A DNA stretch of 64,000 nucleotides, taken from the NCBI RefSeq assembly GCF_027023985.1, contig NZ_JALVTW010000011.1, positions 62,001 through 126,000 of the forward strand, read 5' to 3'. The notes beneath the pieces were generated by a model. The model did not search any database and was not told where the DNA came from. It was given only the letters and a program-made list of their open reading frames with translations. Source of the DNA: Persephonella sp. (GTDB taxonomy: Bacteria > Aquificota > Aquificia > Aquificales > Hydrogenothermaceae). Of the stretch, positions 1 to 64,000 are shown one piece after another. The translations under genes were made by a program, and so were the position numbers. The stretch's first letter is position 1. Each line of letters starts with the position of its first letter.

Positions 1-335
1 TGGAAAAAAGCAATAGTGTTGACCCTATGAACAGGACATTCACTATAAAAGCAGAACTTCCCCATGACCCAGATTTAAAGCCCGGAATGTATGGAAAGGT
101 AAAAATACCTGTTTCAAAAGAAGAAAAAATTCTTATACCAAAAACAGCAGTATTCCATTGGGGACAGCTTGATGCCGTTTACAAAGTAGATAAAGATGGC
201 ATTGCACATATAGCTTTCGTAAAGCTTGGAGAAGAAATAGATGGAAAAGTGGAAGTTATTTCTGGATTAAAACCCGGTGATGTTATTGTTGCAAGTGAAG
301 TTGATAAAGCTTGTGAAGGTTGCAAAGTTCGTTAA
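1..335 (+). CDS. RND efflux periplasmic adaptor, C-terminal part
   Basis: The gene is cut by the window edge; the frame is open from base 3 and runs through an internal Met at 27. The visible part reads VDPMNRTF, then KPGMYGKVKIPV, a pattern typical of the membrane-proximal beta-barrel of HlyD/AcrA-type membrane fusion proteins, and ends with a short domain containing SGLKPGDVIV. It would link the inner-membrane pump encoded 25 bases downstream to an outer-membrane channel. The product ends in a Cys-rich tail (ACEGCKVR), which is unusual for the family and might bind a metal, though that is a guess. It is co-transcribed with the next gene. Confidence 0.85.
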   Translation, partial: EKSNSVDPMNRTFTIKAELPHDPDLKPGMYGKVKIPVSKEEKILIPKTAVFHWGQLDAVYKVDKDGIAHIAFVKLGEEIDGKVEVISGLKPGDVIVASEVDKACEGCKVR

Positions 336-360
336 ACCACTTAGTAGCGGAGGAAAATAA

Positions 361-3300
361 ATGGATAAGATAAAGAAACAATACGGGCTTGCCGGAAAGA
401 TAGCTAAGGCTTTTATCAATTCACCTCTTACACCTTTACTTGTTTTAGCATCACTGCTAATGGGACTTTTTGCAGTTTTAACAACTCCAAGGGATGAGGA
501 ACCTCAAATTGTTGTTCCTATGATTGATATTATGGTTCCTGCACCGGGTAAGCAGGCAAAAGAAGTTGACAAGCTAATCACAAAGCCACTTGAAAAAATA
601 ATGTGGGAAGTTTCTGGTGTTGAGTATGTTTATTCTTACGCAGGAGATGGGTTTGGAATAACCACAGTTAGATTTTATGTTGGAACAGATCCTGAAGATG
701 CACTGGTAAGGCTTTATAGTAAGTTAAATTCTAATATGTATAGAATGCCTCCAGGCACAATGCGACCTATTGTAAAACCAAAATCAATTGATGATGTTCC
801 TATTCTTGCTCTGACATTTTACAGTGACAAATATAGTTCTTATGAACTTAGAAGATTTGTTGAACAGGTTGAAGATGAACTTAAGCAGTTAACAAATGTA
901 ACAGAAACCACAATAATAGGTTCCAAACCAAAAACAATAAATATATATTTTGACCAGGCTAAACTTAACGCATATCATATAATGCTTCCTCAAGTAGTTC
1001 AGGCACTGCAACAGGCTAACTTTACACTGCCTTCAGGGGAAATTGATGAGAATAATTACAAAGTAAAGGTAAGGACAGGGCAGTTTCTTAAAACAGTTGA
1101 GGATGTTAAAAATGTAGTTATTGGGGTTTACAACAACAAACCAATCTTTATAAAAGATGTTGCAAAGGTATTTGAAGGGGAAGGAGAACCTACAAATTAT
1201 GTTGAGTTTGGATACGGAGTTCAGGGAGAAGGAGATAGACATAAGATTTATAATGCTGTAACCCTTGCTATAGCAAAGAAAACAGGAAGTAACGCTGTTT
1301 TTGTCGCAGAAGACATTCTCCATAAACTGAAAGAAATCCAGGAAAAATATCTACCAAAAGATGTTCATGTAAAAGTAACAAGAAACTACGGTGAAACGGC
1401 TACAGAAAAGGCTAATGAGCTGATTGAACACCTTTTAATAGCAACATTTTCTATTGTTCTGCTGATTGCTGTAACACTTGGATGGAGAGAGTCCCTTATA
1501 GTTGCAGTTACTATTCCTGTTACACTGGCAATAGCACTGTTCCTCAGTGAGCTTTATGGATACTCACTAAACAGGGTTACATTATTTGCACTTATATTCT
1601 CAATCGGTATTCTGGTTGATAACTCTATTGTTGTTCTGGAAAACATACACAGATGGCTTGAGATGCGGAAACTTCCGCCTGATGAAGCGGCTGTCGTTGC
1701 AACAGATGAGGTTGGTAACCCAACAATCCTTGCAACATTTGCAGTTATTGTTGCTCTGCTTCCTATGGCTTTTGTTACAGGTATGATGGGCCCTTACATG
1801 AGACCTATACCTGTTAACTCTTCTGTTGCGATGTTCTTTTCTATGCTTGTTGCATTTATCCTGACACCGTATCTTGCAATAAGATGGCTTAAACATGAAG
1901 TAGAAGAACTTACTCCGAGAGACCTTGAGAAAGAGGAAGAGGAGACAGCAGGAGTTTTAGCAAAGTTATTTGAAAAAATCTATATGCCCTTATTTAAAAG
2001 CCGTTTAAAAAGATGGATATTCCTCGGTGTAATGGGATTGTTACTTCTGATATCTGTTGGAATGATTGTTAAAAGAGCCGTTCTTGTAAAAATGCTACCT
2101 TATGATAACAAAAGTGAACTGTTTATTGTCCTTGATATGCCAGAAGGAACAACTCTGGAAACTACATATACCGTAGCTAAAAAGCTTGCTGATTATGTCA
2201 AAAATGTGTCGGAAGTGGAAAACTATGTAATATATGCAGGAGTTCCTGCACCATTTGATTTTAACGGTCTTGCAAGGCACTACTATCTAAGAAAAGCACC
2301 TTACTATGCAATGATAAAGGTAAATCTTATTGGAAAACATGAAAGAAAAGCCCAGTCCCACGAAATAGCAGAAAGAATAAGAGATGATATAGCAAAAATT
2401 GCCAAAGCAAACGGTGCAAAATATGTGGCTGTTGTGGAACCTCCACCGGGACCACCGGTGCTTTCTCCGATAGTGGCTGAGGTATATGGTCCAGATTATA
2501 ATGAGCAGTTAAAAATTGCACATAAAATAAAGAAAATATTTGAACAAACACCGGGAATTATTGATGTAGGAATATACGCAAATCTACCTCAGAGGGAATA
2601 TATCCTGAAAATAGATAGGGAAAAGGTCAAACAGTATCACTTGAACGAAGAAATAATAGTTAAAACAATGAGAGTTGCACTTGCAGGATACGATGTCGGT
2701 CTCCTGTATTCAGATAAAGATATAGAACCTGTCAAATTATTTGTTAGACTTGATGATAAAAGTAGAACATCACTTGAAAAATTACTTGCGATGAAAATAC
2801 CAACACCAAAAGGTGGTATTCCAATTGGAACATTTGTTAAAGTAGAAAAAGGCAGCACACAACACGATATTTACAGGAAAAATCTGCAAAAAGTGGTTTA
2901 TGTAATTGCTAATGTTAATGATTCTGTCGGTTCTCCAGTTTATCCAATTATAGACCTGTGGGATAAGATAAAAGAGATTAAAACTCCTGATGGGAAAGGA
3001 ATTACAGAGCTCTTAACCCATCAACCTGAAATAGAAGACAAATACTATGTAAAATGGGACGGAGAATGGCAGATAACATATGAAACATTCAGGGATATGG
3101 GAATTGCTTTTGCAGTTGCAATTGTAGTTCTGTATATGCTTCTGGTTGGATGGTTTGGTTCATTTAGAATGCCTGCAGTAATAATGTCTCCAATTCCATT
3201 TACACTGGTTGGTATAATCCCGGGACACTGGCTTATGGGAGCATTCTTTACAGCAACTTCTATGATTGGATTTATAGCCCTTGCAGGTATTATTCTCAGG

Positions 3301-3618
3301 AACTCTATACTGCTTGTTCAGTTTGCAGAAGATAAGCTAAAAGAGGGATACTCTGTTGAAGAAGCGCTTCTTGAAGCTGGTATAGTTAGAACAAGGCCAA
3401 TTCTATTGACAGCTGCTGCGATTATCGTTGGTGCTTTTGTTATTATATTTGACCCGATATTTAATGGTCTTGCTATTGCTCTGATATTTGGAACAGGTGC
3501 TTCAACCCTGATTACACTGGTTGTTGTTCCAGTTCTGTATTACATGATAGAAAGAAAAAGAGCACTTACACTTGGTATGGCACCTGCTGTTCCAATTGAT
3601 GAAAAACCAGAAAAATAA
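361..3618 (+). CDS. RND-family efflux permease (AcrB/HAE superfamily)
   Basis: A 1085-residue inner-membrane proton-driven exporter. A GGAGG Shine-Dalgarno lies 9 bases before the ATG. The first helix (about residues 20-42) is followed by a large periplasmic porter loop, a block of helices (about 355-510), a second periplasmic loop and a final helix block (about 915-1070), the usual duplicated RND plan. The TM4 relay motif reads GILVDNSIVVLENIHR, with one Asp kept and the adjacent Asp of AcrB replaced by Asn, as in many divergent RND pumps. The substrate cannot be deduced from sequence. The adaptor gene lies just upstream; an outer-membrane channel gene is not in view. A strong terminator follows, so this ends the operon. 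Confidence 0.92.
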   Translation: MDKIKKQYGLAGKIAKAFINSPLTPLLVLASLLMGLFAVLTTPRDEEPQIVVPMIDIMVPAPGKQAKEVDKLITKPLEKIMWEVSGVEYVYSYAGDGFGITTVRFYVGTDPEDALVRLYSKLNSNMYRMPPGTMRPIVKPKSIDDVPILALTFYSDKYSSYELRRFVEQVEDELKQLTNVTETTIIGSKPKTINIYFDQAKLNAYHIMLPQVVQALQQANFTLPSGEIDENNYKVKVRTGQFLKTVEDVKNVVIGVYNNKPIFIKDVAKVFEGEGEPTNYVEFGYGVQGEGDRHKIYNAVTLAIAKKTGSNAVFVAEDILHKLKEIQEKYLPKDVHVKVTRNYGETATEKANELIEHLLIATFSIVLLIAVTLGWRESLIVAVTIPVTLAIALFLSELYGYSLNRVTLFALIFSIGILVDNSIVVLENIHRWLEMRKLPPDEAAVVATDEVGNPTILATFAVIVALLPMAFVTGMMGPYMRPIPVNSSVAMFFSMLVAFILTPYLAIRWLKHEVEELTPRDLEKEEEETAGVLAKLFEKIYMPLFKSRLKRWIFLGVMGLLLLISVGMIVKRAVLVKMLPYDNKSELFIVLDMPEGTTLETTYTVAKKLADYVKNVSEVENYVIYAGVPAPFDFNGLARHYYLRKAPYYAMIKVNLIGKHERKAQSHEIAERIRDDIAKIAKANGAKYVAVVEPPPGPPVLSPIVAEVYGPDYNEQLKIAHKIKKIFEQTPGIIDVGIYANLPQREYILKIDREKVKQYHLNEEIIVKTMRVALAGYDVGLLYSDKDIEPVKLFVRLDDKSRTSLEKLLAMKIPTPKGGIPIGTFVKVEKGSTQHDIYRKNLQKVVYVIANVNDSVGSPVYPIIDLWDKIKEIKTPDGKGITELLTHQPEIEDKYYVKWDGEWQITYETFRDMGIAFAVAIVVLYMLLVGWFGSFRMPAVIMSPIPFTLVGIIPGHWLMGAFFTATSMIGFIALAGIILRNSILLVQFAEDKLKEGYSVEEALLEAGIVRTRPILLTAAAIIVGAFVIIFDPIFNGLAIALIFGTGASTLITLVVVPVLYYMIERKRALTLGMAPAVPIDEKPEK

Positions 3619-3625
3619 TCATATA

Positions 3626-3652
3626 GGGGCGTCTTCGCCCCTTTTATTTTTG
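3626..3652 (+). terminator. rho-independent terminator of the RND operon
   Basis: A 6-bp GC stem GGGGCG/CGCCCC with loop TCTT (3626-3641) is followed by TTTTATTTTT. It starts 8 bases after the permease stop. Confidence 0.88.
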
Positions 3653-3735
3653 TTTAAAATTTCGTATATAAATTTTTAAATTTGTTCCCCAAATACTTTC
3701 AGGAAAAAATATCTGCTTTCTGACCCATTATCAAA

Positions 3736-3788
3736 TTGTTTATTATATTAAACAAAATTTGATATAATTTGTTTATTATGGAAAACAT
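3736..3788 (+). promoter_or_regulatory. twin palindromic operator and leaderless promoter of the first DUF4143-type ATPase
   Basis: Copy 1 (3736-3755) is TTGTTTA-TTATAT-TAAACAA, a perfect 7-bp inverted repeat. Copy 2 (3769-3788) is TTGTTTA-TTATGG-AAAACAT, an imperfect one. The first 19 bases of the copies match at 16 positions and are offset by exactly 33 bp. A consensus -10 box TATAAT (3763-3768) lies between them. The likely start ATG (3778) lies in the spacer of copy 2, 9 bases after the -10, so the mRNA would be leaderless. Copy 1 covers the region where a -35 element would be. Binding here would block the promoter. The second ATPase gene (61906) has the same layout with a different sequence. 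Confidence 0.7.
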
Positions 3789-4977
3789 TTTTAGTTTATT
3801 TCAGGAAAGATTTATAAGTTTACTTGCCAGATTTGATATTAGCTATAAAAGGTATTTTTATAAAAAAATAAATCTAAACGATAAATTAATTGGTATTATC
3901 GGGGCAAGAGGAGTTGGGAAAACAACATTTCTTTTACAATATCTCAAAGAAAATAAGCTTCCGATTTCAAAAAAACTTTATATATCAGCAGACAGTATAG
4001 AATTCAGTGATATTTCTCTATTTGAGTTCGCAAAATATTTTGAAAGTGTTGGAGGAAAAGTCTTAGTAATAGATGAGATTCATAAATATAAAGATTTTGA
4101 AAAACATTTAAAGCAAATTTATGATTTTTTAAATCTGAAAGTTTTATTTTCAGGTTCCTCAGCTATCAGATTGGAACACTCCAAAAGTGATTTAAGCAGA
4201 AGGGCTGCAATTTATAAAGTAAATGGTCTGTCTTATAGAGAGTTTTTAGAATTAAAACTTGGAGTTTCATTTAAAAGCTATACTCTTAAAGAAATTTTAG
4301 AGAATCATATTGATATTTCTTATGAAATTTCAAAAATCATAAAGCCCCTTGAGTATTGGAAAGAATACTTGCAAAAAGGTTTTTATCCATTCTATTTTGA
4401 AAATCCAGAAACTTATTACATAAAACTGGAACAAATCATAAATACAGTAATAGAAACGGATCTGCCTTTTGTTTTTAACATTGAAATTGAAAACTTAATT
4501 AAGTTAAAAAAGTTAGTAAAACTGATATGTGTTTCAGAACCTTACGAACTTAATTTATCCAAATTGGCTCAGAAAATAGAGATAAACCGAGTTACTTTAT
4601 ACAAATATATAGATTATCTACATAGAGGAGATATTCTGTTTATTTTAAAATCTTCTCAAAAAGGAGATAGTATTTTTACCAAACCTGAAAAAATATATAT
4701 GAACAACACAAATCTGAATTATTGTTATTGTGAAAATCCTAAAATCGGAACAATAAGAGAAACATTTATAATTTCAATGCTTCGGGAAGACCATCAGATT
4801 GAATATCCTAAAAAGGGTGATATTAGGATTGATGGAAAATATATATTTGAGATAGGAGGAAAAAATAAAAAACAAACTCAGATAAAAAATCTAAAAAATA
4901 GCTTTTTGATAATAGATGATATAGAAGTTGGAACAAAAAACAGAATACCGTTGTGGTTGTTTGGATTTTTGTATTAA
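3778..4977 (+). CDS. AAA ATPase of the DUF4143 group (cellular role unknown)
   Basis: About 399 residues from ATG 3778; TTG 3769 is in frame but lies 0-2 bases after the -10 box and is unlikely. A Walker A motif GARGVGKTT is followed by Walker B VLVIDEIHKY about 50 residues later and a sensor-like SGSSA. A winged-helix-like segment lies at about residues 258-297 (LSKLAQKIEINRVTLYKYI). The C-terminus is short and holds a PD-(D/E)XK-like piece (GDIRIDGKYIFEIGG, then K). ATPases of this type are frequent in archaea and thermophilic bacteria and have no established role. The gene stands alone between a terminator and a convergent gene. The helix-turn-helix and the promoter palindromes make autoregulation plausible. 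Confidence 0.82.
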   Translation: MENIFSLFQERFISLLARFDISYKRYFYKKINLNDKLIGIIGARGVGKTTFLLQYLKENKLPISKKLYISADSIEFSDISLFEFAKYFESVGGKVLVIDEIHKYKDFEKHLKQIYDFLNLKVLFSGSSAIRLEHSKSDLSRRAAIYKVNGLSYREFLELKLGVSFKSYTLKEILENHIDISYEISKIIKPLEYWKEYLQKGFYPFYFENPETYYIKLEQIINTVIETDLPFVFNIEIENLIKLKKLVKLICVSEPYELNLSKLAQKIEINRVTLYKYIDYLHRGDILFILKSSQKGDSIFTKPEKIYMNNTNLNYCYCENPKIGTIRETFIISMLREDHQIEYPKKGDIRIDGKYIFEIGGKNKKQTQIKNLKNSFLIIDDIEVGTKNRIPLWLFGFLY

Positions 4978-4984
4978 CTAAAAG

Positions 4985-5812
4985 TCATCTTGGTATATTT
5001 ATCACTATTTGATAAGCCTGGTTTTTAGGGATTTTGTATTGCTGGGAAATTGTTTTGGCTATCTCTTTAGCTTTTAATCCTTGAGAAATAAGTTCTTTTA
5101 TTGTTTTTTCTATTTCCTCGATATCAATCTGTTTTTCTACAACAGGATGGCATATTATAACAAATTCACCTTTCAGGTATTCCTCTTTTGAGCTTAATTC
5201 CTGTATAACCTGTGCAGGTTTGCCTCTGAAGAATTTTTCATGGATTTTTGTAAGTTCTTTTGCTACAACAACATCGGATTCAGGAGCAAGTTCGTTAATA
5301 TTTTGTAGTGTGTTCAAAACCCTTTTAGGACTTTCATACAGTATAAACGTTATTCCTATATTTATAAGCTCCTGAAGCCTTTTTAGTTTTTTTTCTTTTT
5401 TGTTAGGCAGGAATCCTTCAAACAAAAATCTATCTGTCGGAAGTCCTGAAGCTGATAATGCCACAGCACCTGCAAATGCTCCCGGTATCGGAACAACCTG
5501 ATAACCTTTTTCCCAAGCCAGTTTTACCACTCTGTATCCTGGGTCAGATATGCAGGGAGTGCCGGCGTCAGATACAAGAGCTATATCTTCCTTCTCCAGC
5601 AAAGAAACAAGTTTTTTTGCTGTTTCTTCTTCATTATGTTCGTGGTAAGAAATAAGTTTTTTTCCTGTAATTGAGTAATGGGTAAGTAGCCTGTGGGTTA
5701 TCCTTGTATCCTCACAGGCTATAATATTTACTGATTTTAAGACTTCAATAGCTCTAAATGTTATATCTTTTAGATTTCCTATTGGTGTTGCAACAACATA
5801 AAGCGTTCCCAT
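4985..5812 (-). CDS. rsmI: 16S rRNA 2'-O-ribose C1402 methyltransferase
   Basis: 275 residues, the usual length. The N-terminus LYVVATPIGNLKDITFRA, the CEDTR motif, LVSDAGTPCISDPG and the PIPGAFAGAVALSASGLPT segment are diagnostic of RsmI, a SAM-dependent member of the tetrapyrrole methylase fold that modifies C1402 in the ribosomal P site. The start overlaps the stop of the upstream secreted-protein gene (TAATG), so translation is probably coupled. It is convergent with the ATPase gene, only 7 bases apart. Confidence 0.96.
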   Translation of the reverse strand: MGTLYVVATPIGNLKDITFRAIEVLKSVNIIACEDTRITHRLLTHYSITGKKLISYHEHNEEETAKKLVSLLEKEDIALVSDAGTPCISDPGYRVVKLAWEKGYQVVPIPGAFAGAVALSASGLPTDRFLFEGFLPNKKEKKLKRLQELINIGITFILYESPKRVLNTLQNINELAPESDVVVAKELTKIHEKFFRGKPAQVIQELSSKEEYLKGEFVIICHPVVEKQIDIEEIEKTIKELISQGLKAKEIAKTISQQYKIPKNQAYQIVINIPR

Positions 5813-6609
5813 TATGGAAGGACAGCAGATAAAGTTGTGTTTTTGATAAATATACCGTTTTTATAAACGGAAACTTCTCCGTTTATGAGACCATTTATAC
5901 GCTGATTAACTTCTCTTTGTAATATTTTTATCCTTTTTTCTGTGTGTGGAGGTATAGATATTTCAGAAAATTTTTTATTTTTCATTTCCCAGATAATAAG
6001 ATTTATTTTTCTAAAATCAACTACAGTATTGTTATCTATGATTAGATATCCTGTTAAATATTTTTTCCCGTCTCTTATATCAAGAATATAATGAACTTTC
6101 CAGCTTATCCCCTGAATTGGATACTTTATTTTGAATGTTTCAGATTTTGCTTCATTTGAGTTTACTTTTAATGTTATTTGAGGGGAGAAAAGTTCTTCCC
6201 ATCTTTCAGGTGAGGATATTCTGGAAGGAAATTCAGGTAGAGTTGTAACTATAAATCCTTTTTTAGAGTTTATTGTTATGTATTTGCCGTTAATTGAGAT
6301 AACATCTCCTCTGATTATTCTGCCTTCTCCTTCAATTGTTACATGTTTTCCTATGAGATTTTTTTTCCAGTTTAGAGAAGTTTTTTCCAGAATGTAGCTG
6401 CTGATTGTTGAACCACCTGTTGTAGATATTTTAATTGCATTGTAATCTGCAATAGGAAGAATAGAAATCGGGCCAATCAGATTTTCTCCCTGAGCTACCA
6501 TAAACTCTTCTTCTTGAATGTATGTTGCATATTTGCCTTTAGTTAAAATCAGGGTATCTGCGAAAGTAATTGAGAATATACACAGAAACACAACCAGAAT
6601 TTTTTTCAA
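5812..6609 (-). CDS. secreted protein with a DUF4139-like C-terminal region
   Basis: 265 residues from a TTG start preceded by GAGGTGAG. The N-terminus is a clear Sec signal peptide (KKILVVFLCIFSITFA, cleaved after Ala-Asp or near it), so the product is exported. The middle is rich in short beta strands. From about residue 165 the pattern YPIQGISWKVHYILDI followed by a repeated strand pattern resembles DUF4139, a beta domain of unknown function. No catalytic motif is visible. The neighbour rsmI overlaps it by one base. The family assignment rests on pattern resemblance only. Confidence 0.6.
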   Translation of the reverse strand: MKKILVVFLCIFSITFADTLILTKGKYATYIQEEEFMVAQGENLIGPISILPIADYNAIKISTTGGSTISSYILEKTSLNWKKNLIGKHVTIEGEGRIIRGDVISINGKYITINSKKGFIVTTLPEFPSRISSPERWEELFSPQITLKVNSNEAKSETFKIKYPIQGISWKVHYILDIRDGKKYLTGYLIIDNNTVVDFRKINLIIWEMKNKKFSEISIPPHTEKRIKILQREVNQRINGLINGEVSVYKNGIFIKNTTLSAVLP

Positions 6610-6700
6610 TTTCTCACCTCGCCATAGTTATTTGAAGATAATAATATAACAAATATTTTATAATATCTTATTGGCTAAATAATTGTCAGGAGGACTTTCT

Positions 6701-9385
6701 TTGAGCAGAGAATACAACTTTTCCCAGATAGAAGAAAAACTTCTTAAAGAATGGGAAGAAAACAATGTATTTAAAACAGAAGAAAAGCCAGATAAAGAAA
6801 AATTCTATGTCCTTGAGATGTTCCCTTATCCTTCAGGAAGAATTCATATGGGACACGTTAGAAACTATGCTATTGGTGATGTTGTAAATAGATACCTTAG
6901 AATGAAAGGTAAAAACACCCTTCACCCTATGGGATGGGATGCTTTTGGAATGCCTGCTGAAAATGCAGCAATAAAAAGCGGCGTCCATCCTGCAAAATGG
7001 ACTTATGAAAATATTGATTATATGAGAAAAGAGCTTAAAAGGCTTGGTTTTTCTTATGACTGGGATAGGGAGGTAACAACCTGCTCTCCAGAATACTACA
7101 GATGGAACCAGTGGATTTTCCTTAAAATGCTTGAAAAAGGCATAGCTTACAGAAAATCGGCAGTTGTTAACTGGTGCCCCCATGATATGACTGTTCTTGC
7201 AAATGAGCAGGTTATAGAGGGAAGATGCTGGAGATGTGATACCCCTGTTGTTCAAAAGGAAATACCTTCATGGTTTCTTAGAATAACAGATTATGCTGAG
7301 GTTCTTCTTGATGACCTTGAGGAGCTAAAGGGAAAGTGGCCTGAAGCTGTTCTTACGATGCAGAAGAACTGGATAGGAAAGTCTATTGGTGCAACAATTA
7401 GATTTCCAATAGAGGACTCAACCTCTGTTTTAGAGGTATTCACCACAAGACCAGACACCATTTTTGGTGTTACATTTATGGCTTTAGCCCCAGAACACCC
7501 CCTTGCAATAGAACTTGCAAAAGGCACAGAATATGAAGAAGAAGTTGAAGCATTTGTAAATAAATATCTCTCAATGTCCACAAGAGACAGAAACATCGTT
7601 GATGAAAAAGAGGGTGTCTTCACAGGTAGATATGCCATAAACCCATTAACAAATGAAAAGGTTCCAATATGGATAGCAAACTATATCCTATGGGGATATG
7701 GAACAGGAGCAATTATGGCTGTTCCTGCTCATGATGAAAGAGACCACGAGTTTGCTAAAAAATACGGTATTCCTATAAAACCTGTTATAAAGCCTGTTGA
7801 AGGAGAACGGGATTACGAAAAAGAGGCGTTTACAGAAGAAGGTATTTTAATCAACTCCAATGGATTTGATGGATTAACCTCAGAAGAAGCAAAAGAAAAA
7901 ATCACTCAGGAGCTTGAAAAAAAAGGCATAGGAGAAAAAACTATAAACTTCAGGCTTAGAGACTGGAATATATCAAGACAGAGATACTGGGGAACACCAA
8001 TTCCTGTTATATACTGTGATGATTGTGGAATAGTCCCTGTTCCAGAAAAAGACCTTCCTGTAGTTCTTCCTGAAAATGTTGAGTTTACAGGAATGGGTAA
8101 TCCACTGGAAAAGGTTGAAGAGTTTGTAAATACAACCTGTCCAAAATGTGGAAAGCCAGCAAGAAGAGAAACAGACACAATGGACACATTTATAGATAGC
8201 TCATGGTATTTCCTTAGATACTGTGACCCTCATAATTACAAAGCACCATTTGATAAAGAAAAGGCAGACTACTGGATGCCTGTTGACCTATATATAGGTG
8301 GTATTGAGCATGCAGTTCTTCACCTTCTTTATTCAAGATTTTTCACAAAATTCCTGAAAGAAATAGGACTTGTAGATGTTAAAGAGCCATTTACCCAGCT
8401 TTTAACTCAGGGAATGGTTCTAAAAAAATGGATAAAGATAGAAAAACTCCTTGAGATATTAGGGCTCACCGAGAATTCAACTCTAACAGAGCTTTTCGCC
8501 AAATATAATATAGACAAAACAGATGATAAAACCATAAAACAGTGGCTTGAGGAAAACCATTTAACAATAAACGATAATGCCACGTTACTCTTTGAGAAAC
8601 TCGGGCTACCTATGGAAAAACTCAAAGAGCTTGAGGAGGAATACGGAAAAGCAGACAAAATGTCCAAATCAAAACATAACACAGTTGACCCTGATGAGAT
8701 GATAGCAAAATACGGGGCTGATACAGTCAGGTTATATACTCTATTTGCTGCACCACCTCAAAATAGCTTTGCATGGACAGATAGCGGTATAGAAGGAGCA
8801 CATAGGTTTTTAAGAAGGGTGTGGAATTTTGTAAATGACAGAGCAGAAGAAATAAAAGGCGTATCTTATTCAAAAGAAGACTTTAAAAATCTATCAGAAG
8901 AAGACCAGAAGCTTAGAAGAAAACTCCACCAGACAATCAAAAAAGTAAATGATGATATAACCAGAGAATACCAGTTTAATACTGCAATAGCAGCTATTAT
9001 GGAGCTTATGAATGAACTTACTTCATATAAGGGAGAAAATAAAAAGCTGTTAAAAGAAGCGATAGAAAATCTAATTTTGATGCTTTCCCCTTTTACACCG
9101 TTTATTGCAGACGAACTGTGGAGAATAATTGGGAATACCGGTTATACAATTGAACAAAAATTCCCTGAGCCAGATGAAGAGGCTTTAATAGAAAAAACAA
9201 AAGAGATACCTGTCCAGATTAACGGTAAAGTTAGAGCTAAAATAACTGTTCCTGCAGATGCAGATGAAGAAACCGTCAAAAATATTGCTTTTGAAAATGA
9301 AAATGTCAAAAAATGGACAGAAGGTAAAAATATAGTTAAGGTTATCTTTATAAAAGGAAAAATTTTGAATATAGTTGTCAAGTAA
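6701..9385 (+). CDS. leuS: leucyl-tRNA synthetase, single chain
   Basis: 894 residues from TTG 6701; the AGGAGG at 6688-6693 is 7 bases upstream, so the in-frame TTG at 6683 (5' of that Shine-Dalgarno) is rejected. The class Ia signature is HMGH (residues 49-52) and KMSKS is at about 652-656. The editing domain carries the T-rich TTRPDTIFG and the conserved Asp region AVPAHDERD. The zinc-type Cys clusters CPHD and CPKCG are present. Between QGMVLKKW and KADKMSKSK there is a long, Lys/Glu-rich leucine-specific insertion of about 80 residues. In Aquifex aeolicus LeuRS is known to be split into two subunits near this region; here it is one gene. It charges tRNA-Leu in the cytoplasm. Confidence 0.97.
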
Positions 9386-9403
9386 ACAGGAAAGGGGAGG
9401 GGG

Positions 9404-10231
9404 ATGAAAAATTTTAAGGAAACATGGAGCTGGGCTTTTTCTGTTATTGGTATACCCAAATTATTCTGGAGTTTATTTTTTCTATTGTTTGGAACAACAA
9501 TAATATCTTTTATTCCTATTATTGGAAATATTACTATACTGATAGAAATTGTATTTTTTTCAGTATCTTTGAAGATAGCAAAAATTTTTGACGAAAGTTC
9601 TTCACGACAGGAATATAAGAATAAATTGGCTTCACTGGAATTTAAAAAACTTCTTTTTGATGAAATAGTTAAAGCTTCCGCTGTTTTTCTCGGGTTTATT
9701 ATTATTATGGTTATTTCTTTTATTTTGACCTTTCTTCCTATATTTTTCCTTGCTCTTAAAGGTGCAACAGGAGGTAATATAGATTTTTATGATGCATTGT
9801 ATATGCTGCCGTTTTTAATCATTATTTCAATTATTTTTTATATGTACCCATACATTATAGGTAAGGTTGCTTTAAAGTCTGAAACTTTTGAAGATGCCTT
9901 TAAAGCAATGTTTGCTTTTGTTTTTCCTTCTGAATTGAAAAAGGTAATTTTCAATCTGAAGTATTTTATTCTTTCTTTGAAAGCTTTTTTAGTGTTTTTA
10001 GTCATAGGTATCATATTTTTCATTTCTCTCATTCCTGTATTTCCTGCCATGGCAAAACTGGATGAAAATGAATTTAGTGCCTTGTTAATTCTAGATTATT
10101 TATACATCTCTATTGTTTTTTCTTTTATATATCTATATATGCTGTTTTTTATGTCAAATTTTTATGCCCTTGCTTACAGAACAGCAGAAGAAAAAACGGA
10201 ATTTGAGAAATCTGTTCAGGGATTGTTTTAA
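9404..10231 (+). CDS. polytopic membrane protein, function unknown
   Basis: 275 residues with GGGGAGGGGG just upstream of the ATG. About five or six hydrophobic segments are visible: near residues 17-60, 88-118, 126-150, 185-212 and 225-250. The topology (paired helices separated by a short soluble piece, with the last third ending LYMLFFMSNFYALAYRTAEE) resembles uncharacterised DUF-type membrane proteins that some bacteria annotate as glycerophosphoryl-diester-phosphodiesterase membrane domains, but no motif supports a function. It follows leuS by 18 bases and could share its transcript. Confidence 0.7.
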   Translation: MKNFKETWSWAFSVIGIPKLFWSLFFLLFGTTIISFIPIIGNITILIEIVFFSVSLKIAKIFDESSSRQEYKNKLASLEFKKLLFDEIVKASAVFLGFIIIMVISFILTFLPIFFLALKGATGGNIDFYDALYMLPFLIIISIIFYMYPYIIGKVALKSETFEDAFKAMFAFVFPSELKKVIFNLKYFILSLKAFLVFLVIGIIFFISLIPVFPAMAKLDENEFSALLILDYLYISIVFSFIYLYMLFFMSNFYALAYRTAEEKTEFEKSVQGLF

Positions 10232-10291
10232 AGATTACATAACACTATGATAAACTAAAGATAAGGTCTATCTATCTAAGGAGGAGCAGAA

Positions 10292-10726
10292 ATGGCTTAT
10301 AAAAAAATACTCATCGGTTATGATGGCTCTGAAGCAAGTAAAAAAGCACTTAACAAAGCCGTTGAACTGGCAAAAAGCTGCGAGAGTGAGCTGCATATTG
10401 TAGGTGTTGTAAGGCCTTTCGAATTTGCTGCTATAGATTATATTCCTCCTGAAGAAATAGAAGAGTATGAAAAAGAGGAATTAACAAAAGAAGAAAAATA
10501 TCTAAAAGAAGCAAAAGAATTTGCTGAACAAAATGGTATTGAGGCAATCACTAAAGTTCTTGAAGGGGAACCTGCAGAAGAGTTAATGGCTTATGCAGAT
10601 GACAACGGCTGTGACCTGATTGTTGTTGGACATAGGGGTGTTGGTGGATTTAAAAGAATGCTTCTTGGAACAACAGCCGGAAACCTTGTTAAATATGCAA
10701 ATCAGTCTGTTTTAGTTGTTAAATAA
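10292..10726 (+). CDS. UspA-type universal stress protein
   Basis: 144 residues, the usual size of a single-domain Usp. The N-terminus YKKILIGYDGSEASKKAL is the standard first strand and helix. The C-terminal ATP-binding signature G-x2-G-x9-G-(S/T) is present as GHRGVGGFKRMLLGTTAGN, followed by SVLVV. It therefore belongs to the ATP-binding subclass of Usp. The GGAGGAG Shine-Dalgarno is 6 bases from the ATG. It stands alone between a membrane protein gene and the convergent dedA gene, whose stop abuts it. Confidence 0.93.
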   Translation: MAYKKILIGYDGSEASKKALNKAVELAKSCESELHIVGVVRPFEFAAIDYIPPEEIEEYEKEELTKEEKYLKEAKEFAEQNGIEAITKVLEGEPAEELMAYADDNGCDLIVVGHRGVGGFKRMLLGTTAGNLVKYANQSVLVVK

Positions 10727-11293
10727 TTAAGCTTTTTTCCATTTGTCAATTAATTTGGGATATATTAGAACAACAAATAGAACAAGAATAAGGAATGCTA
10801 CTGCCGCAAAGTAGTATTCCTTTGCCTGCCCAAAGAAATGCTCTGCTGCTTTTCCAAAAAAGTATCCAATAGATAGATATATTACTGCCCAGAAGAAAAG
10901 AGATATTAGATTAAAGAATATAAACTTTCCGGTGCCAAATCCGGTTGCACCCATAAGCATCATAGGGACAATTCTCATTCCATATAAAAATCTGATTATA
11001 AAAATTGATAGCACACCGTATTTTTGCAAAAGTTTTTTTGCCCTTCGGTATTCTTTACGGGTATGTCTGTTTCGTAATAAAATCTGGCGGCCTTTCCATT
11101 TCCCTGCGAAGAAATATAAAAGCTCATGGGAAAAAGCGCCTGCCATAGCAGATATAAGGGAAATATATGGATTAAGGAGTTTCATTTTTATAAAAAACCC
11201 TACAACCAGTAAAAATAATTCACCCTCCAAAAATGTGCCTACAAATACGGCAATATATCCGTAATGTTGAAGAAATTGCTCTAAGTTTTCTAT
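10727..11293 (-). CDS. DedA-family membrane protein read from an AUA start
   Basis: The first canonical start in this frame is TTG 11230, giving 167 residues, but the frame is open upstream to an in-frame TAA and the extra 21 codons encode a typical DedA beginning (ENLEQFLQHYGYIAVFVGTF, then LEGE). The only initiation site that retains this segment is ATA at 11291-11293. It follows the TAA directly, with AAGGGGGT ending 8-9 bases upstream. This gives 188 residues, the normal family length. Known family features follow: the re-entrant segment around GELFLLVVGFF, the FIIRFLYGMRIVPMMLMGATG loop with conserved Arg residues, and C-terminal helices. DedA proteins are thought to act in lipid transport across the inner membrane. 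Confidence 0.85.
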   Translation of the reverse strand: MENLEQFLQHYGYIAVFVGTFLEGELFLLVVGFFIKMKLLNPYISLISAMAGAFSHELLYFFAGKWKGRQILLRNRHTRKEYRRAKKLLQKYGVLSIFIIRFLYGMRIVPMMLMGATGFGTGKFIFFNLISLFFWAVIYLSIGYFFGKAAEHFFGQAKEYYFAAVAFLILVLFVVLIYPKLIDKWKKA

Positions 11294-11354
11294 TTATATT
11301 ACCCCCTTATATATATCAGATTTATTATATCCCATTGATATACAACTCAAAAAT

Positions 11355-11942
11355 ATGTATTATTCCAGTATGGAAAAGGAAATAGTTTTGTGTATCACTG
11401 GGGCAAGTGGAACTGTTTATGGGCTCAGGTTGCTCGAAGTATTATCTGAAAACTTTACGGTAAATCTTATTGTTTCAAATAGTGCATTTACAGTTATGGA
11501 AAAGGAATTGGATATTTCAAAGGAAGAATTTTTAAGAAAGTTGCCTGAAAACTGTATTTTTTTCTCCCAAAATCAGATATACGCCCCTGTGGCAAGCGGC
11601 TCTAAACTTGTGCAAACAGAAGGGGTTATCGTTGCTCCCTGTTCAACTGGAACATTAGGGGCTATTGCAAATGGAATATCCAGCAATCTAATTCATAGAG
11701 TTTGTGATGTTGCTTTAAAAGAAAGGAAAAAACTTTATTTGCTTATTAGAGAAATGCCTTTGTCTCTTATACATTTACAGAATATGGAAAGGATTACACA
11801 GGCAGGGGCTATTGTTTCTGTAGCTTCTCCGGGATTTTATCATAAGCCTCAAACAATAGAAGATATGATTGATTTTGTTGTTGGGAAGGTTCTGGATAGT
11901 TTTGGGATAAAGCACAATTTATATAAAAGATGGCAAGGGTAA
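11355..11942 (+). CDS. ubiX: flavin prenyltransferase UbiX
   Basis: 195 residues from ATG 11355, or 190 from ATG 11370; no clear Shine-Dalgarno supports either. The N-terminal VLCITGASGTVYGLRLLEVL is the family's flavin-phosphate loop, and the middle has APCSTGTLGAIANGIS. The C-terminal part REMPLSLIHLQNMERITQAG and ASPGFYHKP completes the prenyl phosphate site. UbiX prenylates FMN to make the cofactor of UbiD decarboxylases; no ubiD is in this window. A possible -10 (TATACA, 11339-11344) would make a very short leader. Confidence 0.95.
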   Translation: MYYSSMEKEIVLCITGASGTVYGLRLLEVLSENFTVNLIVSNSAFTVMEKELDISKEEFLRKLPENCIFFSQNQIYAPVASGSKLVQTEGVIVAPCSTGTLGAIANGISSNLIHRVCDVALKERKKLYLLIREMPLSLIHLQNMERITQAGAIVSVASPGFYHKPQTIEDMIDFVVGKVLDSFGIKHNLYKRWQG

Positions 11943-12482
11943 TTATGCAAAAAGTTCTTTTATATCTATTTTTGCCTTACAACCATTTTTTAAACTAATT
12001 TCAAGAAAACCATCTTCACCATCAAAATATTTATCAAATTTTCCATTTACAAGCTGGAAAACCCTTACCTTTTTAATATCCGGATAAGCCAGAATATAAA
12101 ATGGAACTTTTTCCCTTTCGTATATCTCAAATTTTATATGTTCATCTTTGTATGCCGTTGATTTTGAAACCACCTCAACAACTATTTCAGGGGTTTCCTT
12201 TAAGTATTCCTCTATATCTTTGCATATTACTATTAAATCAGGTCTGACTACAGTATCTTCGGATATAATCCAGTCAAGTTCAGGGTAAACTTTACAGTTT
12301 TTATTGCATTTTTCCAGTTGGTTTGCTATCTGTCTTCCTATTTCAAAGGCAACTTTTTGGTGTTTTCCTAAAGGAGACGGTGCCATAGCATAGGCAGTTC
12401 CCTCTATAAGTTCCCAATCCCCTTCCCATTGCCTATAATCATCTACCGTATATCTGGGTAAATGTTTTGCTTCTATACCCAT
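11943..12482 (-). CDS. Uma2-family (DUF820) putative restriction endonuclease-like protein
   Basis: 179 residues, typical for the family. The N-terminal YTVDDYRQWEGDWELIEG is the usual Uma2 opening. The PD-(D/E)XK-like core shows VVRPDLIVIC (Asp82) and PEIVVEVVSKST (Glu103, with Ser-x-Ser in place of the usual basic residue), followed by KFEIYEREKVPFYILAYPD. The family is abundant in cyanobacteria and some thermophiles and its biological role is not known. The stop abuts that of ubiX; the gene stands alone on its strand. Confidence 0.9.
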   Translation of the reverse strand: MGIEAKHLPRYTVDDYRQWEGDWELIEGTAYAMAPSPLGKHQKVAFEIGRQIANQLEKCNKNCKVYPELDWIISEDTVVRPDLIVICKDIEEYLKETPEIVVEVVSKSTAYKDEHIKFEIYEREKVPFYILAYPDIKKVRVFQLVNGKFDKYFDGEDGFLEISLKNGCKAKIDIKELFA

Positions 12483-12547
12483 TTAAATCCTCAAAAAATT
12501 TTTTTAATGGTATTATAAATTTTAATATTTAAAGGTGGTTTAGCAAG

Positions 12548-13426
12548 GTGAAAATTTCTGAATGTGTTGAGCTGTTTTTGTCTTATATATCTGATAAGTC
12601 ACCGCATACTATCAAAAACTACAGGTCTGACCTTAAACAGTTTGCTCAGATTGTTGGGGATAAGGACGTAGAAAAAGTAACAAAGGCTGATATTGCAAAA
12701 TTCAGAATGGTTCTCCAATCCCATAAGAAAAAATCCTCAACAATAGCAAGAAAACTTGCATGTATAAACTCATTTTTTGAGTATTTAATAGATTTAGAGA
12801 TAGTAAGCTCTTCTCCAATAACTCGCTCCCATAGACCGAAAATATCCCAGAAAATACCTTCAGCCCTTTCCCATGAAGAAATTAAAAAAGTTATAAATGC
12901 AACAAAAACATTAACAGAAAGGGTTATTGTGGTTATTATGCTTACAACAGGGCTTAGGGCATCTGAACTGCTTGGGATAAAACGGGATAATATTTTGCTG
13001 GAAAAAGAGGGAAAGATTTTTAATGTTGATGCTATTTATAACACAGATTTTTCTGAAGAAGATATTATGTATATCAGGGTTACAGGAAAAGGGGATAAAG
13101 AACGGGAAGTCCCAATAACAGGAGAGCCTATGAAATTGTTTATAGAGTATCTGAAGTTTAATAATTCACCACAGGTATTTCCTATTTCTTACTATTCTCT
13201 TTGGAAGATGATTGTAAATATCGGTAAAAGAGCCGGTTTATCCTTACATCCCCACAAACTCAGGCATACAGCTGCAACTATTGCATTGCAATCCGGGGCT
13301 GAATTGAGGATTATTCAGGAGCTTTTAGGCCATGCTTCTCCTATTACAACTGCAAGATATGCAAAAGTTGGTCAAAAGCAGCTTTTAAAAGCCACAAAAG
13401 CCCTTTCAGAGAATATCAAGTTTTAA
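12548..13426 (+). CDS. tyrosine recombinase of the XerC/XerD type
   Basis: 292 residues from a GTG preceded by AAGGTGG. The N-terminal SAM-like core-binding domain (about 1-95) contains SPHTIKNYRSDLKQF. The catalytic domain has all expected residues: Arg137 (GLRASEL), Lys181 (TGKGDKER), His236 and Arg239 (HPHKLRHT), His262 (LGHASP) and the nucleophile Tyr271. The size and lack of extra domains fit chromosome-dimer resolution (a single-Xer system) rather than an integrase, and no mobile element or attachment site is seen around it. The last 21 bases overlap the 3' end of the convergent pabB gene. Confidence 0.93.
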   Translation: MKISECVELFLSYISDKSPHTIKNYRSDLKQFAQIVGDKDVEKVTKADIAKFRMVLQSHKKKSSTIARKLACINSFFEYLIDLEIVSSSPITRSHRPKISQKIPSALSHEEIKKVINATKTLTERVIVVIMLTTGLRASELLGIKRDNILLEKEGKIFNVDAIYNTDFSEEDIMYIRVTGKGDKEREVPITGEPMKLFIEYLKFNNSPQVFPISYYSLWKMIVNIGKRAGLSLHPHKLRHTAATIALQSGAELRIIQELLGHASPITTARYAKVGQKQLLKATKALSENIKF

Positions 13427-14554
13427 TCCCATTGCGTGCAAATTTGCTTTTGCCTTTAAAATTGTTTCCTGATACTCGCTTTCTGGGTCAGAATCGGCTA
13501 CTATTCCGCTTCCTATATAGACATAGGTTTTGTTTTTTTTGAATATACTTTGTCTGATGGCTACGCTGGATACAAAATCAAGATTAGGTTTGATTAAAAA
13601 TGTTATTCCACAATAAACTCCTCTTCTGTGTTCCTCAAGTTCATCAATAATCTCGATTGCTCTTTTTTTAGGTGCACCTGTCACAGAACCGGGAGGAAAA
13701 GTATTTTTTATTATATGGCTAAACAGTGTATTTTCATTTATTTCCGCAGATATAGTGGAGACCATCTGCAGCAAGGAATTATATTCCTCAATATCAAATA
13801 GTTTCTCAACATGAACGGAGCCAGCAACGGCTATTCTCCCAAGGTCATTTCTCATAAGGTCTGTTATCATTAAATTTTCTGCTCTTTCCTTTTCTGAGTT
13901 TAAAAGCTCGTTGTAGTAATTTTTCCCGACAGGACGGGTCCCTTTTATAGGTTTTGTGTATATTTTTTTACCTGTTTTTTCCAGAAAAAGCTCCATTGAA
14001 CCTGATATCAGGGAAAAATTCTTTTCCTGTATATGCATCAAATAAGGAGCAGGTTGGTATTTAATTAGATTTCTAAATATTTTATCGATGTTGAAAAATC
14101 CGTCTATTTCTATTCTGTGTGAGAGATTTACCTGATAGATATCTCCCTCTGATATGTATTTCTTGGCCTTTTGAACCATTTTGATAAATCTGTTTTTGTC
14201 TGGGAATTTTATCTTTTTTATTAGTGAGGAGTGTTTTTTTTCTTTTTTTAGTTGAGGTTCAAAATTTTTGAAAAAGATCATGTAAATTTCAGGTAATCCG
14301 ATATCATCTTTCTTATGGGATTTTTCAGGGAATAAATGCTTTTTGTAATCATAGGAGATAAAACCTGCTGCAAAGAGTTTGTTTTTCAGGATAAGTTTTT
14401 CAAGTATTGGTAAAGGATTGGTTGTTTTTATAATTTTATTATTAATGATTAATATATTACTTTTATAAATAGCCCTATATACGGGTTTATTTATGGTTAT
14501 ATATTTATACCCGGAAAGCCATTTTTCTTTATCTGAAAAAAATTCTATTTTCAC
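13406..14554 (-). CDS. pabB: aminodeoxychorismate synthase component I (chorismate-binding)
   Basis: 382 residues. The chorismate-utilising core is intact: KPIKGTRPVG carries the Lys typical of PabB rather than TrpE, followed by SEKERAENLMITDLMRNDLG, then PPGSVTGAPKKRAIEIIDELE and GIVADSDPESEYQE. It would convert chorismate to aminodeoxychorismate for folate, using ammonia from a PabA partner not present here. The N-terminal region is shorter than in E. coli PabB. The GTG start at 14554 has AGGAAGG directly adjacent, which is too close; the ATA two codons later would be at better spacing, so the exact start is uncertain. Confidence 0.9.
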   Translation of the reverse strand: MKIEFFSDKEKWLSGYKYITINKPVYRAIYKSNILIINNKIIKTTNPLPILEKLILKNKLFAAGFISYDYKKHLFPEKSHKKDDIGLPEIYMIFFKNFEPQLKKEKKHSSLIKKIKFPDKNRFIKMVQKAKKYISEGDIYQVNLSHRIEIDGFFNIDKIFRNLIKYQPAPYLMHIQEKNFSLISGSMELFLEKTGKKIYTKPIKGTRPVGKNYYNELLNSEKERAENLMITDLMRNDLGRIAVAGSVHVEKLFDIEEYNSLLQMVSTISAEINENTLFSHIIKNTFPPGSVTGAPKKRAIEIIDELEEHRRGVYCGITFLIKPNLDFVSSVAIRQSIFKKNKTYVYIGSGIVADSDPESEYQETILKAKANLHAMGLKLDIL

Positions 14555-14612
14555 CCTTCCTTCCTATAAAAAATCATATATAATTATAATTAAGGAATTT
14601 TCTAAGAGGGGG

Positions 14613-15362
14613 ATGATGAAATACAAGGTTTCTAAAGAGGAGTTAGACGCCCTCTTTAGAGAAGTTTATAGCTCTCCTCAAGCAGAGAAAGATTATACTA
14701 CACCTTCTTTAAAAATTGAAGAAGAGTATAAATTTCTGGCGTATAAGTATAAATATGCTTTGAAAAACTTTTTAATATCAAATATCCCTGTCCAGTTTAA
14801 TATTATTTCATTTAATTCGTATGTAGGTAATCAAATTTCGGAGAAGAACTTTTATATAAATGGATATGATGTTGAAAAGAAATACAGACTATATGTATGT
14901 GCTTCTGAAAGTATTGAGGATATAATAAACCAGCATCTTAATTTTGATGTGAATAAGCTATTGAATGATAAATTTAATATTCAAAGTTTTCTTGATAATT
15001 TATCTGATGTAATGGTTTCCCAGCTAAAAAATGATTTTCCTTTCACTTTTAGAAAAATAAATAGACCTGTTATCCAGTTTTATGAAGATGAATTTGTAAA
15101 ACTGGAATATAAACTTGATATAAAAGGGAAAACAACCCAAATAAGTTTGTTAATTGAAAAAACAATGGTTGATGCTGTTGATATATCACCGTTTGTTTTT
15201 TCCCCGCCTACAACAATTGGGAAGAAGAAAGTTAAGAAATTAAAGGATATGCTTCCAGTTTCATTTGAAGTTGTTTCAAAACCTATTAATATTTCTGTAG
15301 ATATGCTCAATTCCGGTCAGGAAATAGAGATAACACCTGAATTTATAAAGCAAATAAGGTAG
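14613..15362 (+). CDS. FliM-like flagellar switch protein, divergent
   Basis: 249 residues from ATG 14613 (a second ATG follows at once; AGAGGGGG precedes). The N-terminus YKVSKEELDALFREVY matches the FliM opening, in which a similar LSQ-E-ID-ALL peptide binds CheY-P. The body is divergent, with a long middle segment, and ends with a strand-rich region MLPVSFEVVSKPINISVDML, then EIEITPEFIKQI, which looks like a shortened SpoA-type module. The next gene, in the same frame after this TAG stop, encodes a FliN-type domain, which supports a switch-complex assignment. No other flagellar gene is in view. This is inference from motif and neighbour, not strong homology. Confidence 0.55.
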   Translation: MMKYKVSKEELDALFREVYSSPQAEKDYTTPSLKIEEEYKFLAYKYKYALKNFLISNIPVQFNIISFNSYVGNQISEKNFYINGYDVEKKYRLYVCASESIEDIINQHLNFDVNKLLNDKFNIQSFLDNLSDVMVSQLKNDFPFTFRKINRPVIQFYEDEFVKLEYKLDIKGKTTQISLLIEKTMVDAVDISPFVFSPPTTIGKKKVKKLKDMLPVSFEVVSKPINISVDMLNSGQEIEITPEFIKQIR

Positions 15363-15371
15363 GAGGCCATC

Positions 15372-15962
15372 ATTAAAGATACAATAATTAGATTTTTATC
15401 AAATGATGTAGATGATATTCAGGTTATAGATATAGAAACTCCTCAAGTTTTGAATGAATCTTATTTTGCTGTAACAGACGGAAAAAACACTCTTTTTATT
15501 AAAGGAGAACTGCTGGTAAAGCTCCTTTTTTCTAAAGGTTCTAACTGGGGAGAGAAACTGTTTGAAGAGGTATTTGGTTCGGAAAACCCTCAAACAGAAG
15601 TTCTTGAAACTATAGAACTTAAACCTGGAGATAAAGCATTTAATATAAAAACTCCCGATGAATATTTTGAAAATGGAATAGTAGTTAGACTTCCTGATAT
15701 ACAAGCTAAACCGGTAAAAAAAGAACAACCTTCTGTAAAGCAAGTATCACCACAGATATCTTTACCTGTGGTCATAAGATTGTTTAACAAAAAAATACCT
15801 CTATCTGAGATAGACAAATTAGGTGAAACTTCAGAAATTCTTTTATCCAAGAATAAAGAAATGGATGTTGAACTCCTTGTAAATGGAAATATTATAGGTA
15901 AAGGTACACTAAAAAAGATTGAAGACAAATATAAACTAAAGATTTCAGAGTTATATCTATAA
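15372..15962 (+). CDS. FliN-like (SpoA-domain) protein read from an AUU start
   Basis: The C-terminal 70 residues (LPVVIRLFNKKIPLSEIDKL, then ILLSKNKEMDVELLVNGNII and GKGTLKKI) form a SpoA/FliN domain. The first canonical start is TTG 15450 with no Shine-Dalgarno. The frame is open upstream to the TAG of the previous gene, and AGGAGG at 15361-15366 lies 5 bases before ATT 15372, giving 196 residues. The added residues (KDTIIRFLSNDVDDIQVIDI) read naturally into the next segment. Because both genes share a frame across a single TAG, readthrough to a FliM-FliN fusion is an alternative. The stop directly abuts the ATG of the kinase gene. Confidence 0.68.
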   Translation: MKDTIIRFLSNDVDDIQVIDIETPQVLNESYFAVTDGKNTLFIKGELLVKLLFSKGSNWGEKLFEEVFGSENPQTEVLETIELKPGDKAFNIKTPDEYFENGIVVRLPDIQAKPVKKEQPSVKQVSPQISLPVVIRLFNKKIPLSEIDKLGETSEILLSKNKEMDVELLVNGNIIGKGTLKKIEDKYKLKISELYL

Positions 15963-17990
15963 ATGCAGGCATTGTTATTTTCGTGGCTTACCTTTCTGAT
16001 AGGGGTTGTTTTTTTAGAAAAAGGATTAAAGAATGTTAAGTATTTGGCAGGTAGTTTTTTTACCCTTGTTGCAATTTTTGTCCTAAGTAGCTTTCCGTTA
16101 AACCATAATCTGCTTAACTCACTTTTTATTCTGTATTTTTACTTTATTTTTCTACATATTTTTTCTGACAAAAGCTGGAAGTTAAAGGGATATGTATCTA
16201 TATACTACTTAATGGTTTTTGCTGCCTATCTGGGAATTTTTTTTTATAAGCCTGAATATCTGAATTTTGTTGTTCCATTTGCTGCTTTTCCCCTTTTGTT
16301 CAAAAAAAATTACAGTAGAACGGATACTATCTTATGGGGTTTGATTGTTCTATCTGTTGCCTTTAGTTATCCAATAAGTCATCAAGTTTTTTATATTTTG
16401 AATATTTTATTTGCTTTGTTCTTTATAAAAGAGAGTGTCCAAAAACTTTATATTGAACTTGAGAAAGAAAAAAGAAGATATAGAGATTTTGTTGATAGGG
16501 CTATAAACAGTGAAATTCAAAAACAGTATGCTCAGCTTGATGATGAACTTAAAATAACATACAAAAAACTAAAGGAAATCTTTAAGCTAAGTAACTATAC
16601 CCTCTCACCATCAAAAATAGAGGATATTGCTGAAAGGGTTGTTGAAGGATTACATAACTTGGGATATTCAGGTGTTGTTGTTTATGTGGATACAGGGGAG
16701 GAAAATATTTATAGAAAAAGTGGATTTTTCCCAAATATAAATTCTTATTTAAGTGACAAATTCCAGAGTATTGAAAAAATAACAATCTCACCGGATGAAA
16801 AACATATTTTCCTTCCTCTAAAAAGTGATAAAGGGAAATTAGGAGTCTTAGGGGTATATAAAAAAGAAGGCATAATGCCCAAAGAGATAGAATATTTATC
16901 CACTTATGCGAACTCTGTTGCTATATCCATAACAAAAACAATCTACTTTAGAGAGATTAATAAGCTTCAAGAACTACTTGAAAAAACATTTGAATCTGTG
17001 GATATTGGAATTGCCATTGTAAATAAAGATTTTAGAATTGAAAAGGCCAATAAAGCCCTGATAAACATAGTGGGACAAAAGCCAGATACAGATATATTTA
17101 GCCTAATACCTGAGTTACAGCCCCTTGAAAAGGATTTCAAGGAGGTAATCCAGAAAAGAAAAACAATAGATACAGTGCTTTCATCAATCAGTAAAAAAGG
17201 TTCAATTTATAGGGTAAAAGCCCTTCCCCTGATATCAGGAGATTTTGAAGATCCTGAAAATATTGTTCTAATTATTGAAGATATAACTGAGAAAGAAAAA
17301 TTAGAAGCACAGCTTCTTGAGACAGAAAAACATGCAGTTATTGGTAAGATGGCAGCAGGTTTATCCCATGATATTAAAAATCCACTGGCAGCTATTGCAG
17401 CTTCAGCTTTTGCAATTAAGAAAAGGGCGAAGACTCTTAATGATAACAGAATAATCCAGCTTTCTGAGAAAATAGAAAAAAATAGTCAAAGGGCGTCAGA
17501 TATTATCACAAGATTATTAAACTATGCCAAGCCTTCTTATTACAAAATAGAAAAGGTGGATTTAAGGGAAATTCTACTCTCCGCTCTTGACCTTGCCTTG
17601 CCTGAAAATTTAAAAAGAAAAGTAAAAATCAGCAAAAGATTAAACAAAAACATCTATACCTATGGAGATGCAACTGCGCTTCAGAGAGTATTTATCAACC
17701 TGTTAATGAACTCAATAGAAGCGATGAACAATGAAGGAAAAATAGATATAAAACTCAGTAAAAATGAACATTATGCCGTTATATCTATAAAGGATTACGG
17801 TCCTGGAATTCCCGAAGATATGATAGAACATATATTTGACCCATTTTTTACCACAAAAGAAAAAGGAACAGGTCTTGGTCTTTCTGTTGTAAGTAAAATA
17901 ATTAAAGACCATAGAGGAGAGATTGAAGTAAGAAGTCAGGAAAATGAAGGAACAGAATTTATTGTAAAACTACCTTTGGCAGAGGACTAA
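15963..17990 (+). CDS. membrane sensor histidine kinase (multi-TM, GAF, PAS)
   Basis: 675 residues. About six hydrophobic helices occupy residues 1-155, followed by a coiled-coil-like piece (about 158-205), a GAF-like region (about 215-340), a PAS domain (about 345-445), a HisKA dimerisation helix with [10 protein letters not shown] (phospho-acceptor His469) and a HATPase domain with [35 protein letters not shown]. It would phosphorylate the NtrC-type regulator encoded one base downstream. The upstream abutting FliM/FliN-like genes suggest a role in motility or surface behaviour, as with NtrB-like kinases of flagellar cascades, but the signal is unknown. Confidence 0.9.
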
Positions 17991-17991
17991 T

Positions 17992-19374
17992 ATGGAAAAG
18001 GGTAAAATTCTTCTGGTAGATGATGAAGAAGATATTCTTACTTCATTTCAGATAATATTAGAAGACGAAGGCTATTCTGTAGATACTGCAAACAGTGCTG
18101 TGGAAGGACTGGAAAAAGCAAAGCAGGAATTATATGACCTGATTATATCTGATATGCGTATGCCTGAAATGACAGGGGAGGAATTTTTAAAAAAACTCCG
18201 AACTTTTAATAAAATAACAAGTTTTATTGTAATGACAGCTTATGGCACTATACAGAATGCTGTTGAATGTATGAAGGAAGGAGCGTTTCACTATCTTACA
18301 AAACCTGTTGATTTTAATGACCCATCTGTTTGGAAATTAATACAGGAAGCTGTTGAAAAAGCCCAGATTCTTAAAGAAAATCAAAGGCTTAAAGAAGAGC
18401 TTGAAGTTGTTAAAGCCGAGGTTGATTTTATCATTACAAGAAATCCATTAATGCAAAATATAATTGAGTTTATTAAAAAGATAGCTTTGTTTGATAATAC
18501 TGTTTTGATTTATGGTGAAAGTGGCGTAGGAAAAGAGCTTGTAGCAAAAGCTATTCATAAACTTAGTCCCAGAAAGGACAAGCCATTTATCCCTGTAAAC
18601 TGTGCAAATATATCACCTGAGCTTATGGAAGCTGAATTTTTCGGATATAAAAAAGGTGCATTTACAGGGGCTAATAAAGACAGTGCAGGGTTAATAGAAA
18701 AGGCTAACGGTGGAACATTATTTTTAGATGAGATAGGAGAAATACCCTATGATATGCAGGCCAAATTCCTGAGATTTCTGGAAACAAAAGAAGTTAGAAG
18801 AATTGGTGAGGAAAAGACAAGAAAAATAGATGTTCGTATAGTTGCTGCCACAAATAGAAATCTGGAAGAGATGGTCAAAAAGGGAGAATTCAGAGAAGAC
18901 CTGTATTTTAGAATAGGTGGTTTCAAAATAGAAATTCCGCCGCTTAGAGAAAGGAAAGATGATATTCCACTACTTGTTGAGTATTTTATCCAGAAATTTA
19001 ATGAAAAATATAACAGAGATGTAAAGGGAATAACTCCGCAGGCTCTAAAAATATTAGTTGAGTATGACTGGCCGGGAAATGTTAGGCAGCTGGAAAATAT
19101 GATATATAAAGCCTGTATGCTAACTGAACCGGGACAACCTATAGATATTAAGAATATAGACCCTGAAATAAAAGGTACTTCGGAATTCCCGTTAAGTTAC
19201 TCAGAAGCTAAAAAACAGTATATGGAAAAATTTATGAAAACATATCTCGGGGTTTTGCTTTCTATGACAAATGGAAATATCTCAAAAGCCGCTAGAATGG
19301 CAAATATAGAAAGACAATCCCTGCAAAAATTACTAAAAAAATATAATGTAGACCCTGCAAAATACAGAAAATAG
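17992..19374 (+). CDS. sigma-54-dependent response regulator (NtrC family)
   Basis: 460 residues. The receiver domain has acidic residues VDDEED and phospho-acceptor Asp54 (IISDMRMPEMTG), followed by the Thr/Lys switch residues (MTAYG, LTKPVD). The AAA+ domain contains GESGVGKELVAKAIH, the sigma-54 contact loop GAFTGA (222-227), GGTLFLDEIGE and an intact Arg-rich sensor segment PPLRERKDDIP. The C-terminal Fis-type HTH includes NISKAARMANIERQSLQKLL. It would activate sigma-54 promoters when phosphorylated by the preceding kinase. Its targets are not visible; no clear -24/-12 promoter was recognised in the window. Confidence 0.94.
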   Translation: MEKGKILLVDDEEDILTSFQIILEDEGYSVDTANSAVEGLEKAKQELYDLIISDMRMPEMTGEEFLKKLRTFNKITSFIVMTAYGTIQNAVECMKEGAFHYLTKPVDFNDPSVWKLIQEAVEKAQILKENQRLKEELEVVKAEVDFIITRNPLMQNIIEFIKKIALFDNTVLIYGESGVGKELVAKAIHKLSPRKDKPFIPVNCANISPELMEAEFFGYKKGAFTGANKDSAGLIEKANGGTLFLDEIGEIPYDMQAKFLRFLETKEVRRIGEEKTRKIDVRIVAATNRNLEEMVKKGEFREDLYFRIGGFKIEIPPLRERKDDIPLLVEYFIQKFNEKYNRDVKGITPQALKILVEYDWPGNVRQLENMIYKACMLTEPGQPIDIKNIDPEIKGTSEFPLSYSEAKKQYMEKFMKTYLGVLLSMTNGNISKAARMANIERQSLQKLLKKYNVDPAKYRK

Positions 19375-19443
19375 CTATTGAAATTTATCTCAAAAGATAC
19401 TATTTTTCTGTCAGTTATAAATTATTGGAGGTTATGGAAAAAT

Positions 19444-21765
19444 TTGAAAACAATGGTTCAACAAAGAACAGAAGACCTGAAAACACTGGAATATTTTAAA
19501 TTCCTTGATTATCTATCACAACTTACCCCAAATGAAAAAACAAAAGAGAAAATAAAAGGACTAAAACCTGCAACAGATAAATATCCTGTAGAAAACAGAA
19601 TTACCAGAACACAGGAATTTTTAAATATTCTTAATCATGCAGGATATTTTCCACTTTCTGAATTTCCTGAAGTGGATACTGCCCTTGAACTACTTTCAAT
19701 AGAAGAGAGTATTCTCTCTCCACAGGAAATACTGGATATAGGCAGTATTCTAAAAATATCAAGGGATATAAAAAACTTTTTATCCCCTTACATAAAAGAA
19801 ACCCAGCAACTACAAATTATATACAAAGACCTTTATTCTTCACGGGAAATGGAAAGAATTATTACAGATAGCATAGACCCATCAGGAATGATAAAGGACT
19901 CAGCCAGTAGAGACCTTTATAACATCAGAAAGAATATAAAAGAGGTTGAAAAACAAATCACAACAATTCTTGAAAAGCTATTAAATAACTCAAAATTTGC
20001 AGATGTTCTGCAGGATAGGATTATCACAATAAGAAGGGATAGATATGTTATTCCTGTTAAGCATAATTTTGCAGGAAAAATTCAGGGTATTATTCAGGAC
20101 AGGTCATCTTCCGGACAGACGGTATATCTTGAGCCTGTTGGCGTTGTAGAGCTAAATAATAAGCTCTCAGACCTGAAATTGCAGGAACATATTGAGATAA
20201 GGAAAATCTTGAAATTTATAACAGATATACTCAGGGATAAATATCAGCACATTTCAAGGACATATCAGGCTATTATAGAATTTGATTTTCTTTACACAAT
20301 AGGAAAATACAGCAGAGAGTTCAGCTGTGTATTTCCAAAGCTTAAGGATAGGATGGACTTAAAACAGGTCAGACATCCTATATTTTTGTTTATGGGAAAA
20401 GAATTTAAACCAATAGATCTTAGATTAGGAGAAAAGAAAAAAGGTTTAATCATTACGGGGCCCAACACTGGAGGAAAAACAATAGCCCTTAAAACAGCAG
20501 GCTTATCAGCATTACTGGTGCAATCCGGAATTCCTGTTCCTGCAGAGGAAGAAAGTGAAATTCCTGTATTTGAAGGGGTATTTGCAGATATCGGAGATAT
20601 GCAGTCAATAGAGCAGAATTTATCCACATTTTCAGCCCATATAAAAAATATCAAAGAAATACTCCAGCAAGCCGGAGAGAAAAGCCTTTTACTCCTTGAT
20701 GAGCTTATTCCTGGAACTGACCCGGATGAAGGTGCAGCAATAGGTATTGGAATACTTCATAAAATAGAAGAATTAAATGCCTATGTAATGGCAACAACCC
20801 ATTTCAAACAGATTAAGATTTTTGCCCTTTCTGATGATTATTTTGAAGTTGCTTCGGTGGGATTTGATAAAGAAACACTTTCACCAACATATACCCTTCA
20901 CTACAACTCTGTCGGAGAAAGTATGGCATTCTATATTGCAGAAAAACTTGGAATTAATGAAGAGGTTCTGGATATTGCAAGGAAATATATAGATGAAACA
21001 TTCCTCCAACTTGAAAAGGCAATTCAAGAGCTTGAAGTTTATAAGGCAAAATATGAAGAGGAATTAAAGGAACTTGAACAGCTAAAAAATAGCTTATCAG
21101 AGCAAAAGGAAAAATACGACAGACTCCTAAAAGAACTTCAAAAAGAAAAAGAAAAAAGATGGGAAACTGTAAAAAAAGAGGCTGAAGATTATCTAAAACA
21201 GCTTAGAGAAGAAGGATATCAGATACTACAGGAATTAAAAACAACAAAATCCGGAAAAAATCTTGAGCAGTTTTTAAAAGAGCATAAAAATTTGCCTCTA
21301 AAAGAGCAGGAAGAAGAAATTTCTCAGGATATAGATATAGGAGATTTTGTTCGTCTAAAAGGGAAAGGCACTGTAGGAGAGGTTATATCTGTAAGAGAGA
21401 ACAAAGTCCATGTAAACTTTAACGGTATAAAAATATGGACAAAAAAATCAGACCTTGAGAAAGTAGAGAAAAAGAAAAAAACAGAAGTTAAATTTAATTT
21501 TAGTAGAAAAAAGAATAGTTCATTTAAGCCTGAGATTAAACTGATTGGAAAAACAAAAGAAGAGGCAATAAAAGAATTGGAGCAGTTTATAGATAGGGCT
21601 ATAACAGAAGGCTTTTCGACAGTTAGAATAATACATGGTTATGGTTCTGGTATACTGAGAAAAGCAGTTAGGGAGTATTTGGATACACTGCCATATAAAA
21701 TAAGCTACGAAGATGCCCCTTATAATGAAGGAGGAATGGGTGTTACAATAGCCCATATACAATAG
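19444..21765 (+). CDS. mutS2: endonuclease MutS2
   Basis: About 773 residues from TTG 19444; TTG 19378 gives 795 but has no ribosome site, whereas GGAGG at 19427-19431 precedes 19444 by 12 bases. ATG 19453 is also possible. The MutS-type ATPase domain shows GPNTGGKTIALKTAG, then EQNLSTFSAHI and LLLDELIPGTDPDEGAA. A long coiled coil rich in Glu/Lys (about 520-610) leads to a KOW-like segment and the C-terminal Smr nuclease domain, with VRIIHGYGSGILRKAVREYL. MutS2 suppresses recombination and acts in ribosome rescue. It shares a transcript with the genes on either side. Confidence 0.94.
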   Translation: MKTMVQQRTEDLKTLEYFKFLDYLSQLTPNEKTKEKIKGLKPATDKYPVENRITRTQEFLNILNHAGYFPLSEFPEVDTALELLSIEESILSPQEILDIGSILKISRDIKNFLSPYIKETQQLQIIYKDLYSSREMERIITDSIDPSGMIKDSASRDLYNIRKNIKEVEKQITTILEKLLNNSKFADVLQDRIITIRRDRYVIPVKHNFAGKIQGIIQDRSSSGQTVYLEPVGVVELNNKLSDLKLQEHIEIRKILKFITDILRDKYQHISRTYQAIIEFDFLYTIGKYSREFSCVFPKLKDRMDLKQVRHPIFLFMGKEFKPIDLRLGEKKKGLIITGPNTGGKTIALKTAGLSALLVQSGIPVPAEEESEIPVFEGVFADIGDMQSIEQNLSTFSAHIKNIKEILQQAGEKSLLLLDELIPGTDPDEGAAIGIGILHKIEELNAYVMATTHFKQIKIFALSDDYFEVASVGFDKETLSPTYTLHYNSVGESMAFYIAEKLGINEEVLDIARKYIDETFLQLEKAIQELEVYKAKYEEELKELEQLKNSLSEQKEKYDRLLKELQKEKEKRWETVKKEAEDYLKQLREEGYQILQELKTTKSGKNLEQFLKEHKNLPLKEQEEEISQDIDIGDFVRLKGKGTVGEVISVRENKVHVNFNGIKIWTKKSDLEKVEKKKKTEVKFNFSRKKNSSFKPEIKLIGKTKEEAIKELEQFIDRAITEGFSTVRIIHGYGSGILRKAVREYLDTLPYKISYEDAPYNEGGMGVTIAHIQ

Positions 21766-21776
21766 GAGGAATAGCC

Positions 21777-22295
21777 ATGGATGGAAAAAAAGTTGCTATT
21801 TTACTTGAGGATTTTGTAGAAGATGTTGAGTTCATATATCCTTTTTACAGGTTTAAAGAAGAAGGATATATTGTTGATGTTCTTGCACCAAGAGTTGGAG
21901 AGTTTAAAGGTAAAAAAGGTTTAGTCTTTCATTCCTCCCATAGAGTTGATCCTGATACTGTAAATGAATATATAGCAGTCTTTATTCCCGGGGGATATGC
22001 CCCTGATAGATTTAGAAGAGATAAAGAAACAATTGAATTTATCAGAAAAATGTATGAAGCAGGAAAAATTGTAGGTGCAATATGTCACGGTCCATGGGCT
22101 TTAATCTCTGCCGGAATAATAAAAGGGAAAAGGGTTACAGGATTTTTCTCAATAAAAGACGATATCCAGAATGCAGGTGCAATATATACAGGAAAGCCTG
22201 TTGAGGTTGATGGGAACCTAATTACAGCCACAGACCCTAAAGCCATGCCTGAAATGTTAAAAATAATGACAGCAATGCTTAGAGAAAGGGTATGA
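21777..22295 (+). CDS. PfpI/DJ-1 superfamily glutamine-amidotransferase-like protein
   Basis: 172 residues. The nucleophile elbow is GAICHGPWAL with Cys103-His104, and VFIPGGYAPD supplies the oxyanion and acidic residues; VEFIYPFYRFKEEG lies near the N-terminus. These are features of PfpI/YhbO-type proteins, reported as intracellular protease or protein/nucleotide deglycase. AGGAGGAA is 5 bases before the ATG. The TGA stop overlaps the ATG of the next gene (ATGA), so the two are translationally coupled. Confidence 0.92.
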   Translation: MDGKKVAILLEDFVEDVEFIYPFYRFKEEGYIVDVLAPRVGEFKGKKGLVFHSSHRVDPDTVNEYIAVFIPGGYAPDRFRRDKETIEFIRKMYEAGKIVGAICHGPWALISAGIIKGKRVTGFFSIKDDIQNAGAIYTGKPVEVDGNLITATDPKAMPEMLKIMTAMLRERV

Positions 22296-23170
22296 GTATA
22301 TTAGGAATAGATATAGGTGGAACATTTATAAAATACTGTGGAAAGGCAGGACAGGATATAAAAAAGGGAAAAGTTCCCACAGAAAGAAACATAGATAGTA
22401 TTCTGTCCCAAATAGAAGAACTGATTAAAAATTTTCATCCAAAAGCAATTGGGATTGGTGTTGCAGGCCTTGTAAACAAGGAAACCGGAAAATTAGAAGA
22501 TTCCCCTAACCTTAAATTTCTTGAAGGAATTAATCTTAAATCCTTAGTAGAAGATAAATTTAAAATTCCTGTTATAGTGGAAAATGATGCCTCGGCAGCA
22601 GCTTTCGGTGAATATAAATATGGAGCTGCCAAAAACGGAAAAGTAGTAGTATGCCTAACCCTTGGAACAGGGCTGGGCGGTGGTCTTGTTATTAATGGAA
22701 AGCTTGTTGATGGCGTTTCAGGGACAGCAATGGAGATAGGCCATACAACCATTGATATAAACGGTTGGGAATGCCATTGCGGAAGAAAAGGCTGCTTAGA
22801 GGCTTATGTATCTTCCTACGGACTTGAGAGATTTTATTTTTTCCACACAGACAAAAAACTTGAGTCTTCAGAAATTATTCTTCTTGCAAATGAAGGAAAT
22901 ACTAATGCAATGAAGGCTTTGGAAGAATTTTCAGAATATTTATCAATTGGTCTTATGAATATTCTTCATATATTTAACCCCGATTTTGTTGTTATTGGTG
23001 GAGGTATCCCGGAAAACTATCCTGCAGTTATAGATATGGCAGTGGCAAATCTGAAAAAAATAGCATTTTCGATTCCCTTTGCCTCCTGCCGGATAAAAAA
23101 AGCAGAACTTGGGGAATACAGCGGAGCATTTGGAGCATTAGCACTTGCAGAGGAGAGATATGGAAGTTAA
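22292..23170 (+). CDS. ROK-family sugar kinase (glucokinase-like)
   Basis: 292 residues. The phosphate-1 loop is GIDIGGTFIKYCG, the phosphate-2 region LTLGTGLGGGLVINGKLVDG, the substrate motif EIGHTTID, and the ROK zinc site CHCGRKGCLEAYVSS is intact; VVIGGGIPEN is the adenosine segment. The zinc site and Glu-x-Gly-His place it with glucokinases or N-acetylsugar kinases rather than transcriptional regulators, since it lacks an N-terminal HTH. It overlaps both neighbours by a few bases, placing it in the same operon as mutS2. Confidence 0.93.
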   Translation: MSILGIDIGGTFIKYCGKAGQDIKKGKVPTERNIDSILSQIEELIKNFHPKAIGIGVAGLVNKETGKLEDSPNLKFLEGINLKSLVEDKFKIPVIVENDASAAAFGEYKYGAAKNGKVVVCLTLGTGLGGGLVINGKLVDGVSGTAMEIGHTTIDINGWECHCGRKGCLEAYVSSYGLERFYFFHTDKKLESSEIILLANEGNTNAMKALEEFSEYLSIGLMNILHIFNPDFVVIGGGIPENYPAVIDMAVANLKKIAFSIPFASCRIKKAELGEYSGAFGALALAEERYGS

Positions 23171-23582
23171 AAATCTGGTTTTTAACAGACTGGGAAACAA
23201 TATATCTATTCTTATTGACTATCCCCAATTCCAGATACAGATATGGGATAAGGTAAAATTCAATATAAATGATGGTTATGTTGAGATTAAAAGTATAGCT
23301 GTAGATTTTCAGGATAAATTAAATCTGGAGCTGGTTATATACAGAAACACAGGAGATATAAGTCTGAATTTTAGTTTTACAGATGATATTCTCAAAATAA
23401 ATGATGAATATATCCTTGAGCCATATGATGAAGGATATATCTGGGAGATTGAAAATCCAGATTTGTTATTTAAAATCGGGATGAATCCTGAGTTATCAGC
23501 TCTTCTTCAGAACAACTCAATAAAAATTCATCAACAGGATTTTTTCAAAAATATAGCCTCTATATTTTCTGTTATAGGCTAA
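23160..23582 (+). CDS. small soluble protein, function unknown
   Basis: About 140 residues from ATG 23160, preceded by GAGGAG at 23151-23156; a TTG 15 bases earlier is in frame but lies before that site. The protein is beta-rich, with many aromatic and acidic residues, and no hydrophobic segment or signal. No family was recognised. It overlaps the end of the ROK kinase gene by 11 bases and closes the run that starts at 14613. Confidence 0.7.
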   Translation: MEVKNLVFNRLGNNISILIDYPQFQIQIWDKVKFNINDGYVEIKSIAVDFQDKLNLELVIYRNTGDISLNFSFTDDILKINDEYILEPYDEGYIWEIENPDLLFKIGMNPELSALLQNNSIKIHQQDFFKNIASIFSVIG

Positions 23583-23650
23583 AAACCTTATTGCCTTTTA
23601 TTAAAAAATCAGTAAATTTATTGATAGGACAGGGTTAAGGAGGAAAAATT

Positions 23651-25078
23651 ATGATTAATCTGATTAAAAAAATCTCAATTTTGACTTTATTTATCGGTTT
23701 TGTGGCTTACTTAACAGGATGTGCAGGAGTGTCAACAACATCAGTTCAAACAACTGAACAAAATCTTAATGAAGCTGTAAAATACGAGGGGCCAAAAGCA
23801 AGAATTGCTGTTGCAACCTTCAAATGTAAAGCAGCTAAATGTAGTGGCCGTATAGGAGAAGGTATCAGGGATATGCTTGTTGATGCCCTTGTAAAGACAG
23901 GAAAATTTATTGTTCTTGAAAGAGGGGAAGGTCTGGGAGCTATAAAAGAAGAGCTTGAACTTGGTCAGTCCGGTCTGGTTCAACCGGGAAAAGCCCCACA
24001 ACCGGGAATGTTGGAAGGTGCTGATATACTTGTTGTCGGTTCAATTGTTGCTTTTGAACCAAATGCAGGGGGAATAAAAGGTGGTATTGGTGGTCTTATT
24101 CCTAAAATTCCTATTCTTGGTGGAGTTAAACTTGGAAAAGAAGATGCATATATAGCGCTTGTCATTAGACTTATAGATGTAAGAACAGGAAGAATAATAA
24201 ATTCAACAAGGGTTGAAGGAAAAGCTTCAAGTTTTAATGTAGGAGGACTTGGAGGGGGATTGCTAGGGACAATACCTCTGGGGGGAGGTCTTGAAGTATA
24301 CAAAAACACACCTATGGAAAAGGCTGTAATGGTGCTTATAGACAATGCAGTTAAAGCGATAGAAAAGTATGTTCCTGAAAGCTATTACAGATACAATGCA
24401 AAAGGACTTCCTGTTAAACCTACAGCACAGACGACAGGAGCAGCTACTGCCGGTGCTGGTGCAGGAGCCACAGCAGCAACTCAAGCAACACAAAAACCAG
24501 CATCAAATCTTAAACTTGTTTTCTCTGAAGACTTTGAAAGTTACGGTGTAGGACAGGCATTACCTTTTGGTAACTTTAAAGGTAGAAAAGGTAGTGTTTC
24601 AACATCTGTAGGGATAAATAAAGCTATAACAAAGGTTCTATTTTTAGAGCCCCGTGGAGGAATAGCATGTAATGAGAATCTTTCCTTGAAAAATCTGGTA
24701 TTTGAGGCTGATTTTAGGGCTCAAAATAAAATCTATAAAGATGAAACAGTAAACTTTCTGTTAAGGGTGCACAAACAACCTTTTATAGCATATAAAATTG
24801 AAGTAAATCAGATTGGGTATGCTAATGTTAAAAAAGTAGCAGGTAATACAGAAATGAAAATTGGTGAGAATTCAGTAAAAGGTGTGGAACCTATTAATGG
24901 ATGGACTCATGTCAAGATAGTTTTAAAAGATGGTAATATCAAAGTATATGCAAATAATACGCCTATTATAGATATAGTAGACAATGACAAAGGTATGCAA
25001 AAAGCAGGTTATTTTTGCATAGAAGCCGGACCTGAATTTTATATAGATAATATAAAAATCTACAAAATAGAAAAATAG
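23651..25078 (+). CDS. CsgG-type lipoprotein fused to a C-terminal jelly-roll-like domain
   Basis: 475 residues with a signal peptide and lipobox (AYLTGC, Cys24), so it is a lipoprotein. Residues about 45-250 are CsgG-like: ARIAVATFKCKAAKCSGRIG, DMLVDALVKTGKFIVLERGE and DILVVGSIVAFEP, with Gly-rich loops (GGIKGGIGG, GGLGGGLLG). A Thr/Ala/Gly/Gln linker (TTGAATAGAGAG, residues about 258-280) joins a C-terminal domain of about 180 residues with FSEDFESYGVGQALPFGNF, FLLRVHKQP, GWTHVKIVLKDGNIKVYANN and YIDNIKIYKI, a lectin/glucanase-like sandwich (3-keto-disaccharide hydrolase or LamG type). CsgG relatives form outer-membrane pores. A strong terminator follows. Confidence 0.83.
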   Translation: MINLIKKISILTLFIGFVAYLTGCAGVSTTSVQTTEQNLNEAVKYEGPKARIAVATFKCKAAKCSGRIGEGIRDMLVDALVKTGKFIVLERGEGLGAIKEELELGQSGLVQPGKAPQPGMLEGADILVVGSIVAFEPNAGGIKGGIGGLIPKIPILGGVKLGKEDAYIALVIRLIDVRTGRIINSTRVEGKASSFNVGGLGGGLLGTIPLGGGLEVYKNTPMEKAVMVLIDNAVKAIEKYVPESYYRYNAKGLPVKPTAQTTGAATAGAGAGATAATQATQKPASNLKLVFSEDFESYGVGQALPFGNFKGRKGSVSTSVGINKAITKVLFLEPRGGIACNENLSLKNLVFEADFRAQNKIYKDETVNFLLRVHKQPFIAYKIEVNQIGYANVKKVAGNTEMKIGENSVKGVEPINGWTHVKIVLKDGNIKVYANNTPIIDIVDNDKGMQKAGYFCIEAGPEFYIDNIKIYKIEK

Positions 25079-25086
25079 GAGATTTT

Positions 25087-25113
25087 AAGCCCCTTTTTTT
25101 TAAGGGGCTTTCC
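25087..25113 (+). terminator. rho-independent terminator after the CsgG-type lipoprotein
   Basis: A 9-bp stem AAGCCCCTT/AAGGGGCTT (25087-25095 and 25102-25110) with a T-only loop is followed by TTCC and a short T-rich stretch. The stem starts 8 bases after the stop codon. Confidence 0.8.
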
Positions 25114-25178
25114 TTAAACTCATCAAGACTCTGACAAAACCCATTTTTTATTTCAAAAACTGGCATTAAATTATCTGT

Positions 25179-25715
25179 ATGATGAAAAAAATACTTCTAA
25201 TTGTAGGAATATTTTTAACTTTTTTATACGGTTGTAATACTGAAGAAAAGCAAAAAGCTCACTTTATAGGTAGTTTAGTGCAGCAACTAAACACTCTTGA
25301 TAAAAATAACTACCTTTCTAAAAAACTAAAAGAAGAATATCCAGACCTTCGTATTGGTCTGATATATTACGATAAACTTGATGATAGATACAAAGCTGTT
25401 GACCCAAGAAAAGGATTTGAGAAATTAGGTTATTCAGAGGCATATAACAGGGAAGTTTATTACTATGTTATGCATAACTTTATAAAAAAATCCCTCAAGG
25501 CTGAAGATGAATATTTACAAAAACAGCTTACAGCTACATTACAGGAATATCAGAACTATCTCAAAGAGGTAGAAAAATCAGAAAAATTAGAACAGAAATT
25601 AATCAATAATATCCTAAAATATGCTCCTTATGGATTTATTTTGTTTTTCGTGTTTGTAGGAGGTGGAATAGGATATCTCCTGTTTACAATTGCCAAAAAG
25701 GAAAAAATTATCTAA
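25179..25715 (+). CDS. lipoprotein with a C-terminal membrane helix, function unknown
   Basis: 178 residues. The N-terminus [17 protein letters not shown] is a lipoprotein signal (Cys19), followed by a soluble, Lys/Glu/Tyr-rich region and a hydrophobic helix near residues 148-171 with a basic tail (AKKEKII). A lipid anchor plus a C-terminal helix implies a protein fixed at both ends. A likely -10 (TAAATT, 25167-25172) lies 6 bases before the ATG with no Shine-Dalgarno, suggesting a leaderless mRNA. The end overlaps the convergent gpsA gene by 4 bases. No family was recognised. Confidence 0.72.
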
Positions 25716-26710
25716 AGTTCCTCTTTTTTTGGTTGTCTGTTCATAAGTATTTTCACAGCTTCAATAGGAGAAAGGTTTTCATATATTACCCTATAAACCA
25801 CGTCTGAGATAGGAAGTTCTATATTTTCTTTTTCCATTATTTTTTTTAAGGCTTTAACGGTTTTTATACCTTCAACTACCTGTCCAACTTCCTGAAGAGC
25901 TTTTTCAACAGAAAGACCTTTACCAAGTAGTTTACCAAATGTTCTGTTCCTTGATAAATCCCCTGTTGCAGTTAAAACAAGGTCACCCATACCTGAAAGG
26001 CCGTATAAAGTCTCAGGTTTGCCACCGAATACTTTTGCCACTTTTGTCATCTCATAGAGGCCTCTGGTTATAAGACCTGCACGGGCATTATTCCCAAGAC
26101 CCAGCCCATCACTTGCACCTGTTGCAATGGCTATAACATTTTTGACTGCACCGCCAATCTGAACGCCTATTATATCCTCATTTAAATACAGCCTAAAATT
26201 TTCTGTATTCAAAATAGACTGAAGTTTTTCTCCTATTTCTAAATCTCCTGCAAGGGTCACAGCTGTTGGAAGGCCTGCAGCTACTTCTTTTGCAAATGAT
26301 GGTCCGGACAAAGCAAAAACCAGTTTTTTGTTTATTTTAATAGTTTCAGCAATTACATCTGATATAAGTTTAAGACTTTCTATCTCTATTCCTTTTGAAG
26401 CTGAGATGACCGGTTTATCAACTGTATAATCTATCCGCTCCAATGTTTGCCTGATAAACTGGGTTGGGATAGCTACAATTACAATATCTCCTTTGTCAAA
26501 GGCAAATTTCAGGTCTGTGGTTCCCTGTATATTTTCTTTTAAGGCAACAGCAGGTAGATATTTTGTGTTGGAATGGTTTTTATTTATTTCGTCTATTATT
26601 TGTTGATTTCTTCCCCAAATAAAAATATTTTCAAACCTGCTTGCAAATGCCTGTGCAAGTGCTGTTCCCCAGCTTCCTGAACCTAAAACTGTTAAATTCT
26701 TAAAATCCAT
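25712..26710 (-). CDS. gpsA: NAD(P)-dependent glycerol-3-phosphate dehydrogenase
   Basis: 332 residues, the usual size. The Rossmann motif is [16 protein letters not shown]; the substrate region has [26 protein letters not shown] and the catalytic Lys region [20 protein letters not shown], with [19 protein letters not shown] near the C-terminus. It reduces dihydroxyacetone phosphate to sn-glycerol 3-phosphate for phospholipid synthesis. Divergent from tonB; the two starts are 40 bases apart, so their promoters overlap. Confidence 0.96.
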
Positions 26711-26714
26711 ATCC

Positions 26715-26743
26715 TTGCCTGCACTTTTCCTCTGTCATAAAAT
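26715..26743 (+). promoter_or_regulatory. promoter of the tonB operon, leaderless
   Basis: A -35 TTGCCT (26715-26720), a 17-base spacer and a -10 TAAAAT (26738-26743) lie immediately before ATG 26750. The transcription start would fall at about the A of the ATG, and no Shine-Dalgarno is present. Confidence 0.6.
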
Positions 26744-26749
26744 ATAGCT

Positions 26750-27493
26750 ATGGATATCTATTTTCCTCAAAAAAGCTATCTAAATAAGAAATTACTTATT
26801 ATTTCACTACTGATAGGATTTGTTGTCAATATTGTTTTTCTGTATTTACTTGGATTCTGGACGGCAAATGTTCAGCCGATTAAGCAAAAACAGGTAAAGA
26901 TTAAATACATACAGATAAAACCTCCGGAAAAGAAAAGGGTAGTAAAGAAAAAAGTAAAAAAAGAAACAGTCAAAAAACCCCAAAAACAAAAAATTGCCAA
27001 AGGCAAAAAAGTAGCCCCAAAACCTGCAGTGCCTGCAATAACGCCTGAACTCCCCGAAGTTGCAACTTTACCAGAAGAGGAGATATCCCTTCCTGAAAAT
27101 GAAATGGACACAGGAGATTTTTCTGATATTCCTGTGGAAACAGGAGAGATAAAAGAGTTCAGAGCTATAACAAAGGGAGAGTTTAATCCAACATTTGGAA
27201 CAGAATTATCCAAAGTAGATAAAACAGCAACAGGAACAGCTATCGGTAGAAAACTGATATACAGGCCTCCACCTCCCCTGATTAAAGCAAAGGTTCCACC
27301 ACCACCTGTAAGGGTAAAACTGTGGATAAACAAAGATGGAACAGTATCAAAAGTAGTTCTCCTTGAAACTACAGGAAACAATAAAATAGACCAGATTATA
27401 AAAAGATACGTTCAAAGCTGGAAATTCAATGAGATAAAGGAAAACAAAGAAGAATGGGCAATAACCACAATCAGATTTAAACCATCATCCTGA
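26750..27493 (+). CDS. tonB: TonB-family energy transducer
   Basis: 247 residues. One N-terminal membrane anchor (about 16-37) is followed by a Lys-rich segment (KKKVKKETVKKPQKQK), an acidic Pro-rich periplasmic spacer, and a C-terminal TonB domain (about 180-247) with PPPVRVKLWINKDGTVSKVV, the core pattern of TonB, and the ending SWKFNEIKENK...ITTIRFKP. It would couple the proton-motive force to outer-membrane receptors. The stop overlaps the ATG of the first permease (TGATG), so it shares an operon with two MacB/FtsX-type permeases. No receptor or ExbBD gene is in view. Confidence 0.85.
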   Translation: MDIYFPQKSYLNKKLLIISLLIGFVVNIVFLYLLGFWTANVQPIKQKQVKIKYIQIKPPEKKRVVKKKVKKETVKKPQKQKIAKGKKVAPKPAVPAITPELPEVATLPEEEISLPENEMDTGDFSDIPVETGEIKEFRAITKGEFNPTFGTELSKVDKTATGTAIGRKLIYRPPPPLIKAKVPPPPVRVKLWINKDGTVSKVVLLETTGNNKIDQIIKRYVQSWKFNEIKENKEEWAITTIRFKPSS

Positions 27494-28704
27494 TGAAAAG
27501 ACTACTTAGAATATTTAATCAGTCATTTATAGCCGTTAAAGCTTATAAACTAAGAACATTTTTTTCTTTACTCGGTATAGCTTTAGGAATAGCCTCACTT
27601 TCTATTATTGTGGCCGCTGTTGAAGGTTCTTACAATAAAGCCTATGAAATAATTGATGTTTTTGGTCCAGAAAGTATTATTATCTTCAGCGGTTCTCGGG
27701 AAGAGAGAGGAATCAGACACAGGAAAAAAACCCTTACAATATCAGACCTAAAAGCACTTAAACAGGCTATACCGGAGATAAAACTGATAATGCCTATTTT
27801 GTTTGTAGATGGTTCAGTTTATTACCGGGGTAATATAACAACCACAAAAATTTACGGTGTTTCTGACCAGTATGAAGAAGCATGGAACTGGTATCTGATA
27901 GAAGGAAGATTTTTCAATAAAAAGGAAATTAAAACAAAGCAAAATATCTGTGTTATCGGACTTTATATAAAAGAAGAACTGTTTGGAAAAGAAGACCCTG
28001 TAGGTAAAATGATACTGGTAAACAGGCTGCCATGTAAAGTTGTAGGACTGTTATCAAAAAGGGGAACAACACCTACAGGTAGAAATCTGGATGACAGGGT
28101 TTTAATGCCTTATACAACGGTTATGGCTAAGATAAACCATGACTTTACCTATGTTGATGCCATAAGAATAAAGTTTATAAAAGGTGCACCTGTTGATAGA
28201 CTGGTTGAAAAAATAAGACAGATACTCCGCTACAGGCATCATCTTAAACCTGATGAAAATGATGATTTTTTTATTCTTTCGCCTACAGAAATAATTAGAT
28301 TTCTTGTTAGCTTAACAGGAACACTGGTATTGTTTCTTGGATTATCCTCAGCTATTTCTCTAACTGTTGGTGGTTTTGTTCTGGCAAATCTTTTCTTGCT
28401 TTCTGTAAATGAAAGAAAAAAAGAGATAGGGATAAGAAGGGCTATCGGGGCAAAAAAAGGGGATATCTTATTCCAGTTTTTATTTGAAGCTGTAATAATA
28501 ACCATATTCGGTGCGGTTATAGGATTTGGACTTGCCATTGTCGGTGCAAAAATGCTTACACATATAGCCCAGTTCCCAATAAAGTTTTCGGTTATAGCCT
28601 TTATAGCAGCGGTAATAGTATCTGTAATAGTTGGAGTAGTGTCTGCACTTAGTCCTGCAATGAAAGCAGCTAATCTTAATCCAATTGAGGCAATCCGGGG
28701 ATGA
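27493..28704 (+). CDS. MacB/FtsX-type ABC permease
   Basis: 403 residues. The N-terminal helix (about 20-45: LRTFFSLLGIALGIASLSII) precedes a large periplasmic MacB-type domain, and three helices follow (about 272-305, 330-350, 362-388). The coupling segment NERKKEIGIRRAIGAKKGDI and the final SPAMKAANLNPIEAIRG are typical of the FtsX C-terminal fold. These permeases normally need a LolD/MacB ATPase, which is not visible here. Its ATG overlaps the tonB stop and its TGA overlaps the next permease (ATGA). Confidence 0.9.
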   Translation: MKRLLRIFNQSFIAVKAYKLRTFFSLLGIALGIASLSIIVAAVEGSYNKAYEIIDVFGPESIIIFSGSREERGIRHRKKTLTISDLKALKQAIPEIKLIMPILFVDGSVYYRGNITTTKIYGVSDQYEEAWNWYLIEGRFFNKKEIKTKQNICVIGLYIKEELFGKEDPVGKMILVNRLPCKVVGLLSKRGTTPTGRNLDDRVLMPYTTVMAKINHDFTYVDAIRIKFIKGAPVDRLVEKIRQILRYRHHLKPDENDDFFILSPTEIIRFLVSLTGTLVLFLGLSSAISLTVGGFVLANLFLLSVNERKKEIGIRRAIGAKKGDILFQFLFEAVIITIFGAVIGFGLAIVGAKMLTHIAQFPIKFSVIAFIAAVIVSVIVGVVSALSPAMKAANLNPIEAIRG

Positions 28705-29927
28705 TAGATAAATTTTTGCTTTTACTTGCCGTAATATCAAGGATTTTCAAAGAATACAAGGCAAGATCTATTTTGTCTATTCTTGGAGTGGGTTTTGGAA
28801 CTTTTGCCCTTATTATGATGGTTTCCATATCTGATTCCCTAAAAGAAAAAAGCAAACTTGAGGTTGAAAAGTTTGGTAAAAATCTTGTTGTGGTGAAAGC
28901 TGGGAAAATAAGAGTTTTCAGGAATATATCCAGAACAATATCTACTGCAACAACTCTGAAAATATCAGATGCAATAGCAATAAAACAACAGATAGACCAT
29001 GTGGTAAAGGCTTTACCTTCTTTTCAGATTTCTTATCCTATTAGAAGAGGTGGAACAACTATTTTTGCAACTATTATAGGTGTGGGAAGAGAATACCCTG
29101 AGGTAAGGAATATAAAAATCTGGAAAGGTAGATTTTACACTCCCAAAGAAGAAAAAACAGGAGAAAAAGTAATAGTCTTAGGTTATAAGATAGCAAAAGA
29201 TTTTTTTAAAAATGAAACTCCTATAGGCAAGACACTACTAATATTCAGGGTTCCCTGTAAAGTAATAGGTGTTATGGAAGAAAAAGGAGCAGATATATCG
29301 GGAGAAGACCAGGATAGTCTTATATACACTCCTTTAAAAACTGCAATGAGAAGACTGGCGAATGTTGATTATATAAATACTATCTATGTTCAAGTTGATA
29401 GAAAGGAAAATATCCCCTATGTAAAAGAAAAAATAAAAGAACTTCTCAGAAAAAGACATCATCTAAAACCATCGGATAAAGATGATTTTACTGTTCTTTC
29501 TCCAGATGATTATATGAGGATGGAAACGCAGGCTATGCATATATTCAGCATATTAGGTGGTGTTTCTGCTGTTATATCTTTTGTTATAGGAGGAATAGGA
29601 ATTCTGTCTATAATGATTTTAATAATAAATGAGAGAATAGAAGAAATAGGCATAAGAAGAGCTGTCGGGGCAAAGAAAATAGATATTATGCTGCAGTTTA
29701 TCCTTGAATCTGCCTTTATCTCAATTACAGGAAGCTTTTTAGGAGCAATAATTGGGACAGCCTTATCCCTGTTAGTATTTACAGTCTTTAATTTACCTGT
29801 GGCTATATCTTATAGCTGGATATTATTCTCATTTGCCCTTTCAATTATCACAGGAGTTTTAGCAGGAATATACCCTGCTTATCGGGCTTCTACCATAAAA
29901 CCTGTTCAGGCTTTAAAAAGAATTTGA
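28701..29927 (+). CDS. MacB/FtsX-type ABC permease, second copy
   Basis: 408 residues with the same plan as its neighbour: an N-terminal helix, a periplasmic domain and three C-terminal helices, with NERIEEIGIRRAVGAKKIDI and YPAYRASTIKPVQALKRI. The two proteins are clear paralogues and probably form a heterodimer, with an ATPase encoded elsewhere. Overlap of 4 bases with the first permease gene supports one transcript with tonB. Confidence 0.9.
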   Translation: MIDKFLLLLAVISRIFKEYKARSILSILGVGFGTFALIMMVSISDSLKEKSKLEVEKFGKNLVVVKAGKIRVFRNISRTISTATTLKISDAIAIKQQIDHVVKALPSFQISYPIRRGGTTIFATIIGVGREYPEVRNIKIWKGRFYTPKEEKTGEKVIVLGYKIAKDFFKNETPIGKTLLIFRVPCKVIGVMEEKGADISGEDQDSLIYTPLKTAMRRLANVDYINTIYVQVDRKENIPYVKEKIKELLRKRHHLKPSDKDDFTVLSPDDYMRMETQAMHIFSILGGVSAVISFVIGGIGILSIMILIINERIEEIGIRRAVGAKKIDIMLQFILESAFISITGSFLGAIIGTALSLLVFTVFNLPVAISYSWILFSFALSIITGVLAGIYPAYRASTIKPVQALKRI

Positions 29928-29977
29928 AAATTTCTAAATAAATACCGATTATTAAAAAAAACTCCGGTGGGGTTGCT

Positions 29978-31627
29978 ATGACTCTTAGAAAAAAATTTAT
30001 AATCAGGATTGTAATCATTCTGGTGCTCATCCTTGGTTTTACTATAGCCATAAATGCCTTTTTCTTTAGAAAATATGGTATCCATAACGCAGACAAAACA
30101 GGAAGAATAGTAGCAGAACTGGTAAAAAGCGGTCTTACAGCTCATATGATGACAGGAACGATGAACATGAGGCATTATTTTTTAGATCAGATAAGAAATA
30201 TACATGGAATAGATAAACTCTGGATTATAAGAGGTGAACCTGTTATAAGACAGTTTGGAAAAGGAAACAGCTACGAAGCTCCAAAGGATGAACTTGATTT
30301 AAAGGCGATTCAGACAGGAAAAATCCAGAGAAAACTAATAGAAAATATGGATACAGTCAAATACAGAATAACTATTCCGTATATAGCCACCTCCCATGGA
30401 AAGATAAATTGTCTTCAGTGCCATCAGGTTAATGAAGGGGAAGTTTTAGGAGCTATAAGTATAGTTACAGACATTTCTGATGTTAGGGCTTTTGCCTTTT
30501 CAACAACTAAGTTGATTTTACTATCTTCAGCTATTATCTTCATTCTGGCAGGCTTGTATATGTATAGATTTATTGGCAGATATGTTGATATTTTTGAAAA
30601 ACTTAAAACTGCTATGGGCAAGGCAATAAAAGGAGATTTTTCAGCAAGGATAAACACAAATCTTAAAGATGAGGCAGGGCAAACAGCAATTGAATTTAAT
30701 AATTTTATGGAGGAGTTAAATCAAAATTTTGATGAAATAAAAAAAGTAATGCAGGCTTTATCAGAAGCTGATTTGACAAAAAGAATAAACAGAAAAATGG
30801 AGGGAGAATTTGAAATCCTTCGTCAGAATATTAACAAAAGCATTCAATCTCTGGCAGGAACACTTCAGATCACCCTCAAAGGCTTTGGTTCAATTTTAGC
30901 CGAACTTGAAAAAATCACAGACCAGATAATAAAAATTTCGGATGATATAAAAGAAGAGGATAAAAATATACAGGAAATTAGAAATTCTATAAATGAGATA
31001 AAGGAAAGAATTGAGGCAATATCCAAAAATGCAGAAAAAGCGCAAAAACTTGGTATCCAGATAAAAGATGAAATAAATAAAGGAGAACAAAACATAAAAG
31101 AGTTAGAAAAATACATAGAAATACTAATAGAAGCCGGAGAAAATATAAAATCTATGACCAAAAATATTCTTGATATAGCAAATCAAACAAATCTCCTTGC
31201 TTTAAACGCTGCTATAGAAGCTGCAAGGGCAGGTGAATTTGGAAAAGGATTTGTTGTTGTTGCAGATGAAGTGAGGCAGCTGGCAGAAAATACATCTAAT
31301 TTTGCTAAACAGGTTCAAAATATGATTGATGAAGTATTTGAAAATATCAAAAAATCCCGTAATTCCCTTGAAAAGACCCATACCGGATACACCCAGATGG
31401 CTAAAAACTACGACCATATGGCAGGTTTAATGGATGAGATTGCAAAGGCAATTCAAATCCAGTCTGAACATATATCCAAAATGCACCAGAATATAGAGAA
31501 AATATCAGAGATTTCCCATAAAACAACACAGGAAAACCAGTATATAACAGAAGAAATAAAAGAAATGTATGAAACAGCAGAAAAGGTTCAGAAAGAGGTT
31601 AAAAAATTTAAATTAGACAGGGAATAG
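29978..31627 (+). CDS. methyl-accepting chemotaxis protein with a haem c motif in the sensor domain
   Basis: 549 residues. Helix 1 (about 9-30) and helix 2 (about 176-196) enclose a periplasmic domain of about 145 residues that contains NCLQCHQ (Cys145, Cys148, His149), a CxxCH haem c attachment site shortly before the second helix. A HAMP domain (about 197-250) and the signalling domain follow, with the conserved hairpin [20 protein letters not shown] and [16 protein letters not shown]. Chemoreceptors with covalent haem in a PAS-like periplasmic domain are known, for example in Geobacter, and sense redox state or diatomic ligands. There is no C-terminal CheR pentapeptide. It is convergent with gatA. 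Confidence 0.92.
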
Positions 31628-31654
31628 GATTTCCTATTCCCCAGGGAATTTTTT
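31620..31654 (+). terminator. terminator between the chemoreceptor and gatA genes
   Basis: A perfect 10-bp inverted repeat GGGAATAGGA/TCCTATTCCC (31620-31641) contains the chemoreceptor stop and reads into the end of gatA. A second small hairpin, ATTCC/GGAAT (31636-31649), shares its arm and is followed by TTTTT. The two stems are mutually exclusive. Probably a convergent terminator. Confidence 0.55.
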
Positions 31655-33091
31655 ATAAAAATCATTCATTCTTTCGTAATAATGGGCAACCTGAAGCAAT
31701 GTTCCTTCATCAAAAGGTTTTCCTATTAGCTGAAGACCAACAGGTAAACCATCTTTGAATCCACAAGGAATACTTATCCCCGGAACACCTGCCATATTAA
31801 CTGAAACTGTGAATATATCAGATAGATACATCTGAAGTGGGTCAGAAACTTTTTCTCCTATTTTAAATGCAACGTCCGGTGTTGTTGGGGTTGCAAGAAG
31901 GTCAACCTTTTCAAATACATCCATAAATTCTTGATAAATAAGTGTTCTTACCTTTTGGGCTTTTAGATAATAGGCATCGTAATATCCGGAAGATAAGGAG
32001 TAAGTTCCCAGCATTATTCTTCTTTTAACCTCAGCACCAAAACCTTCATCCCTTGTTTTAGAATACATCTCTTCAAGGTCTTTATAATCTGAAGTTCTGT
32101 ATCCGTATCTAACACCATCGTATCTAGCAAGATTAGATGATGCTTCAGAAGGTGCAATTATATAATAGGCCTCAATTGCATATCTTGTTGTAGGCAGTGA
32201 TACCTGTTCAATAATTGCCCCTTCTTTTTCCAGTTGTTTTATGGCATTTTCAACTGTTTCTTTAACCTGGGGATCTAATCCTTCAACAAAAAATTCTTTT
32301 GGAACACCAATTTTCAAACCTTTTATATCTTTGCCAATATATGAAGTAAAATCTGGAACTTCCTGTTTTGAAGATGTGCTGTCTCTCCTGTCCCATCCAG
32401 ATATAATGTTCATAAGCACTGCTGCGTCTTCAACAGTTCTGGTAATTGGACCAATTTGGTCAAGGGAAGATGCAAATGCTACCAGTCCGTATCTGGAAAC
32501 CCTTCCATAAGTGGGTTTTAGTCCTACAACTCCACAAAAAGCTGCAGGCTGTCTTATGGAACCTCCTGTGTCAGAACCAAGGGCTGCAGGAACTATTCCG
32601 GCACCAACTGCTGCAGCTGAACCACCTGAGGAGCCTCCTGGAACTCTTTCATAATCCCATGGGTTTCTGGTGGTGAAGAATGCAGAGTTTTCTGTGGAAG
32701 AACCCATTGCGAACTCATCAAGATTTGTTTTACCTGTGATAATATATCCTTGCTCGTTTAGTTTTTCTATTACAGTTGCGTTATAAGGTGGAACAAAGTT
32801 TTCAAGTATTTTTGAGGAACATGTTGTTCTGATATCCTTTGTTATTATGTTGTCCTTAATGGCTATTGGAAGTCCAAACAAATCCGGAATTTCATCTAAT
32901 TTTAATAATTCTTCATCTTTTTTCTTCGCCTCTTCATAGGCTTTGTCAATTAGATTTGTAACGTAAGATTTAATTTCAGGTTCCACTTGCTGTGTCCTAT
33001 TTAAAAAAGCTTCTAAAATCTCAGAAGGTTTAACTTCTTTATTTTTTACTGCATTAGAAAGTTCAGTAAGGCTTTTTTTCCACAGACTCAT
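31634..33091 (-). CDS. gatA: glutamyl-tRNA(Gln)/aspartyl-tRNA(Asn) amidotransferase subunit A
   Basis: 485 residues, the usual size. The amidase Ser-cisSer-Lys triad is seen as LPIAIKDNI (Lys), [17 protein letters not shown] (cis-Ser) and [18 protein letters not shown] (nucleophile Ser). It supplies ammonia to transamidate misacylated tRNA together with GatB and GatC, which are not in view. The ATG overlaps the TGA of the upstream DksA-like gene by 4 bases, so the two are co-translated. The C-terminus falls in a hairpin shared with the convergent chemoreceptor gene. Confidence 0.97.
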
Positions 33092-33567
33092 TTATCCTCT
33101 CCTTCCTCTTTTACATCTTCCTCTAAAGGTTCGTAATAAGGAATAAGGCTTTCTCTAAGATAAACAGTATATCTGTGGTCTATTAAATCCCTTGTTTTTT
33201 CTGCTTCTGCAGCATGTTCAATACAGAGAGTTGTCCAGGGAAGTGCTTCAAGCCTTTTCTCTTCAATAGGCTTTCCGCAAACCTCACACAGTCCATAAGT
33301 CCCTTCTTCCATTCTTTGTAATGCTTTGTCTATTTCCTGAAGAATTTCAATTTCTATATCCTCAAGTTCAGAAAGTATAAACTCTGTGTAATCTATTCTT
33401 GCATAATCATCAAGTTCTTCAGGTATCGTAAGACCTTCTTCTGTCATTTTCTTGATTATATCTTCCTTCTGGAAAACCCTATCTAAAATTCTTTTCTTTT
33501 CCTGAAGAAGTAATTTTCTGAATTTTTCCAATTTTTTCTTATCAGCAACATAGGGACTTACAGCCAT
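33088..33567 (-). CDS. DksA/TraR-family zinc finger protein
   Basis: 159 residues: an N-terminal coiled coil (about 9-80) with an acidic tip ([14 protein letters not shown]), then a zinc finger with [18 protein letters not shown] and [10 protein letters not shown]. The fourth metal ligand is therefore His instead of the usual Cys (C-x2-C and C-x2-H). DksA-type proteins bind the RNA-polymerase secondary channel and modulate the stringent response. It overlaps gatA by 4 bases. Ribosome site AAGGAGGGC precedes the ATG. Confidence 0.85.
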
Positions 33568-33702
33568 TTTTGCCCTCCTTATCTTTTAATGTTATTTTAC
33601 AAAAAATTTTTATAAAAAACCTGTTTTTATAAGTTATGTCTGATTTTTGGGTATTTCCAATGGAAAATAGGATTTATACCTTCTGATATGATAGAATATT
33701 GG

Positions 33703-33720
33703 CCAGTTATCCCAAACTGG
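33703..33720 (+). promoter_or_regulatory. small hairpin over the ribosome-binding site
   Basis: CCAGTT/AACTGG with a 6-base loop lies just upstream of GGAGAGG and ATG 33729. The right arm overlaps the first bases of the Shine-Dalgarno, so it could lower translation. A -10-like TAGAAT sits at 33692-33697. Confidence 0.4.
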
Positions 33721-33728
33721 AGAGGTAT

Positions 33729-34058
33729 ATGTCAATAGAGGTTCTTTTTTATTTTCCACTTTTTATTTTAGGGCTTATTGCAAGCTTTTTTTATTTTACC
33801 CATCTGTTTAAAAGTGTTAATAATTTTGGCACAGATAAAGGTAAAGTCCTCAGAAGTATGATAATCAGGCTTCCCATACCTATTGTTGCCGTTTTAATCG
33901 GAAGTCTTGCAGGAATAGGGGGAGTAATCTCTGTTATGATAGGTTTTACAGTGTTCCAGATATATTTCCTTGTAAAAGTAGGAACCCAGCTTAAAAAAGA
34001 AGTTGAAGAAGAAGCCGAAAAGTTATCACAAGAAGAAAATAATTTAGAAAATAAATAA
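33729..34058 (+). CDS. small membrane protein, function unknown
   Basis: 109 residues from ATG 33729, preceded by GGAGAGG; a TTG 30 bases earlier is in frame but lies upstream of that site. Hydrophobic segments are seen at about residues 4-26 and 46-80, and the tail is strongly acidic and charged (KKEVEEEAEKLSQEE). No family was recognised. It directly precedes the prepilin peptidase gene by 2 bases and probably shares its transcript. Confidence 0.65.
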   Translation: MSIEVLFYFPLFILGLIASFFYFTHLFKSVNNFGTDKGKVLRSMIIRLPIPIVAVLIGSLAGIGGVISVMIGFTVFQIYFLVKVGTQLKKEVEEEAEKLSQEENNLENK

Positions 34059-34060
34059 AA

Positions 34061-34843
34061 ATGGAAAATCTGTTTTATTTTTATCTGTTTGCTGCTTTTA
34101 TTTTTGGGCTTATTGTGGGGAGTTTTCTTAATGTGGTTATATATAGATTGCCGAGGGGCAAGTCTGTTGCCAGTCCAGCTTTTTCCTTCTGTCCAAGCTG
34201 TGGCCAGAAAATAAAGTGGTATGACAATATTCCTGTGCTATCTTATCTTGTGCTAAAAGGTAGATGTAGATATTGCGGCAGTAAAATTAGTCTAAGGTAT
34301 CCTTTTGTTGAAATTTTAACAGGTATTGCTTCTGTAGCAGCATTCTGGAAAACAGGTGTCTCTGTTGATTATATATTTATCTTCCTTTTTCTGGCATTGA
34401 TGATAGCCATTACATTTATAGATATTGATTTTAAAATCATTCCGGATGAGATTAATTTTATAGGATTTGTATCAGGAATTGTTTATTCATTTTTCAGAAC
34501 AGATTTTAGCTGGATAGATGCATTAATTGGTGCTGCTGTCGGTGCAGGATTTTTATTTGGTATAGCCTACTTTTACCTGAAATTTAGAGGTATTGAAGGG
34601 CTTGGAATGGGTGATGTTAAAATGATGGCCTTTGTAGGAACATATATAGGCTGGTTTGGTTCTTTGTTTACAATATTTTTTGGTTCTTTGCTGGGGGCTG
34701 TTGTTGGAATTTTAGGGGCTTATCTTTCAAAAAGTGAGGATAAAGGCAAATTTGAAATTCCATTTGGGCCATTTTTGGCACTTGCAGCTGTAATTTACCT
34801 GTTCTTTGGTGAAACCATAAAAAGCTGGTATTTTGGTGGATAA
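34061..34843 (+). CDS. pilD: prepilin leader peptidase/N-methyltransferase
   Basis: 260 residues. The N-terminal methyltransferase part has GSFLNVVIYRLPRG and the four-Cys zinc motif CPSCGQKIKWYDNIPVLSY with CRYCG. Catalytic Asp residues lie in FIDIDFKIIPDEINFIG and GLGMGDVKMMAFVG. About eight helices are predicted. It cleaves and methylates type IV pilins and type II secretion pseudopilins. The ATG comes 3 bases after the previous stop. Confidence 0.95.
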   Translation: MENLFYFYLFAAFIFGLIVGSFLNVVIYRLPRGKSVASPAFSFCPSCGQKIKWYDNIPVLSYLVLKGRCRYCGSKISLRYPFVEILTGIASVAAFWKTGVSVDYIFIFLFLALMIAITFIDIDFKIIPDEINFIGFVSGIVYSFFRTDFSWIDALIGAAVGAGFLFGIAYFYLKFRGIEGLGMGDVKMMAFVGTYIGWFGSLFTIFFGSLLGAVVGILGAYLSKSEDKGKFEIPFGPFLALAAVIYLFFGETIKSWYFGG

Positions 34844-35173
34844 ATGGCTAAAGGATATAAAATTAGATACAAGATATGGCTTGAAAAGGATAAGGATATT
34901 GTTATGGGATTGGGACGGGATAAACTCCTCAGAGAGATAGAGAAAACCGGTTCCATTGCAAAGGCTGCAAAAGCAGTAGGTATGTCTTATAAAAAAGCAT
35001 GGAGTTTTTTGAAAACAATGGAAAATAGACTGGGGATAAAACTGGTGGAAACCCAGAGAGGCGGCAAAGGTGGTGGCGGAACCAGATTAACAGAAGAGGC
35101 AAAAAAACTCCTTTCTGAATTTGAAAAAATAAATAAAGAATTTGAAAAATTATCCAGAAAGCTATCAAAATGA
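34844..35173 (+). CDS. ModE-type winged-helix DNA-binding protein
   Basis: 109 residues, a single DNA-binding domain. The pattern LLREIEKTGSIAKAAKAVGM, then SYKKAWSFLKTMENRLGIKL and the GGKGGGGTRLTEEAKKLL segment is that of the ModE/LysR-type HTH. It lacks the molybdate-binding MOP domains, so it is a stand-alone ModE N-terminal domain; molybdate sensing is therefore not implied. It starts directly after the pilD stop (TAAATGG) and overlaps the next gene by 4 bases. Confidence 0.88.
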   Translation: MAKGYKIRYKIWLEKDKDIVMGLGRDKLLREIEKTGSIAKAAKAVGMSYKKAWSFLKTMENRLGIKLVETQRGGKGGGGTRLTEEAKKLLSEFEKINKEFEKLSRKLSK

Positions 35174-35547
35174 TGTCAGAAAAACTTTTTCAACTAAGGC
35201 GATTTTACTTTGCTTCTCTGTATTTTTCACTATTTTATATCGCTTTATTGATAATTATTTTTAGAGGGAAAAATGTTCATCCTGTTGAGTTTTCGATGAT
35301 AGATTATGTTGTGCTCGGAGTTATTTCCCTTGTGCCTGCGATTATATTTTTTGTAAAGCAAGTAAGATACGTATATGAAAAAAACTTCTATTTTGTGATG
35401 CTGGTTTTTGGGGAAATTCCGCTGATTATAGGCTTTATTTATTCTCTTGTCAGAGATAACGGTATTTATCTTATTATTTCGTATCCTGTTTTTTTACTGG
35501 GATATTTACTGCTCTTACCTACCAAAAAAGCTGTAGAGGGAAAATAA
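35170..35547 (+). CDS. small membrane protein, function unknown
   Basis: 125 residues with four hydrophobic segments at about 11-32, 41-65, 75-96 and 99-117. No motif or family was recognised. Overlaps the ModE-type gene by 4 bases and abuts the next gene, so it is part of the same operon. Confidence 0.65.
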   Translation: MMSEKLFQLRRFYFASLYFSLFYIALLIIIFRGKNVHPVEFSMIDYVVLGVISLVPAIIFFVKQVRYVYEKNFYFVMLVFGEIPLIIGFIYSLVRDNGIYLIISYPVFLLGYLLLLPTKKAVEGK

Positions 35548-36003
35548 ATGGATTATATGGAAATAATTAACAGATGGAAAAAAGAAGGCAAAAAGATTGT
35601 TTTTACAAATGGTTGTTTTGATATTATCCATGCCGGCCATGTGGATTATCTGGAGAAGGCAAAAGCCCTTGGAGATGTGCTTGTGGTGGGGCTAAACAGT
35701 GATGAATCTATCAGAAGAATAAAAGGAAAAGATAGGCCTGTAAATATTCAGGAACATAGAAAAAGAGTTTTAGAGGCATTAAAGCCAGTTGATCTGGTTA
35801 TTATTTTTGAAGAGGATACACCTGAAAGGCTTATAAAGGAGATAAAACCTGATGTTCTTGTAAAAGGTGGAGATTGGAGTATTGAAAATATTGTTGGTGC
35901 AGATTTTGTTAAATCCTATGGGGGAGAGGTAAAGACTATTGATTTTGTTTATGATATATCAACTACTAAAATAATAGAAAAAGCCAGAAAATCAGGAAAA
36001 TAA
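35548..36003 (+). CDS. rfaE2: D-glycero-beta-D-manno-heptose 1-phosphate adenylyltransferase (stand-alone)
   Basis: 151 residues: a cytidylyltransferase-fold enzyme with [20 protein letters not shown] (HAGH motif), [18 protein letters not shown] and the C-terminal [12 protein letters not shown] (STTKII motif). In E. coli this activity is the C-terminal half of HldE; here it is a separate gene. It makes ADP-heptose for the lipopolysaccharide inner core, and so indicates a Gram-negative envelope. The start abuts the previous stop. Confidence 0.95.
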
Positions 36004-36004
36004 A

Positions 36005-36553
36005 TTGAGTATTGCAAACTATATAACTGTTTTAAGGATATTTCTTATTCCTGTTTTTATAATCTTTTTAGGTTATGGAAAACCGCTGTATGCTTTAATT
36101 ACTTTTATTGTGGCAGGTATCACAGATGCCCTTGATGGTTTTGTGGCCAGAAAATTTAATCAGATAACCACACTGGGAAAAATCTTAGACCCTATTGCAG
36201 ATAAAGCCTTATTAATAAGTAGTTTTGTTTTTATATACACCTCTGACCTGCCTGTTAGATTTCCTTACTGGTTTGTGGTGATTGTGATTAGCAGAGATAT
36301 TTATATTCTTCTTGGAAGTGCATTGATATATTTGCTGAAGGGATACCTTGATGTTAGACCTTCTATTTTTGGGAAAGCAACAACATTTTTCCAGATTCTT
36401 TCTGTTGTGGTCGTGCTGGTGGCAAACATTATCCAGATTCCTGAACTTGCGGTTAAATGCTGTATATATACCGCTGCATTTTTTACAGTGCTTTCAACTA
36501 TTACATATACTTATGATGGAATACAACAATTAAATAATCCATATATAAAATGA
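36005..36553 (+). CDS. pgsA: CDP-diacylglycerol-glycerol-3-phosphate 3-phosphatidyltransferase
   Basis: 182 residues from a TTG one base after the previous stop. The CDP-alcohol phosphatidyltransferase motif D-x2-D-G-x2-A-R-x8-G-x3-D-x3-D is seen in DALDGFVARKFNQITTLGKI, then LDPIADK. Several helices follow. It makes phosphatidylglycerol phosphate. Together with gpsA in this window, it supplies membrane lipid precursors. Confidence 0.94.
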   Translation: MSIANYITVLRIFLIPVFIIFLGYGKPLYALITFIVAGITDALDGFVARKFNQITTLGKILDPIADKALLISSFVFIYTSDLPVRFPYWFVVIVISRDIYILLGSALIYLLKGYLDVRPSIFGKATTFFQILSVVVVLVANIIQIPELAVKCCIYTAAFFTVLSTITYTYDGIQQLNNPYIK

Positions 36554-36570
36554 GAAAGATTTCTTCCTAT

Positions 36571-36596
36571 AGTTCATTTAGAATTATTAATGAACT
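36571..36596 (+). promoter_or_regulatory. perfect 8-bp inverted repeat upstream of the Sel1 lipoprotein gene
   Basis: AGTTCATT/AATGAACT flanks a 10-base spacer (TAGAATTATT) that resembles a -10 box (TAGAAT). It could be an operator; there is no T-tract, so it is unlikely to be a terminator of pgsA. Confidence 0.35.
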
Positions 36597-36614
36597 AAAT
36601 AAGAGAGAAAGTAA

Positions 36615-37457
36615 ATGAAAAAGTTATTTGTTTTTCTGGCAGCTGGATTTTCTTCAGCTATTTTATCCTGTGCTCCTATGGTAGATTATGCCCAAATTAA
36701 ACAGCAGAACGAAATAGCCTGTGGAAATAATAATGCAGTAGGCTGTCGTAATCTTGGGAACATGTATTACAACGGATATGGAGTTCCTAAAAATGTAAAT
36801 CTAGCTCTCCAGTATTATGACAAGGCATGTAATTTAAATGATGCCGAAAGTTGCAATTTGGTAGGTATCATTTATTACAGATTAGACCAACAAAAGAACA
36901 AAGATTTATACATGAAATATTTCCAGAAAGCATGTGATTTAAATCTTGGAGTTGGTTGTTATAATATTGGCTCAATATACATGGCAAAATCTAATTTAAA
37001 AACTGCGTGGAAGTATTTAGATAAAGCATGTAATCTTGGGTATTACCAAGGATGCGATGATTTGAAGAAAATACCTAAATATAAGCCGACTCTAGAAGAA
37101 TTAAAGAAAGTAGATTACGGAGAATATCCTAAAAACTGGAAAAAACTTGTAAAAGATTATTTTTATGATGCGGAAATATTTATTGACCCGGAACCAAAGA
37201 TAAAGTTTAAATATCCACCTAAGAAAGCCTATGAGTGTAAAGGTCCAGATAAAAGCTCCTGTCGTTATTTCTGGAAAGCATGTGTAAAGGTAAATGCCAG
37301 AAATAGAATGGGTGGTTATACAGGCTGGACACCTGTTCCTTTAGAGATAGATATTCATACGCATAAAGTAAGCTTACCAATAGAAGCTAAAGTTCAACTG
37401 ATGGGAAATTCTGGGTTCCCTTGTGATCTTTATATGAAAACTAATACTTTTGAATAA
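36615..37457 (+). CDS. Sel1-repeat lipoprotein with paired cysteines
   Basis: 280 residues. Signal peptide with lipobox SAILSC (Cys19). Sel1/HcpA-type repeats follow to about residue 155, four of them sharing the pattern AC-x6-7-C (ACGNNNAVGC, ACNLNDAESC, ACDLNLGVGC, ACNLGYYQGC), so each helical hairpin is likely clamped by a disulfide, as in Helicobacter cysteine-rich proteins. The C-terminal 120 residues hold further Cys and no recognised domain. Likely an extracytoplasmic protein-interaction scaffold. Its end overlaps the convergent DUF255 gene by 17 bases. Confidence 0.85.
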   Translation: MKKLFVFLAAGFSSAILSCAPMVDYAQIKQQNEIACGNNNAVGCRNLGNMYYNGYGVPKNVNLALQYYDKACNLNDAESCNLVGIIYYRLDQQKNKDLYMKYFQKACDLNLGVGCYNIGSIYMAKSNLKTAWKYLDKACNLGYYQGCDDLKKIPKYKPTLEELKKVDYGEYPKNWKKLVKDYFYDAEIFIDPEPKIKFKYPPKKAYECKGPDKSSCRYFWKACVKVNARNRMGGYTGWTPVPLEIDIHTHKVSLPIEAKVQLMGNSGFPCDLYMKTNTFE

Positions 37458-39261
37458 AAATAGAATTTTTGTAGCTGGAAAATACCCTGAAAACCTGCTT
37501 TTTAATATCCCCAGGTTTTTTAATCTCAAAGAAGCAAGTATCTATATTGCATAAATAGGCAGTTGTTTCTTTTTTTGCTGGATACTCAATTTTTGATAGC
37601 ATTTTTTTATCTTTTTTATCTATAAATTGGGTATAGTTCCAGTAAGGAAAAACGATAAATGAGGAAAGAATAAATCTGTTTTTATCCTTTTTATCTCCGA
37701 TTATATGAACTACTGTTGGTGGATAAAGCTCAAGCATAAATCCAATTGCAGTATTCAGGTTTATATTAGATGGCAAATGTGAAATGATTTTCCGATATAT
37801 ATCTGCATAATTCATACCCCCGGTAAATGATGCAAGCTGATAAAGAGCTATAGATAATCTCCTATTTAAAACAACTATATTATCAATAAAAGAAATCCTG
37901 TTGTAGTTCAGCCCTACATCTGCCATATCTGTAAACAGATTTATTTTTTTTGAAAAATAGTATTTATCCAAGATCTTGAATAACTCCTCTGCCTTTTTGA
38001 GATACTGTTTGTTCCCAGTTATCTGGTATGCAGTCAAGAGGACTTCCAGTGTGTAAACATTTGAGTTGAGAAAATATTTTTTTATATGGGGAGAGTATAT
38101 AATTCCCTTTTCTGTCCAGCCTTTTTTCAGTATATTTCCAAGAATTTTTTCAGCTATGTTCAGATAATTGGGATTTTTAGTAAATGCATAAGCATAAAAT
38201 AAAGCCTTTGAGATAAGGGCATTTGTTCTAAAATACACAACTTCTTCAATATTTGGGGCATAACCCAGTTTTTTGACGACTTCTTCTCTTTCTTCTTTGT
38301 CTAAAACAAAATAGTCTTCTCCTGTCATTAGCAGCGTGCCGTGTTCATCTATTATGTCTGCACCCTGAGAGTTATAAAAAAAGCCTTTTTTAGTGTCATA
38401 AAGTCTGTTTACAGCAAAATCCACAAGTGATAGGGCTGCTTTTAGATATTTTTTGTTTGATGTAAATGCATAAGCATCAAAAAACATTGTTGAAAGGTCT
38501 GCCTGGTCTTTCAGGAGCTTTTCATAATGGGGCTGTGTCCAGAATTCATTTACGCTATACCTATAAATTCCCCCTTCTACAGGGTCTATAAGTTTCATAT
38601 ATCCTTCAAGGGTTTTGTCCAGCATTTTTTTGGCTTCGTTGTTGTTGAAAAATAAAGAATAAAGCATCAAAAAGTGTGGAAGTTCTTCTTCAGGGAATTT
38701 TGGGTGGCCATAAAATCCGCCGTTGTCCCAGTCAAATCTAAGCTTTACAGATTTAAAGGTTTTTTTGATATATTTCTGGGATGGTTTTTTGGGACGGATT
38801 TTTTTCAAAAATCTTTTTTGATGTCGCTGCATTCGTTTTTGGTTTTCTTTTACAAGTTCCTGTATTTCTTGAGGAGATAGGGTTCTAAAATAGTTCAGCA
38901 GATTAACCATCTCATCAGGGGATACATAAATTCCACCCCATACAATATTTCCGTTCTTGTCCAGTATTAACGTTGATGGAAGGCCACCCTGATTGTATTT
39001 TTTGTTAATTTCAGGTCTTTTTTCTGCATCTACCCTAACAGGTATGTAATATTTTTCAATTAGTTTGATAACCCTTGGGTCTCTGTATGTTGTATTTTCT
39101 ATCACATTGCACCAGTGGCACCACTGGGCATAGATATCCATTAATATGAGCTTATTCTCCTGCTTTGCCTTTTTCAGACCTTCCTCAAAGGAAAGCCATC
39201 TAATCTCTGACCCAAAAGCTATGGAGATAAAAAGTAAAAGAAAAAATATAATTTTATTCAT
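37441..39261 (-). CDS. exported thioredoxin-fold protein, DUF255/YyaL-type
   Basis: 606 residues with a signal peptide (KIIFFLLLFISIAFGS). The thioredoxin-like part (about 20-130) has YAQWCHWCNVIENTTYRDPR, a WC-x2-C redox motif, with PVRVDAEKRPE and GLPSTLILDKNG (cis-Pro). The remainder is an (alpha/alpha)-barrel-like region with GYMKLIDPVEGGIYRY and DVGLNYNRISF. This arrangement resembles DUF255 (spermatogenesis-associated 20/YyaL) proteins, but an exported form would suit oxidative or reductive control of secreted disulfides. Several Cys-rich secreted products are encoded nearby. It starts 4 bases after the stop of the previous gene. Confidence 0.87.
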   Translation of the reverse strand: MNKIIFFLLLFISIAFGSEIRWLSFEEGLKKAKQENKLILMDIYAQWCHWCNVIENTTYRDPRVIKLIEKYYIPVRVDAEKRPEINKKYNQGGLPSTLILDKNGNIVWGGIYVSPDEMVNLLNYFRTLSPQEIQELVKENQKRMQRHQKRFLKKIRPKKPSQKYIKKTFKSVKLRFDWDNGGFYGHPKFPEEELPHFLMLYSLFFNNNEAKKMLDKTLEGYMKLIDPVEGGIYRYSVNEFWTQPHYEKLLKDQADLSTMFFDAYAFTSNKKYLKAALSLVDFAVNRLYDTKKGFFYNSQGADIIDEHGTLLMTGEDYFVLDKEEREEVVKKLGYAPNIEEVVYFRTNALISKALFYAYAFTKNPNYLNIAEKILGNILKKGWTEKGIIYSPHIKKYFLNSNVYTLEVLLTAYQITGNKQYLKKAEELFKILDKYYFSKKINLFTDMADVGLNYNRISFIDNIVVLNRRLSIALYQLASFTGGMNYADIYRKIISHLPSNINLNTAIGFMLELYPPTVVHIIGDKKDKNRFILSSFIVFPYWNYTQFIDKKDKKMLSKIEYPAKKETTAYLCNIDTCFFEIKKPGDIKKQVFRVFSSYKNSIFIQKY

Positions 39262-39264
39262 GGT

Positions 39265-39903
39265 CTATAAAATATCATTTTTTGCAATTGTTTTTAAGTT
39301 ATTAATGTATTTCTCAACTAAATTTTTCAATCTTATTGCTGTTTGTGAGTCTTGAGACAGCCATAAATGCAAGATGTAATCATGCAGGTATATTACAAAA
39401 TCAAGTTTGTGGTTGTTTAGATAGTCTGAAAAATTTTTGTTATCAAAAAGATTTGAGATAATTTCTTTTATTTCAATATTTTTTAAATTTTCTTGTGGAT
39501 GTAGTATCACTAAATTATATAATTCAAGTGGAAATTTATCTAAAAAACCATAAGGCATTAATTTGGAGATGAGTTTTAAGTAATTTTTCTTTTTTAAGAG
39601 ATATACTACATAATCAGGTTCTATGCTTTTGACATCTAAGCAGTTACAAATTGTATTTAAACATCCTCTTAAAGGTTCGTTATCTTTAATTTCTGCGACA
39701 AAAATTTTTGGAATATTTAACCTGATAATCCATGCTAAAGCATTAATAAAACCAATAGATTTAGCCCTAATATGGATGATATTTTCTTTAATTGTTTCTT
39801 CATAAGAAATGGAGATTTTGTTATATGGATAGCTAAGAAAATATACATAAGAAACAAAATCCTGAATTTTACTTAAAACTGTATCTTTTTCTATTTTTAT
39901 CAT
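39265..39903 (-). CDS. soluble protein of unknown function at the end of the RHS island
   Basis: 212 residues, very low GC, no signal or membrane segment. Leu/Ile/Asn/Lys-rich helical sequence with a CNTICNC cluster near residue 85. No family recognised. No good Shine-Dalgarno; it follows the small AUA-start membrane gene by 6 bases and is followed by the DUF255 gene by 3 bases, so it is likely co-transcribed. A possible immunity or accessory protein of the polymorphic-toxin island, by position only. Confidence 0.6.
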   Translation of the reverse strand: MIKIEKDTVLSKIQDFVSYVYFLSYPYNKISISYEETIKENIIHIRAKSIGFINALAWIIRLNIPKIFVAEIKDNEPLRGCLNTICNCLDVKSIEPDYVVYLLKKKNYLKLISKLMPYGFLDKFPLELYNLVILHPQENLKNIEIKEIISNLFDNKNFSDYLNNHKLDFVIYLHDYILHLWLSQDSQTAIRLKNLVEKYINNLKTIAKNDIL

Positions 39904-39909
39904 TGTTTT

Positions 39910-40194
39910 TTATTTTAAAATACACCCCATAAAACTTTTAGTAAAAATTAAAAGCAGTGTCAAAAAGCCAAGGCTCCATATAAAGCTAATTATTCTCTCA
40001 AGATTATTAAGATGCTTATAAATAGATTTTAAGTTATACACACTAACTATGTTAATAATAAGCAAAATAAATGAATAAATAAAAAATGATAAACATTTAT
40101 TATGCCTTTGTATAAGAAAAAAATTGATAGTAAGGCCTATATAAATAAGCCCAAAAATATAAATATACCATTTTGGATACTTTAGTCTGTATAT
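39910..40194 (-). CDS. small membrane protein read from an AUA start
   Basis: A 94-codon frame runs from ATA 40192-40194 to TAA 39910-39912. GGAGG lies 7 bases before the ATA; in-frame stops lie upstream, and the first canonical start would be a TTG about 44 codons in, losing half the protein. Two to three hydrophobic helices are seen, with WYIYIFGLIYIGLTINFFLI first, then a central FFIYSFILLIINIVSVYNL and a final WSLGFLTLLLIFTKSF. The frame follows the previous stop by 16 bases and is spaced like the other genes of the tail. Function unknown; by position, immunity-like. Confidence 0.6.
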   Translation of the reverse strand: MYRLKYPKWYIYIFGLIYIGLTINFFLIQRHNKCLSFFIYSFILLIINIVSVYNLKSIYKHLNNLERIISFIWSLGFLTLLLIFTKSFMGCILK

Positions 40195-40210
40195 TTTGTT
40201 TCCTCCAGGG

Positions 40211-40465
40211 TTACCTGCAATTTTTTATTAAATGATAAATAAAAAATCCAATTACAACAAATGCCATAAAAAATGCATAAATTAAAAATAATTTCTCTAT
40301 TTTGTTCGCTTTTTTCCAAAACGGAAACAAATTTATTATGAAAATCAGTGCACATAAAATAGAACCTGCAAAATTTATACAAATATTGTCAGGAAGCACA
40401 ATTAGGGTGAAGAAAAAAAACAAAAACAAAGCCATCAAAATTAAAAATTTATATTTTCTGTCCAT
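40211..40465 (-). CDS. small membrane protein of the RHS tail
   Basis: 84 residues, with two or three hydrophobic helices at about 6-27, 30-48 and 58-78. No family recognised. It belongs to a run of small membrane proteins that follow the RHS protein, several of which are probably immunity proteins. Another frame (40182-40382) overlaps it and is judged spurious. Confidence 0.6.
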   Translation of the reverse strand: MDRKYKFLILMALFLFFFFTLIVLPDNICINFAGSILCALIFIINLFPFWKKANKIEKLFLIYAFFMAFVVIGFFIYHLIKNCR

Positions 40466-40520
40466 CCCATAATTAATCTCATCAAGTTTTCACTTAATTT
40501 CATTTTTCAATTTTTAATGG

Positions 40521-41018
40521 CTATTGTATGCTTTTCAATACTTGTTTTTCGGCCAACATGAGCAAAGTCATAATGCTATAATTTAAAATTAAAAGTAATA
40601 GGAGGTATAGAATAAATATCAAATTCCAATAAGTAATATCTGATAGACTGGAAAGTAATTTTGTTAGATTAGTTATCACAAACATGAAACTTTTAATCAA
40701 AGGTGAACCTTCCGCAAAGAGAAGACCGGCTGGATTAAGAGGAAATGGAATAATAAAAACTATTATATAAAATATAAATCGTTCTACAGAAGCTATCTTA
40801 CAGAAGATTCTATTTTTCTTAAAAATACATACCAGTAAAACAGGAATCATTATTATACTTTCTATGAAAGGAGGAGTTTGCATAAATTTTGAAAAATTTC
40901 TTAGCTTAAAAACATATAGATAAAGAACATCGGAAAACCCGATTAAAATTAAAGTAAGATGTATTTTATTCACATATTTAGCATAAATCTTAAAGAAGGA
41001 TTTTATTAATTTATGCAT
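40521..41018 (-). CDS. membrane protein paralogous to the RHS-adjacent immunity-like protein
   Basis: 165 residues, four to five helices. It is related to the protein at 42891-43403: compare ASVERFIFYIIVFIIPFPLN here with LSIERGLFYILTFIIPLDPI there, followed in both by a GxPxxxS-like segment and a final helix. AGGAGAATAAC precedes the ATG. It lies in the tail of an RHS locus where displaced tips and their immunity genes collect, so an orphan immunity protein is the best inference. Confidence 0.65.
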   Translation of the reverse strand: MHKLIKSFFKIYAKYVNKIHLTLILIGFSDVLYLYVFKLRNFSKFMQTPPFIESIIMIPVLLVCIFKKNRIFCKIASVERFIFYIIVFIIPFPLNPAGLLFAEGSPLIKSFMFVITNLTKLLSSLSDITYWNLIFILYLLLLLILNYSIMTLLMLAEKQVLKSIQ

Positions 41019-41027
41019 GTTATTCTC

Positions 41028-41372
41028 CTACATATTAAGGAAAAACTTTAAATAGGTAGTTATTTTTCTTTCTCCATAAAACAAAAAACTTATTAATTCT
41101 ATAAAGATATATTCTGTCATGTTTATGAAATTGATTTTTCCGTTTAAAATTTCAGGTTTAAATATGGCAAAGGAATCTGCCAATAAATTGATAAGTAAAA
41201 ATAATATAGTAATAGCCAGGATATAGATATAATCAGTTTTTAATTTATAAAAATTTTTAAAAACGATAAAAAATGCAAGAGAGACAGTTACAAGGAATGA
41301 AATTTCATCTTTGGAAGCTCTTATGTAGAAGGAATCTAAATATGTAAAAACAGCGGTTATATATAACATCAT
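41028..41372 (-). CDS. small membrane protein of the RHS tail
   Basis: 114 residues, three helices near 1-12, 22-41 and 47-68, with a basic Leu/Phe-rich C-terminus. No family recognised. It begins 25 bases after the small hydrophobic peptide and ends 9 bases before the next gene; likely co-transcribed. Immunity role inferred from position only. Confidence 0.6.
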   Translation of the reverse strand: MMLYITAVFTYLDSFYIRASKDEISFLVTVSLAFFIVFKNFYKLKTDYIYILAITILFLLINLLADSFAIFKPEILNGKINFINMTEYIFIELISFLFYGERKITTYLKFFLNM

Positions 41373-41397
41373 TTGAGAATCAATTTGAGGTTTGTCT

Positions 41398-41529
41398 TTA
41401 TTTTAATGTATTCCAAAGGATTAATAAAATAAAAATAGTTACTGGATGTATAGAGAGAAGAGACACTCCTCTAAGTGTTTGAAACAAGGAAACCAGTAAC
41501 TCAAAAATCTGAAAAATTAATAATAACAA
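41398..41529 (-). CDS. 43-residue hydrophobic peptide
   Basis: A TTG at 41527-41529 is placed 5 bases after AGGAGG (within AGGAGGGAGG) and opens a frame of 43 codons ending in TAA. The product is almost entirely Leu/Ile/Phe/Val (it begins LLLIFQIFELLVSLF) with one basic spot and a second hydrophobic stretch near the C-terminus. It is too short for routine prediction. The leader resembles that of the RHS gene (both contain CCTCCCTCCT on the plus strand). Could be a membrane-active small peptide or a remnant; no homologue was recognised. Confidence 0.45.
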   Translation of the reverse strand: MLLLIFQIFELLVSLFQTLRGVSLLSIHPVTIFILLILWNTLK

Positions 41530-41580
41530 GCCTCCCTCCTAAAAGATAACAACATAATAATTCTTATTTTGTAAATAAAT

Positions 41581-41958
41581 TCACTCTGTTTTTTTCGTTA
41601 TCCAGATAGGTATCTTAACAAAAAGATAAATCAAAGCAATAATTCCGGTTATGAAAGTAATATAAAAAATAGTTATAATCAACTTGTTAGTTATGTGTGG
41701 ATTTAAATATAACAGTATTAATGCTAATGAAGTAGGTATCAGGAAAAGAATTAAACTTTTTATCAAACCTAAATATTTATCTACTATATTTAAAAAAGGT
41801 AAGGAAAAGGCGATATAAAGAATAATATCAACAAACATAAAGTGTTTACTATTGTTAGATTTTGATAAATAACTAATACCTTGAATTAACAAGTCCATAT
41901 AATAAAATATCATCGTGAAGGCAATAAATAGTTCGATAATTTCCATCTTTTTCTTCAT
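41581..41958 (-). CDS. membrane protein following the displaced RHS tip, candidate immunity protein
   Basis: 125 residues from ATG 41956-41958; the longer frame (from 42039) overlaps the displaced tip and is less likely. About four helices: 6-30, 40-58, 64-85 and 92-115. It follows the stop of the displaced tip by 7 bases, the position of an immunity gene in RHS/CDI systems. Its basic C-terminus ends KIPIWITKKTE. No family recognised. Confidence 0.58.
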   Translation of the reverse strand: MKKKMEIIELFIAFTMIFYYMDLLIQGISYLSKSNNSKHFMFVDIILYIAFSLPFLNIVDKYLGLIKSLILFLIPTSLALILLYLNPHITNKLIITIFYITFITGIIALIYLFVKIPIWITKKTE

Positions 41959-41965
41959 TTTTTCT

Positions 41966-42304
41966 TCATTGTTTACATTTGATATTTGGTGAAATACAAT
42001 TGTTAATAAGAAAAATACCTGCACCGATACATAAACCACACGAAATATTAAGATTCTTTATTCTTCCGCGCACTAATATTGCACCTGTGCATAACTCAAT
42101 ACAAGAAGCAGCTTGTCTCCATCTCTCTGTTGCCATTTTAGCTAAACATCTGGTTATATCTGCAAATTCTATTTCACATCCAGTATTAGGTTCTTCACAT
42201 CCACATGCTCCTAATTGTTCACAAATAGGAGGTCCCATAGGTGGACCAAATAACCTTCCTTCCCAATCCCCATAATTCACAAAATCACAGCCTGTATATT
42301 CATA
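41966..42304 (-). pseudogene. displaced RHS C-terminal tip
   Basis: Reading from about 42304 gives YEYTGCDFVNYGDWEG, which matches the end of the RHS core in the full protein (YGYTGCDFVNYGDWWG). It then diverges into a tip of about 85 residues with 11 Cys (for example CEQLGACGC and SCIELCTGA). No start codon or full RHS body precedes it, and an in-frame TGA lies shortly upstream, so it is a silent cassette. GTG 42280 could in principle start it but has no ribosome site. Displaced tips of this type arise when a new tip is swapped in by recombination at the core. Confidence 0.75.
42270..42298 (-). repeat. 29-bp direct repeat, copy 2, at the start of the displaced RHS tip
   Basis: Identical over 29 bases to 43731-43759, in the same orientation. 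It encodes the last conserved residues of the RHS core (CDFVNYG). Confidence 0.9.
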
Positions 42305-42312
42305 AAAAATTA

Positions 42313-42864
42313 CTATTTTTGGTCAAAAAGATTAACATAAAAAGACAAAAATATAATATATTTTTTAATTTCCAATTTAAGAAAAGTATCATGATTATAT
42401 AGTATATGTTCTAAAGATACTTCAAATTCAGCTATATGTTTATTTTTAATAATAAAAATTCTGTATAATTCCTCATAAATATCTCCAGCATTTGCTGTTA
42501 AAGCACCAGTATTATTATGAAATAATTCGAACTCTAAACCAAAGAAGGATCCTAAAATTTCAGGCTTATTTATAGCTGTATTAAAAATTTCATCTATTTC
42601 CCTTAAGAATACATAAAAATTGTCAGGTTTATATACTTCTTTTGTAAATTCATGCTTTTTTATTTCGTAAAATGTTGCTTTTAAAAGTTTTTTATCTGTA
42701 AGAATAAAAAGAGCATATGCACTAAAATTGGAATAATTTAAATAAATATTTTGTAAATTATTTAACAAATTTTCCCTTTCCATATCCACAGCAAATTTGT
42801 GCAAGCTTTCTAAAGTCTTATGTCCATATTCTATAAATTCGTTAATATACTTAAATGTATCCAC
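42313..42864 (-). CDS. soluble protein of the RHS tail, function unknown
   Basis: 183 residues from GTG 42864 (GAGGA 11 bases upstream). Charged and helical, without a signal peptide or membrane segment. It contains YEELYRIFIIKNKHIAEFEV and no recognised domain. It sits between the RHS-adjacent membrane protein and the displaced tip. It may be an immunity or accessory protein; the sequence does not decide. Confidence 0.6.
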   Translation of the reverse strand: MDTFKYINEFIEYGHKTLESLHKFAVDMERENLLNNLQNIYLNYSNFSAYALFILTDKKLLKATFYEIKKHEFTKEVYKPDNFYVFLREIDEIFNTAINKPEILGSFFGLEFELFHNNTGALTANAGDIYEELYRIFIIKNKHIAEFEVSLEHILYNHDTFLKLEIKKYIIFLSFYVNLFDQK

Positions 42865-42890
42865 AATAATTATTCCTCAAATAAACATTT

Positions 42891-43403
42891 TTAATTGTAA
42901 TCATTTTTTTGTAGAGTCTTAAAGTATTCATTCTCTCCATATAAAAGAATTAATGCTATTACATAGTTTATTATCAAAGTAAGAATTATCATGTATTTTG
43001 ATGCGTCCGAATTCAGTAATAAAGAAATTAGTTTATAATAAGAATCCATTATTGGAATCCCTTCGATAAAGAGTATTACTGCTATAGGATCCAAAGGAAT
43101 GATAAATGTGAGAATATAAAAAAGCCCCCTTTCTATGGACAGAAATTTACATGCATAATAAGTAAACTTGGAATTTAGATTTAGAAAACAAAGCATTATT
43201 AAAGAAAGCACGAACCCGCCCTGTAGAATATACCAACTGAAAATTCTAAACTTTGCATAAGGATTTGATATAAAAAAATAAAAGAAAGATATAAAACCTA
43301 AAACAACTAATATAAAATGAACATATAATATGTATCTTATATATAACTCATTGTATAAATATATGAGCTCTCTAAATTTTCTCATATATACTATTTTCTC
43401 CAT
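42891..43403 (-). CDS. membrane protein next to the RHS tip, candidate immunity protein
   Basis: 170 residues from ATG 43403, overlapping the RHS stop by 13 bases; ATG 43385 (164 residues) is an alternative, with GGAG some 12 bases before it. About four helices (23-46, 57-77, 92-110, 140-158) are seen. The overlap with the RHS gene and its membrane nature suggest the cognate immunity protein to the current tip. It is related to the protein at 40521-41018. Confidence 0.68.
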   Translation of the reverse strand: MEKIVYMRKFRELIYLYNELYIRYILYVHFILVVLGFISFFYFFISNPYAKFRIFSWYILQGGFVLSLIMLCFLNLNSKFTYYACKFLSIERGLFYILTFIIPLDPIAVILFIEGIPIMDSYYKLISLLLNSDASKYMIILTLIINYVIALILLYGENEYFKTLQKNDYN

Positions 43404-46400
43404 TTCACATCAAAATCAGGTAAAGGACTTCCAAAAAAATCAAAAGGATTTTCTGTATTAATACAATGTAAGAAACAATATCCATGTTCAGAGGTATACA
43501 TTATTATTGCTGTTATATTACCGTTGTTTTTTTCACACTCTATCTTATAAAAAATTTGTAAGCAAGCTCTGACGCAATTTTCCCATTCATCAGTAACTTT
43601 CCAGAAACCGAGTTTTCTAAATAGAGGACAGAAAAAGGAGGCTACACGACATGGATAAAAATCTCCCGTTTCTTTACAAGCATCTTCATAAATTTGGCAG
43701 CTTTCTGTTCCAAATAAACCCCACCAATCTCCATAATTCACAAAATCACAGCCTGTATAGCCATAAAGGTTAATCCCTCCTTCAAAGAGTATGGGGTCTC
43801 TCTGAATAAATCTTCTGAGCTGTGGAGAATAATATCTGGTTCTTAAGTAGTATAGGCCTGTTTCTCTGTCGTAATATGCTCCAGTATATAAGAAAGGTTG
43901 TTCTATTTTTTCATCTATATTTCTGATATTTCCATCTGGCCAGTAGTCATAGAAATTTACAATTTTACCTTTATTATCAGCAACGGCTATCACCGAACCT
44001 TGATGATTATGTATGTAATAGTAAGTTTTGTATCTGTTCCCTTTCTTTATTACCATTGCAACAGGCCTATCCAGTTTCCCAGGGATATAAACATAATATC
44101 TTTCTTCTTTGAGATTTCCTATCTGGAATATTCTCTCATATAGTAAATTCCCATCTACTCCGTAGAAATACTCATAAACCTGGTTATTTGTTTCCTTCTT
44201 TAATCTGTAATCTAATGGGTTGTATGAAAATTTTATTTCTTTGTTGCCGATTTTTACAGCTTTCAGTTTGTTGTCGTAGTTATAAACAAGTTCTTTCCTC
44301 CCAGAATTACTTTCCCATAAAATAAGATTTCCCAGGGAATCATATTCCAAGTTTTCCTGACCTGAATCTGTTTCTAAGCTTGTAAGCTGAGAGGCAGAAT
44401 CATATACCGCATTTCTAAAAATAAAAGGTTTTATAGTATTAAGATTTCCAATAGTTCCTATATGTTCTTGTTTTATAACTCTTCCCATATCATCACGTTC
44501 GTATTTTATGTATATTTTTCCAAACCTATGTCCTAAAATTTTAATTTTACTGACTAATCCACGTTTATCATATTTATACTTAATTTTAATTCCTTTGAAT
44601 TTAATCTTTTTAAGTAAACCTCTTTTGTTATATTTATATCTAATTTTCCCCTTTTTGAATTTTATCTGTTCTACATTGCCATCTTTATCATAATCATACC
44701 TAACTTCAAAGTTCCCTGGATAATTTATAGATTCCACAAATCCACCAGGTGAATATTTATAAGAAACTGATAGGTTTAATGTTTTCTCTGTCAGTTTTAT
44801 AGGTCTGTTTAGAACGTCATATTCTATTTCTATAGATGAGTCTGGATTCTCGGCTTTTATTATATTTCCGTTGAAATCATACTGGAATTCTTTATAACTA
44901 CCATCTGGATAGTTGATTTTTGTTAATCTGCCTGAAATGTCATACTCATAGGTTATCTTTTCTCCATTAGGGAGCGTTATAGAAGTAAGTCTGAAATTAT
45001 TGTCATAATCTTTTTTTATTGTGTTGTTTAATGGGTCTTGTAGACCTGCAGGATAACCGGCTATATCTCTCAAAAATTTCCATTTATTTCCGTTGTAATC
45101 TATAAAACCTGTTATTCTTCCTATCTCATTTTTTTCGTAAGAGTAGCAATTGCCTTCCTTACAAACCTGCACAAGTAAATCTAATGGATTATAGGTATAA
45201 GTTGTTTCCTTTCCTAAAGGGTCAATATATCTGACTAAGTTTTTATGATTGTATTCAAAAGAATAAATATTTCCTTCAGGGTCTTTAATCTGGGTAACTC
45301 TCCTTAGGGTATCGTAGCTGTATTCATATTTATTTCCTTGAGGGTCTGTTACCTCTAATAAATCGCCAATATTACTATATTTGAACTTCCATTTTCTTCC
45401 GCTTGGAAGTGTAATTTCAGAAGGATAACCGAAATCATCATATTGTATGCTTACAGTTCTATTTTCAGGAAGTATGACTTTTTCTACTAAACCTTTATCG
45501 TTATAGATAATCTGTTTTTGAGAACCATCCGGATATTGTATTGAGGTCAGATTACCGTTGCTATTATAAGTAAATATGTATTCATTGCCATTTCTGTCTT
45601 TAAACCTTGTTGGAAAGTCATATTCATTATAAGAAAATTCTTCATAACTGCCATCTGGATATTGTATTTTGGTTATATTCCCTTTTTCATCATAGCTTAA
45701 CTCAGTTCTGTTTCCTTTTGCATCAACAAATATACTTCTCAGTCCATCTGAATTATAGCCAAATAAGGCTATTCTTCCTTTTTCATTAAATATTTCTTCG
45801 GTCCAACCGGGATATATATTCCAGTAAGAAACCCATGTTCCATCTGGATAATCTATTCTTGTGTTGTAATCACTTCTCCATGTTCTATATTTTTTGATTT
45901 TTCCGTTAGGTAGTTCTATTGCAGTTAATGCATAACCTTCCCACGTTGTGTAATAGTTGAATTTATAAGTCCCGTTAGGAAGTTTAAGTCCAACAAGATA
46001 TCCTTTGTCATCATATTGATATTCTATTACCGTTCCATAAGCGTCTATATTTTTTATAAGATGTCCTTTGGAATCATACTCATAAGATATTGTTATTCCA
46101 TTAAAAGTAGATATTGCACTGACTAATCCCTGGTCATTGTATTCTATTGAAATTTCTCTTCCAGAGGAGTCTATAATTCTTACAGGCTTAAATGGGATAC
46201 TATCATCTTCATACTCAAATTTTATGTAGTTCCCATTTCTATCTCTAATTTCAACTAATTTTCCAATTTCATCAAAAATCCAGTATATTCTGTCTATTTT
46301 TCTATAAAGGACATACTGATTTCCTTCTTTTCTGAGTTCATCGGTGACTCCATATTCTGGTATAAATGTATTATTTGTCTGGTCATAATAAAAATGAACT

Positions 46401-47626
46401 ATTCTTCCTGTTGGGGTATACCAGTCAATTTCTCCTGAAGGTGTTTTCCTAAGCCTTGTTCCATAATACCAGCTCCATCCTTTACCAAATATAGAAACAT
46501 GAGGAGAATCTGCATTATAAGTTCTTTTAAGGGTGAAATCTATTCCAAAATGTTTGTATCTAAAATCTACGTCTGAAATGACCAGGTTTAAAGTTGCTGT
46601 ATTTGTTAAAATAGCCGGTAGTCCCATAGAGGTTCCACATTTGGTTTTGTCATACTCGGTATTTTTATTGTCTTCGGGACCTCCAAGCTCTCCTGGTGGA
46701 CAGCACCAGCAGTAAGCACCAAAAAGGCTATTTGCAAGCTCCTGACTAACTTCACTATATTTGCCATTATCAAAAACTAAAGCATATCCGGTAAATTTTT
46801 CTTTAAATAGTTTTATATTTTCTACTAAAACTCTTTTCCCTTTTGCAGGGTCTATGTATGCTATGTCAGCACCTTTTCTTCCTAAGAAAACGACATAATG
46901 TTTGTTTTTCAGTAGAACAATTTTAGGCTTTTTAGTTTTGGTTAAATCTTTTGTTGAAGCTTTTACAATTCTTACGTGAACTCCTTTCTTTTCAAGAAAG
47001 TTTTTAAGTTGTGCAAGACTAAGACCTTTATTGTTTACAGATAGCTCAACAATTTCTTCCCATACTATAGGTAAATTAAGTTTTTCTACTACTGCCAGTA
47101 AAGAACCTTTTCCACATGCAAAAGCTACAGGTCCAAAATTTTTTTCATACTCTTTTATTCTTTTTATATATCTGAGCCAATAATTACAAAATTTAATCTG
47201 TCTTTCATCGTTTGTATTTTTTAGAACTTCTTGAATTAATTTTTCAGCATCATCTATACGTCCCATATAGAAATAAACACTGGCAAGATGAGTTTTAGCA
47301 TCATTGATTATTTTTGTGTTGCTGGAGATTTCCATTGCTTTTTTGTAATGGTATATAGCATTATCAAAATCCCATTTGTATTTGTAAATTAAACCTTTAC
47401 GTAGATTAGCAAAAGCAACCTCGTCAGATGTATATTCTTCCGGATGTGTCAGGATTTTATTTATTATGGCTTCTGCTTCTGGGAATTTCCCTTTTTCAAA
47501 CAGGATATCTATTTTCTTTATGATATTATCAGGATAGTTTATGTATGCTCCTGAAAACTCTGTTGAATAGGAAAATTTAAAAAAGATGGCAAAAATTACA
47601 AATAGTAAAGGAAAGAACCTTTTCAT
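43391..47626 (-). CDS. giant RHS/YD-repeat protein with N-terminal TPR and C39-peptidase-like domains
   Basis: 1411 residues with a signal peptide (about 1-21). TPR-like helices (about 30-160) lead to a papain-like C39-type domain with Cys171 (ACGKGSLLA), His243 (NKHYVVF) and Asp259 (IDPAKGK), a complete potential triad. The junction DFTLKRTYNADSPHVSIFGK opens the RHS part, which is followed by many YD repeats of the form Y-x2-D-x3-G-x-L. The hallmark core end DPILFEGGINLYGYTG, then CDFVNYG, is at about 1280-1300. The last ~105 residues are a distinct Cys-rich tip with 9 Cys. RHS proteins encapsulate toxic tips and export them. An excellent Shine-Dalgarno, AGGAGGGAGGG, precedes the ATG. Confidence 0.9.
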   Translation of the reverse strand: MKRFFPLLFVIFAIFFKFSYSTEFSGAYINYPDNIIKKIDILFEKGKFPEAEAIINKILTHPEEYTSDEVAFANLRKGLIYKYKWDFDNAIYHYKKAMEISSNTKIINDAKTHLASVYFYMGRIDDAEKLIQEVLKNTNDERQIKFCNYWLRYIKRIKEYEKNFGPVAFACGKGSLLAVVEKLNLPIVWEEIVELSVNNKGLSLAQLKNFLEKKGVHVRIVKASTKDLTKTKKPKIVLLKNKHYVVFLGRKGADIAYIDPAKGKRVLVENIKLFKEKFTGYALVFDNGKYSEVSQELANSLFGAYCWCCPPGELGGPEDNKNTEYDKTKCGTSMGLPAILTNTATLNLVISDVDFRYKHFGIDFTLKRTYNADSPHVSIFGKGWSWYYGTRLRKTPSGEIDWYTPTGRIVHFYYDQTNNTFIPEYGVTDELRKEGNQYVLYRKIDRIYWIFDEIGKLVEIRDRNGNYIKFEYEDDSIPFKPVRIIDSSGREISIEYNDQGLVSAISTFNGITISYEYDSKGHLIKNIDAYGTVIEYQYDDKGYLVGLKLPNGTYKFNYYTTWEGYALTAIELPNGKIKKYRTWRSDYNTRIDYPDGTWVSYWNIYPGWTEEIFNEKGRIALFGYNSDGLRSIFVDAKGNRTELSYDEKGNITKIQYPDGSYEEFSYNEYDFPTRFKDRNGNEYIFTYNSNGNLTSIQYPDGSQKQIIYNDKGLVEKVILPENRTVSIQYDDFGYPSEITLPSGRKWKFKYSNIGDLLEVTDPQGNKYEYSYDTLRRVTQIKDPEGNIYSFEYNHKNLVRYIDPLGKETTYTYNPLDLLVQVCKEGNCYSYEKNEIGRITGFIDYNGNKWKFLRDIAGYPAGLQDPLNNTIKKDYDNNFRLTSITLPNGEKITYEYDISGRLTKINYPDGSYKEFQYDFNGNIIKAENPDSSIEIEYDVLNRPIKLTEKTLNLSVSYKYSPGGFVESINYPGNFEVRYDYDKDGNVEQIKFKKGKIRYKYNKRGLLKKIKFKGIKIKYKYDKRGLVSKIKILGHRFGKIYIKYERDDMGRVIKQEHIGTIGNLNTIKPFIFRNAVYDSASQLTSLETDSGQENLEYDSLGNLILWESNSGRKELVYNYDNKLKAVKIGNKEIKFSYNPLDYRLKKETNNQVYEYFYGVDGNLLYERIFQIGNLKEERYYVYIPGKLDRPVAMVIKKGNRYKTYYYIHNHQGSVIAVADNKGKIVNFYDYWPDGNIRNIDEKIEQPFLYTGAYYDRETGLYYLRTRYYSPQLRRFIQRDPILFEGGINLYGYTGCDFVNYGDWWGLFGTESCQIYEDACKETGDFYPCRVASFFCPLFRKLGFWKVTDEWENCVRACLQIFYKIECEKNNGNITAIIMYTSEHGYCFLHCINTENPFDFFGSPLPDFDVKWRK
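43731..43759 (-). repeat. 29-bp direct repeat, copy 1, at the RHS core/tip boundary
   Basis: Identical over 29 bases to 42270-42298. It marks the end of the conserved core, where the tip sequences of the two copies diverge. Confidence 0.9.
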
Positions 47627-47654
47627 CGTCCCTCCCTCCTGTAACTTTAGATAA

Positions 47655-47864
47655 CTAATCAGTATTCATACGGATTTCAATAATATTGCCATTGTTATCG
47701 TAGATATACTCTATGTTCTTTTTTTCTAAGGCATTTATATAATTTTCTTTTTGTAGTCTATCTTGGTTATCGTAGGAATATTTATCTTCAAAGAAATCAG
47801 TTCCACAGGAGATAAAGGATGCCGATATAAATAACATTGTCAGCAGGATGATTTTTTTATACAT
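47655..47864 (-). CDS. 69-residue lipoprotein containing YD repeats
   Basis: Signal peptide with lipobox SFISC (Cys20), then about 50 residues containing two YD-repeat-like units, YSYDNQDRLQKE and YIYDNNGNIIEI, the second of the same type as in the adjacent RHS gene. GGGGAGGGAAGG precedes the ATG. It starts the RHS transcription unit and ends 29 bases before the RHS start. A tiny free-standing YD lipoprotein is unusual; it could anchor or nucleate folding of the RHS shell, or be a remnant. Confidence 0.7.
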   Translation of the reverse strand: MYKKIILLTMLFISASFISCGTDFFEDKYSYDNQDRLQKENYINALEKKNIEYIYDNNGNIIEIRMNTD

Positions 47865-47965
47865 AACCTTCCCTCCCCTGCAGGAGACAACTTTACTATT
47901 AAACTATAACTATTGATTATATGTTGTCAAGTATTGGTAATAAATTTTAAACCAGATATTATAAA

Positions 47966-48520
47966 TCAATAATCAAGGCCTTTTTGGGCGGGGATACCTT
48001 TGTGAAAAGGATGTTTTATTTCTCTCATCTCTGTTATCAGGTCTGCTATTTCCATAAGCCAGTCAGGGCAGTATCTACCGGTAATTATAAAATGAAAATT
48101 ATTTTTATATTCCTTCAGGAAGTTTTCAACTCTGTTTTCTTCTATTAGTTTGTAGTTTAAAGCCACGCAGAGTTCATCCATTATAATTACATCATGGGTT
48201 TGATTTATTACTGCGTTAATCACAAATTCTATTCCATCATTTGCCATCTGGTAATCAATTTTTGAAAAGGGTTTAAAACCTTTTTCTTTAAGCTCAGGAT
48301 TTTTTTCCAGCTCTTCTTGTGGAAGATAAAATCCCTTTCTACCGAAGCTTTCTATATCAAAATTTTCCAGTTTGCTCAAAACATTGTATTCTGATGAAAG
48401 TTCTTTGACTTTCATAAATTGAACCATTAAAACCTTGAAACCTGCACCAACAGCTCTAATACCTGTTCCAATGGCCGCTGTGGTTTTACCTTTTCCGTTT
48501 CCTGTAAATATATAAATCAT
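47966..48520 (-). CDS. cobO: cob(I)yrinic acid a,c-diamide adenosyltransferase (CobA/BtuR type)
   Basis: 184 residues, the family's usual length. P-loop FTGNGKGKTTAAIGTG at the start, then VMVQFMK-type strand (VLMVQFMKV), DVIIMDELCVALNY and FIITGRYCPDWLMEIADLIT, all diagnostic. It adds the 5'-deoxyadenosyl group to cobalamin precursors. Its ATG overlaps the TGA of the B12-dependent reductase gene by 4 bases, so the enzyme that makes the cofactor is translated with its consumer. Confidence 0.95.
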   Translation of the reverse strand: MIYIFTGNGKGKTTAAIGTGIRAVGAGFKVLMVQFMKVKELSSEYNVLSKLENFDIESFGRKGFYLPQEELEKNPELKEKGFKPFSKIDYQMANDGIEFVINAVINQTHDVIIMDELCVALNYKLIEENRVENFLKEYKNNFHFIITGRYCPDWLMEIADLITEMREIKHPFHKGIPAQKGLDY

Positions 48521-51012
48521 AGCTCACACACACTCCATCCACATACCGGACATTTTTTACATCCTTCAGACTTGATTAGCGGTGTGCCACATATAGGGCA
48601 TTTTTCTATTTTTTCTTCATTTCCTTTGGTTTCTTCTATTTTAACAGATTGGGGTTTTTCTTCCTTTTCCTCCTCTTCTCCGGGAATATAAACACCTTTT
48701 ATTGATTTATATCTGTAGACGGTTAATCCTTTGCAGCCAAGGGAGTGTGCAAGTAAATAAGCTTTTCTCATATTTTCAGCTGTTGCATGTTCTGGGAAGT
48801 TTATTGTTTTTGATACAGAGGAATCTGTCCATTTCTGGATTGCAGCAAGGGCTCTGACATGGTCTTCTGCTGAGATATCAAGGGCGGTAACAAATATTCT
48901 TTTCCATTTGTCCGGTATATATTTTATTTGCTGTATACTTCCTTTATTAGCTGAAACATCTTTTAGCAGATTGTCATCATATAGGCCTTCCTTTTCCATT
49001 ATTTTTTCAAAAACAGGGTCAACATAATAAAATGTTCCCAGACTAACCTTTTTCTCATATACCAGACTGAAAACAGGTTCTATTCCTGAAGATGTTCCTG
49101 CTATCATGCTTATTGAGCCTGTAGGTGCAACCACTGTTGTAAATGCATTTCTAAGGCCGTGTTTTTTTATTTTTTTGACCAGTTTATCCCAGTCCAAATT
49201 CCAGCTTTCTCTTTCCTCAAATCCTTTTATTGGCATTTTTCCTTCAGGGTAAAAGCTTTTTCTGTATGTTGAGAATTTACCCCTTGTTTTTGCCCTTTCT
49301 ATAGATTCCTCTTTAGAGTAGTAATTAACGTATTCCATCACCTTTTCCATCCATTTTCTACCTTCTTCGCTGTTATACGGAATTTCAAGTTCAAAAAGCA
49401 TATCTGCAAGACCCATAATTCCAAGACCAATTTTTCTGTTTTTCAGAGTCATTTTTTCAATTTCAGGAAAAGGGTATTTATTCACATCAAGGACATTATC
49501 TAATAATCTTGTGGCTGTTCTTATGCTTTTTTTGAAGTCCTCCCAGTCAAAATAAACCTTTCTTTTTCCGTCGTGGTATTCTTCTTTTATAAAAGCCCAT
49601 AGATTAAGTGAACCTAAATCACAGCTTTCATTTGGATATAAAACCACTTCTCCACAGGGATTTGTTGCATATATTCTGCCAAATGCTTTTATGAGGGGGT
49701 TGTATTTGTTGATATTGTCATCAAATAACAGGCCAGGTTCAGCTGATTCCCATCCTTGATAAACAATCATATCAAATAGTGTTCTGGGATTAACATATTT
49801 CCAGACTTTCCCATCCCTTGGATTTATAAGTGGATAAGGTTTGTTTTTTTCGTAATACTCCCAGAAATCCTCTTTTAAAAAAACAGAGATATTAAAATTG
49901 GTTAGCTGCTTGTTTCCTTTTTTTGCTGTTATGAACTCCTCAACATCAGGATGGTCAGAATTAAGGATGCCCATATTGGCTCCTCTCCGGACTCCCCCCT
50001 GTTTTATAACATCTGTCATTTTATCGTATAACGTCATAAAGGCTATAGGCCCTGAACTTCTTCCGTGGGTTGTGCTGATATAATCCCCTTTTGGTCTTAG
50101 TTTGGAGAAATTGTATCCGCAACCTCCCCCTGCCTTAAAAATCAGTGCAGCTCTTTTTAATGTTTCCATAATAGATACAATGCTATCTTCTATATCCAGA
50201 ACAAAACAGGCCATTCCCATTCCAAGTGGATTACCAAAATTAACAAGGACAGGGGTATTGGGCATGAATTTTTTGCTGGTCATAATATCAAAGTATTCCT
50301 TAATTTCTTCTTCGTATTTATCAAGTTTTCCATCCTGAATCATTTTTATAATCTGGAATAAAGGCTTTTTCATGTGTCTGTTTTTGTTAAGCCTGTTATA
50401 AACCCTTATAAGTGATTCTATGTGGTATTTATTTAAGCTGTATTGACCGATTTTGAGCTTCCCTGCAAGTTTTTCCGGGTCAATATTTTCATTTTTTTGT
50501 TTTTTGGGAAGTCTTTTCAAAGAAAAAATTTGGGGGTCGTAAAGTATCGATGGTATCGCAGTGTTTATTGCTACTCTTTCAAACATCTGTTTGGGGCTTT
50601 CTATAATATTACCTTCTCTATCTCTGGAAAGATACCGTGCTGCAAGGACTCTCAAGGCATTCACATCAAATCTTTTATCTATCTCATCTAATTTATCTTT
50701 ATTCAGTATTTTCTGTTTTTCTTTTCTGATTTCTGCCCTTTTTTGACGGTAGAGTATATATGCTTTTGCTACTTTAGCTAAATTTGCCTCAATTAAAATC
50801 TGTTCAACAACATCTTGAACTTGTTCAACTGTTGGAATTTGGTTCTTTTTTAGGGTTTTCTGGAGTTTTTGGACAACCTTCTGGGTCAGTTTTTCTGCAA
50901 GTTCCCTGTCCGGTTTACCTACAGAAATCATTGCTTTGAAAATGGCGTTTGTGATTTTTTCAGGATTGAAATCTACTGCTCTACCGTCCCTTTTGATTAT
51001 TTTTTTAATCAT
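48517..51012 (-). CDS. nrdJ: adenosylcobalamin-dependent ribonucleotide reductase (class II)
   Basis: About 831 residues from ATG 51012, 5 bases after CAGGGGG; a start at 51042 is in frame but lies before this site. An ATP-cone occupies the N-terminus (IKRDGRAVDFNPEKI). The catalytic barrel has NPCGEVVLYPNESCDLGSLN, the GVRRGANMGIL segment, TVVAPTGSISMIAGTSSGIE and DSSVSKTINFPEHATAENM, with the C-terminal zinc-ribbon-like tail CPICGTPLIKSEGCKKCPVC. It reduces ribonucleotides to deoxyribonucleotides without needing oxygen. Coupled to cobO. Confidence 0.96.
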   Translation of the reverse strand: MIKKIIKRDGRAVDFNPEKITNAIFKAMISVGKPDRELAEKLTQKVVQKLQKTLKKNQIPTVEQVQDVVEQILIEANLAKVAKAYILYRQKRAEIRKEKQKILNKDKLDEIDKRFDVNALRVLAARYLSRDREGNIIESPKQMFERVAINTAIPSILYDPQIFSLKRLPKKQKNENIDPEKLAGKLKIGQYSLNKYHIESLIRVYNRLNKNRHMKKPLFQIIKMIQDGKLDKYEEEIKEYFDIMTSKKFMPNTPVLVNFGNPLGMGMACFVLDIEDSIVSIMETLKRAALIFKAGGGCGYNFSKLRPKGDYISTTHGRSSGPIAFMTLYDKMTDVIKQGGVRRGANMGILNSDHPDVEEFITAKKGNKQLTNFNISVFLKEDFWEYYEKNKPYPLINPRDGKVWKYVNPRTLFDMIVYQGWESAEPGLLFDDNINKYNPLIKAFGRIYATNPCGEVVLYPNESCDLGSLNLWAFIKEEYHDGKRKVYFDWEDFKKSIRTATRLLDNVLDVNKYPFPEIEKMTLKNRKIGLGIMGLADMLFELEIPYNSEEGRKWMEKVMEYVNYYSKEESIERAKTRGKFSTYRKSFYPEGKMPIKGFEERESWNLDWDKLVKKIKKHGLRNAFTTVVAPTGSISMIAGTSSGIEPVFSLVYEKKVSLGTFYYVDPVFEKIMEKEGLYDDNLLKDVSANKGSIQQIKYIPDKWKRIFVTALDISAEDHVRALAAIQKWTDSSVSKTINFPEHATAENMRKAYLLAHSLGCKGLTVYRYKSIKGVYIPGEEEEKEEKPQSVKIEETKGNEEKIEKCPICGTPLIKSEGCKKCPVCGWSVCEL

Positions 51013-51084
51013 AACAACCCCCTGCAAAAGGGTTATATCCATAAATTTAGTTAGATTTTTTCAAAATGCAGGGGGATTTTTGTT

Positions 51085-51447
51085 TTAGTGATGATGATGC
51101 TGTGGTATTAGATAAAAGTTTTGGGGAGTAATCTCATTTAGTTTATTTTGGAGAAAGTCTTGAATGATTTTTTTATAGCTTTGATTTTTATCTTTTGTGA
51201 AATAGGCTTTTATCCCTTTTTCAACAAGGGCATTATATGCTCCACCACCTATGTGATTAGTAATTACCACATCAACATGCTCAGCAGCTAAATCCTGTGC
51301 AATTCCTTTGCCGTTTAAGGCTTTATTTTCAATTATTTTAGCTTCCTGTATATCTGTATCATAGATTAGGAAAAATTTTGCTTTTCCATAAGCAGTTGAC
51401 AGGACATAATCATCTCCTTTTGGTTTTACAGGCATTGCTATTTTCAT
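51085..51447 (-). CDS. NifX/NafY-type dinitrogenase cofactor family protein
   Basis: 120 residues. AMPVKPKGDDYVLSTAYGKA and VDVVITNHIGGGAYNALVEK are typical of this family (iron-molybdenum cofactor or related metal-cluster carriers). The C-terminus ends in a natural HHHH (IPQHHHH), which could bind metal. No nif gene is nearby, so a role in general metallocluster handling is likelier than nitrogen fixation. A palindrome/promoter precedes it. Confidence 0.87.
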   Translation of the reverse strand: MKIAMPVKPKGDDYVLSTAYGKAKFFLIYDTDIQEAKIIENKALNGKGIAQDLAAEHVDVVITNHIGGGAYNALVEKGIKAYFTKDKNQSYKKIIQDFLQNKLNEITPQNFYLIPQHHHH

Positions 51448-51458
51448 TGGTATCCTCC

Positions 51459-51484
51459 GGTTAGTATTTGCTAACCATATTATA
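51459..51484 (-). promoter_or_regulatory. promoter with operator-like palindrome before the NifX-like gene
   Basis: On the minus strand, TATAAT (51484-51479) is followed by the perfect palindrome GGTTAG-CAAATA-CTAACC (51476-51459), then GGAGG and the ATG. The palindrome covers the predicted transcription start (about 51472), as an operator would; it could also form an mRNA hairpin just before the ribosome site. Confidence 0.55.
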
Positions 51485-52760
51485 TATATTTTTTAATTCC
51501 TTTCCACAGATTTTTTAGTCTTTCTTTAATCTTTTTTTCACGACCATTTTCAGTTGGAAGATAATATTGCTTATTTTTTAGTTCAGTTGGAAGGTAGCTT
51601 TGCACCACAAAATTTTCAGGATAGTCATGGGGATATTTGTAATCCTTTCCGTATCTGAACTTTTTCATTAGTTTTGTTGAAGGATTTATAAGATGAAGGG
51701 GAACAGGAATATTCGGATTTTGTCTAACATCTTTTATAGCTTCTTTTATAGCTTTATATGCTGCGTTGCTTTTTGGACAGCTGGCAAGATATGTAGCTGT
51801 CTGGGATAGAATAATCTGTGCTTCCGGCATTCCAATTTTTTCTACTGCTGTTAAACAGCTTGTTGCAAGGGTAAGAGCATAGGGCTCTGCGTTTCCTATA
51901 TCCTCGCTTGCAAGAATAACAAGCCTTCTTGCAATAAATACAGGGTCTTCTCCTCCTTCAAGCATTTTAGCCAGATAATATACTGCTGCGTCAGGGTCTG
52001 AACCTCTGATACTTTTTATAAATGCAGATATCAGACTGTAATGAATATCCTGATTTCTGTCGTAAAGTAAATTTGGTCTGGAAAAAATTTGTTTTATAAG
52101 GTTTTTATCTATTATTACAGGGTCTTTTTCTATTATGTTAACTGCAGTTTCTATAGCATTTAACAAAACCCTTGCATCTCCACCGGATAGATTTATCAGT
52201 AGTTTTTTATCAGGAATTTTAATATCCCGTTTAGATAGGATTTTATCCTGTTTTAAAGCTCTGTCTATTAGATTTTCCAGCGCTTCATAGGAAAGGGGTT
52301 TAAGCTGGAATATATGACATCTGGAGAGTAGAGGAGAAACAAGGCTAAAGGATGGATTTTCTGTTGTGGCACCTATCAGAATAATTTCTCCTTTTTCTAC
52401 TGCAGATAATAAGGCTTCCTGCTGTCCTTTATTAAATCTGTGTATTTCATCTATGAATAGGATTGTTCCTTTTGAAAACAGAGGATTTTTCTTGCTTTCT
52501 TCTATAACTTTTCTTATATCCTGAACTCCCGATGATATTGCATTAAGTTCAAAGAATTGGCAGTTTGTCTCTTTTGCTATTACTCTGGCAAGGGTTGTTT
52601 TTCCAGTCCCGGGAGGGCCCCATAAAATCATAGATTTAAGATTTCCTGATTTTATCATTTGTCTCAGGAGTTTTCCTTCTCCGATGATTTCTTCCTGACC
52701 TATTATTTCCGATATTTTCTCAGGTCGTAATCTTTCACTTAGTGGTGGAGTTCTACTCAT
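51480..52760 (-). CDS. rarA: replication-associated recombination protein A
   Basis: 426 residues. Clamp-loader AAA+ with LRPEKISEIIGQEEIIGEG, Walker A ILWGPPGTGKTTLARVIA, Walker B TILFIDEIHRFNKGQQEALL and sensor 1 IGATTENPSF (the TTENP motif typical of RarA/MgsA). The C-terminal tetramerisation region has GSDPDAAVYYLAKMLEGGED. It acts at stalled forks. It is the upstream neighbour of the NifX-like gene. Confidence 0.96.
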   Translation of the reverse strand: MSRTPPLSERLRPEKISEIIGQEEIIGEGKLLRQMIKSGNLKSMILWGPPGTGKTTLARVIAKETNCQFFELNAISSGVQDIRKVIEESKKNPLFSKGTILFIDEIHRFNKGQQEALLSAVEKGEIILIGATTENPSFSLVSPLLSRCHIFQLKPLSYEALENLIDRALKQDKILSKRDIKIPDKKLLINLSGGDARVLLNAIETAVNIIEKDPVIIDKNLIKQIFSRPNLLYDRNQDIHYSLISAFIKSIRGSDPDAAVYYLAKMLEGGEDPVFIARRLVILASEDIGNAEPYALTLATSCLTAVEKIGMPEAQIILSQTATYLASCPKSNAAYKAIKEAIKDVRQNPNIPVPLHLINPSTKLMKKFRYGKDYKYPHDYPENFVVQSYLPTELKNKQYYLPTENGREKKIKERLKNLWKGIKKYI

Positions 52761-52924
52761 TTTGCCTCAGTTAAAAGAAGGTTTTTTAAATAATAAACTA
52801 TTTGAGGCTTTCTTCAAGGGTTTGTCTTTTTATCTGAAATTTTTTGCTTATTTTCCGAAATTATATTTATAAAACTATAAATTTTAAAGACAATCTGTTG
52901 TCTTAATATAAACCATGGGAGAAG

Positions 52925-53290
52925 ATGAGAGTATATAAAGAACTGCTTGTTGCCTTTGCTGTGATTTCGGTATTTTATTTGGTTATTTTTAGCATGGCAA
53001 TATGGTTAGGCGTTGTTAATTTTAATCCGGCAAGTTTTCTTTTTGGCGTTTTAAATACAGTCGGTGCTTTGTTATTGATAAAGAATAGGGAATTCCCTTT
53101 ACAAAATGTTTTATATTTTATGCTATTTGCAATTGATGTATGGGTTTTCTTATATCTATTGGTTAATCTTATAAAAGATATAGATCTATTCCCGTTTTTG
53201 TGCCATAAGATTCTTTATACACTGGTTGGAGGCATTGTATTTTTATTAAGTGCTTTAAAGACTACAAATTTTATCAGAAGCAAGATATAG
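52925..53290 (+). CDS. small membrane protein, function unknown
   Basis: 121 residues with four hydrophobic segments (about 8-32, 36-54, 58-82 and 92-113). GGGAGAAG precedes the ATG. No family or motif recognised. It lies upstream of, and in the same orientation as, the tRNA-Gly gene, which has its own promoter. Confidence 0.6.
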   Translation: MRVYKELLVAFAVISVFYLVIFSMAIWLGVVNFNPASFLFGVLNTVGALLLIKNREFPLQNVLYFMLFAIDVWVFLYLLVNLIKDIDLFPFLCHKILYTLVGGIVFLLSALKTTNFIRSKI

Positions 53291-53314
53291 GGTAAATTTT
53301 AAGCTTTTTTATTC

Positions 53315-53344
53315 TTGACATCGCCGAGAATTTGCATATATAAT
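53315..53344 (+). promoter_or_regulatory. sigma-70-type promoter of tRNA-Gly
   Basis: A consensus -35 TTGACA (53315-53320) and -10 TATAAT (53339-53344), spaced by 18 bases. The start of transcription would be about 53351, 9 bases before the tRNA. Confidence 0.8.
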
Positions 53345-53359
53345 ATTGACCCTGATTGA

Positions 53360-53435
53360 GCGAGCGTAGCTCAGTTGGTAGAGCACTTCCTTGCCAAGGA
53401 AGGGGTCGCGGGTTCAAGTCCCGTCGCTCGCTCCA
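53360..53435 (+). tRNA. tRNA-Gly (anticodon GCC)
   Basis: 76 bases. Acceptor GCGAGCG pairs with CGCTCGC; anticodon stem TTCCT/AGGAA around loop TGCCA-type (CTTGCCAAG) gives anticodon GCC; the T loop GGTTCAAGTCC is standard. Discriminator is U (T at 53432) and the CCA (53433-53435) is encoded. Its 3' 22 bases overlap, antisense, the 3' end of the CorC-like gene at 53414. Confidence 0.96.
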
Positions 53436-54691
53436 TTATTCTCAGTTTTTCCCTCTAATTTTTCTATTAAAACTTCTTGAACCCTTCTAATATTAATACT
53501 CATAACTGTAAATTTTGTATTACCTACCGTCAGGCTTTCCCCCCTTTTGGGCATTCTTCCAAGCATATATATAATCATTCCGCCTACTGTTTCATAAGGT
53601 CCCTGTGGTAATTTTTCGTTTATCAGCATTTCAACTTCTTTCAGTTCTATACGGCCGTCAACAACTATCTTGTCCTGTATAAATCTTTTTATCATTTTCT
53701 TTTCTTTTTTGGAAAACTCATCTCTGATTTCTCCAACTATTTCCTCAAGGACATCCTCAAGGGTAATAATTCCCATTGTGGCTCCCCTTTCATCAACAAC
53801 AACTGCCATATGGTCTTTAAACTGTTTAAATCCCTTTAAAACATTTGGCAGGCTTGTAAACTCAGGAAGATATCTTATAGGTCTGACTAACTTATCTACA
53901 GTATCATCCACATCCGCTTTGACAAGGTCATAAGCCCTGATAACCCCTACAATCTGGTCAATTCTTTTTTTATAAACAGGTATTCTGGAAAAGCCTGTGT
54001 CTTTAAAGATATGAATAATATCGCTGATTTTACTACCCAGTGGAACGGCTGCAACGTCTGAGAGAGGAACGACAATTTCTCCAAGTCTTCTTTCTTCAAA
54101 TATCAGAACATTGGCAACAATTTTTTTCTCTAATTCTTCTATTCCTTCTGCTTCAAGCCTGAGAACATCAAGTAGCTCTTCTCGGGAAAGGAATTTATCC
54201 TTTTTAGGTTGTAGTCTGAATATGAAAAATACCAGCTTGTTAATTATTTTTGCAATTATCAGGAATGGATATAGTAGTTTCCTGAAAAATTCCAGTGCAG
54301 GAACAATATAAAAGATTATTTTATCAGCGTAATGTTGAAATACACTTTTAGGGAGAATTTCGCCGAATAAAAGGGTTATTACGATAATACCTTCTGCGAA
54401 AACTTCTTCCTTGTGCTGTAAAAATGGTATAAAAGTAGATAAGGAAGATAAGAAACTAACAAAAAATGCTGTTATGGTAACAATACTTAAGGTTGTTCCA
54501 ATCAGACAGGTTGCAACATATTCATCAAATCTTTTTTCTAATTTTTCATAAACCTTTTTTGCCCTTTTATCCCCGTTTTTTGCAAGGTATTTTAGTCTAT
54601 TTCTATCAACAGAGAATAATGCCAGCTCTGAACCTGAGAAAAAAGCCTCCAGCATTAAAAAGAACAAAATTCCTATAAGATAACTTATCAT
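53414..54691 (-). CDS. CorC/HlyC-type (CNNM) membrane protein with CBS domains
   Basis: 425 residues. A DUF21 membrane domain (about 1-180, three or more helices) opens with FFLMLEAFFSGSELALFSVD; then two CBS domains with VVPLSDVAAVPLGS and FSRIPVYKKRIDQIVGVIRA and LEDVLEEIVGEIRDEF; a CorC_HlyC domain ends it (TVGGMIIYMLGRMPKRGES). Such proteins are linked to Mg2+ or cation homeostasis. The last codons and TGA (ending 53414) lie antisense within the tRNA-Gly gene. The start overlaps the next paralogue's stop by 4 bases. Confidence 0.92.
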   Translation of the reverse strand: MISYLIGILFFLMLEAFFSGSELALFSVDRNRLKYLAKNGDKRAKKVYEKLEKRFDEYVATCLIGTTLSIVTITAFFVSFLSSLSTFIPFLQHKEEVFAEGIIVITLLFGEILPKSVFQHYADKIIFYIVPALEFFRKLLYPFLIIAKIINKLVFFIFRLQPKKDKFLSREELLDVLRLEAEGIEELEKKIVANVLIFEERRLGEIVVPLSDVAAVPLGSKISDIIHIFKDTGFSRIPVYKKRIDQIVGVIRAYDLVKADVDDTVDKLVRPIRYLPEFTSLPNVLKGFKQFKDHMAVVVDERGATMGIITLEDVLEEIVGEIRDEFSKKEKKMIKRFIQDKIVVDGRIELKEVEMLINEKLPQGPYETVGGMIIYMLGRMPKRGESLTVGNTKFTVMSINIRRVQEVLIEKLEGKTENNGASDGT

Positions 54692-55971
54692 TCTTCCTCT
54701 TCCTCTTTTGGTTGTTCTGGAAGTTTTTCAATAATTACAGATATGATTCTGTTGTTTTCCACTTTTTCTATGGTGAACTTAAAGCCTTGATATACAAAGC
54801 TTTCGTTTTCTTTTGGAATTCTTTTGATGTAATCAAGTATAAATCCTGCAACAGTATCAAATTCATAATCAGGGGGTAGTGTTATACCTAAATCTTCTTC
54901 AAGTATTTCAACCTCTAATTTCCCTGAAACTCTCCATTTATTTTTTCCGATTTTTTCCATAAATGGTTCTTCTTCTTCATATTCTTCAGGTATATCTCCT
55001 ACGATGAATTCAAGGATATCCTGAAATGTGATTAATCCAACAACTGTTCCGTGTTCATCAACAACAATGGCAATATGATTTTTTGTTTCCTCAAATTTTT
55101 TCATTATGTCAAGAAGGGGAGTAAATTCAGGAATAAAGTAAGGCTCCCTTAAAAATCTGTCTATTTTTTCTTCTCTACCTTCAAATTTCAGGAAGATAAT
55201 ATCTTTGATATAAAGAATTCCAACTATATTATCCAGCGAACCTTCATAAACAGGTATCCTACTGTAATCGTGTTCTTTGACAATTTCAAGGACTTCCCTT
55301 ACTGTTTTTCCTTTTTCTATGGCAAATATATCTCTTCGTGGGGTCATTATCTCGCTTACTGTTACTTCGTGCAGCTCAAGGGCTGATTCTATAATTTCTT
55401 TTTCTTCTTCTGTGAATACTTTGTTTTCTGTTCCTACTGAAATAATTGATAAAAGTTCATCCTCTGATAGTTTGTGGCTTTCGACAGGTAGTTCCAGGCC
55501 TACTTTTTTCAGAACATACTCAGCCAGTTTCATAAATACAAATCTAAAAGGGGTCATTATTATGTAAAACATATAAAAAGGTCTTGCAGCAAATAGGGCG
55601 TATCTTTCAGGATAATAAGAACCTATTGTTTTAGGTGTTATTTCTCCAAAAGTAAGAATTAGAATAGTCATTATGATGATTGCGATAAATAAGTATTTTT
55701 CCCCAAAATAGTGCAGGACTAATCCTGATGTGATTGCTGAAGCTGTGATATTCACCAGCTCGTTTCCAATTAGGAACGTGATAACCAGCTCTTTTGGTCT
55801 TGAACGGAGTAAATCAGCTATAATTGCAGACTTATTTCCTTCTCTGGCAAGGCGTTTAATCTTAAGCCAGTCCATAGAGAAGAAAGATGACTCAATACCT
55901 GCAAAAAATGCAGATAATAAAAGAAGCCCGAAGATTATTCCTATCTGAATTAGCAAACTGCTATCAAGCAA
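54688..55971 (-). CDS. CorC/HlyC-type (CNNM) membrane protein, paralogue
   Basis: 427 residues with the same domain order: DUF21 (LLLSAFFAGIESSFFSMDWL), CBS pair (SEIMTPRRDIFAIEKGKT, HDYSRIPVYEGSLDNIVGIL, LITFQDILEFIVGDIPEEYE) and C-terminal CorC_HlyC domain (DTVAGFILDYIKRIPKENES). The two neighbours probably form a heteromer. It ends with an acidic tail (QPKEEEEE). It overlaps the oligopeptide ATPase gene by 8 bases, suggesting one transcript. Confidence 0.92.
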   Translation of the reverse strand: MLDSSLLIQIGIIFGLLLLSAFFAGIESSFFSMDWLKIKRLAREGNKSAIIADLLRSRPKELVITFLIGNELVNITASAITSGLVLHYFGEKYLFIAIIIMTILILTFGEITPKTIGSYYPERYALFAARPFYMFYIIMTPFRFVFMKLAEYVLKKVGLELPVESHKLSEDELLSIISVGTENKVFTEEEKEIIESALELHEVTVSEIMTPRRDIFAIEKGKTVREVLEIVKEHDYSRIPVYEGSLDNIVGILYIKDIIFLKFEGREEKIDRFLREPYFIPEFTPLLDIMKKFEETKNHIAIVVDEHGTVVGLITFQDILEFIVGDIPEEYEEEEPFMEKIGKNKWRVSGKLEVEILEEDLGITLPPDYEFDTVAGFILDYIKRIPKENESFVYQGFKFTIEKVENNRIISVIIEKLPEQPKEEEEE

Positions 55972-56917
55972 AGTGACAATAAACCTCCCTGTTATCAGAT
56001 TTTTTGTATTCCGGTTTTGTTTTGCATATATCCTCTGCTATTGGACATCTTGAGTAAAAAACACACCCGTTCTCAGTTTCTTCCCTGTAAACCTCTACTA
56101 CCTGTTCAAGTTTTTTCCTTTTGGAAGGATGGTCAGGTGGAAGAGAGGCAAGAAGTAGTTTTGTATAAGGATGTAATGGGTTTTTTAATATATCTCTTGC
56201 ATTACCTTTTTCCATTATTTTCCCTCTGTAAATTACCATAATTCTGTCTGCAAGCATACCAACTACATTAAGGTCATGGGATATAAAAAGGAAGCTTATT
56301 CCAAATTTTTGTTTAAGGTTGTTTATTAGATTTATGATCTGAAGCTGGATTGATACATCAAGGGCTGAAGTTGGTTCATCTGCAACAATCATTTTAGGCT
56401 TTAGAACAATTGCTCTTGCAATAGCCACCCTTTGTCTTTGGCCTCCGGAAAGCTCTGAAGGATATCTATCTAAAAATGTTTCATCAAGCCCTGCATCTTT
56501 AATCGTCTGAACCACCAACTTTTTTCTTTCTTCTTTAGGAAAATCATGGACTATTAAAGGTTCTTCAACAATCTGTTTTATTTTAAGCCTTGGATTAAGG
56601 GAGGTTCGCGGATCTTGAAAAACTACTGATGTTTTTCTCCTAAACTCTTTTTCTTCTTTTCTGCTTAGCTGATATATATCTTTTCCTTCAAACTCTATTT
56701 TGCCACTGTCTTTTTTTATCAGTTTTAGTATAAGCTTACCAATAGTTGATTTTCCGCTTCCTGATTCGCCGACAACGCCTAATATCTCATTTTGATTTAA
56801 ACAGAAATTAACGTTATCAACGGCTGTGAAATACTCTTTTTTCAGGAGGGATTTCTTTATGAGGAATTTTTTTGATAAGTTTTCTACCTTCAGTAAGGTA
56901 GGACTACTGCTATCCAT
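55964..56917 (-). CDS. oligopeptide/dipeptide ABC transporter ATP-binding protein
   Basis: 317 residues. Walker A GESGSGKSTIGKLIL, signature LSGGQRQRVAIARAIVL, Walker B KMIVADEPTSALD and the H-loop FLFISHDL are intact. The C-terminal oligo_HPY region has YRGKIMEKGNARDILKNPLH, with the paired Cys of this subfamily at GCVFYSRCPIAEDIC. It powers import of peptides or nickel-like substrates, but no permease or binding protein is nearby, so partners must be elsewhere. Confidence 0.93.
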   Translation of the reverse strand: MDSSSPTLLKVENLSKKFLIKKSLLKKEYFTAVDNVNFCLNQNEILGVVGESGSGKSTIGKLILKLIKKDSGKIEFEGKDIYQLSRKEEKEFRRKTSVVFQDPRTSLNPRLKIKQIVEEPLIVHDFPKEERKKLVVQTIKDAGLDETFLDRYPSELSGGQRQRVAIARAIVLKPKMIVADEPTSALDVSIQLQIINLINNLKQKFGISFLFISHDLNVVGMLADRIMVIYRGKIMEKGNARDILKNPLHPYTKLLLASLPPDHPSKRKKLEQVVEVYREETENGCVFYSRCPIAEDICKTKPEYKKSDNREVYCHFA

Positions 56918-56989
56918 TTTTTAGGTTAACCTGCTTTTTAATACCTCTAAAAAATTTTTTAAAAAGTATAACATAAAAGAAATTTTTGC

Positions 56990-59320
56990 CTATGATATAG
57001 GTAATGTAGGTGAAGGTTTGCCAAAATAGTATCCTTGAGAGTAATCTATTCCCAGCTTTTCCACTTCCTTTTGAATTTCTTCATTTTCCACAAACTCAGC
57101 AATGGTTTTTATATTTACCTCTTTAGCAAAAGTTACTATTGCTTCTACAATAGCATGGGAAATTTTGTTTTCTAACATTGTTTTTATTAATGACCCGTCT
57201 ATCTTGATATAGTCAATATTTAGTTTAACAAGATAAACAAAGTTTGAGTATCCACTGCCAAAATCATCAATAGATATTTTTGCACCTTTATTTTTTACTT
57301 TGTTAACAAAATCTATAACTTCCTGTGCTCCTTCAATACTTTCGTCCTCAAGCAGTTCAAATGTTATGTATTCACATATGTCTTTTGTATCTAAAAGTTG
57401 AAGTATAAAGTTTTCCATTTCTACGTTGATTATGTCTGATAGGGATAGATTTATAGATAGATTTATCCCATATTTACGTGCTGTTTTAAATGCATTTTGT
57501 ATAACGGTTTTAGAAATATCTGTGTATAGTTTGTATCTTTTAGCTATTTCAAGAAAATGATAAGGCGTGTAAACTGTGCCATCTTCATCAATAAGCCGGA
57601 CAAGAACCTCATATTTTTCAATCTGGCCGGTTTTGTTATTGATAACGGGCTGGTAGTAATTTACTATCCGTCCATCCTGAAGGGCAGATTTTATTTTGTT
57701 TACCCATATCAGATTTTCTCTGTATTCTGCAATTGCTGAACTTTCTTCTATATAACTGCTAACAGGTTCATTCTCAAGTATTCTTGCATTTTTCAATGCT
57801 ATATCTGCTTTCTGGAGCGGATCATTCTGAGCTATAGATATTCCAGCTGATACCCTTAGATTTACAGCTTCGTTGCCGTATCGGAAAATCATATTGTTTA
57901 TTTTTAAAACCAGATTTTTTATGGCCTTTTCAAACTTTTCCGGAGAAAGATTGTTATCTAAATCTGCTATTACAAACTCGTCACCGAATATTCTGTAAAC
58001 TTTCAGTTTAGGATGTATTTTTTTAGCTTCTTTTTTCAGGATTTTTGCGAGGGTTTTAAGGATATAATCACCGAATTCATATCCGAAAACATCATTAATT
58101 TCTCTGAACTTGTCAATATTTATAACCGCTATGGTTGCTACAGGATGTTTTTCTAAATCTTTGTTGAATTTTTCCCTGTTGAAAAGCCCTGTCAGTTCAT
58201 CTTTATAGATTTTTAAAACCAGATTTTTTCTTTCATGTTGTAGAGATTTTTCCTTTGAAGAAAGTTCTTTTTCAGCTGAGGATATCTGTTTAAAGAAAAT
58301 AAAACTCATTATTGTGAGAAGTGTAAATAGAAACCCTCCTGCTGCTGTAGTTGATAAGATATCTTTTTTCATGTTTTCTTTTAAATTGCTTAATCTTTGT
58401 TCAATTACTTTCTTAATATCTCCCAGATAAAACACTGAGGCTATGTATAAATCCCATTCCGGATAGTATTTCTTATAGACAAGATGATTTCCATATTGTG
58501 AAAGGCCTTCTTTTAGATTTTTTATAAAACTAAATTCTTTGCATGTTGCTGTATCCAGAAGGCAGGATTGGGTAAATCCGTCTATTAGGATTATCCTGTT
58601 TGAGCTATTTTTTTCCATTTTTTGAATTGTCTGGGCAAATTCCAGTTTTATCTGTTGCCTTAAATACTCTATATAGTCACCGGAACCGATAATCCAGTTA
58701 AATGGTTTGAATAATTTTAGATAGGCAATTTTTTTATAGGGCTTTTTTCCGTGACCTGGGAGATACCAGTAATAACTTACAAATCCACCACCTCTAAGGG
58801 CTGCCAGTAAAAACTCCCGCTGGACATACTTGCCATAGATATCCTGATAATTCCACATTGATTTATTCTCTATTTCGGGGAAAGCGGGATTGGCAAGCAC
58901 GATACCTGTTGTGTCTGCACGGGTTACAAAGTAGTATCCTCTGCCTCCAAAAAATCTGGCTTTCCTGACAGATTCTAAGAACATTTTTTGAATTTCTTTA
59001 TCCGGAATTTTACCTTTCAGGAAAAGATATATCTGTCCAAGTAGTGTATCTGCTATTCCAACAACATCTTTAAGGTTATTTTTTAGCTTTGTTTCCAGTA
59101 AACTGTTTTCAAAATCTGCCAGTGTTATGATTTGGTAGACCTGGTTTTTTATAAGATTTTTTCTTTCTTCTATAATTGTAGATTTTAACTGGTCTTTACC
59201 CAGATTGTATTCCTGTATCTCTTGATAGATGTTAAATCCTGTAAAAAATATAAATGCAATACCTGCAAGTAGTATTATCCAGAGTAAAACAAGCCGTGAA
59301 ATTGAATCCTTTCTTTTCAT
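56990..59320 (-). CDS. Cache-GGDEF-EAL c-di-GMP protein
   Basis: 776 residues. N-terminal helix (about 12-31), a periplasmic Cache domain (sCache/dCache-type, with GRGYYFVTRADTTGIVLANP and FNWIIGSGDYIEYLRQQ), a second helix (about 330-350), GGDEF (about 375-530) and EAL (about 545-776). The GGDEF signature reads FGDEF (YRIFGDEFVIAD), with the first Gly lost, so cyclase activity is doubtful. The EAL domain keeps EVLVRL, DDFGSGYSN, DYIKIDGSLI, EFVENEEIQ and SQGYYFGKP, so it is a likely phosphodiesterase. Confidence 0.9.
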   Translation of the reverse strand: MKRKDSISRLVLLWIILLAGIAFIFFTGFNIYQEIQEYNLGKDQLKSTIIEERKNLIKNQVYQIITLADFENSLLETKLKNNLKDVVGIADTLLGQIYLFLKGKIPDKEIQKMFLESVRKARFFGGRGYYFVTRADTTGIVLANPAFPEIENKSMWNYQDIYGKYVQREFLLAALRGGGFVSYYWYLPGHGKKPYKKIAYLKLFKPFNWIIGSGDYIEYLRQQIKLEFAQTIQKMEKNSSNRIILIDGFTQSCLLDTATCKEFSFIKNLKEGLSQYGNHLVYKKYYPEWDLYIASVFYLGDIKKVIEQRLSNLKENMKKDILSTTAAGGFLFTLLTIMSFIFFKQISSAEKELSSKEKSLQHERKNLVLKIYKDELTGLFNREKFNKDLEKHPVATIAVINIDKFREINDVFGYEFGDYILKTLAKILKKEAKKIHPKLKVYRIFGDEFVIADLDNNLSPEKFEKAIKNLVLKINNMIFRYGNEAVNLRVSAGISIAQNDPLQKADIALKNARILENEPVSSYIEESSAIAEYRENLIWVNKIKSALQDGRIVNYYQPVINNKTGQIEKYEVLVRLIDEDGTVYTPYHFLEIAKRYKLYTDISKTVIQNAFKTARKYGINLSINLSLSDIINVEMENFILQLLDTKDICEYITFELLEDESIEGAQEVIDFVNKVKNKGAKISIDDFGSGYSNFVYLVKLNIDYIKIDGSLIKTMLENKISHAIVEAIVTFAKEVNIKTIAEFVENEEIQKEVEKLGIDYSQGYYFGKPSPTLPIS

Positions 59321-60607
59321 TTATTTATTATCATCGGTTGTTTTTTCTAAGATTGTTATACTTTCTATATGGTATGTATGGGGGAACATATCTATCATAT
59401 AAGTTTTAGCAAGCTGGAAACCATTTTCTATGAGTTTATTGATATCCCTTGCCAGTGTAGATGGATTACAGGATATATAAATAAGTTTTTTAAGTTGTGG
59501 TATTTCCAGCAGTGCATTTAAGGTATCTTTATCCAGTCCTGTTCTTGGAGGGTCAACAAGAACAAGCTGTGGATTTTTCTTTTTCATATAGTTTAAAACC
59601 TGTGACGCAGGTGCCCTGTGGAAATGGACATTAGGGGTTTTATTCAGTTTTTTGTTATGGTTTGCATCCTGAACAGCATAAGGATTTATTTCTACTCCGA
59701 ACACCTTTTCTATATATCTGCCCATTGGAATGGTAAATGTTCCGACTCCGCTATATAGGTCAAAGGCAATTGATACATTACTATTTTTTGCTTCTTCTTC
59801 AACAATTTGAATCATATTTTTGACCTGAAATCTGTTAACCTGAAAAAATGAGTCTGCAGATACTCTAAATCTGTAATTCCCGACAGCTTCATATCCGAAT
59901 GGGCTGCCTATAAAGTTTAATCTTTTTGGTATTTTGTCCTTCTGGTATATACCTGCACCTACAAGGGTTTCTCCTAAAAATGCTTTTAGATGTTTTAGTC
60001 CGAGGGGAAAACTTTTTACTCTACGGGGAAATATAAACCGGACAGTCATCTGTCCTTCTGAGGAGGAATAAAAATGAGCTTCAATAGGCTGGAAAGTAAG
60101 AAAAGGCAAAACTTCCTTTAAACCTGCTAAAGCTTGATTTAATTCTTCTTTTAGAAGATAACAGTAGTCTATGTTGATAACATTATGGCTTTCCCGCTGA
60201 TAAAAACCGACTTTTTCTCCGTATATCTTAAACTGTGTCCGATTTCTGTAGTGGAATGGATTTTCTGAAGGAAACACGTTTTGCAGCGGGACATCCTTTA
60301 TTTTTCCTATTCTTTCCAGGGTTTCAAGGAATATCTCCTTTTTGTATTCAACCTGTTTTTCATACTGGATATGCATATAATCACAGCCACCGCAGTATGT
60401 GAAGTATTTGCATACAGGTTCTACACGGTAAGGGGAACTTTTTAAGATTTCAACAGGCTGGCACTCAATAAAACTCTTTTTTTCATTTGTTATTTTTACA
60501 GAAACTTCCTCTTCAGGTAGGACGAAAGGAACAAAGCATACCCTGTCATCTATCTTTCCGAGTCCCTTTCCGCCATAAACAAGTTTTTCAATATTGACCT
60601 TTATCAT
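59321..60607 (-). CDS. rlmD: 23S rRNA (uracil-5-)-methyltransferase, RlmD type
   Basis: 428 residues. A TRAM domain begins with KLVYGGKGLGKIDDRVCFVP. The iron-sulfur Cys cluster is CKYFTYCGGCDYMH (C-x5-C-x2-C). SAM motif FDLYSGVGTFTIPMGRYI, active-site LVDPPRTGLDKDTL and the catalytic Cys in YISCNPSTLARD identify the TrmA/RumA fold. It follows directly on the c-di-GMP gene's start by 1 base, implying one transcript. Confidence 0.92.
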   Translation of the reverse strand: MIKVNIEKLVYGGKGLGKIDDRVCFVPFVLPEEEVSVKITNEKKSFIECQPVEILKSSPYRVEPVCKYFTYCGGCDYMHIQYEKQVEYKKEIFLETLERIGKIKDVPLQNVFPSENPFHYRNRTQFKIYGEKVGFYQRESHNVINIDYCYLLKEELNQALAGLKEVLPFLTFQPIEAHFYSSSEGQMTVRFIFPRRVKSFPLGLKHLKAFLGETLVGAGIYQKDKIPKRLNFIGSPFGYEAVGNYRFRVSADSFFQVNRFQVKNMIQIVEEEAKNSNVSIAFDLYSGVGTFTIPMGRYIEKVFGVEINPYAVQDANHNKKLNKTPNVHFHRAPASQVLNYMKKKNPQLVLVDPPRTGLDKDTLNALLEIPQLKKLIYISCNPSTLARDINKLIENGFQLAKTYMIDMFPHTYHIESITILEKTTDDNK

Positions 60608-60675
60608 TTATTAAACTAATTCCTTTTGTGATATTAAAATAGTTTAAAAATAATATATCATTTTGGAGAGGTTGA

Positions 60676-61836
60676 ATGTTTTATGTATCAAAAGTAACCC
60701 CGTTCTTTTTTATTCTTGCTTTTATTGATTTGTTTATGGCTGTTTTTTCCCATGGAATAGGATATGACTATGTTTTTGTTGGTCTGGTATCTGTTTTTGG
60801 ATTTATTCTGCATACAATACTGGGAGCAGCTTATCAGATAATTCCAAACTCACAGCAATCGGAATTAAAAAATGAAAAACTCCAGATAGCTGTTTTTGTG
60901 GCTGCTTCGTTGTCTTCTTTGCTTATGTATATAAAAAACTACCAGATAGCTGCACTGTTTGCCCTTACTGCGGTTATTTTGTTTACTATTCATGTTTTAC
61001 CTGTGATAAAAAATTATCAACCGATAACTATTAGATTTTTGGTTGGTTCCCTTGTCTATATGAATCTAGCAAGTTTGTTTTTTGTCCTTGCTTATATCCC
61101 TTTTAAATGGATACCTTTTGTTCCTTTCCAGCTGGCAGTCCATACATTAACAGTTGGAACAATGCTAAATGCTATTCTTGGTGTTGAGCTTGCATGGATA
61201 CCGATGCTGATGATGCATACCCTTAATGTGAGATTTGCAAATACTGTATTTTATGCAGTGCAGGTTTCTATTTTTGTTTTTCTAACAGGATTTGCAATTA
61301 TGAATTATAAAGTTGTTGCAGCTGGCGGGGTTTTTCTGCTGCTATCTGTTGGATTATTTTTATGGATTGTGTTTAATGCGATTAGAAGTTCAACCCATAA
61401 AGAAATTCCATTTGTTGTTAAATTTTTCCTTGCAGGGCTTGTTTTCCTTGTTATAGGAATGCTTTCAGGTGCCCATGTAGCAGGTAGTGAGAACTTTAAG
61501 TTTGTTCCAATGCATATGATACTAATGGTTTTTGGATTTGGGGGACTGACTATAACAGGTGCAATGTTCCATTTACTTCCAAGAATTGTATGGAATATGG
61601 TTCATGTTAAAAAGGCACAAGAAGGAAAGCAAATACCAAATGTGTTTAATATCCTAGACAAAAAGGAAACCATGATTACATTTTATCTGCTGATAGCAGG
61701 TGTTATTCTGATGGTCGGTGCTACATTTATTGAGCTGAATACAACGAGATATCTTGCTTCTTTGATATACTTGACAGGACTGGCGATGTTCTTCAAAGCT
61801 TTGTTTTACAGACTTTATCTTCTGTATACCCTATAA
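60676..61836 (+). CDS. polytopic His-rich membrane protein, NnrS/heme-copper-oxidase-like
   Basis: 386 residues with about twelve hydrophobic helices. Conserved-looking His residues are spread through the helices: FSHGIGYDYV, HTILGAAYQIIPNSQQ, HTLTVGTMLNAILG, MMHTLNVRF, SGAHVAGSENF and MFHLLPRIVW, a pattern that recalls NnrS and the haem-copper oxidase subunit I fold. Placement rests on hydrophobicity and His spacing only. GGAGAGG precedes the ATG. It is divergent from rlmD. Confidence 0.6.
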   Translation: MFYVSKVTPFFFILAFIDLFMAVFSHGIGYDYVFVGLVSVFGFILHTILGAAYQIIPNSQQSELKNEKLQIAVFVAASLSSLLMYIKNYQIAALFALTAVILFTIHVLPVIKNYQPITIRFLVGSLVYMNLASLFFVLAYIPFKWIPFVPFQLAVHTLTVGTMLNAILGVELAWIPMLMMHTLNVRFANTVFYAVQVSIFVFLTGFAIMNYKVVAAGGVFLLLSVGLFLWIVFNAIRSSTHKEIPFVVKFFLAGLVFLVIGMLSGAHVAGSENFKFVPMHMILMVFGFGGLTITGAMFHLLPRIVWNMVHVKKAQEGKQIPNVFNILDKKETMITFYLLIAGVILMVGATFIELNTTRYLASLIYLTGLAMFFKALFYRLYLLYTL

Positions 61837-61865
61837 ATCAAGGGCTGACATCAGCCTGTTTAAAG

Positions 61866-61917
61866 TTTCCTTATTAAAAGGAAAAAATTATGCTAAAATT
61901 TCCTTATGAAAAGGAAA
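61866..61917 (+). promoter_or_regulatory. twin palindromic operator and leaderless promoter of the second DUF4143-type ATPase
   Basis: Two palindromes, TTTCCTTATTAAAAGGAAA (61866-61884) and TTTCCTTATGAAAAGGAAA (61899-61917), match at 18 of 19 positions and are offset by exactly 33 bp. An extended -10 (TGCTAAAAT, 61891-61899) sits between them. The ATG (61906) falls in the centre of copy 2, 7 bases after the -10, so the mRNA is expected to be leaderless. The same layout, with a different sequence, occurs before the ATPase gene at 3778. Confidence 0.75.
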
Positions 61918-63210
61918 GAAATATTTAAAGAGCTTATAGTTGAGTTCCAGAATAGACAATTGCCAACTGTTATAAACCGTAATATAGAAGTTCCTATCAA
62001 TACAAAGAAAATAATTTCTATTATAGGTGTAAGGCGAAGTGGTAAAACTTTTGTTCTTTTCCAAACAATCAAAAAATTGCTCAATGACTATAAAATTCCC
62101 ATAGAAAGAATAGTTTATATAAACTTTGAAGATGAACGACTTGAGATAACAAAAGAGGATTTAAATCAACTTATAGAGGCTTATACAGAGCTTTATCCGG
62201 ATATCTCTCTTGATAAGGTTTATTTCTTTTTTGATGAAATTCAAAATGTGCAGGGTTGGGAAAAATTTGTTCGCAGAATTTATGATAGCTATACAAAAAA
62301 TATATTCATAACCGGCTCAAACTCAAAACTATTATCCTCTGAAATAGCAACTTCTTTAAGGGGAAGGAGTATATCATTTACGGTGTATCCACTTTCATTT
62401 AAAGAGTTCATAAAGTTCAAGAACATAAAAACAAAAAAAACTGATATTTATGACATAAAGAAAAGGGCAAAAATAAAAAGCTTATTCTTAGAATATATGG
62501 AGTTTGGAGGATTTCCTGAAATTGTGTTTTTAGAAGATGAAAATTTAAAAATAAAGGTATTACAGGAATATTTTGAAGTAATGCTTTATAGGGATATTAT
62601 AGAAAGATTTCAAATAAAAAATCCTTTAGTGTTGAAATATTTTGTAAAAAGAGTCGTAGAAAATGTAGGAAAGCCTTTGTCTGTTAATAATATTTACAAT
62701 GAATTAAAATCTCAGGGGTTCAAGCTGGCAAAGGATAGTTTATATTCTTATTTAGAAATGTTAGAAGCTATATTTTTTTCATTTATAGTAAAAAAATACA
62801 CAAAGTCAGTTTTAAAATCTGAGTTGACACACAAAAAGGTTTATTTGATTGATAATGGATTTTTAAATGCTTTGAGTTTTTTATTTAAAGAAAAAAAGGG
62901 TGCTTTACTGGAGAATATACTTGTAAAAGAGTTTAAAGCCAAAGGCAATGAAGTTTTTTATTTTAAAGAAAAAAAAGAATGTGACTTTATAGTTGTGGAT
63001 GCTGAAAATAACTTAATTCCTGTTCAGGTTAGTTTTTCTCTTGTAGATAAAGAAACAAGGAAAAGGGAAATTGAAGGATTAATAGAGGCTTTAAAATTCC
63101 TTGGTTTAGATAAAGGATTAATAATAACTTTAGATGAAAAAGAAGAACTAAAAATGAATAATTACAAAATAGATATAATCCCCGCTTATGAGTATCTGCT
63201 ACAGTTATAA
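61906..63210 (+). CDS. AAA ATPase of the DUF4143 group
   Basis: 434 residues. Walker A GVRRSGKT (residues 41-48), Walker B VYFFFDEIQNVQGWEK (105-120), sensor FITGSNSKLLSSE and Arg segment LRGRS (151-155) are followed by a winged-helix-like region (about 257-300; SVNNIYNELKSQGFKLAKDS). The C-terminal half is a PD-(D/E)XK-type DUF4143 region with LLENILVKEF and CDFIVVDAENN; the usual acidic residue is replaced by Gln in IPVQVS, so nuclease activity looks lost. The overall plan is as in the ATPase at 3778 but longer. No Shine-Dalgarno precedes the ATG. It stands alone between two plus-strand genes. Confidence 0.9.
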   Translation: MKRKEIFKELIVEFQNRQLPTVINRNIEVPINTKKIISIIGVRRSGKTFVLFQTIKKLLNDYKIPIERIVYINFEDERLEITKEDLNQLIEAYTELYPDISLDKVYFFFDEIQNVQGWEKFVRRIYDSYTKNIFITGSNSKLLSSEIATSLRGRSISFTVYPLSFKEFIKFKNIKTKKTDIYDIKKRAKIKSLFLEYMEFGGFPEIVFLEDENLKIKVLQEYFEVMLYRDIIERFQIKNPLVLKYFVKRVVENVGKPLSVNNIYNELKSQGFKLAKDSLYSYLEMLEAIFFSFIVKKYTKSVLKSELTHKKVYLIDNGFLNALSFLFKEKKGALLENILVKEFKAKGNEVFYFKEKKECDFIVVDAENNLIPVQVSFSLVDKETRKREIEGLIEALKFLGLDKGLIITLDEKEELKMNNYKIDIIPAYEYLLQL

Positions 63211-63250
63211 TTCAATAAATTTCCCTGAAGAAATCCCCTTATAAATATGG

Positions 63251-63281
63251 TAAAATATTGTTTTAATCAATATTTGAAGGG
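63251..63281 (+). promoter_or_regulatory. gyrA promoter region with inverted repeat
   Basis: An extended -10 TGGTAAAAT (TAAAAT at 63251-63256) lies upstream of gyrA, with Shine-Dalgarno GAAGGGG ending at 63281, 9 bases before the ATG. A perfect 8-bp inverted repeat AAATATTG/CAATATTT (63253-63260, 63268-63275) overlaps the -10. An outer CCCCTT (63234-63239 region) could pair with AAGGGG followed by TTTTTT, acting as a terminator for the ATPase transcript. Confidence 0.5.
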
Positions 63282-63290
63282 GTTTTTTAG

Positions 63291-64000
63291 ATGTCAGAAA
63301 TTATTAAACAGCCTATTGAGGAAGAGGTAAAATCAGCCTATTTAGATTATGCTATGTCTGTTATCGTCGGAAGGGCGATACCAGACGTCAGAGATGGTCT
63401 TAAGCCTGTCCAGAGAAGAATCCTTTACGCAATGAATGAACTTGGATTATATCCAAATAAACCATATAAAAAGAGTGCAAGGATTGTAGGGGAATGTTTT
63501 GTTGCTGGAACTCTGGTTAATACTGAAAAGGGATTAAAACCTATTGAAAAGATAGAGCGTGGAGAAAGAGTCTATACTCAAAAAGGATTAAGAGAAGTTA
63601 CAGAACTTTACATAATGCCACCACAACCTTTATTAGAGGTTGAGCTTGAAACAGGTGTTGTTAATAAAGTAACAAAAGGACAGATGTTCAAAGTCTTTGA
63701 TGAAACTTTAACTTTCGTATGGAAAAGGGCAGATGAACTAAAAGAAGGAGATTATGTTGTTTTATCAGCAAAAGAGCCTGATATTTCTGAATATCAAGTA
63801 GTAAATGGACTGAAAATAGATGAAGATATTGCTTATTTATTGGGACTATTTCTTGCAGATGGATGGATTGATAAAGACAAAAGAGGATATAAAAGAATTG
63901 CATTTGGATTAGATAATAAATCTGTATTAGATAGAATAAATGAAATTCTACTGAAGAAGTTCGCTAAAAAGGAAAATATCCAGCACAGAGAAAATCACTA
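63291..64000 (+). CDS. gyrA: DNA gyrase subunit A, interrupted by an intein, 3' end outside the window
   Basis: The first 68 residues are ordinary Gyr[39 protein letters not shown] and KKSARIVGE. The frame continues without a stop into an intein from Cys69 to the window's end (236 codons). In E. coli GyrA the insertion point corresponds to Asp72/Val73, just before the quinolone-region helix (GKYHPHGD). The rest of GyrA, including the active-site Tyr, is not in view. Gyrase A cuts and rejoins DNA during supercoiling. Confidence 0.95.
63495..64000 (+). mobile_element. gyrA intein with LAGLIDADG endonuclease, N-terminal part
   Basis: Begins at Cys69 ([20 protein letters not shown]), a typical intein block A. 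Block B reads [10 protein letters not shown], where the usual TxxH is TxxQ (Thr128, Gln131). [14 protein letters not shown] follows, matching the spacing of the splicing domain in mycobacterial GyrA inteins. Then a dodecapeptide endonuclease motif, [10 protein letters not shown] (residues 183-192), opens the homing domain. The C-terminal splicing blocks are beyond the window. Protein splicing would excise it to restore GyrA. Confidence 0.93.

Follow-up and report, generated by a model that had tools for sequence, protein, structure and literature searches.

Why should the start codon of a solitary ATPase gene lie within one of two matching palindromes, and which protein reads them? The question is raised by a gene at positions 61906 to 63210 of the window, by which we mean the whole 64,000-nucleotide stretch of Persephonella sp. 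DNA that was analysed; this gene, its domains and operator, and the paralogue discussed below all lie on the forward strand. The gene encodes 434 amino acids and stands alone, flanked by gyrA and an unrelated 386-aa gene, with different neighbours in other genomes, and it is thus a single gene, not the two-gene operon with an antitoxin that characterises type II toxin-antitoxin systems. An intein that has Hint and LAGLIDADG domains interrupts the adjacent gyrA (window positions 63291-63999) after roughly 69 codons, and the gyrA nucleotide matches to several relatives end at base 204.

The protein matches the Pfam families AAA_14 (2.8e-38) and DUF4143 (1.5e-20) and the PADLOC profile PDC-S01 (8.3e-112). 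PDC-S01 has been reported to rank fourth in abundance among putative prokaryotic defence systems, with 9,986 archaeal and 29,494 bacterial copies, and is unvalidated; the ATPase plus PD-(D/E)XK architecture described for it is also that of the 434-aa protein (PMC12988326). An AlphaFold2 model (pLDDT 94.9) predicts an Orc/STAND-like ATPase combined with a winged helix and a PD-(D/E)XK-like domain. The AAA_14 ATPase domain occupies residues 34-168 (62005-62409), carries the Walker A motif GVRRSGKT and is recognised by Pfam, the model and Foldseek alike. The predicted winged helix spans residues about 240-298 (62623-62799; pLDDT >90) with its recognition helix at 276-288, and is the natural candidate for the operator reader. 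The PD-(D/E)XK-like domain comprises residues about 331-434 (62896-63207), in which E336 and D360 are present and QVS replaces E-x-K. The nuclease-motif lysine is likewise missing in most GxRRxGK-type (RR-type) proteins, which have Q/N-x-C/S/T/A, and E-x-K is retained in 48 of 51 GARQxGK-type (RQ-type) proteins, the remaining three being without a recognised motif. A PDB sequence search with the window protein returned zero homologues; the best PDB folds found by Foldseek were the archaeal ATPases SSO1545 (2fna) and PABY2304 (2qen), followed by DNA-bound Orc1/Cdc6 (2qby) and CED-4/STAND, with TM-scores of about 0.3-0.5 that denote likeness at the level of the fold only.

Paired palindromes at the 61906 gene and its paralogues

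The operator of the 61906 gene, which we call operator A, consists of two 19-mers offset by 33 bp. Copy 1 (61866-61884) is the palindrome TTTCCTTATTAAAAGGAAA and lies over the expected -35 position; copy 2 (61899-61917) is the palindrome TTTCCTTATGAAAAGGAAA and holds the start codon at 61906-61908. Between both palindromes an extended -10 element, TGCTAAAAT, can be read at 61891-61899, with its hexamer at 61894-61899. Twin 19-mers, 33-bp offset, ATG in the second copy and intervening -10 had all been proposed in a sequence-only reading of this DNA, and each is where that reading had placed it. When the window was scanned for operator A with 3 mismatches allowed, just these two sites were recovered, each on both strands, amounting to 4 matches where 0.52 were expected and a number that none of the shuffles reached.

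Transcription is expected to start near the ATG, and the gene therefore likely produces a leaderless mRNA. The seven-base arms of copy 1, which are non-coding, are 100% invariant in 13 A-type orthologues, compared to an average of 0.52 for the 35 bp upstream. In the A-type proteins the conserved N-terminal residues M-K-R-K are encoded within copy 2, and the conservation of the protein at this end may thus reflect constraint on the DNA. A copy that spans the start codon could also fold in the mRNA, and the palindromes might then act as RNA hairpins that control translation. We regard this as extremely unlikely: copy 1 is situated upstream of the -10 element and should be untranscribed, the copies are not just palindromes but also match one another, with a phasing that follows helical turns, and an Rfam search of the operator region gave zero family matches and hence no known RNA element.

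The genome encodes exactly four DUF4143 genes, two within the window and two outside it; all four match the PADLOC PDC-S01 profile, and twin palindromes accompany 4/4 of these AAA_14/DUF4143 genes, with four different palindrome sequences and offsets of 33-34. The second gene of the window, of the GARGVGKT type (3778-4977), has AAA_14 and PADLOC profile matches; AAA_14 is clear, and its DUF4143 score of 27.7 bits falls just under the Pfam cut-off of 28.1. Its operator copies, TTGTTTATTATATTAAACAA at 3736-3755 and TTGTTTATTATGGAAAACAT at 3769-3788, are offset by 33 bp, the second includes the ATG at 3778, and TGATATAAT sits between them, so that the earlier suggestion of the same geometry with repeats unrelated in sequence to those of the 61906 gene is borne out. 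The two genes outside the window carry TTTATCCTTGTCAAGAAGGATAAA / TTTATCCCTGTTTAGAGGGATAAA at offset 34 (C11:23.6k) and TATACGATAGTATCGTATA / TATACGATGGTGTCGTATA at offset 33 (contig C9). Shuffle tests of the four operator pairs of the genome yielded z = 7.7, 3.2, 5.4 and 6.2.

Spacing across the PDC-S01 family

The 5' regions of family genes were scored for palindrome pairs whose two members match one another, at offsets of 22-60 bp, against a null of dinucleotide-preserving shuffles. The surveyed loci were found by similarity to the proteins of this genome, and the sample consequently leans toward that side of the family. Among 225 bacterial and archaeal relatives the offsets with the best scores cluster at 32-34 bp. 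In 82 regions from similarity-found loci in both bacteria and archaea, 26 had pairs unmatched by any shuffle, and the offset was 32, 33 or 34 in 24 of these 26. A score of at least 31 together with an offset of 32-34 was attained by 29 of 126 family ORFs as opposed to 3 of 263 control ORFs, and two of these three, judged by strand and position, look like divergently oriented ORFs that read the same operator. Thinning of the pooled set to <40% identity left 25 significant cases, of which 14 lay at 32-34 (1.4 expected, p=5e-12) and four at 22-23 (p=0.01). An apparent mode at 40-42 bp was not significant after thinning and has been set aside.

Subfamilies defined by their Walker A motifs differ in this respect. 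Among 175 distinct members, the best offset is 32-34 in 88 of 123 GxRRxGK-type, 13 of 17 GARGxGK-type and 15 of 34 GARQxGK-type genes; the last group has a second mode at 22-23 bp, approximately one helical turn less, which canonical RQ-type genes favour and which is seen again in Bacteroidota. The 32-34 set splits into about 20 unrelated classes of palindrome. Three or four copies at the same period are found in 24 of 93 genes, and the phased arrays include four copies at exactly 33 bp in a Methanosarcina locus (L136) and four at 32 bp in each of L101 and L194. A clear 32-34 pair is lacking in roughly 30% of the RR-type members and in over half of the RQ-type ones. In an independent hold-out of plasmid and phage members, mostly from mesophiles and at about 30% identity, just 4 of 19 had an offset of 32-34, several were at 39-42 bp and few pairs were significant. 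A universal 33-bp rule is ruled out by the RQ-type spacing of 22-23 bp and by this hold-out; the spacing of ~33 bp is a property of a large part of the PDC-S01 family, not of the whole. Within that part, both the enrichment of 33-bp-offset repeats and the combination of conserved geometry with divergent sequence that the sequence-only reading had anticipated are evident.

It might be argued that such pairs are chance products of A+T-rich, low-complexity DNA combined with shared ancestry, given that the region is A+T-rich and single cases are often not significant alone. This explanation is rejected by the dinucleotide-preserving shuffles, the control ORFs and the identity-thinned sets, and it is at odds with unrelated palindromes sharing one spacing; we consider it virtually untenable.

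The placement of the pair relative to the promoter also recurs. Across the family, hexamers resembling a -10 box occur immediately 5' of copy 2 more often than expected (29 versus 8.8), and in 33 of 89 genes copy 2 contains the start codon, which places copy 1 over the -35 region and copy 2 where transcription is expected to begin.

Operator identity, its candidate reader and the history of the locus

A count of operator A, the only operator to which this genome-wide analysis applies, found two sites at 0 mismatches in the whole genome and all others at 3 mismatches; the latter are mostly background by comparison with a reversed control pattern (control 4 and 7). The exact twin-A pattern occurs at 13 sites in 136 Aquificota genomes and at none in the reversed control, and a scan of viral contigs for it gave zero matches. 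All of these sites are at the starts of family genes with the exception of two, in genomes G006 and G035, both of which are remains of such genes.

Among pairs of genes from different genomes operator similarity rises with protein identity, from a median of 0.82 at 45-60% to 0.96 at 60-80%, and paralogues of the same genome have an operator similarity of 0.23 against a background of 0.21. Operator identity follows the orthologue, not the genome, and co-resident paralogues differ. Selection for orthogonality among co-resident paralogues was considered in view of the low similarity within genomes; we do not claim it, because in an Akkermansia-type clade the operators differ as well between equally similar relatives from separate genomes. 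That each paralogue would recognise only its own site is suggested by the divergence of the operators.

If the protein reads its own operator, its winged helix might be expected to covary with the palindromes, as the earlier reading had predicted. Covariation of protein windows with operator similarity was tried on two alignments. In the first, the Walker A motif and the N-terminus ranked top, the signal of the latter being confounded by its partial encoding within the operator. In the second, overall protein similarity predicts operator similarity within the RR subfamily (rho 0.44-0.54), and after correction for it the recognition-helix window, residues 274-282, ranks 17th of 421 (top 4%), with other regions higher. 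For the strongest operators of the RR subfamily the window ranks 7th of 420, and with the subfamilies pooled it ranks 184th of 416. The predicted covariation between recognition helix and operator is not clearly borne out: it is suggestive in the main subfamily, where other windows nonetheless score higher, and it disappears in the pooled set.

This weak signal counts in favour of another explanation, in which a separate regulator of defence genes would bind the palindromes and the PDC-S01 protein would not read them. Precedents for such regulators exist at other defence loci, where RptR and BrxR/CapW repress phage-defence genes via palindromic operators (PMC12255303, PMC9122601). Here, however, every paralogue has a palindrome of its own and operator A has no other sites, such that each gene would need its own regulator; the 61906 gene is solitary, and from genome to genome the identity of the operator goes with that of the ATPase protein. 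A separate regulator therefore appears unlikely to us.

The distribution of the gene invites another explanation, namely that it is mobile, inserting at or carrying palindromic ends on which the protein would act as a recombinase-like ATPase/nuclease. That distribution is patchy (26 of 61 relatives), and members of the family are found on plasmids and phage contigs. In the Persephonella genome and in G005 the intergenic spot before gyrA is occupied by an A-type gene, and in G011 by one of B type; in G006 and G010 the same spot has solo palindrome pairs and no gene. In G006 (locus L252) the interval between the upstream gene and gyrA contains a solo pair, TTTCCTTTTAGTAAGGAAA / TTTCCTTTTTATAAGGAAA, at offset 32, from which the gene has gone and a 3' remnant is left; in G010 (L250) the same interval contains a decayed B-type pair at offset 34. 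At a third locus (L346, G035:C1:182987) the twin operator and start codon are intact and an in-frame internal deletion leaves about 72 codons. The remains of the gene in G006 and G035 make these sites look like losses, not empty targets. Nor does the 3' end of the 61906 gene carry an operator copy, as a terminal repeat would, there being two sites with <3 mismatches genome-wide; moreover, the position of the operator is tied to the -10 element and start codon, and the lysine of the nuclease motif is lost in most RR-type members. Taken with these observations, mobility or homing is very unlikely to account for the palindromes.

Proposed autoregulation and its relation to known systems

A palindrome over the gene's own promoter and start, a predicted DNA-binding domain in the product and few other sites are the marks of an autoregulatory operator, and all three are found here. 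We consider it likely that the twin palindromes are the private operator of the 61906 gene, and that they would mediate negative autoregulation by cooperative self-binding of its product. This proposal builds on the observed sites, their phasing and placement in the promoter, conservation among orthologues, difference between paralogues, the privacy of operator A and the predicted DNA-binding fold; from these we infer that the protein binds cooperatively and represses, and likewise any part played by ATP or by induction upon infection. Two protomers would bind each palindrome through their winged helices, and protein on copies three helical turns apart would touch its neighbour, probably via the ATPase modules. 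The bound protein would cover the -35 region at copy 1 and, at copy 2, the start codon together with the start point, and would thereby block the polymerase. Expression would be kept low and set by the level of the protein itself, possibly also by its ATP/ADP state, and private operator sequences would let several members share one cell without cross-repression.

Such an operator leaves the downstream job of the protein, a candidate phage sensor or effector, unaddressed; if its own promoter is its sole DNA target, the protein needs some further function. A literature search, which left aside subscription papers and preprints, found no description of how PDC-S01 is regulated. If correct, the proposal would provide the first mechanistic handle on PDC-S01, with a predicted DNA ligand for each protein and a rule for predicting that ligand from the upstream sequence; it would also supply about 20 naturally occurring, mutually orthogonal repressor/operator pairs, archaeal ones included, and explain how several paralogues coexist without cross-talk.

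With LexA, type II antitoxins and HspR the proposed system has in common low-copy, promoter-embedded palindromes over the -35 region and start point of a winged-helix gene's own promoter. It differs in its fixed three-turn phasing, in having up to four copies and about 20 unrelated classes, in its occurrence in both domains of life and in the fusion of the proposed reader to an Orc/STAND-like ATPase. Iterons and the origin boxes of Orc1/Cdc6 are also phased repeats beside a gene, with an AAA+ module plus winged helix as reader, a likeness reflected in the similarity to 2qby; by contrast the PDC-S01 sites are embedded in promoters and usually number two, and an origin or Rep function was not seen.

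A further parallel is provided by PDC-S27 (PF01637/DUF234), sister single-gene ATPase plus PD-(D/E)XK candidates with a conserved promoter palindrome. There a single wide palindrome, TCGTTTTTAgATTATAATaATtTAAAAACGA, is centred on the -10 element in place of two phased copies; it lies upstream of PDC-S27 genes at loci L307-L316, including a copy in the Persephonella genome itself (L005/L314). Promoters read by the gene's own product may thus be widespread among such ATPase-nuclease genes. In two PF01637 ATPases of the YAPRRFGK type (L322 and L324) the start codon is covered by tandem palindromes like TATTATACTAAAAGTATAAAA with an offset of 23. We raise as a tentative and rather doubtful generalisation that a code spans the superfamily, in which Orc/STAND-like ATPase-nuclease genes of both domains of life (PDC-S01 and, with other geometry, PDC-S27) would each read a private, phased operator at their own promoter, with a spacing that comes in whole helical turns (22-23 or 32-34 bp) and the operators of co-resident paralogues kept orthogonal, and in which each protein could sit poised as a sensor at its own promoter, to be released by infection and so induce its own gene. 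In RptR and BrxR/CapW the regulator is a separate gene that controls a neighbouring operon, whereas in PDC-S01 the regulator and the candidate effector would be one protein acting at one private site.
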